Shown here: piece by piece, positions 1 through 64,000 of the stretch
Layout of the letters: every line of letters starts with the position of its first letter
How positions within the stretch are numbered: position 1 is the stretch's first letter
NCBI GenBank assembly: GCA_017857395.1
Contig: JAFMDF010000003.1
Span: 1-64,000 of the forward strand
Length of the DNA stretch: 64,000 nucleotides
Direction: 5' to 3'
Source: Bacteroidota bacterium
GTDB taxonomy: Bacteria > Bacteroidota > Bacteroidia > Chitinophagales > Saprospiraceae
Notes under the pieces: model-generated
What the model saw: the letters and a program-made list of their open reading frames with translations, nothing else
What the model was told of the DNA's origin: nothing
Databases searched by the model: none
Translations under genes and position numbers: made by a program

Positions 1-6
1 CAAGCC

Positions 7-1215
7 TTGGCAAAGGGAGAATATTGGGGCTGGATGCATGGCATGCCACATGCCGTCAAGGATTTAGCGGCTGTTGCTGGGATGCGCTATACTCAAGGTT
101 CGTTGTTGTTTAAAGACCGTATAGCAGAAGAAGACAGTCCGTTGATTGCTAAGATTCGGCAGGCAGGGGCTATTTTTATTGGCAAGACAAATACGCCTGA
201 ATTTGGATTGGGATCTCAAACTTATAACCCTATTTTCGGTGCGACTGGAAGTGCTTATAACCCCAATTTAACGGCTGGAGGAAGTAGTGGAGGTGCAGCT
301 TGTGGACTTGGCACAGGGATGTTGCCCGTTGCAGATGGAGGGGATATGATGGGGTCCCTCAGGAATCCTGGTGCCTTTAATAATGTCATTGGATTTCGAC
401 CAAGTACGACGGTTGTAATGGAGGAGGGAGATGCCAAGAATCGACTTTTATGGACTTCTGGACCAATGGGTAGAAATACGCGAGATGCTATTCAATTGCT
501 GCAAACGCTTGCCCGAAAACCCGTTTTTAATGACCTAAAACCTTTAGCATTGAAAGATGTCAAGATTGGTTGGATGGGGAACTTGAATAACTATTTGCCT
601 TTAGAAACGGGTATTCTTGATTTATGTGAGACCAGTTTGAAAACTGTCTCCGCTGCTGGTGCGATAGTCGAACCCATGCAGCCCCAATTTAATTTATCTG
701 ATTTATGGTTTTGTTGGACGACGCTTCGACATCATATTCGTTTAGAGCAGTTGGACTATTTAGAATTTCCAGCTAAACGGGACTTACTTAAACCAGAGTT
801 AATTTGGGAAATAGAAGAAGGCTTAAGCTTCTCCACACAAACCGTAGAAAAAGCGAACCAAATTCGGGCTGATTGGTATGTTGAATTAGACCGTATGTTT
901 GAGCAATATGATTTTTTAGTCTTACCGTCTGTACAAGTTTTTCCTTTTTCTAAGGAAACGCATTGGCCAAAAGAAATCAATGGCCAACCGATGGATACGT
1001 ATCATCGCTGGATGGAAGTGGTTATTTTGAGCAGTCTTGGTGGAATACCTGCGGTGAATGTTCCCGTGGGGTTTGACGCAAAGGGTAGACCAATGGGGAT
1101 GCAAATCATGGGGAAATTTGGAGCCGATAAAAAAGTGTTAGAATTTGCCTTGGCTTATGAACAAATTACAGATTATTTGAGTGTGCAACCGAAATTGATA
1201 GGAGGAGGTAATTAG
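7..1215 (+). CDS. Amidase signature family protein, probably 5'-truncated by the window edge
   Basis: Translation has the Gly/Ser-rich amidase signature GGSSGGAACGLGTGMLPVADGGDMMGSLRNPGAFNNVIGFRPS with an upstream HAVKD lysine. The ORF starts with TTG at the window edge. Confidence 0.88.
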   Translation: MAKGEYWGWMHGMPHAVKDLAAVAGMRYTQGSLLFKDRIAEEDSPLIAKIRQAGAIFIGKTNTPEFGLGSQTYNPIFGATGSAYNPNLTAGGSSGGAACGLGTGMLPVADGGDMMGSLRNPGAFNNVIGFRPSTTVVMEEGDAKNRLLWTSGPMGRNTRDAIQLLQTLARKPVFNDLKPLALKDVKIGWMGNLNNYLPLETGILDLCETSLKTVSAAGAIVEPMQPQFNLSDLWFCWTTLRHHIRLEQLDYLEFPAKRDLLKPELIWEIEEGLSFSTQTVEKANQIRADWYVELDRMFEQYDFLVLPSVQVFPFSKETHWPKEINGQPMDTYHRWMEVVILSSLGGIPAVNVPVGFDAKGRPMGMQIMGKFGADKKVLEFALAYEQITDYLSVQPKLIGGGN

Positions 1216-1325
1216 GTGTTTATAGTGTCAATAAGTAATTAGACAAAAAAAATGTTAGTTGACTTTTGGCGTACTGCTTAAAAGCCATTTTTAGCCGACT
1301 ATACATTTTGGTTGTCTAAGGCTTT

Positions 1326-1361
1326 GACTTGCGAAGTTTTCAAAACTTAGTAAGTCTTTTT
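1326..1361. terminator. Imperfect 15-bp inverted repeat followed by a T run, between convergent genes
   Basis: GACTTGCGAAGTTTT (1326-1340) / AAAACTTAGTAAGTC (1342-1356), 13/15 paired, then TTTTT. Confidence 0.55.
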
Positions 1362-1411
1362 GGCTAACAATCAGTTGTTTAGACTTCCCAAGCCTGTATC
1401 TGTATAGTAAT

Positions 1412-2662
1412 CTAAGATTTTTTATTAAGCAAATAATAACAAGCACCTGCTATCAAAAAAGAATCTAGAAAATGCGCATGGGTGAGTTGAAAGACCTCAA
1501 AATAAGTGCATAAGGCGATAGTGGAACTAATACCCCAACTGATTAACCCTTTGATTCCCCAAGGTTGAATCTCGGCCAAATCATATTGCTGTTTTTTTAA
1601 CCAAAAGAAATCCAGCAGATAGATAGCGGAAATAGAGGGGGTAAAAACACCTAGAATATCTAAAAAATCAAACAGGTAATCAGAAAATTGAAAAAGCGCC
1701 AACAAAGTGCCAAGCACACTAGTCACTATACACATAGTGCTAAATTTCCATGTCGTTTCCACCGTAGAAAAAGTCAAGACTGTAGAATATAAATTGGAGG
1801 CGTTGGTGACCCAAGTAGAAACAAATAATAAGACAAAAGCTGGCAATATTAAACCTAGTGAATTCATTATTTTTATAATGTCCACTTCTCCCGTTTTTAT
1901 AGCTGTAATGGCACTAATGATTAGAAAGAGTGGCGTACCAATGATTATTCCTAATACTGCAATTAAGCTTTGTTTATCATTATAAATAAATCTTGAAAAA
2001 TCTGCCATTAAAATAGGGACAAGGATGGAAGAACCTATTAAAACTGAAGTCGCATCAAATAAAGACATGCCGTTATTTGGGTCTGGCGCATAGTCCCAAA
2101 GATTGGTCACTACTGTGCTTTGACCTAATGCTTTATACGTGGCATAACCTAAAAATACGGTGAGCAATGGTACTGCAATATTTGCTAACTTTTCAAGACT
2201 TCGAATGCCATAAATAGTCGTTACGGTAATAAAGATACTAGTAAAAACGACGATACTCCAGAGCGGAAAAGCGGTATCAAATACAAGTAGCCCGGTTGCT
2301 TGAATGGCTTGTGCCAATAATTCTAAGGCAACAGAAAACCAGCCTAATAAAATTAATCCTATGATGAAATTGATGATTTTAGCACCCTGTTCTCCAAATG
2401 GAAACCGTAAAATCATGTAAGTGGATAATCTCGACCGATTGCCAACTATAGTGGTGGCAATACATAAGACAGTTAATATCATCGTTGAGATGCTATAAGC
2501 AATAAGTGCCTCTTTTAGTCCAACCGACAAGGCAATTTCTGCCCCTAAATACATAATGGGTAAACTAAAGCCCATCCCTGCAAGCACTAAAGCAATCATC
2601 CAGCCAGAAGTGAAGTCTTTTGCTTGTACTTTTGAAGTGGTGTATTGGTTATTTTCTGACAT
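1412..2662 (-). CDS. NCS1-type (cytosine/purine/hydantoin) permease
   Basis: 416 aa polytopic protein. GMGFSLPIMYLGAEIA, RSRLSTYMILRFPFG, LMADFSRFI and STWVTNASNLYS are typical of the CodB-like NCS1 family. Confidence 0.83.
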   Translation of the reverse strand: MSENNQYTTSKVQAKDFTSGWMIALVLAGMGFSLPIMYLGAEIALSVGLKEALIAYSISTMILTVLCIATTIVGNRSRLSTYMILRFPFGEQGAKIINFIIGLILLGWFSVALELLAQAIQATGLLVFDTAFPLWSIVVFTSIFITVTTIYGIRSLEKLANIAVPLLTVFLGYATYKALGQSTVVTNLWDYAPDPNNGMSLFDATSVLIGSSILVPILMADFSRFIYNDKQSLIAVLGIIIGTPLFLIISAITAIKTGEVDIIKIMNSLGLILPAFVLLFVSTWVTNASNLYSTVLTFSTVETTWKFSTMCIVTSVLGTLLALFQFSDYLFDFLDILGVFTPSISAIYLLDFFWLKKQQYDLAEIQPWGIKGLISWGISSTIALCTYFEVFQLTHAHFLDSFLIAGACYYLLNKKS

Positions 2663-2677
2663 GATTCGAGTTGCGAG

Positions 2678-4129
2678 TTATAGTACTGCCAAAACAGTTG
2701 TTAAATACGTCCAAAACTTTTGAGTTGAACTAATTTGTAAGGCTTCATCAGGTGAATGTGCGCCTGTAATATTTGGCCCAAAAGAAATGATTTCTAAATG
2801 GGGATAAGTTTCGGCTAAAATGCCACATTCTAAGCCTGCATGAATGGCAAAAATATCAGGTGCTTGACCGTATAATCGTTCATACACCTTTTTCATCGTG
2901 GCAAGGGTTTGGGTATTCGGTTCGGGTTTCCAACCAGGGTATGGATCCATTTCTGTTATTGCTGCATTTATAGCTAAAAAACTACTGCGAATCCCATTCA
3001 CTAAATCAGCTCGTTCGCTTTCAATAAAACTACGGGTGTGACAACTTATTTTATAATGTCCATTTCCCAATTGAATTTTGGCTAAATTATTAGAACTCTG
3101 CACCAAATTATTCAAAGCAGGCGTCATTCTATAAATACCATTTGGGCAAGTATAAATACTGGCGATTAATGATTTTTGGAGGGCATCAGGTAAAACAAAA
3201 GACTCCTTTTTTTCAGGGGTTAACTCAATGGCAAGTTTAGGGTCGTTCTCTTTATTTTCTTTTTGTAGTAAAACCGCCCAAGACAAGACCGCTTCTTTTA
3301 ACAAAGGAATAGCTGCTTTTTCAATACCAATAATAGCAGTACATTCCCTTGGTATGGCATTCGTTAGACTTCCGCCATTTATGGCACCGATTCGAACGCT
3401 AAAGTTTTTATCTAATTCAAATAATAATCTATTGAGTAACTTGATAGCGTTACCTTTTCCTTTGTGAATATCCACGCCTGAGTGACCGCCTGATAAGCCT
3501 TTGACACTTAATTTAAAAAAAGAAACGTCGGGAGACAGCATACTTTCATAATAACTTCCTTCAATTTCCACATCTACACCACCCGCCGAACCAATCGTCA
3601 AAGCATCATCTTCTTCCGAATCTAGGTTTAATAAAATAGCTCCTGTTAAAAACCCTTTTTTTAAACCCATTGCCCCTGTCATTCCGACCTCTTCGTCTAT
3701 GGTAAATATTGCCTCGATGGCTGGGTGTACTAAATCATTGGCTGCTAAAACTGACATAATTGCCGCAACTCCGATGCCATTATCTGCTCCAAGCGTTGTG
3801 CCTTTTGCCCGCACCCAATCCCCATCAACATACATATTGATACCCTGAGTGGTAAAGTCAAAATACGTATTGGCATTTTTTTGATGGACCATATCCAAGT
3901 GCCCTTGTAGGATAATGGTTGGTTTGGATTCCATGCCTTTAGTCGCTGGTTTTTTTATGAGGACATTGCCAATTTCATCGCCTATCGTTTCCAAACCTAA
4001 GTTTTCTCCAAATGTCTTCATAAATTGGATGACTTGTGCTTCTTTTTTGGAAGCCCTTGGAATGGCATTTAATTGACTGAAATGTTTCCAGATAGCAGTT
4101 GGTTGGAGGTGATTTAATGTATTTGACAT
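2678..4129 (-). CDS. pepD: PepD-like aminoacyl-histidine dipeptidase, M20 family
   Basis: 483 aa. LQGHLDMVHQKN, TTLGADNGIGVAAIMS, TIDEEVGMTGAMGL and AIHAGLECGIL motifs. Confidence 0.88.
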   Translation of the reverse strand: MSNTLNHLQPTAIWKHFSQLNAIPRASKKEAQVIQFMKTFGENLGLETIGDEIGNVLIKKPATKGMESKPTIILQGHLDMVHQKNANTYFDFTTQGINMYVDGDWVRAKGTTLGADNGIGVAAIMSVLAANDLVHPAIEAIFTIDEEVGMTGAMGLKKGFLTGAILLNLDSEEDDALTIGSAGGVDVEIEGSYYESMLSPDVSFFKLSVKGLSGGHSGVDIHKGKGNAIKLLNRLLFELDKNFSVRIGAINGGSLTNAIPRECTAIIGIEKAAIPLLKEAVLSWAVLLQKENKENDPKLAIELTPEKKESFVLPDALQKSLIASIYTCPNGIYRMTPALNNLVQSSNNLAKIQLGNGHYKISCHTRSFIESERADLVNGIRSSFLAINAAITEMDPYPGWKPEPNTQTLATMKKVYERLYGQAPDIFAIHAGLECGILAETYPHLEIISFGPNITGAHSPDEALQISSTQKFWTYLTTVLAVL

Positions 4130-4181
4130 GAAATTATTTTGTGTCTTATATAATCGCCAAATTTGGCGGTTACGAGTGATA

Positions 4182-5441
4182 CTAATCCTTCTTCACCTTC
4201 AAAAGTACCCCATAAAAAATCAAACCTGCCAAAAAAGCATCAATAAAAGGAATAGTCGTCAATTGAAATAATCCATTATGCGTAGCAATCGCCACTAAAG
4301 AACTAGCGCCCCAAGCCAATAAGGCTTGCCAAATATAAGCTGGTAATGCCTCGATTTCATTCACGTCGTATACACCTTTACTTACAAAAAAATAATGGAG
4401 GATAAATATGGATGCTAGAGAAGGAACGACGAGACTCACAAAAGTCAACATATCAATAAAATAAGTCGAGAACCCCATTATGGCGAGTAGGGTAGCGATA
4501 ATACTCGATACCACACCTATTGCCCAAAATTTCCATTTTTTATTAAGGGTGGCAAAAACGAGGATGGAGGAATAGAGATTGACCACGTTGGTCGTCCAAG
4601 TAGAGAAAATAAGTATAAAAAAAGCAGGTATCGTTAAACCTAACCCAATCATTATTTTCATAATGTCTTCTTCTCCTGTGAGAATAGACGGCGCTGCACC
4701 TGCAATTAAAACGAAGGGTTGACCTATAGCTAATCCTAAAGCACCCAACAAAGCATCTTTATCTTTTGCTGCAAAACGGGAAAAATCAGGCATAAAGACA
4801 GGCATTAAGATGGAAGTGCCTGTAATGATAGAAATAGCTTCTAAAGTAGTCATTTTACCATTGCCTGCAAAAGTCCAAATTTTCTCCCAACTCTCTGGTT
4901 CTTGTAACGAAACGTACAAAATATACCCAACAAAAAGGATTAAAAAGGGAACGGCGACATTGGAAAATTTCTCAATGACCCTAAAACCAAAAATGGTTGT
5001 TAAGGTCATCAATAGGCTACTCACCAAAATTAATATGGTTAAAGGAATATCAATATTAAGTACTTCAATGAAAGCGTCTGAAAGGGCTTGCCCGAATAAT
5101 TCAATGGTAATGGCATACCAACCCAATGCAGGTATGGCGACTAGCAGGTTAATAAATTTAACGCCCCTTTTTCCAAAGGGAAAATGCAAAATCATGTAGG
5201 TGGACAATCTTGTGCGCCGACCAATAATAGCCGTAATGGTACAAAGGACACCCAATACAATAGAAACAAAACCAAAGACCAATAAGGCAGATTGAAAACC
5301 GATAGATTGGGTCACATTCGCCCCTACATAGAAGACAGGAAGGGTAATACCAATCCCTACAATAACCCCCATGATGCTTAAGCCACCAACGGTGGCATTT
5401 TCTGGTACACGGGTAGTTGTAAAGTCGCCTTGTTCTGCCAT
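4182..5441 (-). CDS. NCS1-type permease, paralogue of 1412..2662
   Basis: 419 aa polytopic protein sharing RTRLSTYMILHFPFGKRG, MPDFSRFA and STWTTNVVNLYSS with the neighbouring permease. Confidence 0.83.
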   Translation of the reverse strand: MAEQGDFTTTRVPENATVGGLSIMGVIVGIGITLPVFYVGANVTQSIGFQSALLVFGFVSIVLGVLCTITAIIGRRTRLSTYMILHFPFGKRGVKFINLLVAIPALGWYAITIELFGQALSDAFIEVLNIDIPLTILILVSSLLMTLTTIFGFRVIEKFSNVAVPFLILFVGYILYVSLQEPESWEKIWTFAGNGKMTTLEAISIITGTSILMPVFMPDFSRFAAKDKDALLGALGLAIGQPFVLIAGAAPSILTGEEDIMKIMIGLGLTIPAFFILIFSTWTTNVVNLYSSILVFATLNKKWKFWAIGVVSSIIATLLAIMGFSTYFIDMLTFVSLVVPSLASIFILHYFFVSKGVYDVNEIEALPAYIWQALLAWGASSLVAIATHNGLFQLTTIPFIDAFLAGLIFYGVLLKVKKD

Positions 5442-5501
5442 TTTTATTTTACTAAATCATGGTGATTTTCAAAATCACTATGATTTAAACATGATTTAAA
5501 C

Positions 5502-6560
5502 CTACGAAACCAATTCCTGTTTCGCTAAAATTGCATCTGCCATTTCTTTTAAATCAGGATGACAAACGACCCCCTCTTTGACAATTAATTGGTCATCAAA
5601 GTAGATATTAGTCTTAGCAACAATGCCATCAAAATGAGATTTAGCAGGCTGACCAAGTGGCGGCATATCAATCGGACTCGTATGACCAAAACCAAAATCT
5701 ACCCCGCCCCAAATGCGTTCATCTTCTACGATTTCGCCACAGAGTTCATGGATGTTTGGATGTAAACCAATCATGTGGTGGGAAATTTTATACATATTGG
5801 GGTCATTAAAAGCGGCTAGATAATTGGCAAATTTTTCCGCCACTTTTCCGCCTTTTACGGCAGCTATTTTACCCGCTTTCATTTCGAATGTGACTCCTCC
5901 TTTATGCAAATCAGCGTTCATTAATTCATCAAAAACAATAGTGCCATTCATACTGCCTATCTTGGGCACAATATTGACATACCCCGGTGCGGTACAAAAT
6001 TTTGGGATAGAAAAATCTCCATTGTCTAAATCTAAGGCAAAATTAGCATCTGTTTCATAGCTGACATCGGTTCCATTTTTACTGGTAACCCGCACTTTCT
6101 GAGTGGTCGCTGCCATATCCTTTACTCGATGTAATAGCTTGCCTAGACTTGCTATATCAAAATCAGTAAATACTCTAGCCAAAGATTCAATAGAAGAGTC
6201 TCCTATGATGACATAGCGCAATTTTTTGTTCTTCGCCATTGCTGTCTCCCAGATTTCAGAATATAAAAGAATCGGCACATTGAGTTCTATCCAAACATCT
6301 ACTTCGCATAAGGCAGCGGTTAACGCTTTTGCGGGCCAATCGGGCATGCCTGCTTGTCCGTCTTCTCTTGCTCTTGGCGTATAGATAATCATCGGAATGC
6401 CACCTGCTGCATAAGCTGCTGCTGCCAAACCATCTACTATTTGTCTATCTGTCGCCGAATCAGCAGTAATCGCCACGGTTTCTCCTTTTTTTACTTGAAA
6501 CATCTCCTCTAGGAGTACCTTGGAAAATTTGGCTATTTCTAAATTATATTTGTTGGTCAT
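5502..6560 (-). CDS. M29 aminopeptidase / NicX (2,5-dihydroxypyridine dioxygenase)-like metalloenzyme
   Basis: 352 aa. C-terminal metal-site pattern KISHHMIGLHPNIHE ... VDFGFGHT ... KSHFDGIV. Confidence 0.65.
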   Translation of the reverse strand: MTNKYNLEIAKFSKVLLEEMFQVKKGETVAITADSATDRQIVDGLAAAAYAAGGIPMIIYTPRAREDGQAGMPDWPAKALTAALCEVDVWIELNVPILLYSEIWETAMAKNKKLRYVIIGDSSIESLARVFTDFDIASLGKLLHRVKDMAATTQKVRVTSKNGTDVSYETDANFALDLDNGDFSIPKFCTAPGYVNIVPKIGSMNGTIVFDELMNADLHKGGVTFEMKAGKIAAVKGGKVAEKFANYLAAFNDPNMYKISHHMIGLHPNIHELCGEIVEDERIWGGVDFGFGHTSPIDMPPLGQPAKSHFDGIVAKTNIYFDDQLIVKEGVVCHPDLKEMADAILAKQELVS

Positions 6561-6573
6561 TTATCTTTTTTTC

Positions 6574-6639
6574 CGTAGCTTAGACCTCTGGTCTGAGCAG
6601 ATTTACATGCTACTACTCAGGCCAGAGGCCTAAGCTACG
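6574..6639. repeat. Long inverted repeat, GTAGCTTRGAC family, copy 1
   Basis: CGTAGCTTAGACCTCTGGTCTGAG (6574-6597) / CTCAGGCCAGAGGCCTAAGCTACG (6616-6639), 22/24 Watson-Crick. It ends 4 bp before the TonB receptor stop. Confidence 0.9.
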
Positions 6640-6643
6640 ATTC

Positions 6644-9016
6644 CTAAAAATCAATTCCAAAAGTCGCTCCAATGGTAGCAGGACGACCTCTCCATCCGAT
6701 ACCTCCAAAAGGGTCTGCCTCTAAATAATATTGTTGGTCTGTGATATTTTTTCCCCAAAGCGCAAAACTAAGCTTATTCACATTTAAGGACACTCTAGCA
6801 TTGAGCAATTGATAGGCATCAGCAATAGTACCTTCCTCATTAGAATCATACCAATAGATTTTTCCCGTACCGTTCAGATTGATATTGATATCTAAACTTG
6901 CATTTTCTCCTACCTCAAAACTAGAAGCCAATCCGATATTGAAATTATTTTGAGGGACAAAAGAAGTAAAATTACCATTGAATTCATTTAAGTCTCTTGA
7001 AGTACCATCCGCTCCACCAGTAGTACCACCTTGATCAATTTTGGAATTGACCAAACCATAACTTAGGTTAACATCCAGGTATTTTGATAACCTGATTTTT
7101 GAATCTAATTCAAATCCAGCAATCGTACTCTTTTCATAGTTGTAATTACCAGGCACAAAATTATCTAAATCATATATAAATTGCTGCCTGTCCGTAAAGT
7201 CAGAAAAGAAGACAGAGGCATTCAGTAGAAACCGATTGTCCCAAAAGGAAGTTTTAGCACCGATTTCAAAATTATCAGATAATTCTTTGCGGAAATCAGC
7301 AGCAAAAAGTTCTGTGAACTGCGCATTGAAACCTCCTGATCGGTAGCCTCTACCGTAATTAAAATACATCAAGGCATTTTCAGACGCTTGGTAACTCAAC
7401 GAAGCTTTAGGTTGCAATACATTCGCATCTCTTTTGTTCACGATAGCCTCGGGTTCACCAAAAAGTAAGGGCAATCTATCTTCTTGCTCGTAATTGTCGA
7501 TATCATATCTAAGTCCAAATGATGCCGTCAACTTATCGTTTAGGCTATAATCTAAGAATCCGAAAAAAGCGATGGTATTGAAATCAACCGTATAATCAGT
7601 TACTGCCCAATCATCCGAAAAAGTTAAGTCAGACTGATAGAAGTTACGTTCTACATTTTGAAAAAAACCACCTACACTCCAATCTAATTTGGAAGCATTA
7701 TTATTGTTGGATAATCTAAATTCTTGGTTGATTGATTTTGTATCATTAAATTCTCCTTGATCTAAGCCAAAAAAGTCAACAAAACCATCAAATGGCTCTT
7801 CCGTAAAGTCAAGATCACCAGTTGTATTCCTGTCTACTTTACTGTAGGAAGTAATGCTCTGTAATTTAGCCTTCCCTAAATTAAATTGAAGGTTGACACT
7901 CCCAAATAAATTTTTCATATCAGAATTTCCGAAAACATCCTGATGGATGACACTATTCTCATTCGTCGGATTTGGATTAATCCCAGCAAAAAAGGGTGCT
8001 CCACCCGAGCCTATACTTGCAGGGTCTATAGAATAATAGGTCGCTCCTGCATCCGTATTCATATACTGCAAGGTGGCAGTCGCTTTTACTTTGCTAGAAG
8101 GCGTAAGGATTACTTGACCCCTTAGATTCAAATCTTTGCTAAAATCTACTTTTTTATCAAGAAAAGTATTCGTTAATAGCCCATTAAAATTCTGGTACTT
8201 CCCTGAAATTCTATAGTAAGCCTTATCTTCTGTTATCGCACCAGAGGAAACCAACTGACCAGAATAATAGCCTCCATTACCCGCACCAATCTGAATATTA
8301 TTTTTGCTTTCATTGGTCGGTTCTTTAGAATAGATGTTGATGGCTCCAGCAATAGCGTTTTTACCATATAAGGCGCCTTGAGGACCTTTTACCACCTCAA
8401 TTAAGGCTAGGTCAAAAACTTCTTGGTTCAATAATGCTGGATCTGGAATAGTCACTCCATCCACGACAAAAGCTACAGGTGCATCCGAGTTCCTTATTTG
8501 TGGAATGCCTCGGATTACCAAAAAATTAACGCCTACAGCTTGAGATTCGCTCAACTTCATATTAGGCACCAATTCAGCGAAGTCCGCTACATTAGAAATA
8601 CCTGCTTTTTCTATCCCCTCACTATTAAGCGCAGTTACGGACTCTGGTATTTTTTGAATAGAGGCGACTCGTTTTCTAGCTCTACCAACTACGCCAGAAA
8701 ATCCTTTAACAACCACCTCTTCTAATGTTTCGGCGGATTCCGTTAGCGTAATATTCAATCGGCTTTTTCCATCCAATGGCATTTCTATATCCCCATATCC
8801 TGTATAAGTAATCATTAAGGTAGCATCGGCGGATGCTACGGTTAATTCATAATTTCCATTATAATCGGAAACCGTCCCATTATTGGTGCCTTTTTCAACG
8901 ATTGTTGCGCCAATAAGCGTTTCGCCCGCCGCATCAACGATAGTTCCTGATACCGTTACTTGGGCATAGGAAAAAGTCGAAACAAGTAGAAATAATAAAT
9001 AAGTATATTTTTTCAT
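6644..9016 (-). CDS. TonB-dependent receptor with N-terminal CarboxypepD_reg-like domain
   Basis: 790 aa. Signal peptide, VSGTIVDAAGETLIGATIVEKGTNNGTVSDYNGNYEL, plug domain (VIRGIPQIRNSDAPVAFVVDGV, EVVKGPQGALYGKNAIAGAINI), C-terminal beta-barrel. Confidence 0.95.
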   Translation of the reverse strand: MKKYTYLLFLLVSTFSYAQVTVSGTIVDAAGETLIGATIVEKGTNNGTVSDYNGNYELTVASADATLMITYTGYGDIEMPLDGKSRLNITLTESAETLEEVVVKGFSGVVGRARKRVASIQKIPESVTALNSEGIEKAGISNVADFAELVPNMKLSESQAVGVNFLVIRGIPQIRNSDAPVAFVVDGVTIPDPALLNQEVFDLALIEVVKGPQGALYGKNAIAGAINIYSKEPTNESKNNIQIGAGNGGYYSGQLVSSGAITEDKAYYRISGKYQNFNGLLTNTFLDKKVDFSKDLNLRGQVILTPSSKVKATATLQYMNTDAGATYYSIDPASIGSGGAPFFAGINPNPTNENSVIHQDVFGNSDMKNLFGSVNLQFNLGKAKLQSITSYSKVDRNTTGDLDFTEEPFDGFVDFFGLDQGEFNDTKSINQEFRLSNNNNASKLDWSVGGFFQNVERNFYQSDLTFSDDWAVTDYTVDFNTIAFFGFLDYSLNDKLTASFGLRYDIDNYEQEDRLPLLFGEPEAIVNKRDANVLQPKASLSYQASENALMYFNYGRGYRSGGFNAQFTELFAADFRKELSDNFEIGAKTSFWDNRFLLNASVFFSDFTDRQQFIYDLDNFVPGNYNYEKSTIAGFELDSKIRLSKYLDVNLSYGLVNSKIDQGGTTGGADGTSRDLNEFNGNFTSFVPQNNFNIGLASSFEVGENASLDININLNGTGKIYWYDSNEEGTIADAYQLLNARVSLNVNKLSFALWGKNITDQQYYLEADPFGGIGWRGRPATIGATFGIDF

Positions 9017-9148
9017 CCTATTAAGTTTTAAAATAAATGAAAGATTAAGCTAAAAAGAATGTGAACTTAGGGAAGAGTTAATTCTATTCGTTTATTTTTA
9101 CTTATTTTTATTTTATTTAGTAATTCTATTTAAAAAATCAGAATAAAT

Positions 9149-10402
9149 ATGAAAAATCGGAAAAATGTAGAAAATAATACCCTTTTGGTGACGGGATATT
9201 GTTTTAAAATTTTATTAGCAATGATTTTAAAACAATTTAAAGAAGAACATAAAGAAAATGCAGCAGTTATTGGTCGGGTCACTCAACTGTATGGATTTGG
9301 GAATTATAATGCAAACCTGCCTAGTTTAGGGCAAACATTAGAAAAATTGACAGGCGAATTTATCAATGGCAAATACCTATATGATAAACAAAGAGAGCTA
9401 CAAATGGGAAAACCTGTATTAAAGTTGAATGGTTATTATAAAACCGTCCTTTTTCAATATATTGGCTATGAAGGGATTGTCGATTTTACTAAAAAAGTGA
9501 TTAAAGAGGAACAAGAAAAAGCTAGACAACTTGCCTTAATTCAAAATGATTCGCTCGAACAGAATTTCTTTTATGTGTGCTATTATTATGGAGAATTCAA
9601 AGAAGTGGTTAAATGTCAAGTGGTCGTATTGAATAATTGGAAAAACCTGCAATACACTTATTTATATCCACTGAAAAATGGGACTTTTAAAAAATTTCTA
9701 GCTTCTGGAACGGCTAAAAGGAGAGCGGATATCTTGCATGTGCGAACAAAGACATTGATGGATGGAAGGATGATAGATGGAGGAGAAGATATTTTATACG
9801 TTGGTCATACCGAACCAGGTACGAATGCTTTTATGTTAGGCGTATTTTCAGCATTTGACATTAATAATAGAGTAGTTGCAGGCAAAATAATTTTTGAAAA
9901 ATGTGATTCCAAAGCGGAAATGATTGCTAAATCTACTACCTTAAAAATTCCTGCTTATATCGCACAAGAATTAAGAAATGTAAGAATTGAAAACGATGGG
10001 ATTATACCTAATAGCACCTTTGATATTTCGTCCAAAAGCCCTTATAGCATTACTTATGATAAAATTCCTGGCAATTATACCTTCACCCTTTTTCAAGAAG
10101 AAAAACTACTAGGCGATTTCCAATTTTCGATTCATTCAGACACCTACAAATTAGCTTCTTTGACGGAAGGGGTATTAATCGTAAAAGATAATTTTGAATT
10201 GATTCAGAATGGTTCCGTTATTCATTTTAGTCTTCAACTGACGGGCATTGCTTTCTTTACTAGATTAGAAGTCTTTATTAAAACTTATTATTTAAACAAA
10301 GGCTCAGCGGATATTCGAGGGGTATTTAGTGGCTTGGATATTGAAAATCGCTTGATTAATGGAGCTGTTCAGGTAATTTATAAGCCTTGTCTTGCTAAAT
10401 AA
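9149..10402 (+). CDS. Uncharacterised protein with an internally duplicated module
   Basis: 417 aa. FMLGVFSAFDINNRVVAGKIIFEKC matches DIRGVFSGLDIENRLINGAVQVIYKPC at the C-terminus. No family recognised. Confidence 0.8.
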   Translation: MKNRKNVENNTLLVTGYCFKILLAMILKQFKEEHKENAAVIGRVTQLYGFGNYNANLPSLGQTLEKLTGEFINGKYLYDKQRELQMGKPVLKLNGYYKTVLFQYIGYEGIVDFTKKVIKEEQEKARQLALIQNDSLEQNFFYVCYYYGEFKEVVKCQVVVLNNWKNLQYTYLYPLKNGTFKKFLASGTAKRRADILHVRTKTLMDGRMIDGGEDILYVGHTEPGTNAFMLGVFSAFDINNRVVAGKIIFEKCDSKAEMIAKSTTLKIPAYIAQELRNVRIENDGIIPNSTFDISSKSPYSITYDKIPGNYTFTLFQEEKLLGDFQFSIHSDTYKLASLTEGVLIVKDNFELIQNGSVIHFSLQLTGIAFFTRLEVFIKTYYLNKGSADIRGVFSGLDIENRLINGAVQVIYKPCLAK

Positions 10403-10542
10403 TCCTAATTGTGTAACGGGCTAGTCAAGTGAGTCAAGTTATATAATGTCAGATAAATCGTAGCTTGTAAATTCATATCCAAGAAGAAAGTTTCCTCTGG
10501 ATATGAATTTACAATTCATAATTTTTGAATCGATTAATCCTT

Positions 10543-11640
10543 TTATTTTGCCAAATCCAACGGCTCGTAATAACTCCAATTAGCATCATTAAGGTATTTC
10601 ATTTTCGTTTTTCGACGCCATTGTTGAATCGCATAATCCGTACCTTTAAACGTCCAACTTTGTCGGCAGATATTCCAGTTGTCAGGTGCTAATTCCTCTG
10701 CTATAGCTAAATATTTTTGCGCATTTTCTTGGTCAGAAATACCTTCAAAATAAAGCCCCATTTTAAAGTAAGCATCTGCCAAAAAATCCTCGGTTGATTG
10801 CGAGCGAGTATTGGCGTTTAATTTTTCTGGCGCTTGTTTTAGGTGGTCGCCCAAGCCATTTTTGACCCAATCTATTGTTGCTTCTCCAAAAAGGGCGTCC
10901 CCAAAGGAATAAGGCTTTTTTTCTGTAGGAACAGTATGTTTAGCCGCATAAGCCGACTCATTGACCCGCACTATTTTACCTGTTTCATCTATCCAGGCCG
11001 CCGTCGGTACATTGACCCAACCGAATAAAGTGCTGATTTTATGAGTAGGGTCAACGATGCATTTATAAGTAGCATTGGCATCCGTAAACCAAACTTTAGC
11101 AACTTCTGGTCCTTCAGAATCTTCTGCCACACAGATAATTTCAAAATTAGGGTCATTTAATGTTTCATAAATGTCCTGCCATACTTTTACATCAAATCGA
11201 CAACCGCACCAAGTGGCCCAAGTAACTATCAAGACTTTTTTTCCTTTTAAATCAGACAAACGAACGATTGCGCCATTAATATCGGCTATTTCAAAATCAG
11301 GAGCGATAGCAGATTCCAACATCGCCTTTCTCACTGCTGGAATTAAACCTAAACTCCAAACAGTTTTATCGACATTCGCCACACAAGCTTGTTCCAACCT
11401 ATTCGCCAATTTATAAACATTGAGCCATTGATGACCTGCTGCTTCCTGTACAAATCCGTCTTCCAATAATGGAATACAAATATTTAGAGGGTCGTAACAA
11501 GCACCGCTTTTTTTAAGCTCAAAACCAGTGGCTGCTTTCAGTTCGGTTTTTTTTATCCATAAGTCATTACTATTGGTTGGTAGCGCCGTGATTTTTGTAG
11601 TGGTATCATTGGCAAGGAGGACTATTTCTTTTTTATGCAT
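10543..11640 (-). CDS. Redoxin/thioredoxin-fold protein with an extra N-terminal domain and a TPR-like C-terminus
   Basis: APDFEIADINGAIVRLSDLKGKKVLIVTWATWCGCRFDVKVWQ. The cysteine motif is WCGCR rather than WCxxC. Confidence 0.75.
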   Translation of the reverse strand: MHKKEIVLLANDTTTKITALPTNSNDLWIKKTELKAATGFELKKSGACYDPLNICIPLLEDGFVQEAAGHQWLNVYKLANRLEQACVANVDKTVWSLGLIPAVRKAMLESAIAPDFEIADINGAIVRLSDLKGKKVLIVTWATWCGCRFDVKVWQDIYETLNDPNFEIICVAEDSEGPEVAKVWFTDANATYKCIVDPTHKISTLFGWVNVPTAAWIDETGKIVRVNESAYAAKHTVPTEKKPYSFGDALFGEATIDWVKNGLGDHLKQAPEKLNANTRSQSTEDFLADAYFKMGLYFEGISDQENAQKYLAIAEELAPDNWNICRQSWTFKGTDYAIQQWRRKTKMKYLNDANWSYYEPLDLAK

Positions 11641-11775
11641 GTTCTTTTTTATGGTTTTATTACCCTAACTGCCCCTAATAAACAGGTCGGATAGTTTTTT
11701 GTATTAAAGGCTGTAAATATATGAATTTTATTTTCTTAGGAAAATTCCTGTTTTTTCTCTAGGTTAAAAATTGGC

Positions 11776-11904
11776 ATGTCTCCTAATAAAAAATATAAAC
11801 AAATTCAGTATGTTTACGTCCCCGATGGAAATCCTATACCTGATAAATTTTTAGAAAAATTAAGAGCGGAGGCAATACGATTAGTTCTCAACGAACTAGA
11901 ATAA
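11776..11904 (+). CDS. Small ORF (42 aa), hypothetical
   Basis: ATG..TAA reads MSPNKKYKQIQYVYVPDGNPIPDKFLEKLRAEAIRLVLNELE. Not in the supplied ORF track because of length. Confidence 0.4.
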   Translation: MSPNKKYKQIQYVYVPDGNPIPDKFLEKLRAEAIRLVLNELE

Positions 11905-11940
11905 AGAGGGGTTTTTAAAACTCTTTCAATAAATTATTTT

Positions 11941-13014
11941 ATGAAAATGCTATTAACCATACTAAAAATCCTACTTCCGTTCTTGATGGGAATAGGCATT
12001 ACCGCCTATTATTTTTTGAAGCCCAAAGGAGAAACCAACGATGGCTGGAAATTAAGCGAACGATTTTTACCATTTCCCAGTCATGCAAGTCCAGCATTTA
12101 ACGAGCTACTTAAAAAGGGAGGCGTGCCTAATTATCAGGTAAGACAAATGGTACCGCCTTCCAAAGCAATTTGGAAAAAACAGTTGCAGTCAATGGAATT
12201 AGCAAGGGCAGAAGGCATTGAAAAACAGGTCGCTGCATTGGATATTCAAATAGATTCGGTGAATTTAGGTGGCGTAGTGGTTAGGAAATTAATACCTGCT
12301 ACAATTGATACCAACTTTGCCAATGCCATTTTTATACATATACATGGTGGCGCCTTTGTATTAAATGGAGGGATGAATAGTGTTAGAGAAGGACTAATCG
12401 TTGCGAATCGACTGAACATGCCCGTTTGGTCGATTGATTATCGAATGCCACCAGATTTCCCTTTTCCTGCAGCCTTAGAGGATGTGGTCAATGTCTATAA
12501 AGCAATCATTCGGGAACATCCAAATAAGCAGATAGTGATGGGCGGAAGCTCGGCAGGTTCACAATTGGTGATGGCAGCAACGCTACAATTAAAAGGGGAG
12601 AATATTAAACTCCCCAATGCCCTTCAATTAAGTACGCCGTGGAGTGATTTAACCAAAACAGGTGATAGTTATTATACCAATGATGGCGTAGACCAACTAA
12701 TCGTTACCAATGATGGATTTTTGGAAGCTTGTGCTAAATTATATGCGAATGGGAAGGATTTAAAAGACCCTTTATTATCTCCTGTTTATGGCGATTTGTC
12801 GGACTTCCCACCTTCGCAACTTATTTCAGGTTCAAGGGATTTATTTTTAAGCAATACCATTCGGACGCATCGAAAATTAAGAGATGCTGGAGTGGAAGCA
12901 GATTTGATTGTATTGGAAGGTTTTTCTCATGCACAACATGTGCTATTTTACGATACACCAGAATCTATTGCTGTTTATAAGGATTTAGAACTTTTTTTGA
13001 AAAAGCATTTGTGA
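11941..13014 (+). CDS. Alpha/beta hydrolase (HSL/family IV esterase-like)
   Basis: IHIHGGAFVLNGG oxyanion motif and MGGSSAGSQL nucleophile elbow. C-terminal DLIVLEGFSHAQHV. Confidence 0.88.
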   Translation: MKMLLTILKILLPFLMGIGITAYYFLKPKGETNDGWKLSERFLPFPSHASPAFNELLKKGGVPNYQVRQMVPPSKAIWKKQLQSMELARAEGIEKQVAALDIQIDSVNLGGVVVRKLIPATIDTNFANAIFIHIHGGAFVLNGGMNSVREGLIVANRLNMPVWSIDYRMPPDFPFPAALEDVVNVYKAIIREHPNKQIVMGGSSAGSQLVMAATLQLKGENIKLPNALQLSTPWSDLTKTGDSYYTNDGVDQLIVTNDGFLEACAKLYANGKDLKDPLLSPVYGDLSDFPPSQLISGSRDLFLSNTIRTHRKLRDAGVEADLIVLEGFSHAQHVLFYDTPESIAVYKDLELFLKKHL

Positions 13015-13102
13015 TTTGCTAAATTTTTAGAATTTGTAATCTATAATTCCTTTATTTTAAATTTTGCCAATTTCTAGAACTTCACCCTTTACAATTTAAC
13101 AA

Positions 13103-13879
13103 ATGATAAAAGAAAAATTCAACTTAACTGGAAAAATTGCCATTATTACAGGCGCATCAAAAGGCATCGGAGAAGCGATGGCAAGAGGAATCGCAGAATT
13201 CGGAGCAACCGTTATTGTGAGTAGCCGAAAACAAGCAGCAGTAGATGCGGTTGCAGAGCAATTTCAATCCGAAGGATTATCCGCTTTTGGCATCGAATGT
13301 CATGTTGGGAATGCTGAACATCGAGAAATTTTAGTTAAAAAGGTAATGGAAAAATATGGCCGTATTGATATTTTAATTAATAACGCAGGAACGAATCCAT
13401 ATTTTGGCCCTATCCATGAAATGCCCGAAAATTTGTATCAAAAAACAATGGATGTCAATATCAATTCGGCAATGTCATTGAGTAATTTGGTGTATCCGAT
13501 TATGAAAGCACAGGGTGGGGGAAGTATTATTCACATCAGTTCTATCGAAGGTTTTCATGCAACTAAACTAATGGCGGCCTATAATATTAGTAAAACTGCT
13601 TTGATTATGTTGGGAAAAAATCAAGCGATTGAATGGGGGAGGCATAACATTCGAGTCAATACGATTTGCCCAGGGTATGTCCGAACCAAATTGAGTGAAG
13701 CGCTTTTGTCCAATGAAGAAGTAGTGAAAAAATTTGAAGCCAATTGTGCTTTGGGTCGGTATTCGACACCTGATGAAATGGCGGGTTTAGCAGTCTTTTT
13801 AGCCTCTGATGCTAGTTCTTATATGACAGGGTCTACGCTTGTGAACGATGGGGGGTTATTGCATGCGCCGTTGTTCTAA
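13103..13879 (+). CDS. Short-chain dehydrogenase/reductase
   Basis: ITGASKGIGEAMARGIA, INNAGTN, YNISKTAL and ICPGYVRTKLS motifs of classical SDR proteins. Confidence 0.93.
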   Translation: MIKEKFNLTGKIAIITGASKGIGEAMARGIAEFGATVIVSSRKQAAVDAVAEQFQSEGLSAFGIECHVGNAEHREILVKKVMEKYGRIDILINNAGTNPYFGPIHEMPENLYQKTMDVNINSAMSLSNLVYPIMKAQGGGSIIHISSIEGFHATKLMAAYNISKTALIMLGKNQAIEWGRHNIRVNTICPGYVRTKLSEALLSNEEVVKKFEANCALGRYSTPDEMAGLAVFLASDASSYMTGSTLVNDGGLLHAPLF

Positions 13880-13968
13880 AGCGTTTTAAAAGATGATTTT
13901 TGAGGATATAAATGGTCAAATAGCATGGCATAACTCACCGTGTTGTGTTATTGTTGACCGCTTGAAAG

Positions 13969-14001
13969 TAATACAACGCTGTGAGTTGTGCTGCATTTCG
14001 T
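13969..14001 (+). repeat. Dispersed 33-bp repeat, copy 1
   Basis: TAATACAACGCTGTGAGTTGTGCTGCATTTCGT. 30/33 identical to 43324..43356. Confidence 0.8.
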
Positions 14002-14075
14002 TCAAAGAAATTAAAATGTAGGTTGATTAATGCTTGATCCAATTAATTTGCTGTATTTTTGTAGAAAAATTCCGT

Positions 14076-14591
14076 ATGGTTTATTGGAGGTGTTTTTTAA
14101 TATTGATGCTTACTACTTGTATGGCATTTACTTTTCAGGAAAATCCAGAGAATCATGCCTTATATATTAGTGTGGTGAAAATTGAACATAAAACAGGAGC
14201 AGCCACTGCTAAAATTCACATGCGTGTTTTTACAGATGATTTAAAAAGTGTGTTGCGGAATAAATTTGGCTACGAGGCTATTAGGGAAAAGGAGACGTTT
14301 TGTACGGATTATGAAAATTATATCAATCGATATTTTGAAAAACAATTTATTTGTTCGATAAATGATGGACAGACTAGTTTTAAACTCGCTGACTGTGAAC
14401 GAACGGATGAAGTTTATCAGTTAACTTTTGAAATGGATTGTCCTGAAACTTGGACGACCGCTCAGATTAATGCAGGATTTTTTATGGAATTATTTCCAAA
14501 ACAATCGAATGTCTTGCATGTGGAAGATGGAACAACTAAACGATTCGGCAGAGCCACCAAAGGAAATAAAATACTTAAAATAAGATTTTAA
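14076..14591 (+). CDS. Secreted hypothetical protein, DUF6702-like
   Basis: ATG at 14076 (inside ORF 14034..14591) gives MVYWRCFLILMLTT signal; HALYISVVKIEHKTGAATAKIHMRVFTDDLKSVLRNKFGY. Confidence 0.65.
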   Translation: MVYWRCFLILMLTTCMAFTFQENPENHALYISVVKIEHKTGAATAKIHMRVFTDDLKSVLRNKFGYEAIREKETFCTDYENYINRYFEKQFICSINDGQTSFKLADCERTDEVYQLTFEMDCPETWTTAQINAGFFMELFPKQSNVLHVEDGTTKRFGRATKGNKILKIRF

Positions 14592-14595
14592 TTTT

Positions 14596-14759
14596 TGAAT
14601 GATGAACGATAAAGGATGAATGATGAATTGTTAGATTTACAGAATTAACAAGGTCTAAATATCCGAAACAAAAGTAAGGTATCATGGATGTATAATATTT
14701 TAGGTAAGCATCATTCTATTTGCTGAGCATCTAATTTATCATTTATAGTTCATCATTCA
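14596..14759. repeat. Inverted repeat of the GATGAAYRATRAA family
   Basis: TGAATGATGAACGATAAAGGATGAA (14596-14620) versus TTTATCATTTATAGTTCATCATTCA (14735-14759), 22/25 complementary. Confidence 0.75.
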
Positions 14760-14785
14760 TCATTTTACAACATATAACTTATTCA

Positions 14786-15616
14786 ATGATTCCATTAGGA
14801 ACTTATTCAACTTTAACGGCAAAACGACAATTACTACAGGGCATTTATTTAGAAGATGGAGAAGGAGATGAAGTACTTTTACCGAATAAATATATTCCAA
14901 ATGGTCTGCAACTAGAAGATGAAATTTCTGTTTTTGTTTACACAGATTCAGAGGATAGAATTATTGCAACCACTATAAAACCCAAAATACAATTACATCA
15001 ATTTGCCTGCCTAAGGGTTAATCAAGTCAATAACATTGGAGCTTTTCTGGATTGGGGCTTAGAGAAAGACTTATTTGTGCCTTTCAAAGAGCAAAAATTG
15101 AAAATGAAGGAAGGCAATGAGTACATAGTTTATCTTTATAATGATGAAGAATCAGATAGATTAGTCGCTTCTGCTAAAATTTTTAAATATTTAAGCAATG
15201 AGGAATTGACGGTCAAGGAAGGGGAACAAGTCAATTTATTGATAGCGGAACCTACTGATTTAGGCGTGAATGTAATTATTAATAATCTACATCGTGGATT
15301 GATTTATAGAAATGAGATTTTTCAAAATTTAGAATTAGGTGACCAGATAAAAGGATATATTAAAAAAGTAAGAGAAGACAATCGATTGGATGTAAGTCTA
15401 CAAGCACAAGGCTTGCCAAATATCGAACCAAGTGCGATTAGAATTTTGGATTACTTGACAATGAATCAAGGTTTTATGACTTTGACGGACAAAAGTCGTC
15501 CAGAAGAAATTATGGCAAAGCTGCAAATGAGTAAAAAATCCTTTAAAAAAGCATTAGGGAGTTTATATAGACAAAAACTAGTGCGGTTAGAAAAAAATGG
15601 GACGTATTTAATTTAA
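14786..15616 (+). CDS. cvfB: CvfB-like S1 RNA-binding protein
   Basis: 276 aa. Tandem S1-like domains (NNIGAFLDWGLEKDLFVPFKEQ) and C-terminal winged-helix-like tail (KSRPEEIMAKLQMSKKSFKKALGSLYRQKLV). Confidence 0.8.
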   Translation: MIPLGTYSTLTAKRQLLQGIYLEDGEGDEVLLPNKYIPNGLQLEDEISVFVYTDSEDRIIATTIKPKIQLHQFACLRVNQVNNIGAFLDWGLEKDLFVPFKEQKLKMKEGNEYIVYLYNDEESDRLVASAKIFKYLSNEELTVKEGEQVNLLIAEPTDLGVNVIINNLHRGLIYRNEIFQNLELGDQIKGYIKKVREDNRLDVSLQAQGLPNIEPSAIRILDYLTMNQGFMTLTDKSRPEEIMAKLQMSKKSFKKALGSLYRQKLVRLEKNGTYLI

Positions 15617-16107
15617 TTGGGGATAGTTTCAATTTGCCAAACTTCTAATGGATCTCCAGAATTAGCATATAAAGTGGCAATAGATTTTTGCAAGACAGGA
15701 TGAATAAAATTGGGCGCAATTTCTGCTAAAGGAGCTAAAACAAAATTTCTTTCTGCTAAAAATGGATGAGGAATAGTTAGTTTTTTACTAGTAATAATTT
15801 GATTATCAATGAATAATAGGTCAATGTCAATGATTCTAGTAAACCATTTTTGGGTTCGAACCCGACCCATTTGTATCTCTATTGCTAAAGCCGTTTCTAA
15901 AATTTCGATAGGTGATAAATTTGTTTCTACCAGCAATGCTTGATTGAGGAAATCTGGTTGATTTTCAATCCCCCAAGCTTTGGTTTCGTAAATAGAAGAA
16001 AGGGCTAAAATCGGGCCGATTTGTTTAGAAATAGCAGCAATCGCTTTTTCCAAATTATGATACCTATCACCAATGTTACCACCGATACTAAAGAATACTT
16101 TATGCAA
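15613..16107 (-). CDS. folK: 2-amino-4-hydroxy-6-hydroxymethyldihydropteridine pyrophosphokinase
   Basis: SIGGNIGDRYHNLEKAI, ETKAWG, NQALLVET, IDIDLLFID and IPHPFLAERNFVLAPLAEIAP. Confidence 0.95.
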   Translation of the reverse strand: MHKVFFSIGGNIGDRYHNLEKAIAAISKQIGPILALSSIYETKAWGIENQPDFLNQALLVETNLSPIEILETALAIEIQMGRVRTQKWFTRIIDIDLLFIDNQIITSKKLTIPHPFLAERNFVLAPLAEIAPNFIHPVLQKSIATLYANSGDPLEVWQIETIPN

Positions 16108-16175
16108 TCGTTATTTTTTAAATTCAATAATTGAGAGAGCGTTTCTTTTTTTAGACCAATGAGTTATAACTTAAG

Positions 16176-16514
16176 TCACAATAAATCAAGCACATTTTCT
16201 GGCGGTCTGCCCAAAACGGCCTTTCCATCTTTAACAACGATTGGTCGCTCTATTAGTTTTGGATACTCCATCATAATATCAATCCATTCCGCTTCTGAAA
16301 CTTCCTTTCCTTTGAATTGCTCTTTATAAATCTTTTCTCCTTTTCTCAATAATTGGGAAGGCTTGATATTTAATTGCTTCACCAATGTTTGTAATTCCCT
16401 TTTAGACGGCGGTGTATCTAAATACAACACAATTTCAGGTTCAATCCCCTGTTCTTTCAGTAAATTTAGGGTTTGCCGACTTTTACTGCATCTTGGATTA
16501 TGGTATATTTTCAT
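16176..16514 (-). CDS. arsC: ArsC/Spx-family arsenate reductase (glutaredoxin type)
   Basis: MKIYHNPRCSKSRQTLNLLKEQG ... ERPIVVKDGKAVLGRPPENVLDLL. Start set at the internal Met of ORF 16176..16547. Confidence 0.88.
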   Translation of the reverse strand: MKIYHNPRCSKSRQTLNLLKEQGIEPEIVLYLDTPPSKRELQTLVKQLNIKPSQLLRKGEKIYKEQFKGKEVSEAEWIDIMMEYPKLIERPIVVKDGKAVLGRPPENVLDLL

Positions 16515-16569
16515 GTTTTTATTTTTTAGAAGTTCATCGTTCATCATTTATAGTTCATCGTTCCTAGCA

Positions 16570-17247
16570 TTATTTATCCAACAAATCTGGTCGACGCTCT
16601 TTCGTTCGTTTAAATGATTGTTCATCTCTCCAATCATCAATTTTTTTAGCATGCCCACTCAATAAAATATCAGGTACTTTTTGTCCTCTAAAATCGGCTG
16701 GTCTAGTATATACAGGAGGAGCTAATAAATCATCTTGAAAAGAATCAAATAAAGCGGAGGTTTCATCATTTAGTACGCCAGGAATTAATCGCCCGATAGA
16801 ATCCACTAAAACGGCTGCAGGTAATTCTCCACCAGATAACACAAAATCGCCAATGGAAATATCCATCGTGATGTAATGCTGTCGAATGCGTTCATCTACG
16901 CCTTTATAATGGCCGCAAAGCAATAACAAATTGTCATAAAGGGATAATCTATTAGAAAGGGACTGATTTAATCGAGTACCGTCAGGTGTTAAGTAAATAA
17001 TTTCGTCATACTTCCGCTCCGCCATTAATTGGTCAAAACAATTAGCAATTGGCTCACACATCATCACCATGCCTGCACCACCACCATATTGGTAGTCATC
17101 TACTTGTCGATTTTTGCCTAGCCCAAAATCCTTTAAATCGTGAATGACCACTTCTAATAAACCACGGTCTTGTGCCCGTTTCATTATGGAGTGTTCCAAT
17201 GGACTTTTAAGTAAATCAGGTTGTACAGATACAATGTCTATTCTCAT
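16570..17247 (-). CDS. trmD: tRNA (guanine-N1)-methyltransferase
   Basis: DDYQYGGGAGMVMM, LLLCGHYKGVDERI, ISIGDFVLSGGELPAAVLVDSI and YTRPADFRG. Confidence 0.97.
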   Translation of the reverse strand: MRIDIVSVQPDLLKSPLEHSIMKRAQDRGLLEVVIHDLKDFGLGKNRQVDDYQYGGGAGMVMMCEPIANCFDQLMAERKYDEIIYLTPDGTRLNQSLSNRLSLYDNLLLLCGHYKGVDERIRQHYITMDISIGDFVLSGGELPAAVLVDSIGRLIPGVLNDETSALFDSFQDDLLAPPVYTRPADFRGQKVPDILLSGHAKKIDDWRDEQSFKRTKERRPDLLDK

Positions 17248-17351
17248 GGGGCAAAGTTAAGGAGAAGGTAGCGAGGTAACAAGGAGAAAGGGGGGCAAGG
17301 TGACATGGAAGTAAAATGCGTCCAACCTTTTAACCTTTCCACCTCTTAATC

Positions 17352-17382
17352 TTGCAACCCTCCCTATTATTCCCTACATTTG
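17352..17382 (+). promoter_or_regulatory. Candidate Bacteroidota-type promoter (TTG-N20-TAnnTTTG)
   Basis: TTG at 17352-17354 and TACATTTG at 17375-17382, 34 bp upstream of ATG 17416. Confidence 0.5.
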
Positions 17383-17415
17383 GTAATTATTGAGAAAACG
17401 AAAAGAAACGACACA

Positions 17416-18516
17416 ATGCTTCCAATTACCAAAGCTTATTTGACGAATCACAATCGGCCTGCGCTTAAAAAGCGACAGTTTTATTCTATCCGTAAATTAA
17501 AAGGGATTATTGCCCACTGGACGGCCAATACTGGCTGGGGGGCTAATGCTCGAGCCAACCGAAATTATTTTAATACGACGCCAAGAAAAGCCTCTGCACA
17601 TTATATCGTAGATGACCATTCCATTATTCAATGTTTGCCAGATAGTGAGGTGGGCTATCATGTGGGAGCTAGGAGTTATAAACCAATTGGTAAGGAAATT
17701 TTGGAAGGAAATTTAACGCCCAATTTTTTCACGATTGGTTTTGAAATGTGTGTGAATATGGACGGGGATTGGGATAGAACCTACCAGCATTCCGTAGAAT
17801 TAGCCCAATATTTATTGAATAAATACAATTTTACGATTAATGAATTATATCGGCATTATGATATAACAGGGAAACTTTGCCCTCGAATGATGATTGATGA
17901 AAAAGATTGGCAAGCCTTTAAACGGGATGTCAATGCAGGACTAAAATTCCAAATTGAACACCCTGTAAAACAAGGCTTGGTTAATACGAATGACTTAAAT
18001 GTTCGGAAAGGCCCTGGTATTCAATATTCGATTATCAAAGTATTGAACCAAGATGATAAAGTAGAAATTTACGAACAGGTGGGTAATTGGTATCGAATAG
18101 AAGATGATAATTGGGTGCATAAACATTATATAGAAATTACTTTTACTCAAAAAAGAGGCATCGTAGAAGACCCGACAGGATTGAATGTCCGTTCTGGCCC
18201 AGGTATGCGGTTTCCAGTAGTGGAAACGATTCCAGATGGGACAGATGTGGTCATTGAAAATAGAGTAGGGAATTGGTATCAGTTAGATGACAAAAAATTT
18301 GCTTACCATAGTTTAGTGAAAATTATTGAAGTTAAAACGGGTAGAGTCAAAGAAGCTGGGTTTTTGAATGTTCGGAAAGGTCCAGGAACGAATCATTCCA
18401 TTGTTAAAAAATTACAAGATGGGGCTTTAATGGAGATTTTTGAAACGAAGGGTAAGTGGCTGCGCATTGGTGCGGATGAATGGGTGCATGGGGCTTATGT
18501 GGAGATTATTGAGTAA
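17416..18516 (+). CDS. N-acetylmuramoyl-L-alanine amidase (Amidase_2-like) with three SH3b repeats
   Basis: IIAHWTANTGWGANARANRNYF, ASAHYIVDDHSIIQCLPDSEVGYHVG and HYDITGKLCPRMM; three N/LNVRKGPG or LNVRSGPG SH3 repeats. Start moved to ATG 17416. Confidence 0.9.
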   Translation: MLPITKAYLTNHNRPALKKRQFYSIRKLKGIIAHWTANTGWGANARANRNYFNTTPRKASAHYIVDDHSIIQCLPDSEVGYHVGARSYKPIGKEILEGNLTPNFFTIGFEMCVNMDGDWDRTYQHSVELAQYLLNKYNFTINELYRHYDITGKLCPRMMIDEKDWQAFKRDVNAGLKFQIEHPVKQGLVNTNDLNVRKGPGIQYSIIKVLNQDDKVEIYEQVGNWYRIEDDNWVHKHYIEITFTQKRGIVEDPTGLNVRSGPGMRFPVVETIPDGTDVVIENRVGNWYQLDDKKFAYHSLVKIIEVKTGRVKEAGFLNVRKGPGTNHSIVKKLQDGALMEIFETKGKWLRIGADEWVHGAYVEIIE

Positions 18517-18669
18517 AAGAGAAGTGAGAGGTCAGATCGTTTATTACATAAACTGTCAGAAGTCAGATAAGTTAGTAAATTAACTATTGATATTCAAGGA
18601 TTTGCAAACATGGCGTCTGACTTCTGACAGAAAAATTTATTTTTCGGTCTGACTTCTCACTTCTCTTTT
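18515..18669. repeat. Nested inverted repeats filling a convergent intergenic region
   Basis: Outer AAAAGAGAAGTGAGAGGTCAGA (18515-18536) / TCTGACTTCTCACTTCTCTTTT (18648-18669), 21/22. Inner CTGTCAGAAGTCAGA (18553-18567) / TCTGACTTCTGACAG (18616-18630), perfect. Confidence 0.9.
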
Positions 18670-19984
18670 ATTCCAACAACTCATTAGGCAACTGCTTAGA
18701 AGTCTTAGCTCCCAAATTTTTAATCTTTTCCGCCCGACCAATCAAGGTATCACCAAACTTTTTAGAATCCACCAATTTATTCATCGCATCACCGTAAGCC
18801 GCTTGAGTTTGCTGAATTCGATTGCCAATATTTTTTAAATCGTCTACAAAATTGACAAATTTATCATAGAGTAAACCACTTTGTCGAGCAATTTCTAGTA
18901 CATTTTTCTTTTGTTTTTCCTGTTTCCAAATAAAGGAAACGGTTCGCATGGTGGCGAGTAAGGTAGAGGTGGTCACTAAAACGATATTTCGGTCTAAAGC
19001 TTCCATAAATAAGTTACCGTTTTTTTGTACTGCTACAGAAAATGCGGCTTCGATAGGAATAAACATCAATAAATAATCGGGCGAATTGATTTGATATAAT
19101 TGGGTGTAATTTTTACTCCCTAAATCTTTGATATGGTTGCGAATACTTTCAACATGTAAATTTAGGAAGGTTTTTTCTTGTCCTTTTTCGGTGGTATTAA
19201 AATATTGTTCATAAGCTTTTAAAGACACTTTAGAATCAATAATTAGATGTTTGCCATCGGGCATATTAATAATAAAATCAGGTCGTTTTTTATTACCTGC
19301 TTCATCTGTATAAGTGGATTGAGTGGAAAAATGGATGTTTTGTTCTAAACCCGCTTTTTCTAACAGCGTTTGCAGTTGAAATTCTCCCCAGTCTCCTTGA
19401 ATTTTTGAATCTCCTTTTAAAGCACTTACCAAATTGGCGGCATCCTCACTTAACTGAATATTTAAATCTTTCAGTTGTTCAATTTCCCTTTTTAGTGAAA
19501 ATCGTTCTTTGGTTTCATCGAGGTATTTTTGATGAATACTTTGTTCAAAATCATTGATTTTTTCCTTTAAAGGAGATAAAATCTGATTCATTTGAACTTG
19601 GTTCTGCGCGGTAAATTTTTGACTATTTTCTGCTAAAATTTTATTGGCTAAATTTTCAAATTCCAGTTTAAATCGTTGTTGTAATTCGTCAACTTCTTCT
19701 TTTTGTTGAGCCAATCGCTCTTCAAGATGCAAGACATTTTGCTCTTTACCTGCAACTAATTTATTTAAGCGAATGATTTCTTGGTCTTTTTCATTTAAAT
19801 CTGCCCTAAATGTATCATTTTGAATTTGTAAAGCCTCAAATACTTCTTTGGTAATATATTTTGCTCGTATTTCTTGCTCAGAAACATATCCTTTAGTAAA
19901 ATGCTGTTTAAAAAATAACCAGAGGATAAGTCCAAGGAGTATCCAACCTATGACTAATAAAATAACGACTTGGGTTAATTCCAT
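18668..19984 (-). CDS. rmuC: DNA recombination protein RmuC
   Basis: 438 aa. N-terminal TM and coiled coil; QGDWGEFQLQTLLEKAGLEQNIHFSTQ, PDFIINMPDGKHLIIDSKVSLKAYEQY. Confidence 0.95.
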   Translation of the reverse strand: MELTQVVILLVIGWILLGLILWLFFKQHFTKGYVSEQEIRAKYITKEVFEALQIQNDTFRADLNEKDQEIIRLNKLVAGKEQNVLHLEERLAQQKEEVDELQQRFKLEFENLANKILAENSQKFTAQNQVQMNQILSPLKEKINDFEQSIHQKYLDETKERFSLKREIEQLKDLNIQLSEDAANLVSALKGDSKIQGDWGEFQLQTLLEKAGLEQNIHFSTQSTYTDEAGNKKRPDFIINMPDGKHLIIDSKVSLKAYEQYFNTTEKGQEKTFLNLHVESIRNHIKDLGSKNYTQLYQINSPDYLLMFIPIEAAFSVAVQKNGNLFMEALDRNIVLVTTSTLLATMRTVSFIWKQEKQKKNVLEIARQSGLLYDKFVNFVDDLKNIGNRIQQTQAAYGDAMNKLVDSKKFGDTLIGRAEKIKNLGAKTSKQLPNELLE

Positions 19985-20167
19985 TGTAAGGTATTATTGT
20001 TTGTCAGTTGTGTAGTTGTTGGTGCTCACTTTTGTGGCTTGTCAACGTTTTAAAAGTAATCGTCATTATCAGCAGTAGACTTAATAGAAGGGTATTTGAA
20101 TTCAAGGTCAAAAGTAATTGAATTTTTCTAATTTAAGCGGTTTATTAAATTTTGAAAAAGCTGAAAA

Positions 20168-20231
20168 GTAGCTTAGACGGCTGGTCTGAGTAGCACACTA
20201 TGAAACAACTCAGACCAGCCGTCTAAGCTAC
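20168..20231. repeat. Long inverted repeat, GTAGCTTRGAC family, copy 2
   Basis: GTAGCTTAGACGGCTGGTCTGAGT (20168-20191) / ACTCAGACCAGCCGTCTAAGCTAC (20208-20231), perfect 24-bp arms. Confidence 0.95.
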
Positions 20232-20239
20232 ATTAACTA

Positions 20240-20836
20240 TTATTTTTTATATTTATCATTCAGACCGATACCTTGTAAAATCATCGGAATTATTTTCTGC
20301 ATTCGCTTTTCTTTGGTTTCCATTCTTTTAGCGGAACAGATATAGTCGGCAAAATCTCTTTTATTGGTTAGACTAAAAGTTTCAAAATGAGTAGCTAATA
20401 AGCTATTGTTAGTCAATGCAGTTTGTAATTCTGGCGGAATAACTAAGGGTTTTTTAGTTCTGGTAGGCTTAATAACTTTACCATCTTTTTGATTTTGAAT
20501 AGCTTCTTCAATATAAGCCAAGAGGGCTTCCTCATTAATATCGGCTATGGACGTAAAACGCCATTGCCGCATCGCCTTGGTTTTCCCTGCTTGCGCATTC
20601 GTCAGTACTTTAAGGTTATCCCTGAGCGTCCCACCTTGAAAAAACCAGACACCAAAATACTCCTTAAAAGCCCCAATTGCGACAATATTTTTACCATTTA
20701 AAGTATAAGTAGGGAACATCCATTTTATCGTTTCTTGTAAACCAGTTGATAAAATTAATGCCCTAAGTAATTCTAGTGCTGCTTGCCATTTTTCATGATT
20801 CGCAATATAAGCATCAACATTTGTCGGTTTTTCCAT
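20240..20836 (-). CDS. YdeI/OmpD-associated, DUF1801-type protein
   Basis: 198 aa. ETIKWMFPTYTLNGKNIVAIGAFKEYFGVWFFQGG ... FSLTNKRDFADYICSAKRMETKEKRMQKIIPMI. Confidence 0.82.
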   Translation of the reverse strand: MEKPTNVDAYIANHEKWQAALELLRALILSTGLQETIKWMFPTYTLNGKNIVAIGAFKEYFGVWFFQGGTLRDNLKVLTNAQAGKTKAMRQWRFTSIADINEEALLAYIEEAIQNQKDGKVIKPTRTKKPLVIPPELQTALTNNSLLATHFETFSLTNKRDFADYICSAKRMETKEKRMQKIIPMILQGIGLNDKYKK

Positions 20837-20957
20837 GGTCTATTTTTGTAATCCTAAAATATTTGATATTTTCACCCAAATAAAACGAATAACTAGCTAT
20901 AATGCAAGATTATAGCTTGGTTTTCTAATTCATTTTCATCAGACAAAAATTTATACA

Positions 20958-22244
20958 ATGAGATTTTTACTCTTTTACATTGCCTTTTTCTTAATTGGCA
21001 ATATAAATGCCCAAACAGTATCTATTCAAAAGTCAGCGGCTTTAACAGCAACTACACCCGAAGATGTTGGTATGTCTTCCGAAAGATTAGCCAGAATTGA
21101 TGCGATGTGCGAAAAAGCGATTGCCAATAAGGAAGTGCCTGGTATGGTCGCATTGGTTGCTAGAAAAGGAAAGATTGTGTACCATAAATCTTTTGGTACA
21201 GCAGACCATACAGCCAATCGGCCTTATGCCAATAATGATATTTTTAGAATTGCCTCTCAAACAAAGGCGATTACTTCGACGGCTGTCATGATGTTGTGGG
21301 AAGAGGGGAAATTTAGATTGGATGACCCGATTTCCAAATATATCCCTGCCTTTAAAAATCAACAAGTTTTAAAATCCTTTAAATATGCAGATACTTCTTA
21401 TACAGCAATTCCTGTCAAACAAGAAATAACCATTCGACACTTATTAACGCATACTTCTGGTTTAGGATATGGCGTCATTGATGGAGATGAACGGATTAAA
21501 ATGCTGTATCAAAAAGCAGGGGTTACAGATTTATTTACGACGAAACCAATTACCATCAAAGAGAGCGTTTTAAAATTAGCCAAATTGCCTTTACATCACG
21601 AACCAGGGACAAAATACGTCTATAGCGAAGGATTAGATGTATTAGGATATTTTATAGAAGTTATGTCAGGGATGCCATTTGATGAATTTTTAAGAACCAA
21701 AATTTTTGACCCATTAGGGATGAATGATACTTGGTTCTATTTACCTTATCAATTGCATGACAAATTAGTACCCGTCCAATATGCTAAAGACGGAAAATGG
21801 ACAAATTTTCCAACTACTTTCTATGACCCAGATTATCCTAAAAAAGGTGCTAAAACCTTTTTCTCTGGAGGCGCTGGCTTATCAAGTACTGCTAAAGATT
21901 ATGCGACTTTCCTACAAATGTATCTAAACAAAGGAGAGTTGAATGGTAAACGATTATTGAGTAGAACCACGGTTGACGCCATTTTAAGCAATCAAGTTGG
22001 AGACCTTTGGGGAGATACTAATTTTTATGGCTTAGCTTTTGGCATTACAGGTGAAAAAGGAGCAGCTAAAGGCGGAGAAGGTAGCGAAGGTTCTTTCTGG
22101 TGGGGCGGTTATTTTAATACCAATTATTTTGCGGATCCCAAAGAAGATATTATTGGGATTATTATGAAGCAAACCCAATGGACAGGGAATGATAATACGA
22201 CTTGGCGGTTTAAATTATTGGTGGGGCAAGCGGTTGATGATTAG
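20958..22244 (+). CDS. Beta-lactamase/esterase-like serine hydrolase (class C fold)
   Basis: Signal peptide. FRIASQTKAITSTAVM (SxxK), YSEGLDVLGYFIEVMSG, LLTHTSGLGYGV. Confidence 0.92.
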   Translation: MRFLLFYIAFFLIGNINAQTVSIQKSAALTATTPEDVGMSSERLARIDAMCEKAIANKEVPGMVALVARKGKIVYHKSFGTADHTANRPYANNDIFRIASQTKAITSTAVMMLWEEGKFRLDDPISKYIPAFKNQQVLKSFKYADTSYTAIPVKQEITIRHLLTHTSGLGYGVIDGDERIKMLYQKAGVTDLFTTKPITIKESVLKLAKLPLHHEPGTKYVYSEGLDVLGYFIEVMSGMPFDEFLRTKIFDPLGMNDTWFYLPYQLHDKLVPVQYAKDGKWTNFPTTFYDPDYPKKGAKTFFSGGAGLSSTAKDYATFLQMYLNKGELNGKRLLSRTTVDAILSNQVGDLWGDTNFYGLAFGITGEKGAAKGGEGSEGSFWWGGYFNTNYFADPKEDIIGIIMKQTQWTGNDNTTWRFKLLVGQAVDD

Positions 22245-22256
22245 CAAATTTAATTC

Positions 22257-22374
22257 AAAATGTAAAATTCTAAATTTAAAAGTGAGCGCCAGCAAATAAA
22301 GCCTTAAATACTCAATATAAGGTTCTTAATTTTCGACCTGTTTTTGCTGTCCTCACTTTAGAATTTTACATTTT
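22257..22374. repeat. Inverted repeat downstream of the serine hydrolase gene
   Basis: AAAATGTAAAATTCTAAA (22257-22274) / TTTAGAATTTTACATTTT (22357-22374), perfect. Also AGTGAG (22281-22286) / CTCACT (22352-22357). Confidence 0.85.
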
Positions 22375-22437
22375 TAATTTTAGATTTTTTTCCTACTGCC
22401 TGTAACCAAAGCTAAACTCAGTCGTCTTCCACAAAAT

Positions 22438-22947
22438 ATGAGCACCGAACAATTTAAAAAAGACATATTATCCTTACAAAATAAGCTATACCGATATGCT
22501 TTGAGTATCGTCTTTGACGCCGATTTGGCAAAGGATATTGTACAAGAGGTGTTCTTAAAAGTTTGGACCAAAAGGGTCGAATTAATTGACATAACGAATA
22601 AAGAAGCTTGGTGTGTCAGAATTACTCGAAATTTAGCTTTAGATAAGTTGAAAGCAGCGAATCGAAAAAATGTAGATTTAGCATTCGCAGCCAACCATTT
22701 TGTCGGAGATGCCAGCCCAGCTATGCAAGCAGAGGAAAACGATTTGATTGCGTCTATTTATGAAGCAATGAAAGATTTATCCCCTCAACAAAAAGAAATA
22801 TTTAGACTGAGAGATTTACTGGGATATACGAATAAGGAAATAAAGGAATTAATGGATTTAAATGATAGCCAAGTAAAAGTGAACTTATTTAGAGCGAGAC
22901 AGAAAATTAAAGCAAAACTTGGAAAATTAATTAATTATGGAAGCTAA
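22438..22947 (+). CDS. RNA polymerase sigma factor, ECF/sigma-70 family
   Basis: DADLAKDIVQEVFLKVWTKR, AWCVRITRNLALDKLKA and FRLRDLLGYTNKEIKELMDLNDSQVKVNLFRARQKIK. Confidence 0.95.
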   Translation: MSTEQFKKDILSLQNKLYRYALSIVFDADLAKDIVQEVFLKVWTKRVELIDITNKEAWCVRITRNLALDKLKAANRKNVDLAFAANHFVGDASPAMQAEENDLIASIYEAMKDLSPQQKEIFRLRDLLGYTNKEIKELMDLNDSQVKVNLFRARQKIKAKLGKLINYGS

Positions 22948-23425
22948 AAAACAGTCGGAATTAGCAAAAAAATATTGGGAAGGACAAACGTCGAACTTAG
23001 AAGAAAAGGCTTTGTTGAACAGTCAATTAAATGGCGTAGAAGAAGCGGAGAAAGCCCATTTCGAGCAGTTAAAACAATTTTCTAACTTATCCTTAGACGC
23101 CTCTTTTGAGGACGAATTGATGGATAAGATAAATCAGGAAAAACAAGCGGTTGTAAGACAATTAATCCCTTCCTTTGTTTGGAAAGTTGCCGCAACAGTA
23201 GTAATTGGTTTATCGACTTATTTTTTATACCAACCGATGCCAGTAGTGGAAGAGATGACCCAAATTGCAGCCTTAGAAGAGGAAGACCCAGAAAAAGCTT
23301 TTGAAATGACCAAACAGGCTTTATTATTAATTTCTTCCAAGTTAAATAAGGCATCCAAAGTAGATTTGCCCCTCAATAAATTTGAAGAAACTAGAGCGAA
23401 AATTCAAGAGAAAGAAAATAGTTAG
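22937..23425 (+). CDS. Putative membrane anti-sigma factor, translationally coupled to the sigma gene
   Basis: 162 aa. Start overlaps the sigma stop (ATGGAAGCTAA). One predicted TM (FVWKVAATVVIGLSTYFLY). Confidence 0.65.
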   Translation: MEAKKQSELAKKYWEGQTSNLEEKALLNSQLNGVEEAEKAHFEQLKQFSNLSLDASFEDELMDKINQEKQAVVRQLIPSFVWKVAATVVIGLSTYFLYQPMPVVEEMTQIAALEEEDPEKAFEMTKQALLLISSKLNKASKVDLPLNKFEETRAKIQEKENS

Positions 23426-23518
23426 TACTTAAAAGTTGCGATGTTGCCCTGTCAGTGAAAGGACATCTCAACAAAAGAGTAAGATTTCACCCGATTAAAT
23501 AATTAAAATTTTATTATC

Positions 23519-24376
23519 ATGAAAAAAACCTTGGTATTAAGCCTAATGACCGTGTTTAGTTTGTCCCTTTTTGCTCAGCAAAATGTCATTGACAAATACT
23601 TTAAAGCACATTATGACAACCCTGCATTTGATAAATTTGAAGTAACCGAAAAGACCTTTGATTTAGTAGAAGAAATCGAAACGGAAGATGCCGAAGAACA
23701 GAGAGTACTAACAGCATTAGCTAATATTGATGGCATCAAAGTATTAGCAAATAAAGAAACAGCAATTGGTGGAGAATACTATCGGGAAGCAATGGACAAA
23801 TTAATTCCAGATACAGATTATGAAGACTTAGTAATACTAGAAACCGATGGCAATGAGATTCGGTTTATGATAAGAGAAAATGAGGAAGGGATTCAAGAGT
23901 TTGTAGCGATTGTCCATGCAGACCAAAGTTTTGTCATTGCTTCTTTACACGGTACAATTGATGTATCCAGTTTATCAAGAATGATGGAAGTGATGAAAAA
24001 TGGTGGTGGTGATTGGTTAGGCAATTTTAATAACCTTCATTCCGAAGAAATTATCATTGGGAAACCATCTATTCAACAACAAAATACGAGCGCCTTATCA
24101 AAAGTAAGTATTAATGATATTAAGCTGAATATTTTCCCGAACCCTGCGACTGATTATATTAATATCGCAACGGAGGGTGGTGTTTCTGCTAAAATGAATA
24201 TTGGATTTTATTCTTTATTAGGTAAAGAAATCCAATCAGCAGGTACGATTAATTTACCGCATAAAATGGATTTAAAAACCTTACCAGGCGGGACTTACTT
24301 CTTGCGTATAACAGACGAAACAGGCACTTACAAAAATTTTAAAATAGTAAAGCCTGTTGGAAGTAGTAATAATTAG
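23519..24376 (+). CDS. DUF4252-like secreted protein with C-terminal T9SS-type sorting domain
   Basis: Signal peptide; IRFMIRENEEGIQEFVAIVHADQSFVIASLHGTIDVSSLSRMM; C-terminal LNIFPNPATDYINIATEGG...LKTLPGGTYFLRITDETGTYKNFKIVK. Confidence 0.8.
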   Translation: MKKTLVLSLMTVFSLSLFAQQNVIDKYFKAHYDNPAFDKFEVTEKTFDLVEEIETEDAEEQRVLTALANIDGIKVLANKETAIGGEYYREAMDKLIPDTDYEDLVILETDGNEIRFMIRENEEGIQEFVAIVHADQSFVIASLHGTIDVSSLSRMMEVMKNGGGDWLGNFNNLHSEEIIIGKPSIQQQNTSALSKVSINDIKLNIFPNPATDYINIATEGGVSAKMNIGFYSLLGKEIQSAGTINLPHKMDLKTLPGGTYFLRITDETGTYKNFKIVKPVGSSNN

Positions 24377-24390
24377 GGATAAATAATCTA

Positions 24391-24520
24391 AGTTGCGTTA
24401 AATTGTTTTATTGTTAAATGGCTATATTGTTCTAGGTTAAAATCTACCTTTAGTCAACATTTTCGGTCGTTTTAACAATATAACCATAAAACAATATAGC
24501 CATTTGGATTTTCTGCAACT
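24391..24520. repeat. GGCTATATTGTTTTATTGTTA-family inverted element, copy A
   Basis: Flanked by AGTTGC / GCAACT. Contains ATTGTTTTATTGTTAAATGGCTATATTGTT and AACAATATAACCATAAAACAATATAGCCATTT. Confidence 0.8.
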
Positions 24521-24674
24521 GAGGTTAAATAATAAAACCAATTTAATAGTGTAGAGATAAAAAAGACAAATAATATTCAATATTCTGGCAAAATGCTGTA
24601 AAGGTCTCTTTTCTCTAATCTCTGCTTTCTATTCTAAATAGATTAAAATAATTTTCTAAAATCTAAAATAAATC

Positions 24675-25238
24675 ATGAAGAAAGGAATCATATTTTTATT
24701 CGTAGGGCTTTTCGCAGTTAGTTTACAAGCCCAAAATAATGCAATTAGTAAGCATTTTTCTAAATTTCAAAGAGACACCAGTTTCACCAAAGTAACGGTA
24801 ACTAGCAGAATGTTCTCTTTATTTACTGAGATAGAAGCGGAAGATGCAGATGAAGAAGAAATTTTGAAAGCGATGGCAAAGCTAAAAGGGATTAAAGCCA
24901 TCGTAAAGAATAATTCAGATAATAGCAAAAAACTATATTTTGATGCAGTAGACCTGATTCAAAATGATGGCGGTTATGAAGAATTAATGACCGTAGAAGA
25001 TGCAGGAGAAAACATCCAATTTATGATTCGAGAAGAGGGCGACCAAATTAGTGAATTACTGATGATAATTGGTGGTAATGAAAATTTTATGGTGATGACT
25101 TTATATGGAGAAATTGACCTGAATACGATTGCTAAACTATCAAGAGTTTTAAAAATAAATGGCATGGAAGCTTTCCAAGCTTTAGATAAAGATAGCAATA
25201 AGAAAAAGGAAAAAAGGAATGAGGAAAAAAAGAATTAA
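24675..25238 (+). CDS. DUF4252-like secreted protein with Lys/Glu-rich tail
   Basis: 187 aa. Signal peptide; YEELMTVEDAGENIQFMIREEGDQISELLMIIGGNENFMVMTLYGEIDL; tail KKKEKRNEEKKN. Confidence 0.78.
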   Translation: MKKGIIFLFVGLFAVSLQAQNNAISKHFSKFQRDTSFTKVTVTSRMFSLFTEIEAEDADEEEILKAMAKLKGIKAIVKNNSDNSKKLYFDAVDLIQNDGGYEELMTVEDAGENIQFMIREEGDQISELLMIIGGNENFMVMTLYGEIDLNTIAKLSRVLKINGMEAFQALDKDSNKKKEKRNEEKKN

Positions 25239-25295
25239 ATAAAATTAGATATAGCGGGTAATTTTTTAAAATCATTTCCTGTTAAGCATACATTT

Positions 25296-25333
25296 AGATT
25301 TACTAAAACCTTTAGGATTTAGTAAATCTTTTT
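25296..25333. terminator. AT-rich hairpin plus T run downstream of the second DUF4252 gene
   Basis: AGATTTACTAAA (25296-25307) / TTTAGTAAATCT (25318-25329), perfect 12 bp, followed by TTTTTG. Confidence 0.65.
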
Positions 25334-25564
25334 GTATTTAAAAAGCATTTATTAGGGTTTTTATTTACCTAATAAGTGTTTTTTATATATTGTAAATTAA
25401 TTGACAATCAATTAGTTAAGCCAGTTTTTATAGAGGTTGTCATTAGTCGATGAAAACAGTTGATTTGTAGGTTTAGTTTTAAAATAAATCTTCTTTTTAA
25501 TACCTTTGAAAGGTCAACGAAATCCTATTTTAGCAATTTATTGATAAGTTTATCTAGACCCTAT

Positions 25565-26209
25565 ATGAAGCATTTTTTCCTTGTTTTTACCCTTGTATTT
25601 ACTGCCTATTTTGTGGGTATTGCTCAAAGTAAAGTATTGAAGGAATTGAAAGATAGTAATGCGATACAGCTCCATTTATTTTTTACGCCGAGTACGCTAA
25701 GAATGTTAAATTTTCAGGATGACCCCGGTTATAATGAAATGGTTAGAGGTGTGGAAAAATTACATTTTTACTTGATGAACCCAAGCAATTTTTCAATCAA
25801 TGATTATTTTGATACTGCAGAACGCTTATTAAAAGAAGAAAATTATGAAGAATTTATTATTTGGGATGGAGACGGCGATGAGTTTCAGGTTTTAGGAAAA
25901 CCAACCGAAAAAGATATGATTGGTTTGGCAAGTTATGCCGATAGGCATTATATATTTAATTTAAAAGGAACGATTGATTTGATGAAGTTACCTGATATTT
26001 ATGAAAAAATGACAACGCAAGATTCCACGATGGATAATGGTATTAGTTTTATTGTTGATATGATAAAAAATGATGATAACGATAGGATTCGACGAGAAAA
26101 AAGGCGGAAGGAATGGGAAGAAAGAAGCCGAAAAGAAGCCGCAGAAGCCAAAATTCAAGCAGACAGTATTCGGTTGGATAGTATAAAAAATAACACGATT
26201 AAACCCTAA
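25565..26209 (+). CDS. Divergent DUF4252-like secreted protein with charged helical C-terminus
   Basis: Start at internal ATG MKHFFLVFTLVFTAYFVG (ORF 25460..26209). YEEFIIWDGDGDEFQVLGKPTEKDMIGLASYADRHYIFNLKGTIDLMKL; tail RIRREKRRKEWEERSRKEAAEAKIQ. Confidence 0.65.
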   Translation: MKHFFLVFTLVFTAYFVGIAQSKVLKELKDSNAIQLHLFFTPSTLRMLNFQDDPGYNEMVRGVEKLHFYLMNPSNFSINDYFDTAERLLKEENYEEFIIWDGDGDEFQVLGKPTEKDMIGLASYADRHYIFNLKGTIDLMKLPDIYEKMTTQDSTMDNGISFIVDMIKNDDNDRIRREKRRKEWEERSRKEAAEAKIQADSIRLDSIKNNTIKP

Positions 26210-26221
26210 AAAATAATATAA

Positions 26222-27112
26222 TTGATTGTATTAAGCACCCAGAATTTAACGAAAAAATACAGCCGACTTACTGCTTTAGACCAACTCAATTTTGAGATAC
26301 AGACAGGGATGATTTTTGGTCTATTAGGCCCTAATGGTAGTGGGAAAACGACTACTTTGGGTATGATATTGAGCGTTCTAAAACCAACATCAGGCACCTT
26401 CCAATGGTTTGAAAAACCGCCTTCCGCAGCGAGTCGTAGAGAGATTGGCGCTATCCTAGAAATTCCATGTTTCTATCCGTATATGACTGCGGAACAAAAT
26501 CTACAAGTTGCTGCTAAAATAAAAAAATGTCCTACGGCTAATATTGCTCCTACGCTTAAAACGGTCGGTTTGTATGAACGAAGAAATGACCCTTTTAAAA
26601 CCTATTCTTTGGGGATGAAACAACGGTTAGCTATAGGCGCTGCTTTATTGGCTAACCCTCCTGTTTTAATTTTAGATGAACCAACTAATGGACTTGACCC
26701 TCAGGGGATTGTAGAGATTAGAGAACTAGTGATTCAAATCGCTAAATCGGGTAAAACTATCATTTTTGCCAGCCATTTATTGGATGAAGTGCAAAAGGTT
26801 TGTACGGATTTTATGGTGCTAAAAAAAGGTAAAAAATTATTTCAAGGAAATGTAAAAGAAGCCTTATCTGACCAACGCATGGTGGAGGTAGGTGCTGAAA
26901 ATTTAGCCGATTTACAAAATGCTTTTAGTAATTATCAGGGCATTTCAAAACTAGAAATTAAAGATGACTTATGCTTGTTGACTGCACTTCCAGAAATTAC
27001 AACGAATGACATAAGTCGGTATCTTTTTGATAAAAAAGTCATTATTAACCATTTAGTTGAACGAGAAGGAAGTTTAGAGAAACAATTCCTTAAAATATTA
27101 GCCGAGAAATGA
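26222..27112 (+). CDS. ABC transporter ATP-binding protein
   Basis: Walker A GLLGPNGSGKTTTLGMIL, signature YSLGMKQRLAIGAALLANPPVLILDEPTNGLDPQG. TTG start. Confidence 0.95.
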   Translation: MIVLSTQNLTKKYSRLTALDQLNFEIQTGMIFGLLGPNGSGKTTTLGMILSVLKPTSGTFQWFEKPPSAASRREIGAILEIPCFYPYMTAEQNLQVAAKIKKCPTANIAPTLKTVGLYERRNDPFKTYSLGMKQRLAIGAALLANPPVLILDEPTNGLDPQGIVEIRELVIQIAKSGKTIIFASHLLDEVQKVCTDFMVLKKGKKLFQGNVKEALSDQRMVEVGAENLADLQNAFSNYQGISKLEIKDDLCLLTALPEITTNDISRYLFDKKVIINHLVEREGSLEKQFLKILAEK

Positions 27113-27951
27113 AGAGATTACTCCAAATAGAATGGTTAAAACTAAAGCATTATCGCCCATTTTGGGTGTTAACGGGGCTTTATACAGTTATGGTAAGCTT
27201 AATTTGTATTGGTGTTCATTTCTTTTTTGCTTATCTAAAAAGAGAAGGTGCTGATATTAATGGGTTTGACCCAACGATGTTTCCTTTTTATGATTTTCCA
27301 GATATCTGGCAAAACATTACCTATATTGCGACTTGGTTCAAATTATTTTTAGCTTTTATCGTCGTGATATCTATTGCCAATGAAGCCACTCACCGAACTC
27401 TTCGGCAAAATATTATAGATGGCATGAGTAAGAAAGATTGGTTGGCTTCCAAACTTTTATTAATCGTCGCTTTGGCAGTAGCAGCGACTCTTTTATTATT
27501 TGTATTAGGAATTATTACAGGATTAATTTATGGTCATCCTGAAAGTTATACTTCCATTTTTGATTCTACCGAATTTCTATTGGCTTATTGTTTGGAAGTC
27601 ATTACGTATTTAACCTTTGCTTTTTTGGCAACGCTTGTTATTCGGCGTTCAGGCATCGTGATTGTCGCTTTAATGATGTATACCTTGGCATTCGAACCAT
27701 TAACAACCCTTTTCTTAACAAATTTTCCAGATTCTTTGTCTAGTTATGCCAAGATGCCCGAAATCTTGTCCACAGCCGCCGCTTTTTTCCCAATCCGAGC
27801 CATCAATAATTTGATCCATGTGCCTTACCAAAGATGGGTATTACAAGAGATTCAAGACTATGTTTCCTTTACAGAAGTATTGATTGTTTTGGGGTGGTTG
27901 GCTTTTAATATTCGTGCTTGTTATTGGTTATTGCGGAAAAGAGATTTATGA
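27109..27951 (+). CDS. ABC transporter permease (ABC-2 type)
   Basis: Polytopic protein overlapping the ATPase stop by ATGA. NEATHRTLRQNIIDGMSKKDWLASK. Confidence 0.88.
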   Translation: MKRLLQIEWLKLKHYRPFWVLTGLYTVMVSLICIGVHFFFAYLKREGADINGFDPTMFPFYDFPDIWQNITYIATWFKLFLAFIVVISIANEATHRTLRQNIIDGMSKKDWLASKLLLIVALAVAATLLLFVLGIITGLIYGHPESYTSIFDSTEFLLAYCLEVITYLTFAFLATLVIRRSGIVIVALMMYTLAFEPLTTLFLTNFPDSLSSYAKMPEILSTAAAFFPIRAINNLIHVPYQRWVLQEIQDYVSFTEVLIVLGWLAFNIRACYWLLRKRDL

Positions 27952-28506
27952 TTAATTTGCATTCAAAGTAGCCAAAACTTTCTTTTCAAAACCTTCATAA
28001 TTTAAAGAACCAGTAATTGTCTCTATTTTTTCCCCCTCTGAATTAAATAAAAAAGAAGTAGGAATAACTCCCAGCCACAACGGGTCAATTTTATTGATAA
28101 TGGTACTTGGGTCTTCTGTACCAATAACATAATAATCCATAGAAAACCCTTTGCTTTTCCAATAAGGAAGGACCAAACTATCCGCTTTTGCTAATTCATC
28201 TAAAGATAAAGCGATGATTTTCACCCCTTTATTCTGATAGTTTTGATGCAATTTTTCTAAGGCAGGCATTTCGTGAATACAAGGTTTGCACCAAGTTGCC
28301 CAAAGGTTCACTAAAGTTACTCTCCCTTTTTGTGCGCTTAATAATTGTTGCAACTCCGTTTCATTTTTGACTACAGACAAGGTCGCTACTTTGGGAATGT
28401 TTTCCACTGAGGTAATAAGTTGCTCAACTGCTACTTTTTTAGGTTGACAGCCTATTAAAATGAACGCACCTAAGAAATAGACCCAAAAAGACTTTGATAA
28501 GAGCAT
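27952..28506 (-). CDS. TlpA/ResA-like lipoprotein thioredoxin
   Basis: Lipobox-like LIGCQPKK; VTLVNLWATWCKPCIHEMPALEKLHQNY. Confidence 0.93.
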   Translation of the reverse strand: MLLSKSFWVYFLGAFILIGCQPKKVAVEQLITSVENIPKVATLSVVKNETELQQLLSAQKGRVTLVNLWATWCKPCIHEMPALEKLHQNYQNKGVKIIALSLDELAKADSLVLPYWKSKGFSMDYYVIGTEDPSTIINKIDPLWLGVIPTSFLFNSEGEKIETITGSLNYEGFEKKVLATLNAN

Positions 28507-28811
28507 AAATTATTTTTTGAATTAAATAGTTGAACAAAGCAATTTTAAAATTAAGAATGGAAGATACAACCATTTCTGGACTTTTAGAAAATAGATAATA
28601 ATTTACCTTTTTGGTTATAAAATTTACTCATTTAAAAATTTCTTATTATTTATAATTTAATAAATTTAAGCACTTTTAAAAAGAATCATCAACAATTATA
28701 AATATGGCCTCAAAAGGACAAAGGTCGTAAATTTAGAGCATGAAAGAATTCTTTTTTCAAAACCATGCATTTGATTCTATTCATTTACTAAAGGGACTTA
28801 AAATAAATATT

Positions 28812-28819
28812 TACCTTTG
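28812..28819 (+). promoter_or_regulatory. Candidate -7 element TACCTTTG upstream of the 3-hydroxyacyl-CoA dehydrogenase gene
   Basis: TAnnTTTG match 40 bp upstream of ATG 28859. No good -33 element was found. Confidence 0.35.
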
Positions 28820-28858
28820 CGTTTTTTAAATGGATAGCTCGTATAATACATAAAAAGC

Positions 28859-29746
28859 ATGCAAAATATAACAGTAATCGGCGCAGGAACAATGGGAAAC
28901 GGAATCGCCCATATTTTTGCAATGAAAAATTTTAGCGTAACTTTAGTGGATATATCTGAAACTGCTTTGGAAAAAGCAATAACCACTATCGGCAAAAATT
29001 TAGACCGAATGGTGCGGAAAGAAAAGATTTCAGAAGCAGATAAAGCGGCTACTTTGGGAAATATTACAACTAGTACGAACTTACCCGAAGGTGTTAGTAA
29101 TGCAGATTTAGTGGTAGAGGCGGCAACTGAAAATGTGAATTTGAAGCTCAAAATTTTTAAGCAGATTGACGAAAATGCACCAGCGAAGGCTGTTTTAGCA
29201 AGTAATACTTCTTCTATTTCTATTACCAAAATTGCAGCAGTTACGAATAGACCAGAAAAGGTAATTGGCATGCACTTCTTTAATCCAGTTCCAGTAATGA
29301 AATTGGTAGAAGTAATTAATGGTTATGGAACAGATAAGTCAGTAACTGCGGATATTATGGAATTATCCAAGAAATTAGGGAAAGTTCCTGTAGAAATTAA
29401 AGATTACCCAGGATTTGCAGCGAATAGAATGTTGATGCCTTTATTGAATGAAGCCTTTTTTACCTTGTATGAAGGGGTAGCAGGCGTAGCAGAAATTGAC
29501 ACCGTGATGAAATTAGGCATGGGGCATCCAATGGGGCCATTGCAATTGGCAGATTTTGTAGGATTAGATGTTTGTTTGGCGATTTTAAATGTATTACATG
29601 ATGGATTTGGTAATCCAAAATATGCACCTTGTCCACTTTTAGTAAATATGGTGACGGCTGGTAAATTAGGAAGAAAATCAGGCGAAGGATTTTATAATTA
29701 TAAGGAAGGCGGAAAAGATTTAGTGATTGCAACGCAATTTGTCTAA
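28859..29746 (+). CDS. 3-hydroxybutyryl-CoA / 3-hydroxyacyl-CoA dehydrogenase
   Basis: ITVIGAGTMGNGIAHIFA; VLASNTSSISITKIAAVTNRPEKVIGMHFFNPVPVMKLVEVI; GMGHPMGPLQLADFVGLDV. Confidence 0.95.
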   Translation: MQNITVIGAGTMGNGIAHIFAMKNFSVTLVDISETALEKAITTIGKNLDRMVRKEKISEADKAATLGNITTSTNLPEGVSNADLVVEAATENVNLKLKIFKQIDENAPAKAVLASNTSSISITKIAAVTNRPEKVIGMHFFNPVPVMKLVEVINGYGTDKSVTADIMELSKKLGKVPVEIKDYPGFAANRMLMPLLNEAFFTLYEGVAGVAEIDTVMKLGMGHPMGPLQLADFVGLDVCLAILNVLHDGFGNPKYAPCPLLVNMVTAGKLGRKSGEGFYNYKEGGKDLVIATQFV

Positions 29747-29888
29747 CTGATTTTCAATGTTTGCTTTTTAGTTTAAAGCTAATAGTAGGTTTTCAAGGAG
29801 GTAACATGGTTATAATTAGGTGGTCAATAAATATATTTTTCTACTTTATTCTATGCCTGTTGAAAATTGAAAATTAAAAATTACAATA

Positions 29889-31067
29889 ATGTCAAACTAT
29901 AAATACGATCTAAGAGGCGTTTCTGCAACCAAAGACGAAGTTCATGAAGCTATCAAAGGCTTAGACCAAGGACTTTATCCCAATGCTTTTTGTAAAATAT
30001 TACCCGATGTAGCTGGTGGAGACAAGGATTATGTAAACCTAATGCATGCGGATACGTCTGGGACAAAAACCAGTTTGGCTTATTTGTATTGGAAAGAAAC
30101 GGGAGATGTATCTGTATGGAAAGGGATTGCCCAAGATGCCTTAGTGATGAATTTGGATGATATGGGTTGCGTAGGTTGTGTAGATAATATTTTATTATCT
30201 TCTACGATTGGTCGAAATAAAAATTTAATCACGGGAGAAGTTATCACTACTTTAATTCAAGCAACCAAAGCCTTAACCGACCAATTAGCCAATTATGGTA
30301 TAAATGTGCATTCTGCTGGTGGAGAAACAGCAGATGTTGGAGATATTGTACGGACCATTGATGTAGGATACACGGCTTTTGCTAGAATGAGTAAAGCAGA
30401 TTTAATCGTTAATAATATCAAACCGGGCAATGTAATTGTGGGATTAGCGTCTTATGGTCAGGCAACTTATGAAACGGAGTATAATGGAGGAATGGGGAGT
30501 AATGGATTGACTTCTGCTCGACACGATGTTTTAGCTAAAGAATATGCTAAAAAATACCCAGATAGTTATGACGCTAATACACCTGATGAAGTAGTTTACA
30601 TTGGGTCTAAGAAACTAACAGATAAAGTGGATATTGATGGCCAACAGATTGATGTTGGAAAATTAATTCTATCGCCAACGAGGACCTATTTGCCAATTAT
30701 CAAAGCCATATTAGATGAGTTTAAAGGACAGATTGATGGGATGATTCATTGTACAGGCGGCGGGCAAACTAAGGTCATTAAGTTTGTAGATAAAGTACAT
30801 ATCATTAAGGATAATTTATTGCCGATTCCACCACTTTTCCAAATGATTAAAGCCGAATCAGATACAGATTGGCGAGAAATGTACCAAGTTTTCAATATGG
30901 GACATCGTTTGGAATTATATGTCGAACCAGCTATTGCAGCTAGAATTATTGAGATTTCTAAATCCTTTAATGTGGACGGACAAATAATTGGTAGGGTAGA
31001 AGAGTGTGAGGAAGCAAAGGTTACAATCGTTGCGCCAGACGGTCGGAAAATGGATTACTATAACTAA
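29889..31067 (+). CDS. purM: AIR synthase-like protein (phosphoribosylformylglycinamidine cyclo-ligase)
   Basis: 392 aa. DDMGCVGCVDNILLSSTIGRNK, HSAGGETADVGDIVRTIDVG and GMIHCTGGGQTK motifs. Confidence 0.85.
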   Translation: MSNYKYDLRGVSATKDEVHEAIKGLDQGLYPNAFCKILPDVAGGDKDYVNLMHADTSGTKTSLAYLYWKETGDVSVWKGIAQDALVMNLDDMGCVGCVDNILLSSTIGRNKNLITGEVITTLIQATKALTDQLANYGINVHSAGGETADVGDIVRTIDVGYTAFARMSKADLIVNNIKPGNVIVGLASYGQATYETEYNGGMGSNGLTSARHDVLAKEYAKKYPDSYDANTPDEVVYIGSKKLTDKVDIDGQQIDVGKLILSPTRTYLPIIKAILDEFKGQIDGMIHCTGGGQTKVIKFVDKVHIIKDNLLPIPPLFQMIKAESDTDWREMYQVFNMGHRLELYVEPAIAARIIEISKSFNVDGQIIGRVEECEEAKVTIVAPDGRKMDYYN

Positions 31068-31070
31068 GTA

Positions 31071-31182
31071 ATTCAAGTTGCGGATAATTACTGTATGGCT
31101 ATATTGTTTTATTGTTACAGCGTAGAATAACCCTTAATTCGATATTTTTTTAGTTCCACTCACAATATAACCATACTTGAAT
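31071..31182. repeat. GGCTATATTGTTTTATTGTTA-family element, copy B
   Basis: ATTCAAGTTGCG...TATGGCTATATTGTTTTATTGTTA...ACAATATAACCATACTTGAAT, starting 4 bp after the purM stop. Confidence 0.75.
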
Positions 31183-31313
31183 GATTGATTGTCTTGAGGA
31201 TTCTTCAATCCTTGTACTTAAACTATTTAAAACTAAGCAAAAAGCCATAAAAACGATTAAATTTGAGCAATTAATTAAGCGAAAAGCAAGTTATTTATTA
31301 GTTTGCATAAAAA

Positions 31314-34214
31314 TTGAGGTACAGCTCGGTAAGTAGCAATAAAATGTTTAGAGAAATACTACAAATTAGGTTAAGACTATGCGTGTGCTTATATGTGATG
31401 ATATGGGCCAATTTCGTATATGGGCAATCAAACCTAACTAATCCTACAGTCATATTTTGTGGTAAAATTACACAAGCAGATTCTAGTCAAGATATTACAC
31501 TGCGTTTTTATAAAGACTTTCTCACCTTTGAAGAAATAACCTATTCTGCTCCAATAATTAATGATTCTTTTTATTTAAAAATTCCATTCAAAGAAAATAC
31601 TTCGGGCTTTATTGCTTTAGGAAGCATCAATGTGCCTGTTTTTATTGAAAAATCGGATAGCATCTATGTTCAATCAGTCGCCAATTCGTTTGCAGATTCG
31701 CTGACTTATAAGGGAAAGGGGAGCTTAGCCAATAATTATTTAAAGCAAACTTTTTTAATTTTTGATGCGAATGATGCCAAGAAAATAGCGAATGGAATGG
31801 CAAAGAATACCGCCACAGGATACCAAAAATTATTAAGCGATTATAAGCAACAAAAATTAGCTTTTTTAGATACTTTTTTAGTCCAAAGAGACACTCAGTT
31901 TACAAAGCCTTTTAAGGAATATGTATTGGCAGATATTAATTATTGGTGGGGGCAAAATTTAATGCGTTATCGGGCGGAACATCCTGCTTCTGACGTATTA
32001 CCGGTTTCGTTGAATTTATCTGAAGCGTATTTTAAATTTATGGATACGCTTGATTTAAATAATGAAGCAGCTTTAAATAATGTCAATTACCTTTTTTATT
32101 TAGAGCAATATACGGCCTGGAGACAAGAAAGAATTGCTAAAGGCAAACTTCAATTTAAAAATGTAGCGGAAACCAAAAAAGAATTGATTAAAGTGAAAAT
32201 GGTGGAAACTTTTGGCCAAGTGTTGATTGATAGTTTAGAAGTCAGAAAGGAAGCTCATGATGAGTTATCTAGTTTCTTCAAATTGGAACGTGGCTCAGAA
32301 GTACTTTATCTACAAGATATAACCAGCGATCGTTTTGCTTATCCCTTTGAAGGTAAAAGATACCGAGATAAATTTTTAAAAATTGAATTGCCAGATGGGC
32401 GTAAAGGTTGGGTATTCAGAGGCGGTATTAATCTAAAACAAAAGGTCGTATATACTAAAAAGTGGGTAGCAATTCCTGACCCTCGTCCTGAATTGATGCG
32501 AAATTTTAAATATGCTAATTTTAAGGGAAAAGTTATGCATTATACCATTGCAAAGGATTTGTATTGGGAGGTATTAAAAAAAGATAAAAAAGACAATGCA
32601 CTGCTTAAAGATTATTTAGATAAAGCTGAAGACAATACTTATACAAATATTCTGAGAAGGGCTTACGTCGCCATGGAAAAAGATACAAATAATATTATTG
32701 CTAATGGAACTAATTTGCCCATACCACAAGCAGCATCTATTGAAATAAAAGATAGCACAAAGCAAATAGTTGGTCTACTAAAAGAAATTACTACTCAAAC
32801 GGCTACGAATTTAATGCAGAAAAAAGAAAGCGATGAAAAGCCCATTGTAGTTAAAAAGAAAGTAGAAGAAATAGTGATTAGTCCTCCTGATTTTAGCAAA
32901 TACGTTAGGATTACCTCTCTAGATGGAAAAACCAATAGAGCAACTGGAAATCGACCAGAAATTATTATTAATACGAACCCACTCCTTAGAGAAGAAACTA
33001 CTTTTCTATTTCCTAATCAGATAGATACAGATTTTCATTTTGATATTCCTTTAAAGTCTAGCACTACGGCAACCATTAAATTAGGAAAACAAAGCATCGA
33101 CTTATACCTCCAGCCAGCTTATAACTTAAAAATAACCATTGACGGGAATGATTTGTACCAAAATTTGACCTTTTCGGGGAATGGTAGCAAAATTAATAAT
33201 TACCTCGTAACGGCTGCAAAATTATTTAGGCATGTCGAATTAGAACTAGAAACAAATATTAGGTATGCGGAGCCAGCTGCATTTAAAACTTTTTTAAATA
33301 AAATAAGAGCCGAGAAATTACAATTTTTAAGAACCTATTTGCAAGGCCATACGCTCTCGACAGAGGTAATAAAATATGCACATGCAGACATAAATTATTG
33401 GTATGCTTTTAATTTAATGAATTACCCTTATGAGCATCCAATTTTTCAAAACCAACCAGCGCCAATGCCTGTTCCAGCCGATTATTATGATTTTACGGAA
33501 GAGATAGATTTAAATAACGCTGGGGCTTTGCCCAATAAATATTATATATACTACCTACAAGATTATTTAAGTTTTCAAACGGCTAAGCTAGAAAATAAAG
33601 GTAAATCTAGATTTGAATTAGCCGATAAATACTTAAAAGGTAAACCGCTCTATTTTTATAAAGCGTTACAGCATTCCGTTAATGTAAAACGGCTAAATAA
33701 TGTATTAGCAGAACAGGCAGCTTATGAATTTATAGATAATTGTCCTTATAAATTATACGGTGAATTTGTGAAATTAGCCTACCATGAAAGTAGAGGAATC
33801 GTAGCAGGAATGGATGCACCTGAGTTTGAATTGGTGGACGCTAATGGTGAAAATGTTAAATTATCTGATTATAAAGGTAAAGTTGTTTTTTTAGATTTTT
33901 GGGCGACTTGGTGCAAACCATGCCTTAGATTAGTTCCTGCGCATCAAAAATTGCAAGACCAGTTTAAAAATGATAATGTTGTGTTTTTATATGTTTCTAC
34001 AGATAGGAATTCAAATAGCTGGAAAAACTATGTAAGCAAAGGGACTTTTCCTGGCAAACATTTATTGGCAGACACTAAATTGATAACCCGATATAAAGTA
34101 GAAACATTACCCTATAGTTTGCTAATTGATACGGAAGGAAAAATTGTTTGGCACCATATCGGAGGTTTTAGTGTTCAGCGCACAACTCAACGCATTTTAG
34201 AATTGCTGCAATAA
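31314..34214 (+). CDS. TlpA-like thioredoxin protein with duplicated N-terminal modules
   Basis: 966 aa. Two copies of a module containing Y[VA][LH]ADINYW...NLM.Y..EHP; C-terminal VKLSDYKGKVVFLDFWATWCKPCLRLVPAHQ. Confidence 0.88.
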   Translation: MRYSSVSSNKMFREILQIRLRLCVCLYVMIWANFVYGQSNLTNPTVIFCGKITQADSSQDITLRFYKDFLTFEEITYSAPIINDSFYLKIPFKENTSGFIALGSINVPVFIEKSDSIYVQSVANSFADSLTYKGKGSLANNYLKQTFLIFDANDAKKIANGMAKNTATGYQKLLSDYKQQKLAFLDTFLVQRDTQFTKPFKEYVLADINYWWGQNLMRYRAEHPASDVLPVSLNLSEAYFKFMDTLDLNNEAALNNVNYLFYLEQYTAWRQERIAKGKLQFKNVAETKKELIKVKMVETFGQVLIDSLEVRKEAHDELSSFFKLERGSEVLYLQDITSDRFAYPFEGKRYRDKFLKIELPDGRKGWVFRGGINLKQKVVYTKKWVAIPDPRPELMRNFKYANFKGKVMHYTIAKDLYWEVLKKDKKDNALLKDYLDKAEDNTYTNILRRAYVAMEKDTNNIIANGTNLPIPQAASIEIKDSTKQIVGLLKEITTQTATNLMQKKESDEKPIVVKKKVEEIVISPPDFSKYVRITSLDGKTNRATGNRPEIIINTNPLLREETTFLFPNQIDTDFHFDIPLKSSTTATIKLGKQSIDLYLQPAYNLKITIDGNDLYQNLTFSGNGSKINNYLVTAAKLFRHVELELETNIRYAEPAAFKTFLNKIRAEKLQFLRTYLQGHTLSTEVIKYAHADINYWYAFNLMNYPYEHPIFQNQPAPMPVPADYYDFTEEIDLNNAGALPNKYYIYYLQDYLSFQTAKLENKGKSRFELADKYLKGKPLYFYKALQHSVNVKRLNNVLAEQAAYEFIDNCPYKLYGEFVKLAYHESRGIVAGMDAPEFELVDANGENVKLSDYKGKVVFLDFWATWCKPCLRLVPAHQKLQDQFKNDNVVFLYVSTDRNSNSWKNYVSKGTFPGKHLLADTKLITRYKVETLPYSLLIDTEGKIVWHHIGGFSVQRTTQRILELLQ

Positions 34215-34302
34215 AACTCCTTTGTTTTCTTAAACTATTTAACCTTAATTCCCGTACGTATATATGCTGCAGCGGGGTAACAATCGGACTTTAAATATTA
34301 AG

Positions 34303-34385
34303 AATTGTTTTATTGTTATATGGCTATACTTTGATAAACAAACCTTCCTGTTCTGATAACAATAAAACAATATAGCCATGTAACC
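34303..34385. repeat. GGCTATATTGTTTTATTGTTA-family element, copy C
   Basis: AATTGTTTTATTGTTATATGGCTATA ... AACAATAAAACAATATAGCCATGTAACC. Confidence 0.8.
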
Positions 34386-34462
34386 ATTAAGCAGTATAAC
34401 AACTTAACCCAATTGATTTAGTTATTAAAATAGACCATAGAACAACACACAATGAGAAAAGT

Positions 34463-36499
34463 ATGAGTGCCAGATTTTATCCCATTTTCATTATTATTAT
34501 CTTCTTTTTTACCTTACCCAATATTGGTAATACGCAAAAAAAATTATCAAAAGCTCAACAAGTTGAATTTTTAAATGCCTTCCAATCAGGAGATGAATTC
34601 CTAGTTAAAAAGAAATACGAAAAAGCAAAAAAATCCTTTGAGAAAGCGATTGCGCTTAAACCTCAAACGGCGGCGGTCTATCGACGTTTGGGGGTGGTTC
34701 ATGAACTGCTCAAAGAGTATGGCCAAGCCGCTGAATATTTTGAAACAGCAATAGAAATTAACCCTAAACTTTCTAGGGCTCTGTATTTTCAATCCGGAGA
34801 AATGTTGATGAAAATTGAAAATTATTCGAAGGCAAAAGAGCGATTAAAAGAGTATGAAAATTTTCAGAAGTTAGCTCCAGAATCTTTTGATAATGGGGAA
34901 CTAGAATTGAGTACAGAAAATTATTATAATACACTCCTAAAGAGTTACCTAGCTAATTGCACGTTTGCTGCCCATAAAACAGACTTTATTAATGTTGAAA
35001 TGAAAAATTTGGGGCCTAAAATTAATTCTGAGCTAGATGATTTGTTCCCCTATATTGCAAATAATGAAAGTTGGATGTTTTACACGCGAAATGTGCCAAT
35101 TTATGGAGGAGAAGACCAATTGATGTATAGTACTGCAGAAAATGGAGGATGGGCGAAAAGTAAAACATTGTTGGATAAAAAAATGCGAGAAGAATTTAAT
35201 CAAGGAATGGGGAAAATTAGCCGAGATGAAAAAGTGATGTTTTTTCCAGTTTATGATAGAGCAGACGAAGGGAACGACTGTAATATTATGAAGGCAAATA
35301 TGCACCGAGATGCGATTCTTGATATTAATAAATTGGGAGAAGAAATAAATTCTCCTTATTGGGAAAGTCAACCCACCGTTAATTGCGAAGGTAAATCGCT
35401 CTACTTTGTGAGTGACCGACCAGGAGGAATTGGTGGTAAAGATATTTGGGTCAGTCATTTACAGGAAAATGGGAAATGGACAAATGCTATTAATTTAGGA
35501 GATAAAATTAACACGGAAATGGATGAAGAATCTCCTTTTATCGCCGATGATAATACGACTTTGTTTTTTACATCAAATGGACATCCAGGGTATGGGAGGA
35601 CAGATATATTTTATTCCAAATTCAGTGAGAATAGCGAATGGGGGACGCCTCAAAATATGGGAAAACCAATTAATTCTTCAGCTGATGAGCTAAGTTTTTT
35701 TATGACTGCCAGAGGGGATACGGGATATATTGCCTCTAATAGAGAAGGAGGATACGGTAACTTTGATATTTATCAATTCAGCATTCCTGCAAAAAAAGAT
35801 TTTGAAGAAATTGCTTATATAAAAGGAAAGGTAATGGACGCAATAACCAAAGAGCCCATAGAATCGGTGGTATACATTGGTGAAAAAGGAAATTATCCAA
35901 CGGATGAGGCAGGTAATTTTTTTGTATGTCATCCATCTCTAAGTAAATTGCAGGTTTTGGTATCTGAAAGAAAATATTACGATTTTGAAAATGCTTTTGT
36001 CTTAGATAATTGGAATTCCGAAGGGTTTGTGGAATTAAATATATATTTGCGCCCATTAAGCGAGCCATTAGGTTTGGAAACACTAGATTCAAAAGTAATC
36101 TCTAAATCTGCCAAGCCAGAAGAAATTAAAACTAATCAGGTAAAAATTAATAAAAGTGAGTTACCAACAGAGAAACTTTATGCTACTTCTGATGTTTACT
36201 TTTACTTTGATGATTTTTCGCTGACGCAGGAGGCTAGATATAATATGGACCGACTAATTGAAGATTTGGATAAAGACCAATTAGCTTTAATTATAATTGA
36301 AGGATTTGCAGATCAAATTGGAACAGATGATTATAATATGAGGCTATCAGAAAAGCGTGCAATAGAGGTAGCAGATTATTTTAAATCTAAAGGATATACC
36401 AATTTAAGGGTAAAATATAAAGGATATGGAGAGACACGGAATTCCTTTATATATTCCAGAAATAGGAAAGTTGAAATACATGTTTATTATAAGATTTGA
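34463..36499 (+). CDS. OmpA-family protein with TPR, PD40 propeller and CarboxypepD-like domains (PorE-like)
   Basis: TPR (KKYEKAKKSFEKAIALKPQTAAVYRRLG), PD40-like repeats (YFVSDRPGGIGGKDIWVS, FFTSNGHPGYGRTDIFYS), CRD (YIKGKVMDAITKEPIESVVYIG), OmpA (IIEGFADQIGTDDYNMRLSEKRAIEVADYF). Confidence 0.9.
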   Translation: MSARFYPIFIIIIFFFTLPNIGNTQKKLSKAQQVEFLNAFQSGDEFLVKKKYEKAKKSFEKAIALKPQTAAVYRRLGVVHELLKEYGQAAEYFETAIEINPKLSRALYFQSGEMLMKIENYSKAKERLKEYENFQKLAPESFDNGELELSTENYYNTLLKSYLANCTFAAHKTDFINVEMKNLGPKINSELDDLFPYIANNESWMFYTRNVPIYGGEDQLMYSTAENGGWAKSKTLLDKKMREEFNQGMGKISRDEKVMFFPVYDRADEGNDCNIMKANMHRDAILDINKLGEEINSPYWESQPTVNCEGKSLYFVSDRPGGIGGKDIWVSHLQENGKWTNAINLGDKINTEMDEESPFIADDNTTLFFTSNGHPGYGRTDIFYSKFSENSEWGTPQNMGKPINSSADELSFFMTARGDTGYIASNREGGYGNFDIYQFSIPAKKDFEEIAYIKGKVMDAITKEPIESVVYIGEKGNYPTDEAGNFFVCHPSLSKLQVLVSERKYYDFENAFVLDNWNSEGFVELNIYLRPLSEPLGLETLDSKVISKSAKPEEIKTNQVKINKSELPTEKLYATSDVYFYFDDFSLTQEARYNMDRLIEDLDKDQLALIIIEGFADQIGTDDYNMRLSEKRAIEVADYFKSKGYTNLRVKYKGYGETRNSFIYSRNRKVEIHVYYKI

Positions 36500-36575
36500 A
36501 ATGAGTATAAATCAATAGATAAGTAGAGTTATTAGAGAAATTTGTTAAAATACCTAACCATTCAATACCAAGATT

Positions 36576-38207
36576 ATGTCAAATGCTATCTTTCAAGTAC
36601 CTGTACCTAAAAACGAGAAAGTACTTAGTTATCAACCGGGGTCTCCCGAGAGAAAAGCAGTAAAAGCGGCACTTAAAGATTTAAAGTCTAAGGAAATTGA
36701 GATTCCGATGACCATTAACGGGAAAAAGGTGAAAACTGGAAATCTTATATCTATGCACCCGCCCCATGAAATAGCACATACCCTAGGGCATTTTCACCAA
36801 GGGGATAAAAAGCATGTTAAAGCAGCGATTAATGCGGCATTATCTGCTAAAGAAGCATGGGAAAATATGCCTTGGCAAGATAGAGCGGCTATTTTTTTAA
36901 GAGCAGCAGATTTATTAGCAGGGCCATTTCGGGCTAAAATGAATGCAGCTACGATGTTGGCGCAATCAAAGAATGTTTATCAAGCAGAAATTGATGCAGT
37001 GGCTGAATTCTGCGATTTTCTACGTTTTAATGTACAGTATATGACCGAAATATACCAACAACAACCGATGAGTGTTGATGGTATTTGGAATCGACTAGAG
37101 TATAGAGCCTTAGAAGGATTTGTTTTTGCCATTACTCCTTTTAATTTTACTTCTATTGCTGGTAACTTATGTGCAGCGCCTGCTTTAATGGGGAATACGA
37201 TTGTCTGGAAACCAGCGGATAGTCAAATTTATTCTGCGGAAGTGGTCATGGAAGTTTTTGAAGCGGCAGGCTTGCCGCCGGGCGTTGTTAATTTAATCTT
37301 TGCGGATGGTCCAGAGGCAGGAAAAGTAATTTTTAATCATCCTGATTTTGCAGGATTACATTTTACTGGAAGTACTAAAGTGTTCCAAAGTTTATGGCAA
37401 ACAATCGGTAATAATATTTCAAAGTATAGAAGTTACCCAAGAATTGTTGGAGAAACGGGAGGTAAAGATTTTGTAGTAGCGCATGCCTCTGCTAACCCGA
37501 AACAAGTTGCCACTGCCTTATCTAGAGGCGCTTTTGAATTCCAAGGCCAGAAATGCTCCGCAGCAAGTAGAGCTTATATTCCTAAAAGTATTTGGAAATC
37601 AGTCAAGAAGCATTTGTTGGCAGATTTGGCTAGCTTTAAAATGGGGAATCCTGAGAATTTCACCAATTTCATCAACGCTGTTATTGATGAGCGATCTTTT
37701 GATAAAATTAGTGGATATATAGAACGGGTAAAAAAAGATAAAGACGCTATAATTATTGCTGGAGGAAAATCCGATAAATCTAAAGGGTATTTTATAGAAC
37801 CTACAGTAATTGTTACCACAAATGATCAGTATTTAACCCTTTGTGAAGAAATATTTGGGCCAGTTTTAACAATTTTTGTCTACAATGATAAAAATTACGA
37901 AAAAATGCTTAACATTGTGGATAATACTTCCCCCTACGCACTAACAGGTGCTATTTTTTCCAACGACCGATATGCAACTTTAAAAGCAAATAAATTACTT
38001 AAGCATGCTGCTGGTAATTTTTATATAAATGATAAGCCAACAGGAGCAGTAGTAGGACAGCAACCATTTGGTGGCGCTAGAGGATCAGGAACAAATGATA
38101 AAGCAGGCTCAATATTAAATTTATATCGGTGGGTTTCCCCACGTACTATAAAAGAAAATTTTAATCCTCCAATGGATTATCGATATCCATTTATGGAGGC
38201 AAAGTAA
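36576..38207 (+). CDS. pruA: L-glutamate gamma-semialdehyde (P5C) dehydrogenase
   Basis: ALDH motifs GFVFAITPFNFTSIAGNL, VGETGGKDFVVAH and FQGQKCSAASRAY. The N-terminus resembles 1-pyrroline-5-carboxylate dehydrogenases. Confidence 0.93.
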   Translation: MSNAIFQVPVPKNEKVLSYQPGSPERKAVKAALKDLKSKEIEIPMTINGKKVKTGNLISMHPPHEIAHTLGHFHQGDKKHVKAAINAALSAKEAWENMPWQDRAAIFLRAADLLAGPFRAKMNAATMLAQSKNVYQAEIDAVAEFCDFLRFNVQYMTEIYQQQPMSVDGIWNRLEYRALEGFVFAITPFNFTSIAGNLCAAPALMGNTIVWKPADSQIYSAEVVMEVFEAAGLPPGVVNLIFADGPEAGKVIFNHPDFAGLHFTGSTKVFQSLWQTIGNNISKYRSYPRIVGETGGKDFVVAHASANPKQVATALSRGAFEFQGQKCSAASRAYIPKSIWKSVKKHLLADLASFKMGNPENFTNFINAVIDERSFDKISGYIERVKKDKDAIIIAGGKSDKSKGYFIEPTVIVTTNDQYLTLCEEIFGPVLTIFVYNDKNYEKMLNIVDNTSPYALTGAIFSNDRYATLKANKLLKHAAGNFYINDKPTGAVVGQQPFGGARGSGTNDKAGSILNLYRWVSPRTIKENFNPPMDYRYPFMEAK

Positions 38208-38296
38208 CAGTTTTTGTTAAATTAAGGTGGGTAGAGACATCTACCTATTATTAATTACTTTAAAATAGGTGGGAATTTAATTTCCAACTAACTTTT

Positions 38297-38333
38297 GCCC
38301 CGCAGTCCTTTGTGACTGCGGGGCTTATTTTTT
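38297..38333 (+). terminator. Rho-independent-type terminator
   Basis: GCCCCGCAGTC (38297-38307) CTTTGT GACTGCGGGGC (38314-38324), then TTATTTTTT. Perfect 11-bp GC-rich stem. Confidence 0.9.
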
Positions 38334-38501
38334 GCCCCTAAATTGACTGCTAACGAACATTTCTTACTAAAAGCGATATTTCCTTTTTTTTATCCCATCA
38401 AATAATGTAATTTTAGTTTGTCTCACTGTCTTCCGCTGTTAACTTGGATTTCTAAAGCTAATAGAATTCTTGCTTAACTATGGCTAATTGAGAAACCATA
38501 G

Positions 38502-40886
38502 ATGGTGCAACCTAAAATGGATTATCTAGCACTAAAGAGCGTAAAGAAGAAAAATACCTACTATTGGTTTAATTTTACTGGATTTAAAGAAATATACGAT
38601 TTGGCTATTTTAAGAACAACGATTTTACTGATTTTATTTTTTCTAGGTTCTCTTGAATTGGAAGCTGCACATATCATTGGTGGCGAAATCACCTATGTTT
38701 GTACTGGAAACGGGAAATATGATTTTACGATGCGGATTTATAGAGATTGTGCTGGGAGTGGAGCTTGTTTTGATTCAGATCAAACTTGTAGTAGGACATC
38801 CTTGGAAGGTAATATTACCTTTTTTGATGGCATCCAAGTTATAGGAACTCTAGTTTTAGGCCAACCTGAAATAACAAGAATAGAACCTAATTTGAGTAAC
38901 CCTTGCTTGATTGCCCCACCTAATGTCTGCGTAGAACAAGGAGTCTATAGGTTTTCGGCTGAATTGGATCTAAACAGTGAAGGCATAACCGTTTCTTATC
39001 AGCGCTGTTGTCGGAATAATACGATTACAAATATTATTAACCCTCGAACCTCTGGATCAACCTATACGACTACTTTATTTCCAATTACGATAGATTCTTG
39101 TAATAGTAGCCCGACTTTCAATGATTTTCCACCTATTGTGATTTGTAGAGGAGAAGACGTAAATTTTGACCATTCTGCTTCTGATATAGATGGGGACTCC
39201 TTAGTTTATTCTTTTTGTGAGCCTTATTATGGTGGTGGTTGGGACGGAGACCTCAATACTCGCGTCCCTACAGATGCTCCAAATGGGCTTGCACCTAATC
39301 CAGAAACACCACCAGGCTATACAGCAGTTAGGTTTACAAGTGGTTATAGTTTTGCTAAACCGCTTAATATTTTCTCTACTAGAGATGAACCACCAGTATC
39401 AATTGACCCTGTTACTGGGTTGATTTCAGGATTCCCAGGGGTTACGGGTCAATATGTAGTGGGTGTTTGTGTTCGAGCTTATGATAAGAATGGCGTATTA
39501 ATGAATGAAGTGAGGCGGGACTTTCAATTTAATGTAGCAGAATGCCGAAATGGGCTAGTAAGTGATGTAGAAGAAACGGAATTAAGAGATAGGAATGGAG
39601 AACTGTTATATTATATTAGAATTTGTGGAGACGGAGAGATTATTAATGAAAGTAGGGAAACAAGATTTATAGAGAATCAATTTTGGTCTTTCGATGTACC
39701 AGGAAGTACGATTACTTCTACAAAATTTGATCCGAGCGATTTAGTTTTTCCTGGGGCAGGTCTTTATGATGGTATTTTAATATTGAATAGAGGTTTTCCC
39801 AATTGCACAGATACTGCATTAATTCAAGTGGATATATACCCTGAAGTAGTGGCAGATTTTGATTTTGAGTACGATACTTGTAAAACTAGCCCAGTTGAGT
39901 TTACCAATTTATCCTATTCTGATGCTGGACCAAATGCCCTAAGGGAGCTTAAATGGGAGTTAGACACTTTTGGCAATTCTTTTGATACAGATGTTTCCTT
40001 ACAATTTGCTGGGCCGGGGAGATATGACATAACTTTAACGGCGAAAGATTTAAATGAATGTACCCAAAGTATAACTAAAGAGGTCCCTTATTTTCCTATA
40101 CCAGAAGTTATTGTTATTGCTCCATCTACGCTAGTAGGTTGTGCACCAGCACCCATTACTTTTGAAAATTTAACGAACCCTATCAATAATGATTATGATA
40201 TAATTTGGGATTTTGGCGATGGAAATATGGGAACAGGAGTTAGCCCAACCCATATTTATGAAGAAGTGGGCATATTTCCCTTAAATATATCGGTTACCTC
40301 GCCATTCGGTTGTCAAATTGATACAGCTTTTGGCGATTTAATTACTACTTTGCCTAGTCCAATTGCTGATTTTTCTGCGGATGCTTCCGAAGTGAGTCGA
40401 TTAAATCCTATTGTCACTTTTATGGATGAATCTATTGATGCGGTACGATGGAATTGGTTATTTGAAGGCTTTGGACTTTCTTTTGAAGAGCATCCTGTTT
40501 ATACCTTTAGAGAAAGCGGCAGAAAACAGGTTCGGTTAGTAGTGACTGCCGCTAATGGTTGTACAGATACTACTTTTTCTGAAGTGTTAGTTGTACCAGA
40601 TATTGCCTATAAATTACCAAATGCCTTTACGCCAAATGGAGATGGGGTAAATGATCGTTTTTTTGGCGTTGGAAATGCCGAGGAAGCAGAATCTTTCCGT
40701 TTAACTATTTGGAATAGATGGGGAGAGTTGATTTTTGAAACTGATGACGCCAATGAAGGTTGGAATGGGCAAAAATTTAATACAGGTAAACTAGCGCCTA
40801 ATGGTGTTTATGTCGTAGTGGTACAATATGTTAATTATGAAGATGTAATAACAACATTAGACGGATTTGTAACCGTTTTAAGATGA
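38502..40886 (+). CDS. Large surface protein with PKD domains and gliding-motility-type CHU_C C-terminus
   Basis: 794 aa. AHIIGGEITYVCTGNGKYDFTMRIYRDC; PKD (WDFGDGNMGTGVSPTHIYEEVG); C-terminus YKLPNAFTPNGDGVNDRFFG...NRWGELIFETDDANEGWNG. Confidence 0.9.
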   Translation: MVQPKMDYLALKSVKKKNTYYWFNFTGFKEIYDLAILRTTILLILFFLGSLELEAAHIIGGEITYVCTGNGKYDFTMRIYRDCAGSGACFDSDQTCSRTSLEGNITFFDGIQVIGTLVLGQPEITRIEPNLSNPCLIAPPNVCVEQGVYRFSAELDLNSEGITVSYQRCCRNNTITNIINPRTSGSTYTTTLFPITIDSCNSSPTFNDFPPIVICRGEDVNFDHSASDIDGDSLVYSFCEPYYGGGWDGDLNTRVPTDAPNGLAPNPETPPGYTAVRFTSGYSFAKPLNIFSTRDEPPVSIDPVTGLISGFPGVTGQYVVGVCVRAYDKNGVLMNEVRRDFQFNVAECRNGLVSDVEETELRDRNGELLYYIRICGDGEIINESRETRFIENQFWSFDVPGSTITSTKFDPSDLVFPGAGLYDGILILNRGFPNCTDTALIQVDIYPEVVADFDFEYDTCKTSPVEFTNLSYSDAGPNALRELKWELDTFGNSFDTDVSLQFAGPGRYDITLTAKDLNECTQSITKEVPYFPIPEVIVIAPSTLVGCAPAPITFENLTNPINNDYDIIWDFGDGNMGTGVSPTHIYEEVGIFPLNISVTSPFGCQIDTAFGDLITTLPSPIADFSADASEVSRLNPIVTFMDESIDAVRWNWLFEGFGLSFEEHPVYTFRESGRKQVRLVVTAANGCTDTTFSEVLVVPDIAYKLPNAFTPNGDGVNDRFFGVGNAEEAESFRLTIWNRWGELIFETDDANEGWNGQKFNTGKLAPNGVYVVVVQYVNYEDVITTLDGFVTVLR

Positions 40887-41002
40887 TTATTAAGAACTTT
40901 AGCCTATCTTGGTTGCTAAAATTGCTATAGGAAACCATACAAAAAAAGGAGCATAAAGAGTAGACTTATTAGCAGGCAAGTCTTTTCTTAAAACGTATAA
41001 TC

Positions 41003-43315
41003 TTGAAAAACTACCAAATAAAAGAAACGAACGCTTTGATTATTTTAAAAAGAATCCTCCCTTGTTTAATTTTATTATTATGCACTCAACTAGAGGCTAG
41101 GCATATTATTGGTGGAGAAGTCACCTATGTCTGTAGAGGTGATGATAATTATGATTTTACCATGCGTATTTATAGGGATTGTGCAGGAAATGGTGCTTGT
41201 TTCGATGCACAAACAAATTGTCCAAATGGCCCTCCGTCTGATGCCCATGTTACTTTTTTTAATGGCACTTCTATTCTGGATATATTATTTCTGAGCCCAC
41301 CAACGGTTAGATCAATTGAACCCAATTTAAGTAATCCTTGTTTAATTGCACCACCGAATGTCTGTGTAGAAGAAGGTGTCTATAGATTCTCAATCAGATT
41401 ACCAAATACTGCTAATAGTATCACTTTTGCATATCAACGCTGTTGTAGAAATGTAACAATTAATAATATCATTAGTCCTAGGGATGTTGGTGCGACTTAT
41501 GTTGCTGAAATATTTCCAGTAACTCAAGATTCTTGTAATAGTTCGCCTACGTTTAATGATTTTCCACCTATTGTTATCTGTCAAGGAGAAGATGTCAATT
41601 TTGATCATTCTGCATCTGACCCAGAAGGAGATTCTTTAGTTTATGCTTTTTGTACCCCTTATAATGGTGGTGGTAATAACTTTATGGGAGGACCAAAAGT
41701 AACAGATGCACCAGATGGCGTAACACCAAATCCTGAAACGCCTCCACCTTATGATCCTGTTCGATTTGTCACAGGATACTCGGTTGAAAGCCCTTTAAAT
41801 ATTAGTTCAAATAGAGATGAACCTGATATTACTATTGATTCCGAGACAGGTTTGATTTCTGGATTCCCAGGCACAACTGGACAATATGTGGTAGGAGTTT
41901 GTGTACAAGCTTTTCAGAATGGAGTATTGATGAATGAAGTAAGACGAGATTTTCAATTTAATGTGGTGGCTTGTAGAAATGGATTAGTGAGTGACGTGGA
42001 AGAAACAGAGTTGCGAGAAAGAAATGGCGAGCCTTTATATTACATTAAGATTTGTGGAGAAGGAGATATCATTAATGAAAGTAGCGAACAGCGTTTTATT
42101 GATGATCAATTTTGGTCTTTTGATATTCCTGGCGGGCAAACGACCTCTTCAAAATGGGATCCAGATGATTTAGTATTTCCAGAAACAGGACTTTATGAGG
42201 GTATTTTAGTTTTAAATCCAGGTTTTACCAATTGTACAGACACTGCTTTAGTACAAGTAGAGATATTTCCCGAAGTTGTGGCAGATTTTGAATTTGACTA
42301 CGATACCTGCCAAGCAAGTCCAGTAAATTTCACCAATTTATCTTATTCCGATGCAGGGCCAGATGCCTTAGAAGAATTAATTTGGCAATTAGATACCTTT
42401 GGAACATCTGATCGTTCAGACGTGGCCTTGCAATTTGATGGTCCTGGTAGATATGAGGTAACCCTAACGGCAAGAGATACGAATGAGTGTATAGAAAGTA
42501 TTACTAAAGAAGTACCTTATTTTCCAATTCCAAGAGTTATTGTGATTTCGCCATCTACAAGAACAGGCTGTGTACCAGCGGCCATTACTTTTGAAAACTT
42601 AACGGATCCTATCAGTGAAGCGTATGAAATTATCTGGGACTTTGGAGATGGAACAATGGGGCAAGGGGTAAGTCCAACGCATATTTATGAGGAATTAGGT
42701 ACGTTTCCATTAACTATTTCTGTTACTTCCCCTTTTGGTTGTCAAATAGACACTACTTTTGGAGATCTAATTACAACTTTACCAAGCCCAATTGCTAATT
42801 TTTCCGCCGATGCTTCTGAAGTTAGCCGATTGAATCCTATCGTCACGTTCATGGATGAATCGACGGATGCTGTTCGTTGGAACTGGCTATTTGACGGTTT
42901 TGGTATTGCCTTTGAGGAAAACCCTGTCTATACTTTTAGAGAAAGCGGTCGCAAACAAGTTCGATTGATTGTAACGGCTGCAAATGGTTGTACAGATACG
43001 ACTTTTTCAGAAATATTAGTTGTGCCAGATATTGCTTATAAATTACCAAATGCTTTTACGCCCAATGGAGATGGCATAAATGATAGTTTTTTTGGTGTAG
43101 GTAATGCCGATGAAGCAGAATCTTTTTATTTATCTATCTGGAATCGGTGGGGAGAACTTATTTTTGAGACCAATGATGCCAAAGAAGGATGGAACGGACG
43201 GAAATTGAATACGGGGAAATTAGCGCCGAATGGCGTATATGTCGTTACAGTGAGTTATGTAAATTATGAAGATGTGGTCACTAATTTACAAGGGTTTGTA
43301 ACTGTTCTTAGGTGA
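41003..43315 (+). CDS. PKD/CHU_C surface protein, tandem paralogue of 38502..40886
   Basis: 770 aa. Near-identical blocks throughout (HIIGGEVTYVCRGDDNYDFTMRIYRDCAGNGACFDA; WDFGDGTMGQGVSPTHIYEELG; YKLPNAFTPNGDGINDSFFG). TTG start. Confidence 0.9.
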   Translation: MKNYQIKETNALIILKRILPCLILLLCTQLEARHIIGGEVTYVCRGDDNYDFTMRIYRDCAGNGACFDAQTNCPNGPPSDAHVTFFNGTSILDILFLSPPTVRSIEPNLSNPCLIAPPNVCVEEGVYRFSIRLPNTANSITFAYQRCCRNVTINNIISPRDVGATYVAEIFPVTQDSCNSSPTFNDFPPIVICQGEDVNFDHSASDPEGDSLVYAFCTPYNGGGNNFMGGPKVTDAPDGVTPNPETPPPYDPVRFVTGYSVESPLNISSNRDEPDITIDSETGLISGFPGTTGQYVVGVCVQAFQNGVLMNEVRRDFQFNVVACRNGLVSDVEETELRERNGEPLYYIKICGEGDIINESSEQRFIDDQFWSFDIPGGQTTSSKWDPDDLVFPETGLYEGILVLNPGFTNCTDTALVQVEIFPEVVADFEFDYDTCQASPVNFTNLSYSDAGPDALEELIWQLDTFGTSDRSDVALQFDGPGRYEVTLTARDTNECIESITKEVPYFPIPRVIVISPSTRTGCVPAAITFENLTDPISEAYEIIWDFGDGTMGQGVSPTHIYEELGTFPLTISVTSPFGCQIDTTFGDLITTLPSPIANFSADASEVSRLNPIVTFMDESTDAVRWNWLFDGFGIAFEENPVYTFRESGRKQVRLIVTAANGCTDTTFSEILVVPDIAYKLPNAFTPNGDGINDSFFGVGNADEAESFYLSIWNRWGELIFETNDAKEGWNGRKLNTGKLAPNGVYVVTVSYVNYEDVVTNLQGFVTVLR

Positions 43316-43323
43316 TTCGACTA

Positions 43324-43356
43324 TAATACAACTTTGTGAGTTGTGCTGCATCTCGT
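43324..43356 (+). repeat. Dispersed 33-bp repeat, copy 2
   Basis: TAATACAACTTTGTGAGTTGTGCTGCATCTCGT, 30/33 identical to 13969..14001. Confidence 0.8.
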
Positions 43357-43496
43357 AGGGTAAGCCTTTGAATTTAATCTTTAAGTAAAAAAGTAGTAGA
43401 AAATCCTTTAATTTATAACTAGATTATTCGCTCCCACAAAAAATTAACTACATTTGCGGTGCTATTTATTTTTATATCTAACCAATATCACTAAAG

Positions 43497-44978
43497 ATGA
43501 AGAGAATATCAATCCTATACACCCTTATCTTAATTTTTGCCCTATCGAGTAATGCTCAGAGAAGTAGACAATTACCCATTGATACGATGGTCGTAACCAA
43601 TCATGCATTGAGCGTAAAAGGGCAACAAATCAATTATACAGCCACTACGGGGACTCAACCAGTTTGGGATGAAGACGGACAGCCAATTGCCTCCTTATTT
43701 TATACTTATTACGAAAGAAAAGGTATTGCGAATAATGCGACTAGACCATTGATTATTTCTTTTAATGGTGGCCCGGGTTCTGCTTCTGTTTGGATGCATG
43801 TAGCTTACACAGGTCCAAGAATCTTAGAAATTGATGATGAAGGATTTCCTATCCAACCTTATGGCATTAGAAAGAATCCACATTCTATTATTGATGTAGC
43901 AGACATTGTTTTTGTGAATCCTGTGAATACAGGTTATTCTAGAATCGTAGGTAAAGATGTAGATAAAAAGAAGTTTTTTGGCGTCAATGCGGATATTAAA
44001 TACCTTGCGGAATGGGTGAATACCTTTGTGACTAGAAATGATAGATGGCGGTCTCCCAAATATTTAATTGGGGAAAGTTATGGCACGACAAGAGTGTCAG
44101 GTTTAGCATTAGAATTGCAGAATCGCCAATGGATGTATTTGAATGGGGTAATTTTAGTCTCGCCAACTAGTTTAGGGGTGAAGAGAGATGGACCAGTTGG
44201 AGCAGCGAATAGATTGCCTTATTTCACTGCAGCAGCTTGGTATCATAAAGCTTTACCACCTGAACTACAACAAAGAGATTTAACAGATTTATTACCAGAA
44301 GTTGAAAGCTATACCATTAATGAATTAATGCCTGCTTTGGCAAAAGGCGGCTTTATCGATGATGCAAAGCGAAAAGAAGTAGCTGTTCAAATGTCAAAAT
44401 ATTCAGGTATTTCTGAAAAAGCTATTTTACAAAACAATTTAGATATTTCGCCTTCTTTTTTCTGGAAGGAACTATTACGGGAGGAAGGATATACCGTAGG
44501 TCGATTAGATTCAAGGTATAAAGGACTCGATAAAAGTGATGCGGGGACTAGACCTGATTTTAATTCTGAGCTAACTTCTTGGCTACATTCTTTTACGCCA
44601 GCTATCAATTATTATTTAAGAAATGACTTGAAATTTAAGACAGATATTAAATATAATATGTTTGGCCCTGTTCGACCTTGGGATAGAAGTGGAGATAATA
44701 CGGGCGAAAATTTAAGACAAGCCATGGCACAAAATCCTTACTTAAATGTAATGGTGCAATCAGGTTATTATGATGGCGCAACGCAATATTTCGATGCTAA
44801 ATATACGATGTGGCAATTAGATCCAAGTGGAAAAATGAAAGACCGACTTCGATTTGAAGGTTACCGCAGTGGGCACATGATGTATTTAAGACAAGAAGAT
44901 TTAGCTTCCGCCAATGACCATATTCGGGATTTTATTACAAAAAGTTTACCAAAGCCTGGTCAACCAGCGAAGTATTAA
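43497..44978 (+). CDS. S10-family serine carboxypeptidase-like protein
   Basis: IISFNGGPGSASVWMH, YLIGESYGTTRVSGLA and C-terminal EGYRSGHMMYLR. Confidence 0.92.
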   Translation: MKRISILYTLILIFALSSNAQRSRQLPIDTMVVTNHALSVKGQQINYTATTGTQPVWDEDGQPIASLFYTYYERKGIANNATRPLIISFNGGPGSASVWMHVAYTGPRILEIDDEGFPIQPYGIRKNPHSIIDVADIVFVNPVNTGYSRIVGKDVDKKKFFGVNADIKYLAEWVNTFVTRNDRWRSPKYLIGESYGTTRVSGLALELQNRQWMYLNGVILVSPTSLGVKRDGPVGAANRLPYFTAAAWYHKALPPELQQRDLTDLLPEVESYTINELMPALAKGGFIDDAKRKEVAVQMSKYSGISEKAILQNNLDISPSFFWKELLREEGYTVGRLDSRYKGLDKSDAGTRPDFNSELTSWLHSFTPAINYYLRNDLKFKTDIKYNMFGPVRPWDRSGDNTGENLRQAMAQNPYLNVMVQSGYYDGATQYFDAKYTMWQLDPSGKMKDRLRFEGYRSGHMMYLRQEDLASANDHIRDFITKSLPKPGQPAKY

Positions 44979-45115
44979 ATTGTTATAAATATACATTAAC
45001 ATAGCACAGACATTCCCCGATGTTAGGGATTAAAACTTATCTGTGATAAAAAGTGGGTCGATTATCATTTATTTGTTAATCGCCTCGCAAATAGTCTATT
45101 CTAAAGAAAAGGAAA

Positions 45116-45340
45116 ATGTCTAAAACAGCAACAACTATCATTGGTTTTTTATTATTTATAATCGGAGGCTTAGCCCTAGTATTAAGTTTAATTGGCGTCC
45201 AATTATCCTATTTAACTTGGATTGATAAACCAAGTCTATTATTAGGTTTTGTCATCCGCTTATTGATGATTTTAGGAGGAATTGTAATGGTAGTTTTGGC
45301 TCGGACTGATTGGAGAGAAGATGAAGAATTAATGGAATAA
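45116..45340 (+). CDS. Small membrane protein, hypothetical
   Basis: 74 aa with two hydrophobic segments (TIIGFLLFIIGGLALVLSLIG; LLGFVIRLLMILGGIVMVVLA). Confidence 0.6.
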   Translation: MSKTATTIIGFLLFIIGGLALVLSLIGVQLSYLTWIDKPSLLLGFVIRLLMILGGIVMVVLARTDWREDEELME

Positions 45341-45376
45341 ATTATTAGACACACCAACCAATACCCGCAAGAAAAC

Positions 45377-45412
45377 AAGAAAGGGATGTAATATGCATTA
45401 CATCCCTTTCTT
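45377..45412. terminator. Hairpin terminator shared by convergent genes
   Basis: AAGAAAGGGATGTAAT (45377-45392) ATGC ATTACATCCCTTTCTT (45397-45412), perfect 16-bp stem. Confidence 0.85.
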
Positions 45413-45436
45413 AGTCTTTATAGAGAAAAAAATTAA

Positions 45437-46270
45437 TTAAGCACCACCTAATTCCTTTACTTTAAAATCAGCATTTGCCTTATATTTTTCTCCTGTAATT
45501 TTCTTGTAAGCAGCTAAAGCATCTGCTTTTTTGCCAGTCGCCTCTAAAATATTTCCTTGCGCCCAGTAGTATTTATCTGGAACAGCCGTTCCAGCAGCTG
45601 CTGTTAAGTCAACCGCTTTAACAATATGAGTAGCTGCAGTAGCATTGTCTTTTGTTTTTGAGAAAGATTGAGCTAAGTAATAATGTACATTACCCGCTTC
45701 TTTTAGTTCTAAATGCGCTTTTCCAGCTTCAATAGCCCCTGCATAGTTTTTTCCAGAATATAATTTACCAACAATACTACCTGCTTTTTTAACTAATTGA
45801 ACAGCACGGTCTGCTTTTCCACTCTTTTCGGCTAAGTCCGCTGCAGCGATGTAAGCTTTTACAGCTGCTGTTTTTTCTCCTTTTCCATCTAAAGCTTGCG
45901 CTTTACCCATGAAATTGGAAGAGTAAGTTGGATTTAATTCGATGCCTCGGTCAAATAAAGTCAATGCTTCATCATAAGCTTTTGCTTTTCTTTTTTGAGA
46001 ACCTAAGTTATAGGCTGCTTTAGCGCCATTTTTCTTAGCCAGCGTAACTACTTTTTCATTGCCTTCTGTTTCTGCTGCTTTTAAAGCTGCTTCGATTTGG
46101 GGATAACCTGCTTCATAATCTTTTGCTTTCAAACTTGCTAATCCTTTGTTGTACAAACTAGCTGCGGTGGCATCTTGGGCAGATAAAGAAGTAAGTAGTC
46201 CAAGTGTTAATACAAATACTAATGTTCCTTTTGTTAAAAAATTCATGGAAAGTTGTTTCAATAAATACAT
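45437..46270 (-). CDS. Secreted TPR-repeat protein
   Basis: Signal peptide; repeated YNKGLASLKAKDYEAGYPQIEAAL / AYDEALTLFDRGIELNPTYSSNFMGKAQALDGKGEKTAAVKAYIAAADL. Confidence 0.82.
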   Translation of the reverse strand: MYLLKQLSMNFLTKGTLVFVLTLGLLTSLSAQDATAASLYNKGLASLKAKDYEAGYPQIEAALKAAETEGNEKVVTLAKKNGAKAAYNLGSQKRKAKAYDEALTLFDRGIELNPTYSSNFMGKAQALDGKGEKTAAVKAYIAAADLAEKSGKADRAVQLVKKAGSIVGKLYSGKNYAGAIEAGKAHLELKEAGNVHYYLAQSFSKTKDNATAATHIVKAVDLTAAAGTAVPDKYYWAQGNILEATGKKADALAAYKKITGEKYKANADFKVKELGGA

Positions 46271-46429
46271 AAATAGAAAATTGTTTTTGATTTAAAAAAT
46301 AAAATTTTGTTAGGGTAGTTTTCAAAACGGGCAAATTAAAAAAATGATTGGGAAAATTATGTTAAGATGACTTTAAAGTTTTAATTTTTTTCTTTTTGCG
46401 TAAGGTTTCGGACTTATTCATTGCAATCC

Positions 46430-46459
46430 TTGGACTTCCTTACAATTATTCTATTTTTG
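46430..46459 (+). promoter_or_regulatory. Candidate Bacteroidota-type promoter (TTG-N19-TAnnTTTG)
   Basis: TTG at 46430-46432 and TATTTTTG at 46452-46459, upstream of the ilvA ATG at 46534. Confidence 0.55.
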
Positions 46460-46533
46460 CTTTTTTGTATAAAGGGACTTCCATTCCCTATAATTTTTTG
46501 GGGAATTGAAGTTCCCCCTATACAATATAAAAC

Positions 46534-47790
46534 ATGAAGCAAACCGAATTAATTTCTGTAGAAAATATATACAAAGCAAAGGTCAGACTTAAAAATGTGG
46601 CAATAAAAACACCTTTGATGCACAATCATTTTTATTCTGAAAAGTATGAAGCTAATATCTACTTTAAAAGAGAGGACTTGCAAGTCGTTCGTTCGTATAA
46701 AATTCGAGGCGCTTATAATAAGATGGCAAGTTTATCTAAGGAGGAATTAAGCAAAGGTATCGTCTGTGCGAGCGCTGGCAATCATGCCCAAGGCGTTGCT
46801 TTTGCCTGTCAAGCGTTGAAGGTTAACGGGAAGATTTATATGCCCAGTACAACGCCTAAACAGAAAATTAAAAAAGTAAAATCTTTTGGGAAGGAATATG
46901 TCGAAGTACTATTGATAGGAGATACTTTTGATGATTCTTATGCAGAGGCGAGGAAAGATTCAGAAGCTAATAATTTAGCCTTTATACATCCTTTTAATGA
47001 TGAAAAAGTAATTGAAGGACAAGGAACTGTGGGGTTAGAAATACTGGAAGATTGCGACAGAGATATTGATTATATTTTTGTAGCTATCGGTGGCGGTGGC
47101 ATTATTTCGGGATTAGGTAGTTATTTTAAACAAATGAGCCCTACTACCAAAATTATTGGAGTTGAACCAGCAGGTGCACCAGGCATGAAAACCTCTTTAG
47201 ATAAAGGAGAAGTCGTTACTTTAGAAACAATGGATGTTTTTGTGGACGGAGCAGCCGTCCGTAGGGTAGGGGATTTAAATTTTAAAATCTGCCAACAAGT
47301 AGTCGATGATATTATTATTGTTCCCGAAGGAAAGGTTTGCACGACTATTTTAGAATTGTATAATGAAGAAGCCATCGTTGTTGAACCCGCAGGCGCCTTG
47401 TCAATAGGTGCATTAGATTTTTATAAAGAAGAAATAAAAGGTAAAACGGTTGTTTGTTTAATTGGTGGAGGTAATAATGACATCACAAGGATGGAGGATA
47501 TTAAGGAGCGGTCTTTATTATACGAAGGAATCAAGCATTATTTTATCATTCGATTTCCCCAAAGAACAGGTGCTTTAAGACAATTTTTGAATGATGTATT
47601 AGGCCCAAATGATGATATTACGCACTTTGAATACAGTAAAAAAAATAATAAAAGTGCAGGTCCTGCTTTGGTTGGGATAGAGCTGAAAAAGAAAGGAGAT
47701 TATGAGGGGTTAATTGCTCGGATGAAAGAATATCAGATTGATTACCAGACGATTAATGACCAGAAAATGTTGTTTAATTTTTTGGTGTAA
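46534..47790 (+). CDS. ilvA: Threonine ammonia-lyase
   Basis: PLP site KREDLQVVRSYKIRGAYNKM, ASAGNHAQGVAFAC and AIGGGGIISGLGSYFK; C-terminal ACT-like domain (HYFIIRFPQRTGALRQFLNDVLGPNDDITHFEYSKKNN). Confidence 0.95.
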   Translation: MKQTELISVENIYKAKVRLKNVAIKTPLMHNHFYSEKYEANIYFKREDLQVVRSYKIRGAYNKMASLSKEELSKGIVCASAGNHAQGVAFACQALKVNGKIYMPSTTPKQKIKKVKSFGKEYVEVLLIGDTFDDSYAEARKDSEANNLAFIHPFNDEKVIEGQGTVGLEILEDCDRDIDYIFVAIGGGGIISGLGSYFKQMSPTTKIIGVEPAGAPGMKTSLDKGEVVTLETMDVFVDGAAVRRVGDLNFKICQQVVDDIIIVPEGKVCTTILELYNEEAIVVEPAGALSIGALDFYKEEIKGKTVVCLIGGGNNDITRMEDIKERSLLYEGIKHYFIIRFPQRTGALRQFLNDVLGPNDDITHFEYSKKNNKSAGPALVGIELKKKGDYEGLIARMKEYQIDYQTINDQKMLFNFLV

Positions 47791-47817
47791 ATAAAAGATA
47801 ATTTTTTGACGCTGATT

Positions 47818-47890
47818 AACCGTAGCTTGGACATTCTTGTTCGAGCAGTCGTATTAGATGTGCTCGGACAAGAATGTCCAAGCTACGGTT
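47818..47890. repeat. Long inverted repeat, GTAGCTTRGAC family, copy 3
   Basis: AACCGTAGCTTGGACATTCTTGTTCGAGCA (47818-47847) / TGCTCGGACAAGAATGTCCAAGCTACGGTT (47861-47890), 29/30. Confidence 0.95.
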
Positions 47891-47905
47891 AGTATAGTAT
47901 ATCGC

Positions 47906-48790
47906 CTAACAACAGCCACTATTAGGGTCACAAACAGCGCCTTGGTCAAACCCTAAATCAATAGCTTTATACGTAGATGACTTCCCTTTCTTTTGTGCAA
48001 AAACAGTAATACTAAAAATACCAGTTGTTCCATTCTTAAAAGAAGCCAATGCCTCCCCATCTAAATAATTTGTCAAAATATCATCAGGAATAATGATAGG
48101 CTTTTCTTTTTGAATAGTAATATTGGTGAAACCTGCTTCGGTAATTAAGTTCATGTAATCGTCCTTCTGAATAGCTCCAGCCACACAACCTGCATACATT
48201 TCTGCACTTTGTTGCAAAGCATCAGGTAATTCCCCTTTTAAGACAATATCTGAAATACTAAAATGTCCACCTGGTTTTAAAATTCGCTGAATTTCATTGA
48301 AGATTTTATCCTTTGCAGGCAATAAATTGAGTACACAATTACTGACCACCACATCAACTGTTCCATCAGAAATAGGCATTTCTTCAATGTCGCCATAACG
48401 AAATTCTACATTATTAAAACCCATTTTATCGGCATTCGTTCTGGCTTTCTTAATCATTTCTGTTACAAAATCTACACCGATGACTTTTCCAGTTGGGCCT
48501 GTTTCATGCCGAGCTACAAAAGCATCATTCCCTGCCCCTGAACCTAAATCCACTACTGTATCACCTGCTTTAATTTTTGCAAATTGAGTAGGTAGACCAC
48601 ACCCTAAACCTAAATCTGCATCTTTTACATGTCCTTCTAACTCACTATAATCATCGGTCATGATATTATACACTTCTTTGGAAGATTCCCCTGCACCACA
48701 ACAAGAAGACAAATTAACTTTGATTTCTTGATTAGCTATTTGACTATATTTTTCTTTGACTAAATTTTTTAAATCTGTTGCTGTATCCAT
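47906..48790 (-). CDS. arsM: Arsenite S-adenosylmethyltransferase
   Basis: 294 aa. N-terminal SSCCGAG, GLGCGLPTQFAKIKAGDTVVDLGSGAGNDAFVA, SNCVLNLLPAKDKIFNEIQRILKPGGHFSISDIV, YAGCVAGA, C-terminal DPNSGCC. Confidence 0.93.
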   Translation of the reverse strand: MDTATDLKNLVKEKYSQIANQEIKVNLSSCCGAGESSKEVYNIMTDDYSELEGHVKDADLGLGCGLPTQFAKIKAGDTVVDLGSGAGNDAFVARHETGPTGKVIGVDFVTEMIKKARTNADKMGFNNVEFRYGDIEEMPISDGTVDVVVSNCVLNLLPAKDKIFNEIQRILKPGGHFSISDIVLKGELPDALQQSAEMYAGCVAGAIQKDDYMNLITEAGFTNITIQKEKPIIIPDDILTNYLDGEALASFKNGTTGIFSITVFAQKKGKSSTYKAIDLGFDQGAVCDPNSGCC

Positions 48791-49066
48791 GGTTAATTTT
48801 GAATGAATGAATTTTGAATCTAGAACCCTTGAATTGTTGATAATAATAAAGCCCCTTAAATAAATAAGCCTTAAACAGGTAAAGTTACCAAATTCAAGGC
48901 TTATAATAAAGTACTGAGGATGGCAGATTCAGTATCTACAAAATGTAAGTTCTAAACTACATCCTGTTAATCCTGAAAAATAAAGCTAACCCATCCGCTT
49001 TGCGGTTCACTTCCTTGAATGTTCCCCGAACATTCATCCTTCGGAATCGGTCGCTCATCCTGTAGT

Positions 49067-50857
49067 TTATTTCATAGATAATTTCTTTCTATCCTTATCA
49101 TATTCAAAACTCATATAACCAATCAACATCTCATCAAAAGAGAAATCTCCCCAATACACCGTTTTTTCAGGTGCAGGATTAAAGCTATTCTGAGCAGAAT
49201 TATCAAATACGGCATCTACATAAATGACCGTTCTAGCAGGAATTTTCTTAGGCTCTTTAAAATTGTACCCTCTCTGCCAGTTGAAACTATAATTCGGTAC
49301 ATTTAATAGGACTTCTTTGGTGCCATCAGGATAAAGCGCCGTAAATTTCATCGCTTTACCTCTAAAGTGCATGTGAGGGAACAAAGCATATAAAGTAGCA
49401 TCATGTTCAAATAATTGCTTGGCTTTATTTTCATAATTTCCTTCACCAGCAGGAATTTGTAGTTTAGGATTGAAAGCACCAACCATTAAATATTCATTTT
49501 CTGGTTGCTTGTCTGTAAAATAGAGACCTACTTTTGATTGGTCAGCTTGCGCCTTTCCATTGGTTGTATAGTGCATTTGGAAATGCAATTTTGACCCTTT
49601 AGGAATCACCCGTCCCGTATTTGCTGGGAAGACTTCTGTTTCCCCTCCTGGTGCCCAAGCAGCTAATAATCCATCCAACCAAGGGCTTTCTCTATCAATT
49701 GGTTCCATGAAGCCTTCAGGGTATATAACACTGACCAAAACATGGTGCAAAACTTCTCGATTACCTGGTAATACTTGGAAACCCGTTGCCCAAATATCTT
49801 TATCTAATTTAACTTCATGCTCTTGGTAGCGATAATCGACGACTCCATTTGCAGGAATTTCTTCATTATTTAAAGTAAAAACCATATCTGGTTGACCTTG
49901 ATCCCATGTTGGGGCAACTGCAGTATAAGCAGCTAAAGGGTCTTTTTCTCCTTCTGCCTTTTTAGCACCCGCATCAATCCAATGTACTAAAGTCTGTAAT
50001 TCTTTGGTCGTTAAAGATAAATCTTGTTCCCATAAACCATAATGTGGATCTGCATGCCAAGGCGGCATTCTTTTAGTTCTTAAAACTTCTCTCATCATAT
50101 TTGACCAACCAAAAACGGTTTCATAATTCTTCATTTGCCAAGGCGCAATACCACCTTCTACATGACACTTCATACATTTTGCGACCAAAATTGGCGCAAC
50201 ATCATGTTCATAAGAAATGGAAGCAAATGCAGCAGGGTCATCGTGTAACCTTTTAATCAAACAACCTTTTCCTTTAACCAAAGTTTCTACAGGCAATTCA
50301 TCTTTTAACTGCGCATTGATAGCATCTACTAAATAATGTTTGTCGGCATCATCTCTTTGACTTTCGTAACCAATTCTATCATTAATTGGCCCTCTATAAA
50401 TGACGGTCCAAGTCGAAGGGTCTAATACAATCGCCTCATTTGTTCGGTGTAATTGTAAAGCTTCCGCTACTAATTGCGACTCATCTTTTAAGATAGAAAA
50501 ATCCATATCAAATTCTTCCGCTTCTTTCTGAATGGCTGCTCTATCATCTTGTACACTTGAATTAAGCATAAAAAACTTAACGCCCTTTCCTTTAAATTGT
50601 CGTCGAACAGATTTTAAATCAGTTACCGCATTTCTATTGATTGGACAAGAATTTTGTTGGACATATAACACCACCGCTTTCGCATCACTATAATAGTACA
50701 AAGTATGAAATTCTCCATTTTGATCATGCAAACCAAAGTTAGGTGCTTCTAAATCCATATCTACTTGTACTTCTGGCCCATCTGAATTTTGGCAAGCAGC
50801 GACTAGGAAAATTAATCCAAATAATAATAAAAAGGGTGATTTAAAAAGACGATTCAT
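49067..50857 (-). CDS. Redoxin / cytochrome c / copper type II monooxygenase-like fusion protein
   Basis: Lipobox-like VAACQNS; redoxin half (LYYYSDAKAVVLYVQQNSCPINRN); haem site KCMKCHVEGGIAPW; C-terminal His motifs VLHHVLVSV, LHFQMHYT and LFPHMHFRGKAMKF. Confidence 0.8.
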   Translation of the reverse strand: MNRLFKSPFLLLFGLIFLVAACQNSDGPEVQVDMDLEAPNFGLHDQNGEFHTLYYYSDAKAVVLYVQQNSCPINRNAVTDLKSVRRQFKGKGVKFFMLNSSVQDDRAAIQKEAEEFDMDFSILKDESQLVAEALQLHRTNEAIVLDPSTWTVIYRGPINDRIGYESQRDDADKHYLVDAINAQLKDELPVETLVKGKGCLIKRLHDDPAAFASISYEHDVAPILVAKCMKCHVEGGIAPWQMKNYETVFGWSNMMREVLRTKRMPPWHADPHYGLWEQDLSLTTKELQTLVHWIDAGAKKAEGEKDPLAAYTAVAPTWDQGQPDMVFTLNNEEIPANGVVDYRYQEHEVKLDKDIWATGFQVLPGNREVLHHVLVSVIYPEGFMEPIDRESPWLDGLLAAWAPGGETEVFPANTGRVIPKGSKLHFQMHYTTNGKAQADQSKVGLYFTDKQPENEYLMVGAFNPKLQIPAGEGNYENKAKQLFEHDATLYALFPHMHFRGKAMKFTALYPDGTKEVLLNVPNYSFNWQRGYNFKEPKKIPARTVIYVDAVFDNSAQNSFNPAPEKTVYWGDFSFDEMLIGYMSFEYDKDRKKLSMK

Positions 50858-51105
50858 TTTGTGAGATTTTGATTGATTTGTATTTGAAAGGTACGAATTT
50901 AAGTACTTATAGAACTCTAATTCCTACAATTACTTGTTGTTAGTATAAACGTTTTTTGAATAAGAAAGTTATCCAATACCAAATTTATGGAAATCTTCCT
51001 ATTAAATCCGATTTAATAGCCTGATTTGTATTTTTTTTCAGGTAAAGGGGAGAAAATGGGCGTTTAACTGTTTATTGTAGCTTAGCAGGCTGACCGAGAA
51101 TGGGC

Positions 51106-51135
51106 GATTTGCTAAATTTTAAAATTTAGTAAATC
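51106..51135. repeat. GATTTRCTAAA-family palindrome
   Basis: GATTTGCTAAATTTT (51106-51120) / AAAATTTAGTAAATC (51121-51135), 14/15, no loop. A further AAGATTTAGTAAATC lies at 51161-51175. Confidence 0.75.
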
Positions 51136-51256
51136 TCTATAACTGGATTTCAATGGAATCAAGATTTAGTAAATCAGGAGTTCTCGGTTCTAGTCTGAGA
51201 AGCGAATATTTAGATTCTCTAAGATTTGAAAGTCACCAAACGCCCGAATGAACGGC

Positions 51257-51958
51257 TTACGATTTCTGATATTGATAAAAAATTCCTTTGTCAAAAGGTG
51301 TCCAAAAACTTGCTTTTTGTCCCGCTGCTTTTAAAGCTCGATTGGTCCAACTATTACAGGTATGGAAGAAGCTATAACTACCCGTTGCATCATAGAAAGC
51401 ATCAGAATCGGTATAAACAGCATCAGTTTTTATATGGGTAACTTCTCCGTTTTTTTGTCGAATTAAATCTTTTTGTATAAAGTCAATCAATCGTTGGTAT
51501 TGATTGTTAGAAATGTCAATTTTAACGCAAGTTTCTCCTTCTTGCATCGTTCGATAATAGGTGGCATGTATAGCTGCGGTACTTAATCCTGTTGCTGCTT
51601 TAAAGGCGGTACTAAATTTTAATTCTGCCCAAGTTGGTGTATCTAAGTAAAAACCTTTATCGCCCCAACCGATGGAAATAAAATTATAATCGGTTCGTTT
51701 GCCCTTGGTATTTTCAAATTTTAATTGTTGACTCCAATCAATTTGAGGTGTTTTAATGGGCATCACTAAATCGGTATGCACGCCATTGGTTAAAATGTAG
51801 ATAGACAAATCATCTTTAGCATTCGCTTCTTCAGCTATTCCAATTCTGCCTAAGCCTAAGCCCGCTAAGACATAAAGCGCAACAAATCCAACCAAACTTA
51901 AAATGGCGAAGCCTGTAATTTTGAGTAGTTTTTTCATAGTATATTGTTGGTCTATCAT
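51257..51958 (-). CDS. TIGR02117/DUF2459-family protein
   Basis: 233 aa. N-terminal TM; IYILTNGVHTDLVMPIKTPQIDW, ISIGWGDKGFYLDTPTWAELKFSTAFKAATGLSTAAIHATYY and FHTCNSWTNRALKAAGQKASFWTPFD. Confidence 0.85.
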   Translation of the reverse strand: MIDQQYTMKKLLKITGFAILSLVGFVALYVLAGLGLGRIGIAEEANAKDDLSIYILTNGVHTDLVMPIKTPQIDWSQQLKFENTKGKRTDYNFISIGWGDKGFYLDTPTWAELKFSTAFKAATGLSTAAIHATYYRTMQEGETCVKIDISNNQYQRLIDFIQKDLIRQKNGEVTHIKTDAVYTDSDAFYDATGSYSFFHTCNSWTNRALKAAGQKASFWTPFDKGIFYQYQKS

Positions 51959-52134
51959 CCCGTAACTTCCTGTTACTGGATGATTTAGTATGGCAAAATA
52001 TACCCAATAATTTCCCGTTATTGGATGGTTGTTTTTTTAAAATTTATCTAGCACCATTAATTGTCGAATCAATGGTGGAAAGTTACTTGATAAAAGAAGT
52101 CACCAATATATTGAAAACCAACGATATAAAAAAA

Positions 52135-53448
52135 TTATTTGACGCCTTCCATTAATTGCCCACTCAATTGTAATAATTGAATTTCTATCACTTTCGCATC
52201 AAATTTAGCTGTATTGAGACTAGTTGCTGCATTTAATAAATTGAGTTGTGCTTGCCTAAATTCTACAGAATTGACTTGTCCAACTTTAAATTGTTCTTCT
52301 GTACGTTCAAAATTTAATTGATTGATGCTTAGATTTTTAGCTTCTGCTTTTAAAATAAATAACGCATTTTGGTAACTTTCCCAAGCATTGCGTACATCTC
52401 TTTCTAATTGCTGCAAAACCTGTTCCTTTTGAACTAATTGTGTTTCTACATTAATCTTGGCATTCTGATTTTGTAATTTTCGACGACCACCATCGTATAA
52501 ATTCCAAGACAAAGTAACCCCTGCTGATAACCCACGAGTGTTAGAAACATCAATAAAGGAACCAGCCGCATTATCTGAAAAGGTAAAATTATAATTGGCG
52601 TTTGCGCCTAAGGTAGGCTTCTTAGTAGCGTCAATAATATCAAAATCTAAAGCGGAGATGTTTAAATTTTGATTGAGGACTTTGACGATAATATTATTAT
52701 TTTGAGCAGCTTGAATGAGTTGTTCTAAATTGAGATTTTGCTGATAAGTAACTATTGTATCAACTTCAAAATCAGTCATTACCCCTCTGCCCATAGCTAC
52801 ATTTAAATTCCTTTTTGAATTAGCTATTTGATTTTTTAAGTTCATTAAATTAATAGAATCTCTTTGTATATCTACTTCCGCATTTAATACATTCAATCGA
52901 ATGCCTTGCCCGTAATCATATTGATATTGTGCCCTTTGTAAGCGCTTTTTGGATAATTCAATCGTTTGTTCTAGTACTGAACTGTTTTGTTCCAATTGAG
53001 CAACTTCATAATAATTATTAAAAACAGCTAAAACATTATTTTCAATCGTTTGGCGAAGTTGCAAATCCGTTAAATTAGCAATTTCTTCCAATTGTTTAAC
53101 TGTTAAATCTCTAGTTTTATCAACGAAAGTATAATTTGCTTGTACGGTCGCATTACTACCCCAATTAAAGGCATTTGAAGTAGTGTTTTCATTGCCATTG
53201 CCAAATTTTTGGTTAGAACCACCCAATCTAGAATTAATTCCTGCGGTGGCATTGACCGTTGGTAAATAACCATTTAATTCTCTACTTGTATTGTTTTTGG
53301 CAATTTCAATATCATTTTTTGCTAGTTGAATATCGAAATTGTTAGCTAGGGTAATTTGGATAGCTTGGGCTTTGGTTAAAATATTTTGAGCTTCTCCTGT
53401 ATTCATAAGCATAAAGCTTATTATTAGAGAATATATATATTTGGACAT
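52135..53448 (-). CDS. TolC-family outer membrane efflux protein
   Basis: 437 aa. Repeated coiled-coil helices, QANYTFVDKTRDLTVKQLEEIANLTDLQLRQTIENNVLAVFNNYYEV, NAKINVETQLVQKEQVLQQLERDVRNAWESYQNAL. Confidence 0.93.
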   Translation of the reverse strand: MSKYIYSLIISFMLMNTGEAQNILTKAQAIQITLANNFDIQLAKNDIEIAKNNTSRELNGYLPTVNATAGINSRLGGSNQKFGNGNENTTSNAFNWGSNATVQANYTFVDKTRDLTVKQLEEIANLTDLQLRQTIENNVLAVFNNYYEVAQLEQNSSVLEQTIELSKKRLQRAQYQYDYGQGIRLNVLNAEVDIQRDSINLMNLKNQIANSKRNLNVAMGRGVMTDFEVDTIVTYQQNLNLEQLIQAAQNNNIIVKVLNQNLNISALDFDIIDATKKPTLGANANYNFTFSDNAAGSFIDVSNTRGLSAGVTLSWNLYDGGRRKLQNQNAKINVETQLVQKEQVLQQLERDVRNAWESYQNALFILKAEAKNLSINQLNFERTEEQFKVGQVNSVEFRQAQLNLLNAATSLNTAKFDAKVIEIQLLQLSGQLMEGVK

Positions 53449-53562
53449 TTTTTATTTTTTTAATATCAGCGACGAACGAATAATGGATACATTAGAAATT
53501 CCCCTTTCGACAAATTAAATTGTCGATTTTGGAAGAATTCATCATTCATCATTTATCATTCC

Positions 53563-56500
53563 TTAATAAACTTCCTCCAACGCTTCTTTTTCTATTTTTT
53601 GCTCAATTACAGCTCGTTCTATATCCCGTCTGGCAGGACGTTTTCCTGTAAACAACCAGATTCTAGCACGCTTGATGGAATTACTTAAATAGAGTAGAAG
53701 CGGTAATAAAAATAAAGTCAAAAAAGTTGCATAAGCAATACCATAGGAAATCGTAATCGCCATTGGAATTAAGAATTTAGCACTTCTTGCCGTTTCAAAA
53801 ATTAGGGGCATTAAACCAGCAACCGTAGTCACCGAAGTTAAGAAGATAGCTCTAAATCTAGAACGGCCGGCTTCATAAAGTGCCTCTTTAAAGGGTAAGC
53901 CTTGTTTGAGAAAGACATTAAATTTACTCACTAAAACCAATCCATCATTCACTAAAATACCGATTAAGGCAATAACGCCTAAGATAGATAACATACTAAG
54001 CGGATAACCATGAATCCAATGACCCCACGCAACACCAACTAAACTAAAAGGTAGTAATAGGAATAATAATAAAGGTTGACTATATGACCTAAAAGAAAAG
54101 GCAATAATGGCATACATCAAGAAAAAAGTAACTGGCAAAATAGTCTTAAAAGACCGACCAATTTTAGCAGTTTCTCGACTTTGTCCTTCATATAATGGCG
54201 TGACGGAGGGATAGCGAGCTAGAATTTCTGGCATAAGATTATTTCGAACATCTGCCATGATTTCCACCGAACTATCATCTGCATTTTTAAGGTCAGATTC
54301 TACTTTTATTTCTCGAATACCATTTAGGTGATTAATTGAAACTTCTCCTCTTTCAATAGAATATTCTGCAATTTCAGATAAGGGTACACGTTCTCTAGTA
54401 TTGGTGACAATCCACATGTCATCCAAATTTTTAATAGAGGCTCTTTCTGCTCGGTCATACCGAACCCAAACTCTAATTTCGTCTCTACCTCTTTGGAATC
54501 TTTGTACGGCTTGCCCAAAGAAACCCGCTCGAACCTGTGCCATTACATCGTTCAAATTCAATCCCAATAAATAAGCATTTTCTTTGAGTTCTAATTCGAT
54601 TTCCTTAATACCAGCAGGGTCATTATCCGTGATATCTTTAAGTCTTGGATTATCTTGAAAGGCTTTTTTTAAGGTATTTTTTGCGCCTTTTAATTCTTTA
54701 ATATCACTACCTGTCAAGGAAATAGAAACAGGTTGACCACCAAAATTTCTATTAGAACCAAACGTTAATTTTTCCACGCCATAAATAGGCCCTGTTGCTT
54801 CTTCTACCGCATTGGCAATAATACTTGCATTAAAATCTCTTTGCTCACCAGGGAGTAAATTCAATTCTAAAGTAGCATTGGAAATACCTGGGCCGATTCT
54901 TCTTATCATATTCTGAATAACCGACTTTCCACCAGATTGCTTTTCTTTAAAATCTTCATTGACTGCAATGGCGGCTTTTTCTATTTGTTCCATCACTGCT
55001 ACCGTAATATCCTCACTTGTGCCTTCTGGCATTGCTAAACTGACACTTACTCGGTCACTAGAAAATGGCGGAAAAAAAGAGATACCAATCACCCCGCCAC
55101 CGATGGCACCAAAGGTCATAATCAATAAGGCTAGGGGAATACAAAAAGCAAAAATTCTATAAGTCAAAAAGAAGCGTAAAACAGGCGAATAGAGTTTATC
55201 TTTAACCCAATTGACACCATTATCAGCCCAACGATTGAGTAAAAAATGTTGCCCATCTTTTTTCATGGCGCTAGAATGGGCAATATGTGCAGGTAAAAAA
55301 ATGAGGGCTTCGATTAGAGAGAATAATAAAGTAATGACGACGACTACAGCGACTTCATAATAAAAATCACCAAAGCGGCCTTCTAGGAAAAAGAAAGCAG
55401 AAAAAGCAACAACCGTCGTCAAAATTGCTGAAATAATGGCAGTGGAAACTTCTAATGTACCGTCAATGGCTGCTCTAGTAGGGGATTTACCCATTTCATA
55501 ATGGGCATAAATATTTTCGCCAATCACAATGCCATCATCCACCAAAATACCGATGACGACAATCATCCCAAATAAAGACATGAAGTTTAAGGTAATCAAT
55601 CCTGGTACTAAAATAAACATGCCTAAAAAAGATACTGGTAAGCCAAAAGCTACCCAGAATGCCAAACTTGGTTTTAGGAAAATAGATAATAAAATGAGGA
55701 CTAAAACAATCCCTAACAAACCATTTTCACTTAAAATCCGTGTTCTATCTCGCAAATCTACAGAACGGTCATTGGTAATATTGAGTTGAATATTGTCTCG
55801 TTGCTCATTGAATTTTTTGGAATAGGCACGCATCATATTGGAGGCCCCTAAATATTCTTCATCATTGGTCGTTTGTACCCTAATCTGCACAGCAGATTGT
55901 CCATTAAAATAAATTCTATCAGGATTTTCAGACCATTTATCTCGAATCGTGGCGACATCCTTCAATCGAATGACATTCCCATTCTGGTCAGCTCGAATGA
56001 CAATATAATCCAGTTCATCGGCATAATAAGCTCGATTGGTGGCTCGAATTAAATAATCTTCTTCTTTGGTTTTTATATTCCCTCCTGTTGCTAAAATATT
56101 GGCTTTGGCTACGGCAGTCGTTACTTCGTTAAACGTCAGGTTTTTAGAGCGCAAATCGTTTTCTCTGACTGCAATTTCTATTTCTTCTTTTGGAAAACCA
56201 GTAATTTCTACTTGAGAAATCCCTTCCATATTTCGAATATCATCTTCTACTTGGTAAGAAATTTTCTTAAGGGTTTGTAAGGGAATATCTTTTCCACTTA
56301 AAGCCAAACTAATTACCTCGTTCAGCCTTTCTCTTTTAGAAATAACGGGAGGTTCCATGTCTGCGGGAAAAGAAGGGACTCTGTCCACCGCATTTTTGAC
56401 TTCCTGCAACATATCATTGATGTCGTATTCTTCAAAAGTTTCGATGGTTATCGTTGCCGTATTTTCGGAAGACTTAGAGGTAACTCTTTCTATCCCTACA

Positions 56501-56724
56501 ATGCCTTTAAGATTGTCTTCAATTTTCAAAACAATGCCTTCTTCCATCTCGATAGGAGAGGCGCCAGGATAGGCAATGTTTATAGCAATCGTTGTATTGG
56601 GGAATTGTGGATATAAGGAAAAATTCATCCTTGATAAACCGCCAATTCCAAAAATAAAAATGGCTAATAAGGCAACATTTACAGCAACGGGAAATTTTAT
56701 AAAATAAGCTATTATATTTTTCAT
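53563..56724 (-). CDS. RND efflux transporter (AcrB-like, HAE family)
   Basis: 1053 aa. FPNTTIAINIAYPGASPIEMEEGI, IGILVDDGIVIGENIYAH, GILVNDGLVLVSKFN. Confidence 0.96.
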   Translation of the reverse strand: MKNIIAYFIKFPVAVNVALLAIFIFGIGGLSRMNFSLYPQFPNTTIAINIAYPGASPIEMEEGIVLKIEDNLKGIVGIERVTSKSSENTATITIETFEEYDINDMLQEVKNAVDRVPSFPADMEPPVISKRERLNEVISLALSGKDIPLQTLKKISYQVEDDIRNMEGISQVEITGFPKEEIEIAVRENDLRSKNLTFNEVTTAVAKANILATGGNIKTKEEDYLIRATNRAYYADELDYIVIRADQNGNVIRLKDVATIRDKWSENPDRIYFNGQSAVQIRVQTTNDEEYLGASNMMRAYSKKFNEQRDNIQLNITNDRSVDLRDRTRILSENGLLGIVLVLILLSIFLKPSLAFWVAFGLPVSFLGMFILVPGLITLNFMSLFGMIVVIGILVDDGIVIGENIYAHYEMGKSPTRAAIDGTLEVSTAIISAILTTVVAFSAFFFLEGRFGDFYYEVAVVVVITLLFSLIEALIFLPAHIAHSSAMKKDGQHFLLNRWADNGVNWVKDKLYSPVLRFFLTYRIFAFCIPLALLIMTFGAIGGGVIGISFFPPFSSDRVSVSLAMPEGTSEDITVAVMEQIEKAAIAVNEDFKEKQSGGKSVIQNMIRRIGPGISNATLELNLLPGEQRDFNASIIANAVEEATGPIYGVEKLTFGSNRNFGGQPVSISLTGSDIKELKGAKNTLKKAFQDNPRLKDITDNDPAGIKEIELELKENAYLLGLNLNDVMAQVRAGFFGQAVQRFQRGRDEIRVWVRYDRAERASIKNLDDMWIVTNTRERVPLSEIAEYSIERGEVSINHLNGIREIKVESDLKNADDSSVEIMADVRNNLMPEILARYPSVTPLYEGQSRETAKIGRSFKTILPVTFFLMYAIIAFSFRSYSQPLLLFLLLPFSLVGVAWGHWIHGYPLSMLSILGVIALIGILVNDGLVLVSKFNVFLKQGLPFKEALYEAGRSRFRAIFLTSVTTVAGLMPLIFETARSAKFLIPMAITISYGIAYATFLTLFLLPLLLYLSNSIKRARIWLFTGKRPARRDIERAVIEQKIEKEALEEVY

Positions 56725-56807
56725 GGTCAGAATGTATTGTCAGTTGTCGGTTGTCAGTTACCAGTTGTCAGTTAGTGCGTCAAACTGGTAACTGGTAACC
56801 CATAACT

Positions 56808-57959
56808 CTAATTTTTTAAGGCTGTTTTATTATCCGTAGGCGTTTTATCTGAAAATATTTTGACTTTCATCCCCACGTAAGCACTAGGAATCGGTTTAGC
56901 CAATATCTGCATGCCATCTGTTAAACCTTTTACGACGGCTGTACTTTCTTTAAAATAAATTGGCTCTACTTCAACTAATGCTAAAACAGTGTCATTTACA
57001 ACGAATACCTGATTATTTTCTACCAATAATTTTCGATTCAATTCATAGGTGTTTTGCTCTTCTTTTGCCGTGATGTCCGCTTCTAAATACATGCCTTCCT
57101 TTAGTCCTTTTCCACGGACTTGGATAAAAGTAGGAATCGTTTGAGAAGCTGGGTCGACCAAACTATTCACTCGAATAACTTTGCCTGTCCAATTTTTTGT
57201 CTTGGCAACGTTGTGTAATTGTACCGTTTTCCCAATACCCAATAAATCTCCATAAGCCGTATTTACCGCAACTTCTAATTCATACACACTTTGGTCAATC
57301 AATTCTCCTAGTTTTTGCCCTGGACGAATCAATGCACCAGGATTAACCAAAGCTTGGGTTAAAACACCTGAAAAAGGGGCTTTGACCACATAATTTTGTA
57401 ATTGTGTTTCTAAATTTTTTACATTATAGAAAGGCGTATAAATATTTCTACCAGAAAGGAATAATTTTTCTTTTTCGCTTTCAGGTTCAGGTAAATTCGC
57501 CAAAGGTTGATTAACATCAAAATTGCGGACATATTCATCCCATTTATCTATCGCATCAGGGTAATCCAAACGTAAATCGGGAATTAATAAAACCAACTGG
57601 TTGTAAAAACTACTTTTTTGCGCTTTTAAACCAATGATTTCTTCCTTATTGTCCAAAGCTAAAAGCGTTTCTCCTTTTTTATACCAAGTACCAGGCTTAA
57701 AAGGTCGACTACTACTATTGAAAATTCCTTGCACTTCTGCATATAATTCCACCCGATTCTTTGCCATTAAATTACCAGCAGTAGTGATGGTAATGGGGGT
57801 ACTAGCATTTCTAACAATATCTACAAAAGCACCAGTTTCTAATTTTTTTTCCTTTCTAGGTTTCCATTCTTTTTTATTAGCGATGGTTCGTTTGGCAACA
57901 GTAAAAGCCCCAAAAAGGAGCAAAATGCCAAGCACTGCTAGGATAATTTTTCTGACCAT
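56808..57959 (-). CDS. RND efflux periplasmic adaptor subunit
   Basis: 383 aa. Signal anchor; AEVQGIFNSSSRPFKPGTWYKKGETLLALDNKEE, VVKAPFSGVLTQALVNPGALIRPGQKLGELID. Confidence 0.92.
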   Translation of the reverse strand: MVRKIILAVLGILLLFGAFTVAKRTIANKKEWKPRKEKKLETGAFVDIVRNASTPITITTAGNLMAKNRVELYAEVQGIFNSSSRPFKPGTWYKKGETLLALDNKEEIIGLKAQKSSFYNQLVLLIPDLRLDYPDAIDKWDEYVRNFDVNQPLANLPEPESEKEKLFLSGRNIYTPFYNVKNLETQLQNYVVKAPFSGVLTQALVNPGALIRPGQKLGELIDQSVYELEVAVNTAYGDLLGIGKTVQLHNVAKTKNWTGKVIRVNSLVDPASQTIPTFIQVRGKGLKEGMYLEADITAKEEQNTYELNRKLLVENNQVFVVNDTVLALVEVEPIYFKESTAVVKGLTDGMQILAKPIPSAYVGMKVKIFSDKTPTDNKTALKN

Positions 57960-58106
57960 AATTATTTTTCAATTTTACTTTTCTATCCAACACTCCTTAT
58001 TTATATATGTTGTGTTTAGATTTTGATTTCTTTCTGATTTTTATAAAATAAGGCTATTTTTGACTCCTGGCAGAACTTATAAGTTTTTGATAATTTAATT
58101 TGTGTT

Positions 58107-58171
58107 GTTGCGATGTTACCTTGTTGCGATGTTGTGGATAGTGTCTCGATTTAACAAGGCAACATCGCAAC
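58107..58171. repeat. GTTGCGATGTTGCCTTGTT inverted repeat
   Basis: GTTGCGATGTTACCTTGTT (58107-58125) / AACAAGGCAACATCGCAAC (58153-58171), 18/19. Half-copy GTTGCGATGTTGCC at 23435-23448. Confidence 0.85.
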
Positions 58172-58190
58172 TTTAAAGATTAATTGTTAC

Positions 58191-59066
58191 TCATTTATGA
58201 ACCGAGCCATTAGCTTGGTTATTATCTCTAAATTGTCGAGGAGTCGTTTTGACTTGAATTCTGAAAACTCTAATAAAGTAAGAGGTTTCTTCAAATCCTA
58301 AATTGGTGGCAATCTCTTTAAGACTCTGTGGTGTGAAGATGAGTAAACGTTTAGCTTCTGCAATAATTCGTTCCAAGATTAATTGTTTAGCGGTTTTACC
58401 TGCATAAATTTTGGTGTAATTGGTTAAATTTCTAGCACTTACGCCTAATTTTTGCGTGTAAAAAATTAAGCGATGTTGGGTTTTAAAGTTCGTTTCAATT
58501 AATTGCAAAAATTCTTGATAAACGGAGAATTTATAATCTGGTTTTAATAATTCATTTTGAGGAGAAAACTGGTGGATATTTCGTTCAATTATCGTTAAAA
58601 AAATCATTAAAAACCAAATTAGGTTTTGGTTTCTTCCGAAAGTATGCTTTGGTTTATTGAATTCATTAAGCATTTGATGAATGACTACATCTAATTCCTC
58701 AATCGCAGCACTAGCAAAAGGAATGACATTAAAATTTTTTAGTTTTTTAGAAATAATAGCAAATCGAAAAGGAAAATAGGTCTTTAGAAAATTGGGGTCA
58801 AATACAATAATATAAGCTTCCATATCCTTTCCCTCTTGAAAGTTATGCACTTGACCTCTGGCAATAAAATAGAGTGTATTGGGTTTTACGGTGTAAACTT
58901 GGTTGTCTATTAATTGAGTACCAGTTCCAGATTTGACCCAAATTAATTCTTCATAAGTATGTCGATGATTCGCTTCATCCTTACTAAAATTAGCATCCAA
59001 TTTCCGTACTTTAATCCAAACTTCTTCTGCTTTGTCTTTATTAAAAATGGGGATTTCCTGTTTCAT
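58191..59066 (-). CDS. AraC-family transcriptional regulator with N-terminal cupin domain
   Basis: HRHTYEELIWVKSGTGTQLIDNQVYTVKPNTLYFIARGQVHNF; C-terminal HTH QSLKEIATNLGFEETSYFIRVFRIQVKTTPRQFR. Confidence 0.93.
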   Translation of the reverse strand: MKQEIPIFNKDKAEEVWIKVRKLDANFSKDEANHRHTYEELIWVKSGTGTQLIDNQVYTVKPNTLYFIARGQVHNFQEGKDMEAYIIVFDPNFLKTYFPFRFAIISKKLKNFNVIPFASAAIEELDVVIHQMLNEFNKPKHTFGRNQNLIWFLMIFLTIIERNIHQFSPQNELLKPDYKFSVYQEFLQLIETNFKTQHRLIFYTQKLGVSARNLTNYTKIYAGKTAKQLILERIIAEAKRLLIFTPQSLKEIATNLGFEETSYFIRVFRIQVKTTPRQFRDNNQANGSVHK

Positions 59067-59076
59067 TTTATACTAG

Positions 59077-59955
59077 TTAATTACAAGAACCTTCTAATTT
59101 TCCTGTCCAACGGATACCTTTTTCCAAAATCTCTAAATGAGTTGGTTCTTGGAAACTAGCCCCCGTATGCCCCATAGCAGAATAGAAAGTCCTACCTCCA
59201 TTAGGTAAGCATTTATACCAAATAATTGGATGGTCGGTTCCCATACCAAAGTCTTTATCATTCACTAAATATTTAATATTACCACTCATTTCTAGCCCTT
59301 TTTCGGCTAAAGTATATAAGACTTTAAAACCTTTCGTTCTAGGATTATCGAAAAATACATACCATTCATCCGCACGATTAAAAGTGGCAGGAAGTCCCAT
59401 ACAAGGATAGCTACTAGTAGAATCACATTCCAAATGTAAATTAGCTGCTTGGATTTGAGGACTCAACGGATGGTGAGAAAAATGAGCACCAATTAATTCA
59501 TTATAGTACCAATCCCAATGATGAGAATCATCTCCTGTACCATGAATCCCTAAAAAACCACCTCCATTTTCCATATATTCCCTAAAAGCTATTCTTTGTT
59601 CATCCGTTAGGTTTCGCCCCGTTGCATTACTCCAGATGACTACATCAAATTTGGCCAATTGTTCCTTGTTGAAAACGGCGGCATTGTTGGTCGCATAAAT
59701 ACTCCAATCATTCTTTTTAGCCATCTTTTCAAAAGCAGGAATGGCACTAGCAATAGCTTCTGAGTGAGGAAAACCATTGGTCTTACTAAATAATAATACC
59801 GAGAAATCCTTCATCTCAACAGGCAGTGTAGGCGGTGTTGAATCATAAAAAGGAAGTCCGTATTTCACTTTGTAAACAAAAGTGCCAATGCCAATCATTC
59901 CTATTAAGAGTAGGCTTAAAAAACTATACAATACAAATTTTAAAAACTTATTCAT
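59077..59955 (-). CDS. ThuA-domain protein
   Basis: VLLFSKTNGFPHSEAIASAIPAFEKMA, FDVVIWSNATGRNLTDEQRIAFREYMENGGGFLGIHGTGDD, HPIIWYKCLPNGGRTFYSAMGHTGASF. Confidence 0.92.
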   Translation of the reverse strand: MNKFLKFVLYSFLSLLLIGMIGIGTFVYKVKYGLPFYDSTPPTLPVEMKDFSVLLFSKTNGFPHSEAIASAIPAFEKMAKKNDWSIYATNNAAVFNKEQLAKFDVVIWSNATGRNLTDEQRIAFREYMENGGGFLGIHGTGDDSHHWDWYYNELIGAHFSHHPLSPQIQAANLHLECDSTSSYPCMGLPATFNRADEWYVFFDNPRTKGFKVLYTLAEKGLEMSGNIKYLVNDKDFGMGTDHPIIWYKCLPNGGRTFYSAMGHTGASFQEPTHLEILEKGIRWTGKLEGSCN

Positions 59956-60305
59956 AAGAATATTTAGAAATGTACAAAATTGCTTTTGCGAAGATATTGA
60001 TTTATTTTATAATGCGTAATTTTTACGCGAAGCTTTTAGGAAAGATCCGTAGCCAACCAATACATACAATTGGCAACGGATGTAAGGCAACGGATTTGAC
60101 GAGCTAGACAAAATATTAAGTATTTTCTTAAAATTAATTTTTAATCTGATGCTCTAATTATGGAGTAACCGTAAAATAAAGTATACTTTATATATAACTA
60201 TATTTTGAGATGCAGCCACAAACTGAGGACTGCTAATCAACTAAAAATGATAACAACTTTACCAGCTAAATATAATAACTTTACCCAAATTTTAAATATA
60301 TAAAT

Positions 60306-61418
60306 ATGACGATAAAACCATTTAGGCTAGAAAGATATTACACACTGTATGAATTTACAGCAAAATATTCTTTATGTAATTCTGATTGTGAGGCGATGAG
60401 TATTGGAGATTTATTAGCCTTAGAAGATGGCGCACAAGAAAAATTCAATAATTTATGGTTAGGATATACAGAAACAAAAGGACATCCAGCACTTCGACGA
60501 GATATAGCAGCTACATATGAGCAGCTATCCGATGAAGATTTATTGGTTTGTACAGGAGCACAAGAACCTATTTTTTTGTTTTCGCAAGCCATGTTAAAAG
60601 CAGGAGATGAAGTAATTGTCCAAACCCCTTGTTATCAATCGGTACAATCTATTCCAGAGAGTATGGGCTGTAAGGTAATGGATTGGTTGGTTAAATATGA
60701 AAATGGAGTACCTACATTTGATTTGGCCGAGTTAGAAAAAATGATTACTAATAAAACCAAGGTAATATATATAAATACACCTCATAATCCAACAGGGTTT
60801 CATTTTTCAAAAGAACAACAAAAAGCACTTATTGAAATTGCTAGAAGGCATAATATTATCATTTTTAGCGATGAAGTCTATCGAGAATTGGAGCATCAAC
60901 CAGTTTATGCTATTTCAGGATTTGGAGATGCTTATGAAAATGGGGTTTCACTAGGCGTGATGTCTAAAGCTTATGGTTTGCCAGGATTGAGGATAGGCTG
61001 GTTGGCGACTAAAAACCAGGAGATTTTAGAAAAAGTAGCAATGTTAAAAGAATATACGACTATCTGTAATTCAGCACCAAGTGAATTCTTAGCAGGCGTA
61101 GGCTTACGAAATAGACAACATTTACTAGATAGAAATCTATCAATAATCAATCAAAACCTCCCGTTATACGATGCCTTTTTTGAAAAACATGCCGATTTAT
61201 TTTCTTGGTATAAACCCAATGCAGGGCCGATTGCTTTTGTGAAGATGAATTTTACGACAGCGGATATGGCATTTTCACAGCGGGTTTTAAAAGAGGCAAA
61301 ACTATTATTATTACCAGGTGGCATCTATGATTATCCTGGTTTTTTTAGAATAGGTTTTGGTCGAAAGGCGATACCTGAAGCTTTGGAGGTATTTGAGTCT
61401 TTTATTGAAAAAATGTAA
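60306..61418 (+). CDS. Class I/II PLP-dependent aminotransferase
   Basis: VYINTPHNPTGFHFSKEQ, IIFSDEVYRELEHQP, GVMSKAYGLPGLRIGWLATK (PLP lysine). Confidence 0.93.
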   Translation: MTIKPFRLERYYTLYEFTAKYSLCNSDCEAMSIGDLLALEDGAQEKFNNLWLGYTETKGHPALRRDIAATYEQLSDEDLLVCTGAQEPIFLFSQAMLKAGDEVIVQTPCYQSVQSIPESMGCKVMDWLVKYENGVPTFDLAELEKMITNKTKVIYINTPHNPTGFHFSKEQQKALIEIARRHNIIIFSDEVYRELEHQPVYAISGFGDAYENGVSLGVMSKAYGLPGLRIGWLATKNQEILEKVAMLKEYTTICNSAPSEFLAGVGLRNRQHLLDRNLSIINQNLPLYDAFFEKHADLFSWYKPNAGPIAFVKMNFTTADMAFSQRVLKEAKLLLLPGGIYDYPGFFRIGFGRKAIPEALEVFESFIEKM

Positions 61419-61439
61419 AATGTAAATAGAACATTGTAT

Positions 61440-61504
61440 AATCCGCTGCCATACCTCCGTTGCCTCAAAGCCCAGTTTAAGCAACGGAGGTATGGCAGCG
61501 GATT
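61440..61504. repeat. Perfect 24-bp inverted repeat, probable terminator hairpin
   Basis: AATCCGCTGCCATACCTCCGTTGC (61440-61463) / GCAACGGAGGTATGGCAGCGGATT (61481-61504). Confidence 0.95.
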
Positions 61505-61544
61505 TAATTAGCTTTTTATCTGCCAACCACTCCTCGATAATTCC

Positions 61545-61552
61545 TATCTTTG
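61545..61552 (+). promoter_or_regulatory. Candidate -7 element TATCTTTG upstream of recQ
   Basis: TAnnTTTG match 38 bp upstream of the TTG start at 61590. No clear -33 box. Confidence 0.35.
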
Positions 61553-61589
61553 CCACATTAAAAAACCTAATTAAAATAACTGTTCATTT

Positions 61590-63491
61590 TTGCAAACGCC
61601 AGTAGAAATACTTAAGAAAAATTGGGGGTTTGATGCTTTTCGTCCCTTACAAGAAGACATTATCCAATCTGTTTTAGATGGAAAAGATACCCTTGCCTTA
61701 TTGCCAACTGGTGGTGGAAAGTCGATTTGTTTTCAAGTACCTGCTTTGGCAAAAGAAGGTATATGCATTGTCGTCTCCCCTTTGATTGCCTTGATGAAAG
61801 ACCAAGTAGATAACCTGAAAAAACGAAATATTGCTGCTATTGCTATTTATTCAGGGATGCGGTATACAGATATTGATCGAGCGTTAGATAATTGTATTTA
61901 TGGAAATATAAAATTTCTATACCTTTCACCAGAACGATTAGTGACTGATTTAGCAAGAGCTAGAATTGCGCAGATGAATGTTAATCTATTTGCAGTTGAT
62001 GAAGCGCATTGTATCTCGCAATGGGGCTATGATTTTCGACCACCTTATTTGGAAATTGCGACTATTCGGGAATTACATCCCAAAGTGCCTATTTTAGCTT
62101 TAACGGCAACAGCTACCCATCAAGTTATTGAAGATATTCAAGAAAAACTGAATTTTCCCACTTCCAATCTTTTTCAGGTAAGTTTTGAAAGAAAGAATTT
62201 GGCGTATGTCGTCTTACCTGAAAAAAATAAATACACTAAACTCTTAGAAATAGTTCGGAATGTAAAAGGTACAGGAATTATTTATACCCGCAGTCGTAGA
62301 AATACCAAAGAGGTAGCTAGTTTTTTACAGCGAAATAATATTCGAGCAGATTATTACCACGCGGGACTGAACCCAGAAATTCGTACCCATAAACAAGAAG
62401 CGTGGATGAAGAACCAAATCCGTGTTATGGTGTCTACGAATGCTTTTGGTATGGGGATAGATAAACCCGATGTGCGGTCAGTGATTCATTTGGATTTACC
62501 AGATAGTTTGGAAGCTTATTTTCAAGAAGCGGGTAGGGCAGGACGAGATGAAAAAAAGGCCTATTGTGTCTTATTATACGATGAATTAGATGGAGCAAGA
62601 TTACGGAATAATTTTGAAGGGGCTTTTCCTTCGATGAAAATTATTCGACAAGTTTATCGAGCTTTAGGGAGTTATTTTCAATTAGCGGTTGGTGCTGGAA
62701 TTGGCAGAAGTTTTGATTTTGATATTGGTGAGTTCTTGCAACGATATAACCTGAAAGCCATACCAACCTATAATAGCCTGAAAATATTAAGTCAAGCAGG
62801 ATGGTTAGTCATGAGTGAAGCTGTTTTTTCACCTGCTACTATAAAAATTAAAGTAAACAGAGAAGTATTATATGATTACCAGTTAAAGCAACCTAAAATG
62901 GATAAGGTAATCAAATGGATTTTGCGATTATATCCCCAATCTATTAATAATTATACCCATTTTCAAGAAAGTAAAATAGCGAATAAAGTAGGAGCGTCTA
63001 GAGGAGATTTGACTAAAGCTTTTCAAAAACTAGTGCAAGACCAAATTATTGATTACCAGCCTCAAAAAGATAAACCACAGCTGATTTATCTCAAAGAAAG
63101 AGTAGATGCAGATAATTTGGCTATTGACATGGCATTATATAATTTTCGTAAAAAACGATACCGGGAAAGTATTGAGCAAGCTATTCAATATGCAGAAACG
63201 CCCCGTTGCCGTAGTAAACAATTATTAAGTTATTTTGGAGAAAAAAAAGCACCGCTTTGTGGTCTTTGCGATGTATGTTTAGGTAGAACAAAAGGGGAGT
63301 TTGACGAACAAGAGTATGAGCGATATAAACAAAAAATTAAACGCTTAGTCAAAAGAGAAAAACTGACTACCGCAGAGCTAGTTACTTCTTTTGGTCATAA
63401 ACGAACGGAATTAATTGAACAAGTTTTGGCTTATTTGATGGAGGAAGGATTTGTAGATATTCAGGAAGATATTGTAATTTGGCAAGCCTAA
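61590..63491 (+). CDS. recQ: RecQ-family ATP-dependent DNA helicase
   Basis: Motif [22 protein letters not shown] ([19 protein letters not shown]), [43 protein letters not shown], Zn-binding cysteines ([24 protein letters not shown]). Confidence 0.96.
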
Positions 63492-63520
63492 AATATACAT
63501 TAATCAAACTCCAAAAAAAA

Positions 63521-63862
63521 ATGATATTAACTACCACAAGTACACTACAAAACCAAGAAATCGAAGCTTATTTAGGCCTAGTGACAGGCGAAACGATTAT
63601 TGGCGCTAACTTATTTAAAGATTTATTCGCTAGTATACGAGATGTTGTTGGTGGGCGATCATCATCTTATGAAAGTGTATTGAGAGAGGCAAAGGATACG
63701 GCTATGTCGGAGATGCAAAACCATGCAGAACGATTGGGGGCGAATGCAATTATCGGTATTGATTTAGATTATGAAAGTATTGGTGCAAGCGGTAGTATGT
63801 TAATGGTCGTAGCAACAGGAACAGCCGTTCGGGTTAAAAATGCACCAGATGATTTTGTATAG
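63521..63862 (+). CDS. YbjQ-family (DUF74) heavy-metal-binding domain protein
   Basis: Internal ATG start [85 protein letters not shown]. Confidence 0.92.
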
Positions 63863-64000
63863 TCTTACTTAAGGCTGGTTAGGACTTTTAGTCCGATACT
63901 TCTATTTTTCTTGCCTCTGGCAAGTGCGAATAATTGACTTTTTGAAAAATATTTGCCCTAATCTCGCCAGAGGCGGGTCGTATTAATCGTAAAGCATGAA

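Follow-up and report, generated by a model that had tools for sequence, protein, structure and literature searches.

What compound is served by a compact set of genes that encodes a TonB-dependent receptor (TBDR), two NCS1 permeases, a PepD-like dipeptidase and an enzyme with kinship to both NicX and the M29 aminopeptidases? The genes lie near the start of a 64,000-nucleotide stretch of DNA from a member of the Saprospiraceae, which was analysed at its full length (the window), and an earlier inspection of the letters (the sequence-only reading) had proposed that they may import a nitrogen heterocycle or a heterocycle-containing dipeptide across both membranes and then cleave it.

A conserved locus with a divergent sixth gene

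Five minus-strand open reading frames occupy positions 1412-9016 of the window, and the gaps between them, in transcription order from the TBDR to NCS1 permease b, are 83, 60, 52 and 15 bp, which confirms the arrangement of five co-directional genes at 15-83 bp spacing described before. The five genes are thus real, but the unit had been drawn too small, as a sixth, divergent gene encoding a protein that we call HP417 (9149-10402) had been missed. The features are:

6644..9016, minus strand: TonB-dependent receptor (TBDR), 790 aa, first gene of the operon; Pfam TonB_dep_Rec_b-barrel, Plug and CarbopepD_reg_2
5502..6560, minus strand: NicX-like metal enzyme (NicX/M29 superfamily), 352 aa; AF2 model, Foldseek, residue mapping and tree
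4182..5441, minus strand: NCS1 permease a; PF02133, CodB-like fold family, 7qoa at E=9e-32
2678..4129, minus strand: PepD-like M20C dipeptidase, 483 aa; TIGR01893, aminoacyl-histidine dipeptidases 3mru/2qyv
1412..2662, minus strand: NCS1 permease b, the conserved core permease type; PF02133
9149..10402, plus strand: HP417, 417 aa, of no known family, divergent from the TBDR gene
9017..9148, no strand: shared promoter region of the HP417 and TBDR genes, 132 bp; alignment of 13 intergenic regions

Domain searches upheld the family assignments of the TBDR, both NCS1 permeases, PepD and a neighbouring amidase. The TBDR carries a CarboxypepD_reg-like domain at its N-terminus, its gene lacks a SusD partner, and siderophore receptors give its best score of all, yet one below the cut-off. 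The amidase (7..1215), previously described as adjoining the locus, was excluded from the unit since it is absent beside the loci of relatives; its apparent start at position 7 is an artefact, as the first letter of the window is also contig position 1, where the gene is truncated.

A single scan of genome contigs with the NicX-like protein as query returned 17 loci. The order HP417 (divergent)/TBDR/NicX-like enzyme/NCS1 recurs in Saprospiraceae and Flavobacteriaceae with tight gaps, some of the Bacteroidota comparison loci being truncated by contig ends. The TBDR is the conserved first gene (50-85% identity) in every relative whose contig is long enough, and HP417, which is just as constant, lies adjacent and divergent in every relative whose contig extends that far. 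PepD and the second NCS1 permease are accessory: both are present in Lutibacter citreus, Maribacter and two Zobellia, and the dipeptidase is missing from about half of the Bacteroidota loci. Within the window's own genus, one relative has the full gene set divided between two contigs, another has TBDR/NicX-like/PepD/NCS1b, and a third, at the edge of a contig, has the PepD/NCS1b end. The locus is rare: samples of 395 Bacteroidia genomes and of 396 genomes from the phylum each contained it once, and each time in the genome from which the window comes. The HP417 family likewise occurred in 1 of 247 Bacteroidia genomes, again the window's own.

The conserved gene order indicates that the locus is more than a chance arrangement, and the synteny in related genomes that the sequence-only reading had asked about is indeed there. 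Its proposal of uptake across both membranes followed by cleavage is likewise supported. Our literature search retrieved no description of this gene set or of a cluster of such make-up; the locus is therefore, apparently, a conserved and undescribed operon for import and cytoplasmic cleavage.

The NicX-like enzyme represents a third subfamily, as judged from sequence

Searches of Pfam and NCBIfam with the NicX-like protein returned zero families at E<=0.001, and the match to Pfam M29 (PF02073; E=0.021, 14.1 bits) fell short of the cut-off of 27. Its resemblance to NicX (7cn3) was detected by phmmer (E=3e-7) and by a profile search (3e-19). Consistent with these results, the AF2 model (pLDDT 88.5) retrieved 7cn3 as the top Foldseek match (TM 0.78, E 1.6e-27), followed by the M29 enzymes PepS and AmpT (1e-16 to 1e-18), and the crocagin peptide proteins CgnB and CgnE were found to share the same fold. 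Whole-chain fold similarity thus places the protein in the NicX/M29 superfamily. In the tree, the Bacteroidota NicX-like enzymes form one clade (100/100) nested in a 97/98 group with Bacillota enzymes, apart from NicX and M29, and the window enzyme lies outside the separate 100/100 clade that holds NicX and two plasmid homologues. Plasmid homologues branch off at a greater distance and have other neighbours, in one case an M20 deacylase-type peptidase. One Bacillota enzyme of the 97/98 group comes from Emergencia (class Clostridia), a strict anaerobe, and the presence of close homologues in anaerobic Clostridia makes an O2-dependent reaction less likely. Taken at the level of sequence and tree, the enzyme is neither NicX nor an M29 peptidase but a third subfamily of the fold; the kinship noticed earlier is borne out by phmmer, profile search and Foldseek, while membership of either family proper is not.

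The active site points in the same direction. In NicX, iron is held by His265, Ser302, His318 and Asp320, the substrate is contacted by His105, Glu177 and His189, and the alanine mutant of Ser302 loses both activity and iron (PMC7910607). Mapping of these residues on the alignment shows that three predicted metal ligands are kept in the window enzyme (His261, His309 and Asp311, equivalent to His265, His318 and Asp320) and that the fourth, Ser302, is replaced by Gly290, a glycine in all aligned members of the window's clade. The substrate residues are replaced as well (His105 by Tyr100, Glu177 by Asp179 and His189 by Cys189); the tyrosine is a property of the window's own branch, and the positions of Glu177 and His189 are unconserved in the Bacteroidota branch. 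The family has an EDER motif, whose column pairing with the DAR of NicX shifts by one residue between alignment methods. For the M29 enzyme Lmo1603, the catalytic residues are Glu216, Glu281, His308, Tyr315, His327 and Asp329 (PMC4661694), and two of the six, the final His and Asp, are kept in the window enzyme: Glu281 corresponds to His261, Glu216 to Tyr194 by alignment, and the His308 position is not a histidine. The lost catalytic residues disfavour an M29 aminopeptidase, and the residues, the clade and the occurrence in Clostridia disfavour NicX-type oxidative ring cleavage. Because the residues specific to NicX are gone, the clade is its own and homologues exist in Clostridia, the enzyme is more likely to be a hydrolase than a dioxygenase, and is a candidate for a non-oxidative hydrolase of cyclic amides such as cyclic dipeptides.

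The permeases have lost a substrate-stacking aromatic

Both window permeases match PF02133 (61.9 and 50.3 bits; cut-off 23.5) and are 41% identical to each other. Every single-permease locus that is not truncated by a contig end has the b type (55-66% identity), to which full loci add the a type; since the a-type sequences do not form a single clade in the tree, the second permease is not ascribed to one duplication event. CodB sandwiches its substrate between Trp108 and Phe204, and NCS1 members have a conserved TM6 aromatic, either Phe or Trp (Phe204 in CodB, Trp220 in Mhp1; PMC9379551). The operon permeases keep the TM3 Trp108, and Phe204 is replaced in them by Ser, Ala or Thr. In both window permeases the TM6 residue is Ser, which leaves them without the aromatic sandwich used for nucleobases and hydantoins, and NCS1 a additionally has Ala for Gln105. 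Among ordinary NCS1 permeases of the window's relatives, ten of ten have a TM6 Trp; the Bacillota permeases mostly have Met or Leu there, with Phe in loci L029 and L037 and Asn in L030. The loss of the TM6 aromatic argues against a flat substrate like a nucleobase or hydantoin and for a bulkier or non-planar one, and raises the possibility that an NCS1 protein can switch substrate class through the loss of one aromatic residue. Adaptation to unusual, non-heterocyclic substrates such as metformin has been shown for other NCS1 proteins (PMC13390362), and the change in the operon permeases is therefore open to more than one meaning.

Dipeptidases recur beside the enzyme in three lineages

PepD is a full-length match to TIGR01893 (551.8 bits; cut-off 343.75). 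Where the locus of Flavobacteriaceae includes PepD, the genome encodes another PepD outside it, and the window genome has the locus copy only. Bacillota homologues of the NicX-like enzyme, collected with the alignment, lie beside an NCS1 gene and often also a PucR regulator, and in two of these loci (L025 and L027) a PepV/Sapep-type M20 dipeptidase adjoins. A deep lineage (L038) has the order NicX-like/nitrilase-like/NCS1/NicX-like/PepD, and a Bacillota branch (L031-L034) has PucR/OppABCDF/NicX-like/DUF917, the last resembling S-methyl-thiohydantoin desulfurase. An M20 dipeptidase is thus found near the NicX-like enzyme and NCS1 in three lineages (PepD in Bacteroidota, the PepV/Sapep type in Bacillota and PepD in L038). 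This recurrence of differing M20 subfamilies is the main evidence that the product of the NicX-like enzyme may be a dipeptide.

HP417 and the shared promoter region

HP417 has zero matches in Pfam, NCBIfam, the PDB and PHROG. Its AF2 model, of low confidence (pLDDT 68), predicts an N-terminal helical part followed by beta-barrel regions, for which the fold search gave weak lipocalin-like matches. As the gene is divergent and constant and its product has a predicted beta-barrel region, HP417 might be a ligand-sensing local regulator. Alignment of 13 intergenic regions showed that the 132-bp sequence is partly conserved, with a TAnnTT box. A palindrome is clear in some Flavobacteriaceae, for example in L016, where 0 of 200 shuffles were as good; in the window all 200 shuffles were equally good, and a conserved palindromic operator between HP417 and TBDR is accordingly not claimed. 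Generic scans for sigma-70 promoters and terminators gave no excess over shuffles.

A possible route for uptake and opening of cyclic dipeptides

Abundant both as natural products and as compounds from food, cyclic dipeptides withstand ordinary peptidases. Little is known about the enzymes that degrade them; some hydantoin-hydrolysing bacteria also degrade diketopiperazines, which were left uncleaved by the peptidases tested and by two recombinant hydantoinases (PMC3852281). The inactivity of the enzymes tested makes a separate enzyme plausible, and our literature search found no gene family for diketopiperazine hydrolase activity. The explanation that we favour, tentatively and at somewhat less than an even chance, is that the operon is dedicated to the uptake and hydrolysis of a small, non-planar cyclic amide built of two amino acids. 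The likeliest candidate is a 2,5-diketopiperazine, a compound class that fits because it resists peptidases and is degraded by some hydantoin-degrading bacteria. The compound would cross the outer membrane through the TBDR and the inner membrane through the NCS1 permeases; in the cytoplasm the NicX-like metal enzyme would open the ring by hydrolysis, without O2, and PepD, where present, would split the linear dipeptide into amino acids, a task that would fall to a housekeeping dipeptidase in loci without it. HP417 would act as the sensor of the compound and govern the divergent promoters. The assignment of a cyclic dipeptide as substrate draws on gene context, and we know of no homologue characterised so far that acts on cyclic dipeptides.

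Several observations sit uneasily with a cyclic dipeptide. The dipeptidase is lacking in about half of the Bacteroidota loci, as noted above. A TonB receptor is unusual for compounds small enough to pass porins. The partners in L031-L034, an Opp ABC importer and DUF917, would also suit a hydantoin-type ring.

If the operon instead took up linear modified dipeptides of the imidazole type (carnosine, anserine) for cleavage by PepD, the NicX-like enzyme would be a new M29-like peptidase subfamily. M29 aminopeptidases do share its fold and its C-terminal His/Asp ligands, PepD (annotated as a beta-Ala-His dipeptidase) matches the Xaa-His dipeptidase family strongly, and PepV-type enzymes are dipeptidases too; we nevertheless regard this as unlikely, given that a mere two of six M29 catalytic residues survive, that Glu281 is His in the NicX-like family, and that several loci pair the enzyme with a permease and no dipeptidase, which leaves no obvious dedicated cleaving step. 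To our knowledge, there is no example of linear peptides as NCS1 cargo. Somewhat less probable still is the import and opening of a five- or six-membered ureide of the hydantoin or dihydropyrimidine type. The NCS1 member Mhp1 carries hydantoins, and Bacillota homologues lie beside PucR-type regulators and the DUF917 proteins, but the conserved unit has neither hydantoinase nor carbamoylase, the permeases no longer have the TM6 aromatic with which Mhp1 stacks on hydantoin, and the recurrent partner is a dipeptidase.

A role as an Fe(II)/O2 dioxygenase that cleaves a hydroxylated pyridine or other aromatic N-heterocycle appears improbable. NicX is the closest solved structure and two His and one Asp ligands are conserved, yet Ser302 is Gly family-wide, the NicX substrate residues have changed, close homologues occur in Clostridia, the permease aromatic is lost, and the operon contains no hydroxylase or downstream maleamate pathway genes. 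The aromatic substrate of the sequence-only reading is weakened by the replaced Ser302 and His105, the Clostridia homologues and the missing TM6 aromatic; its alternative, a cyclic or heterocycle-containing dipeptide, gains from the recurrence of dipeptidases and is the better fit. Most remote of all is a larger cyclic peptide of the siderophore or antibiotic type, imported by the TBDR, linearised and thereby inactivated. Such a function could draw on the siderophore-receptor score, albeit below the cut-off, and on the fold shared with CgnB and CgnE; NCS1 substrates are small, the conserved unit has no ferric reductase or siderophore genes, and the recurrent arrangement of one or two permeases suggests a nutrient.

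With an unassigned metal enzyme, importers and a dipeptidase, the operon is a candidate degradation route for cyclic dipeptides, which, if true, would provide a function for the members of one NicX/M29 superfamily branch, at present annotated as 'hypothetical' or 'aminopeptidase'. More doubtful is the wider proposition that this is the first recognised cluster dedicated to diketopiperazine catabolism, with a new subfamily of non-oxidative metallohydrolases, of NicX/M29 fold and common to Bacteroidota and Clostridia, NCS1 permeases re-tooled for non-planar substrates and HP417 as a new regulator family.

Comparison with known systems

The NicX-like enzyme shares its fold (TM 0.78) and three metal ligands with the 2,5-dihydroxypyridine 5,6-dioxygenase NicX (7cn3), and differs from it in Gly290, Tyr100, the EDER motif, a separate clade, other neighbours and homologues in Clostridia. 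With the M29 aminopeptidases AmpT, AmpS, PepS and Lmo1603 it has in common the superfamily fold and the final His-x-Asp metal pair; both catalytic Glu residues as well as the catalytic His and Tyr are unconserved, identity in the structural alignment is 12-13%, and the Pfam M29 score is below the cut-off. The permeases belong to the same family as CodB and Mhp1 and retain the TM3 Trp108, Asn280, Arg216, Tyr285 and, largely, the sodium-site Thr279, whereas the TM6 Phe/Trp has become Ser/Ala/Thr and Gln105 has become Ala/Leu, changes in the substrate site from which a different substrate is expected. PepD is a Xaa-His dipeptidase (M20C, TIGR01893) by its full-length match above the cut-off, but lies inside an uptake operon rather than alone, and as an extra copy in Flavobacteriaceae. 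Finally, the operon follows the general plan of clusters for the utilisation of hydantoins and other cyclic amides, an NCS1 importer with an enzyme that opens a cyclic amide (here a candidate); unlike them, it lacks a hydantoinase, carbamoylase and racemase, and has an unrelated metal enzyme, a dipeptidase and a TBDR.

Neighbourhood of the NicX-like genes

In the Flavobacteriaceae loci L015-L017 and L020, the region between the genes for the divergent 417-residue protein HP417 and the TonB-dependent receptor carries an AT-rich and almost perfect palindrome, AATTATTAAAAATATTTTTAATAATT. It may serve these bacteria as an operator, and it is not recognisable in the window. The window encodes:

10543-11640 (-), ResA-like protein with a match to NF041054, the WAxxUGC family

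The match scores 233 bits, below the family cut-off of 300, and its motif, WATWCGC, is the Cys form, with Cys where the family name has U.

Distant homologues and other gene settings

L036:11121-12128 (-), distant NicX/M29-like paralogue

Glu occupies the position of the predicted metal ligand His261 in this paralogue, close to which lie a NicX-like and a DUF917 gene. On a Variovorax plasmid (L039, 4796-7020), an M20 peptidase gene of the ArgE/DapE type directly precedes a more distant NicX-like gene. In Emergencia (L021:8426-9802, -), a divergent gene for a PrdR-like sigma-54 regulator adjoins the NicX-like/NCS1 pair, a hint of amino-acid (Stickland) metabolism. In Bacillota (L031-L034), PucR, OppABCDF, NicX-like and DUF917 genes, the last encoding an S-methyl-thiohydantoin-desulfurase-like protein, form a conserved operon, a second setting for the NicX-like family that is apparently undescribed.
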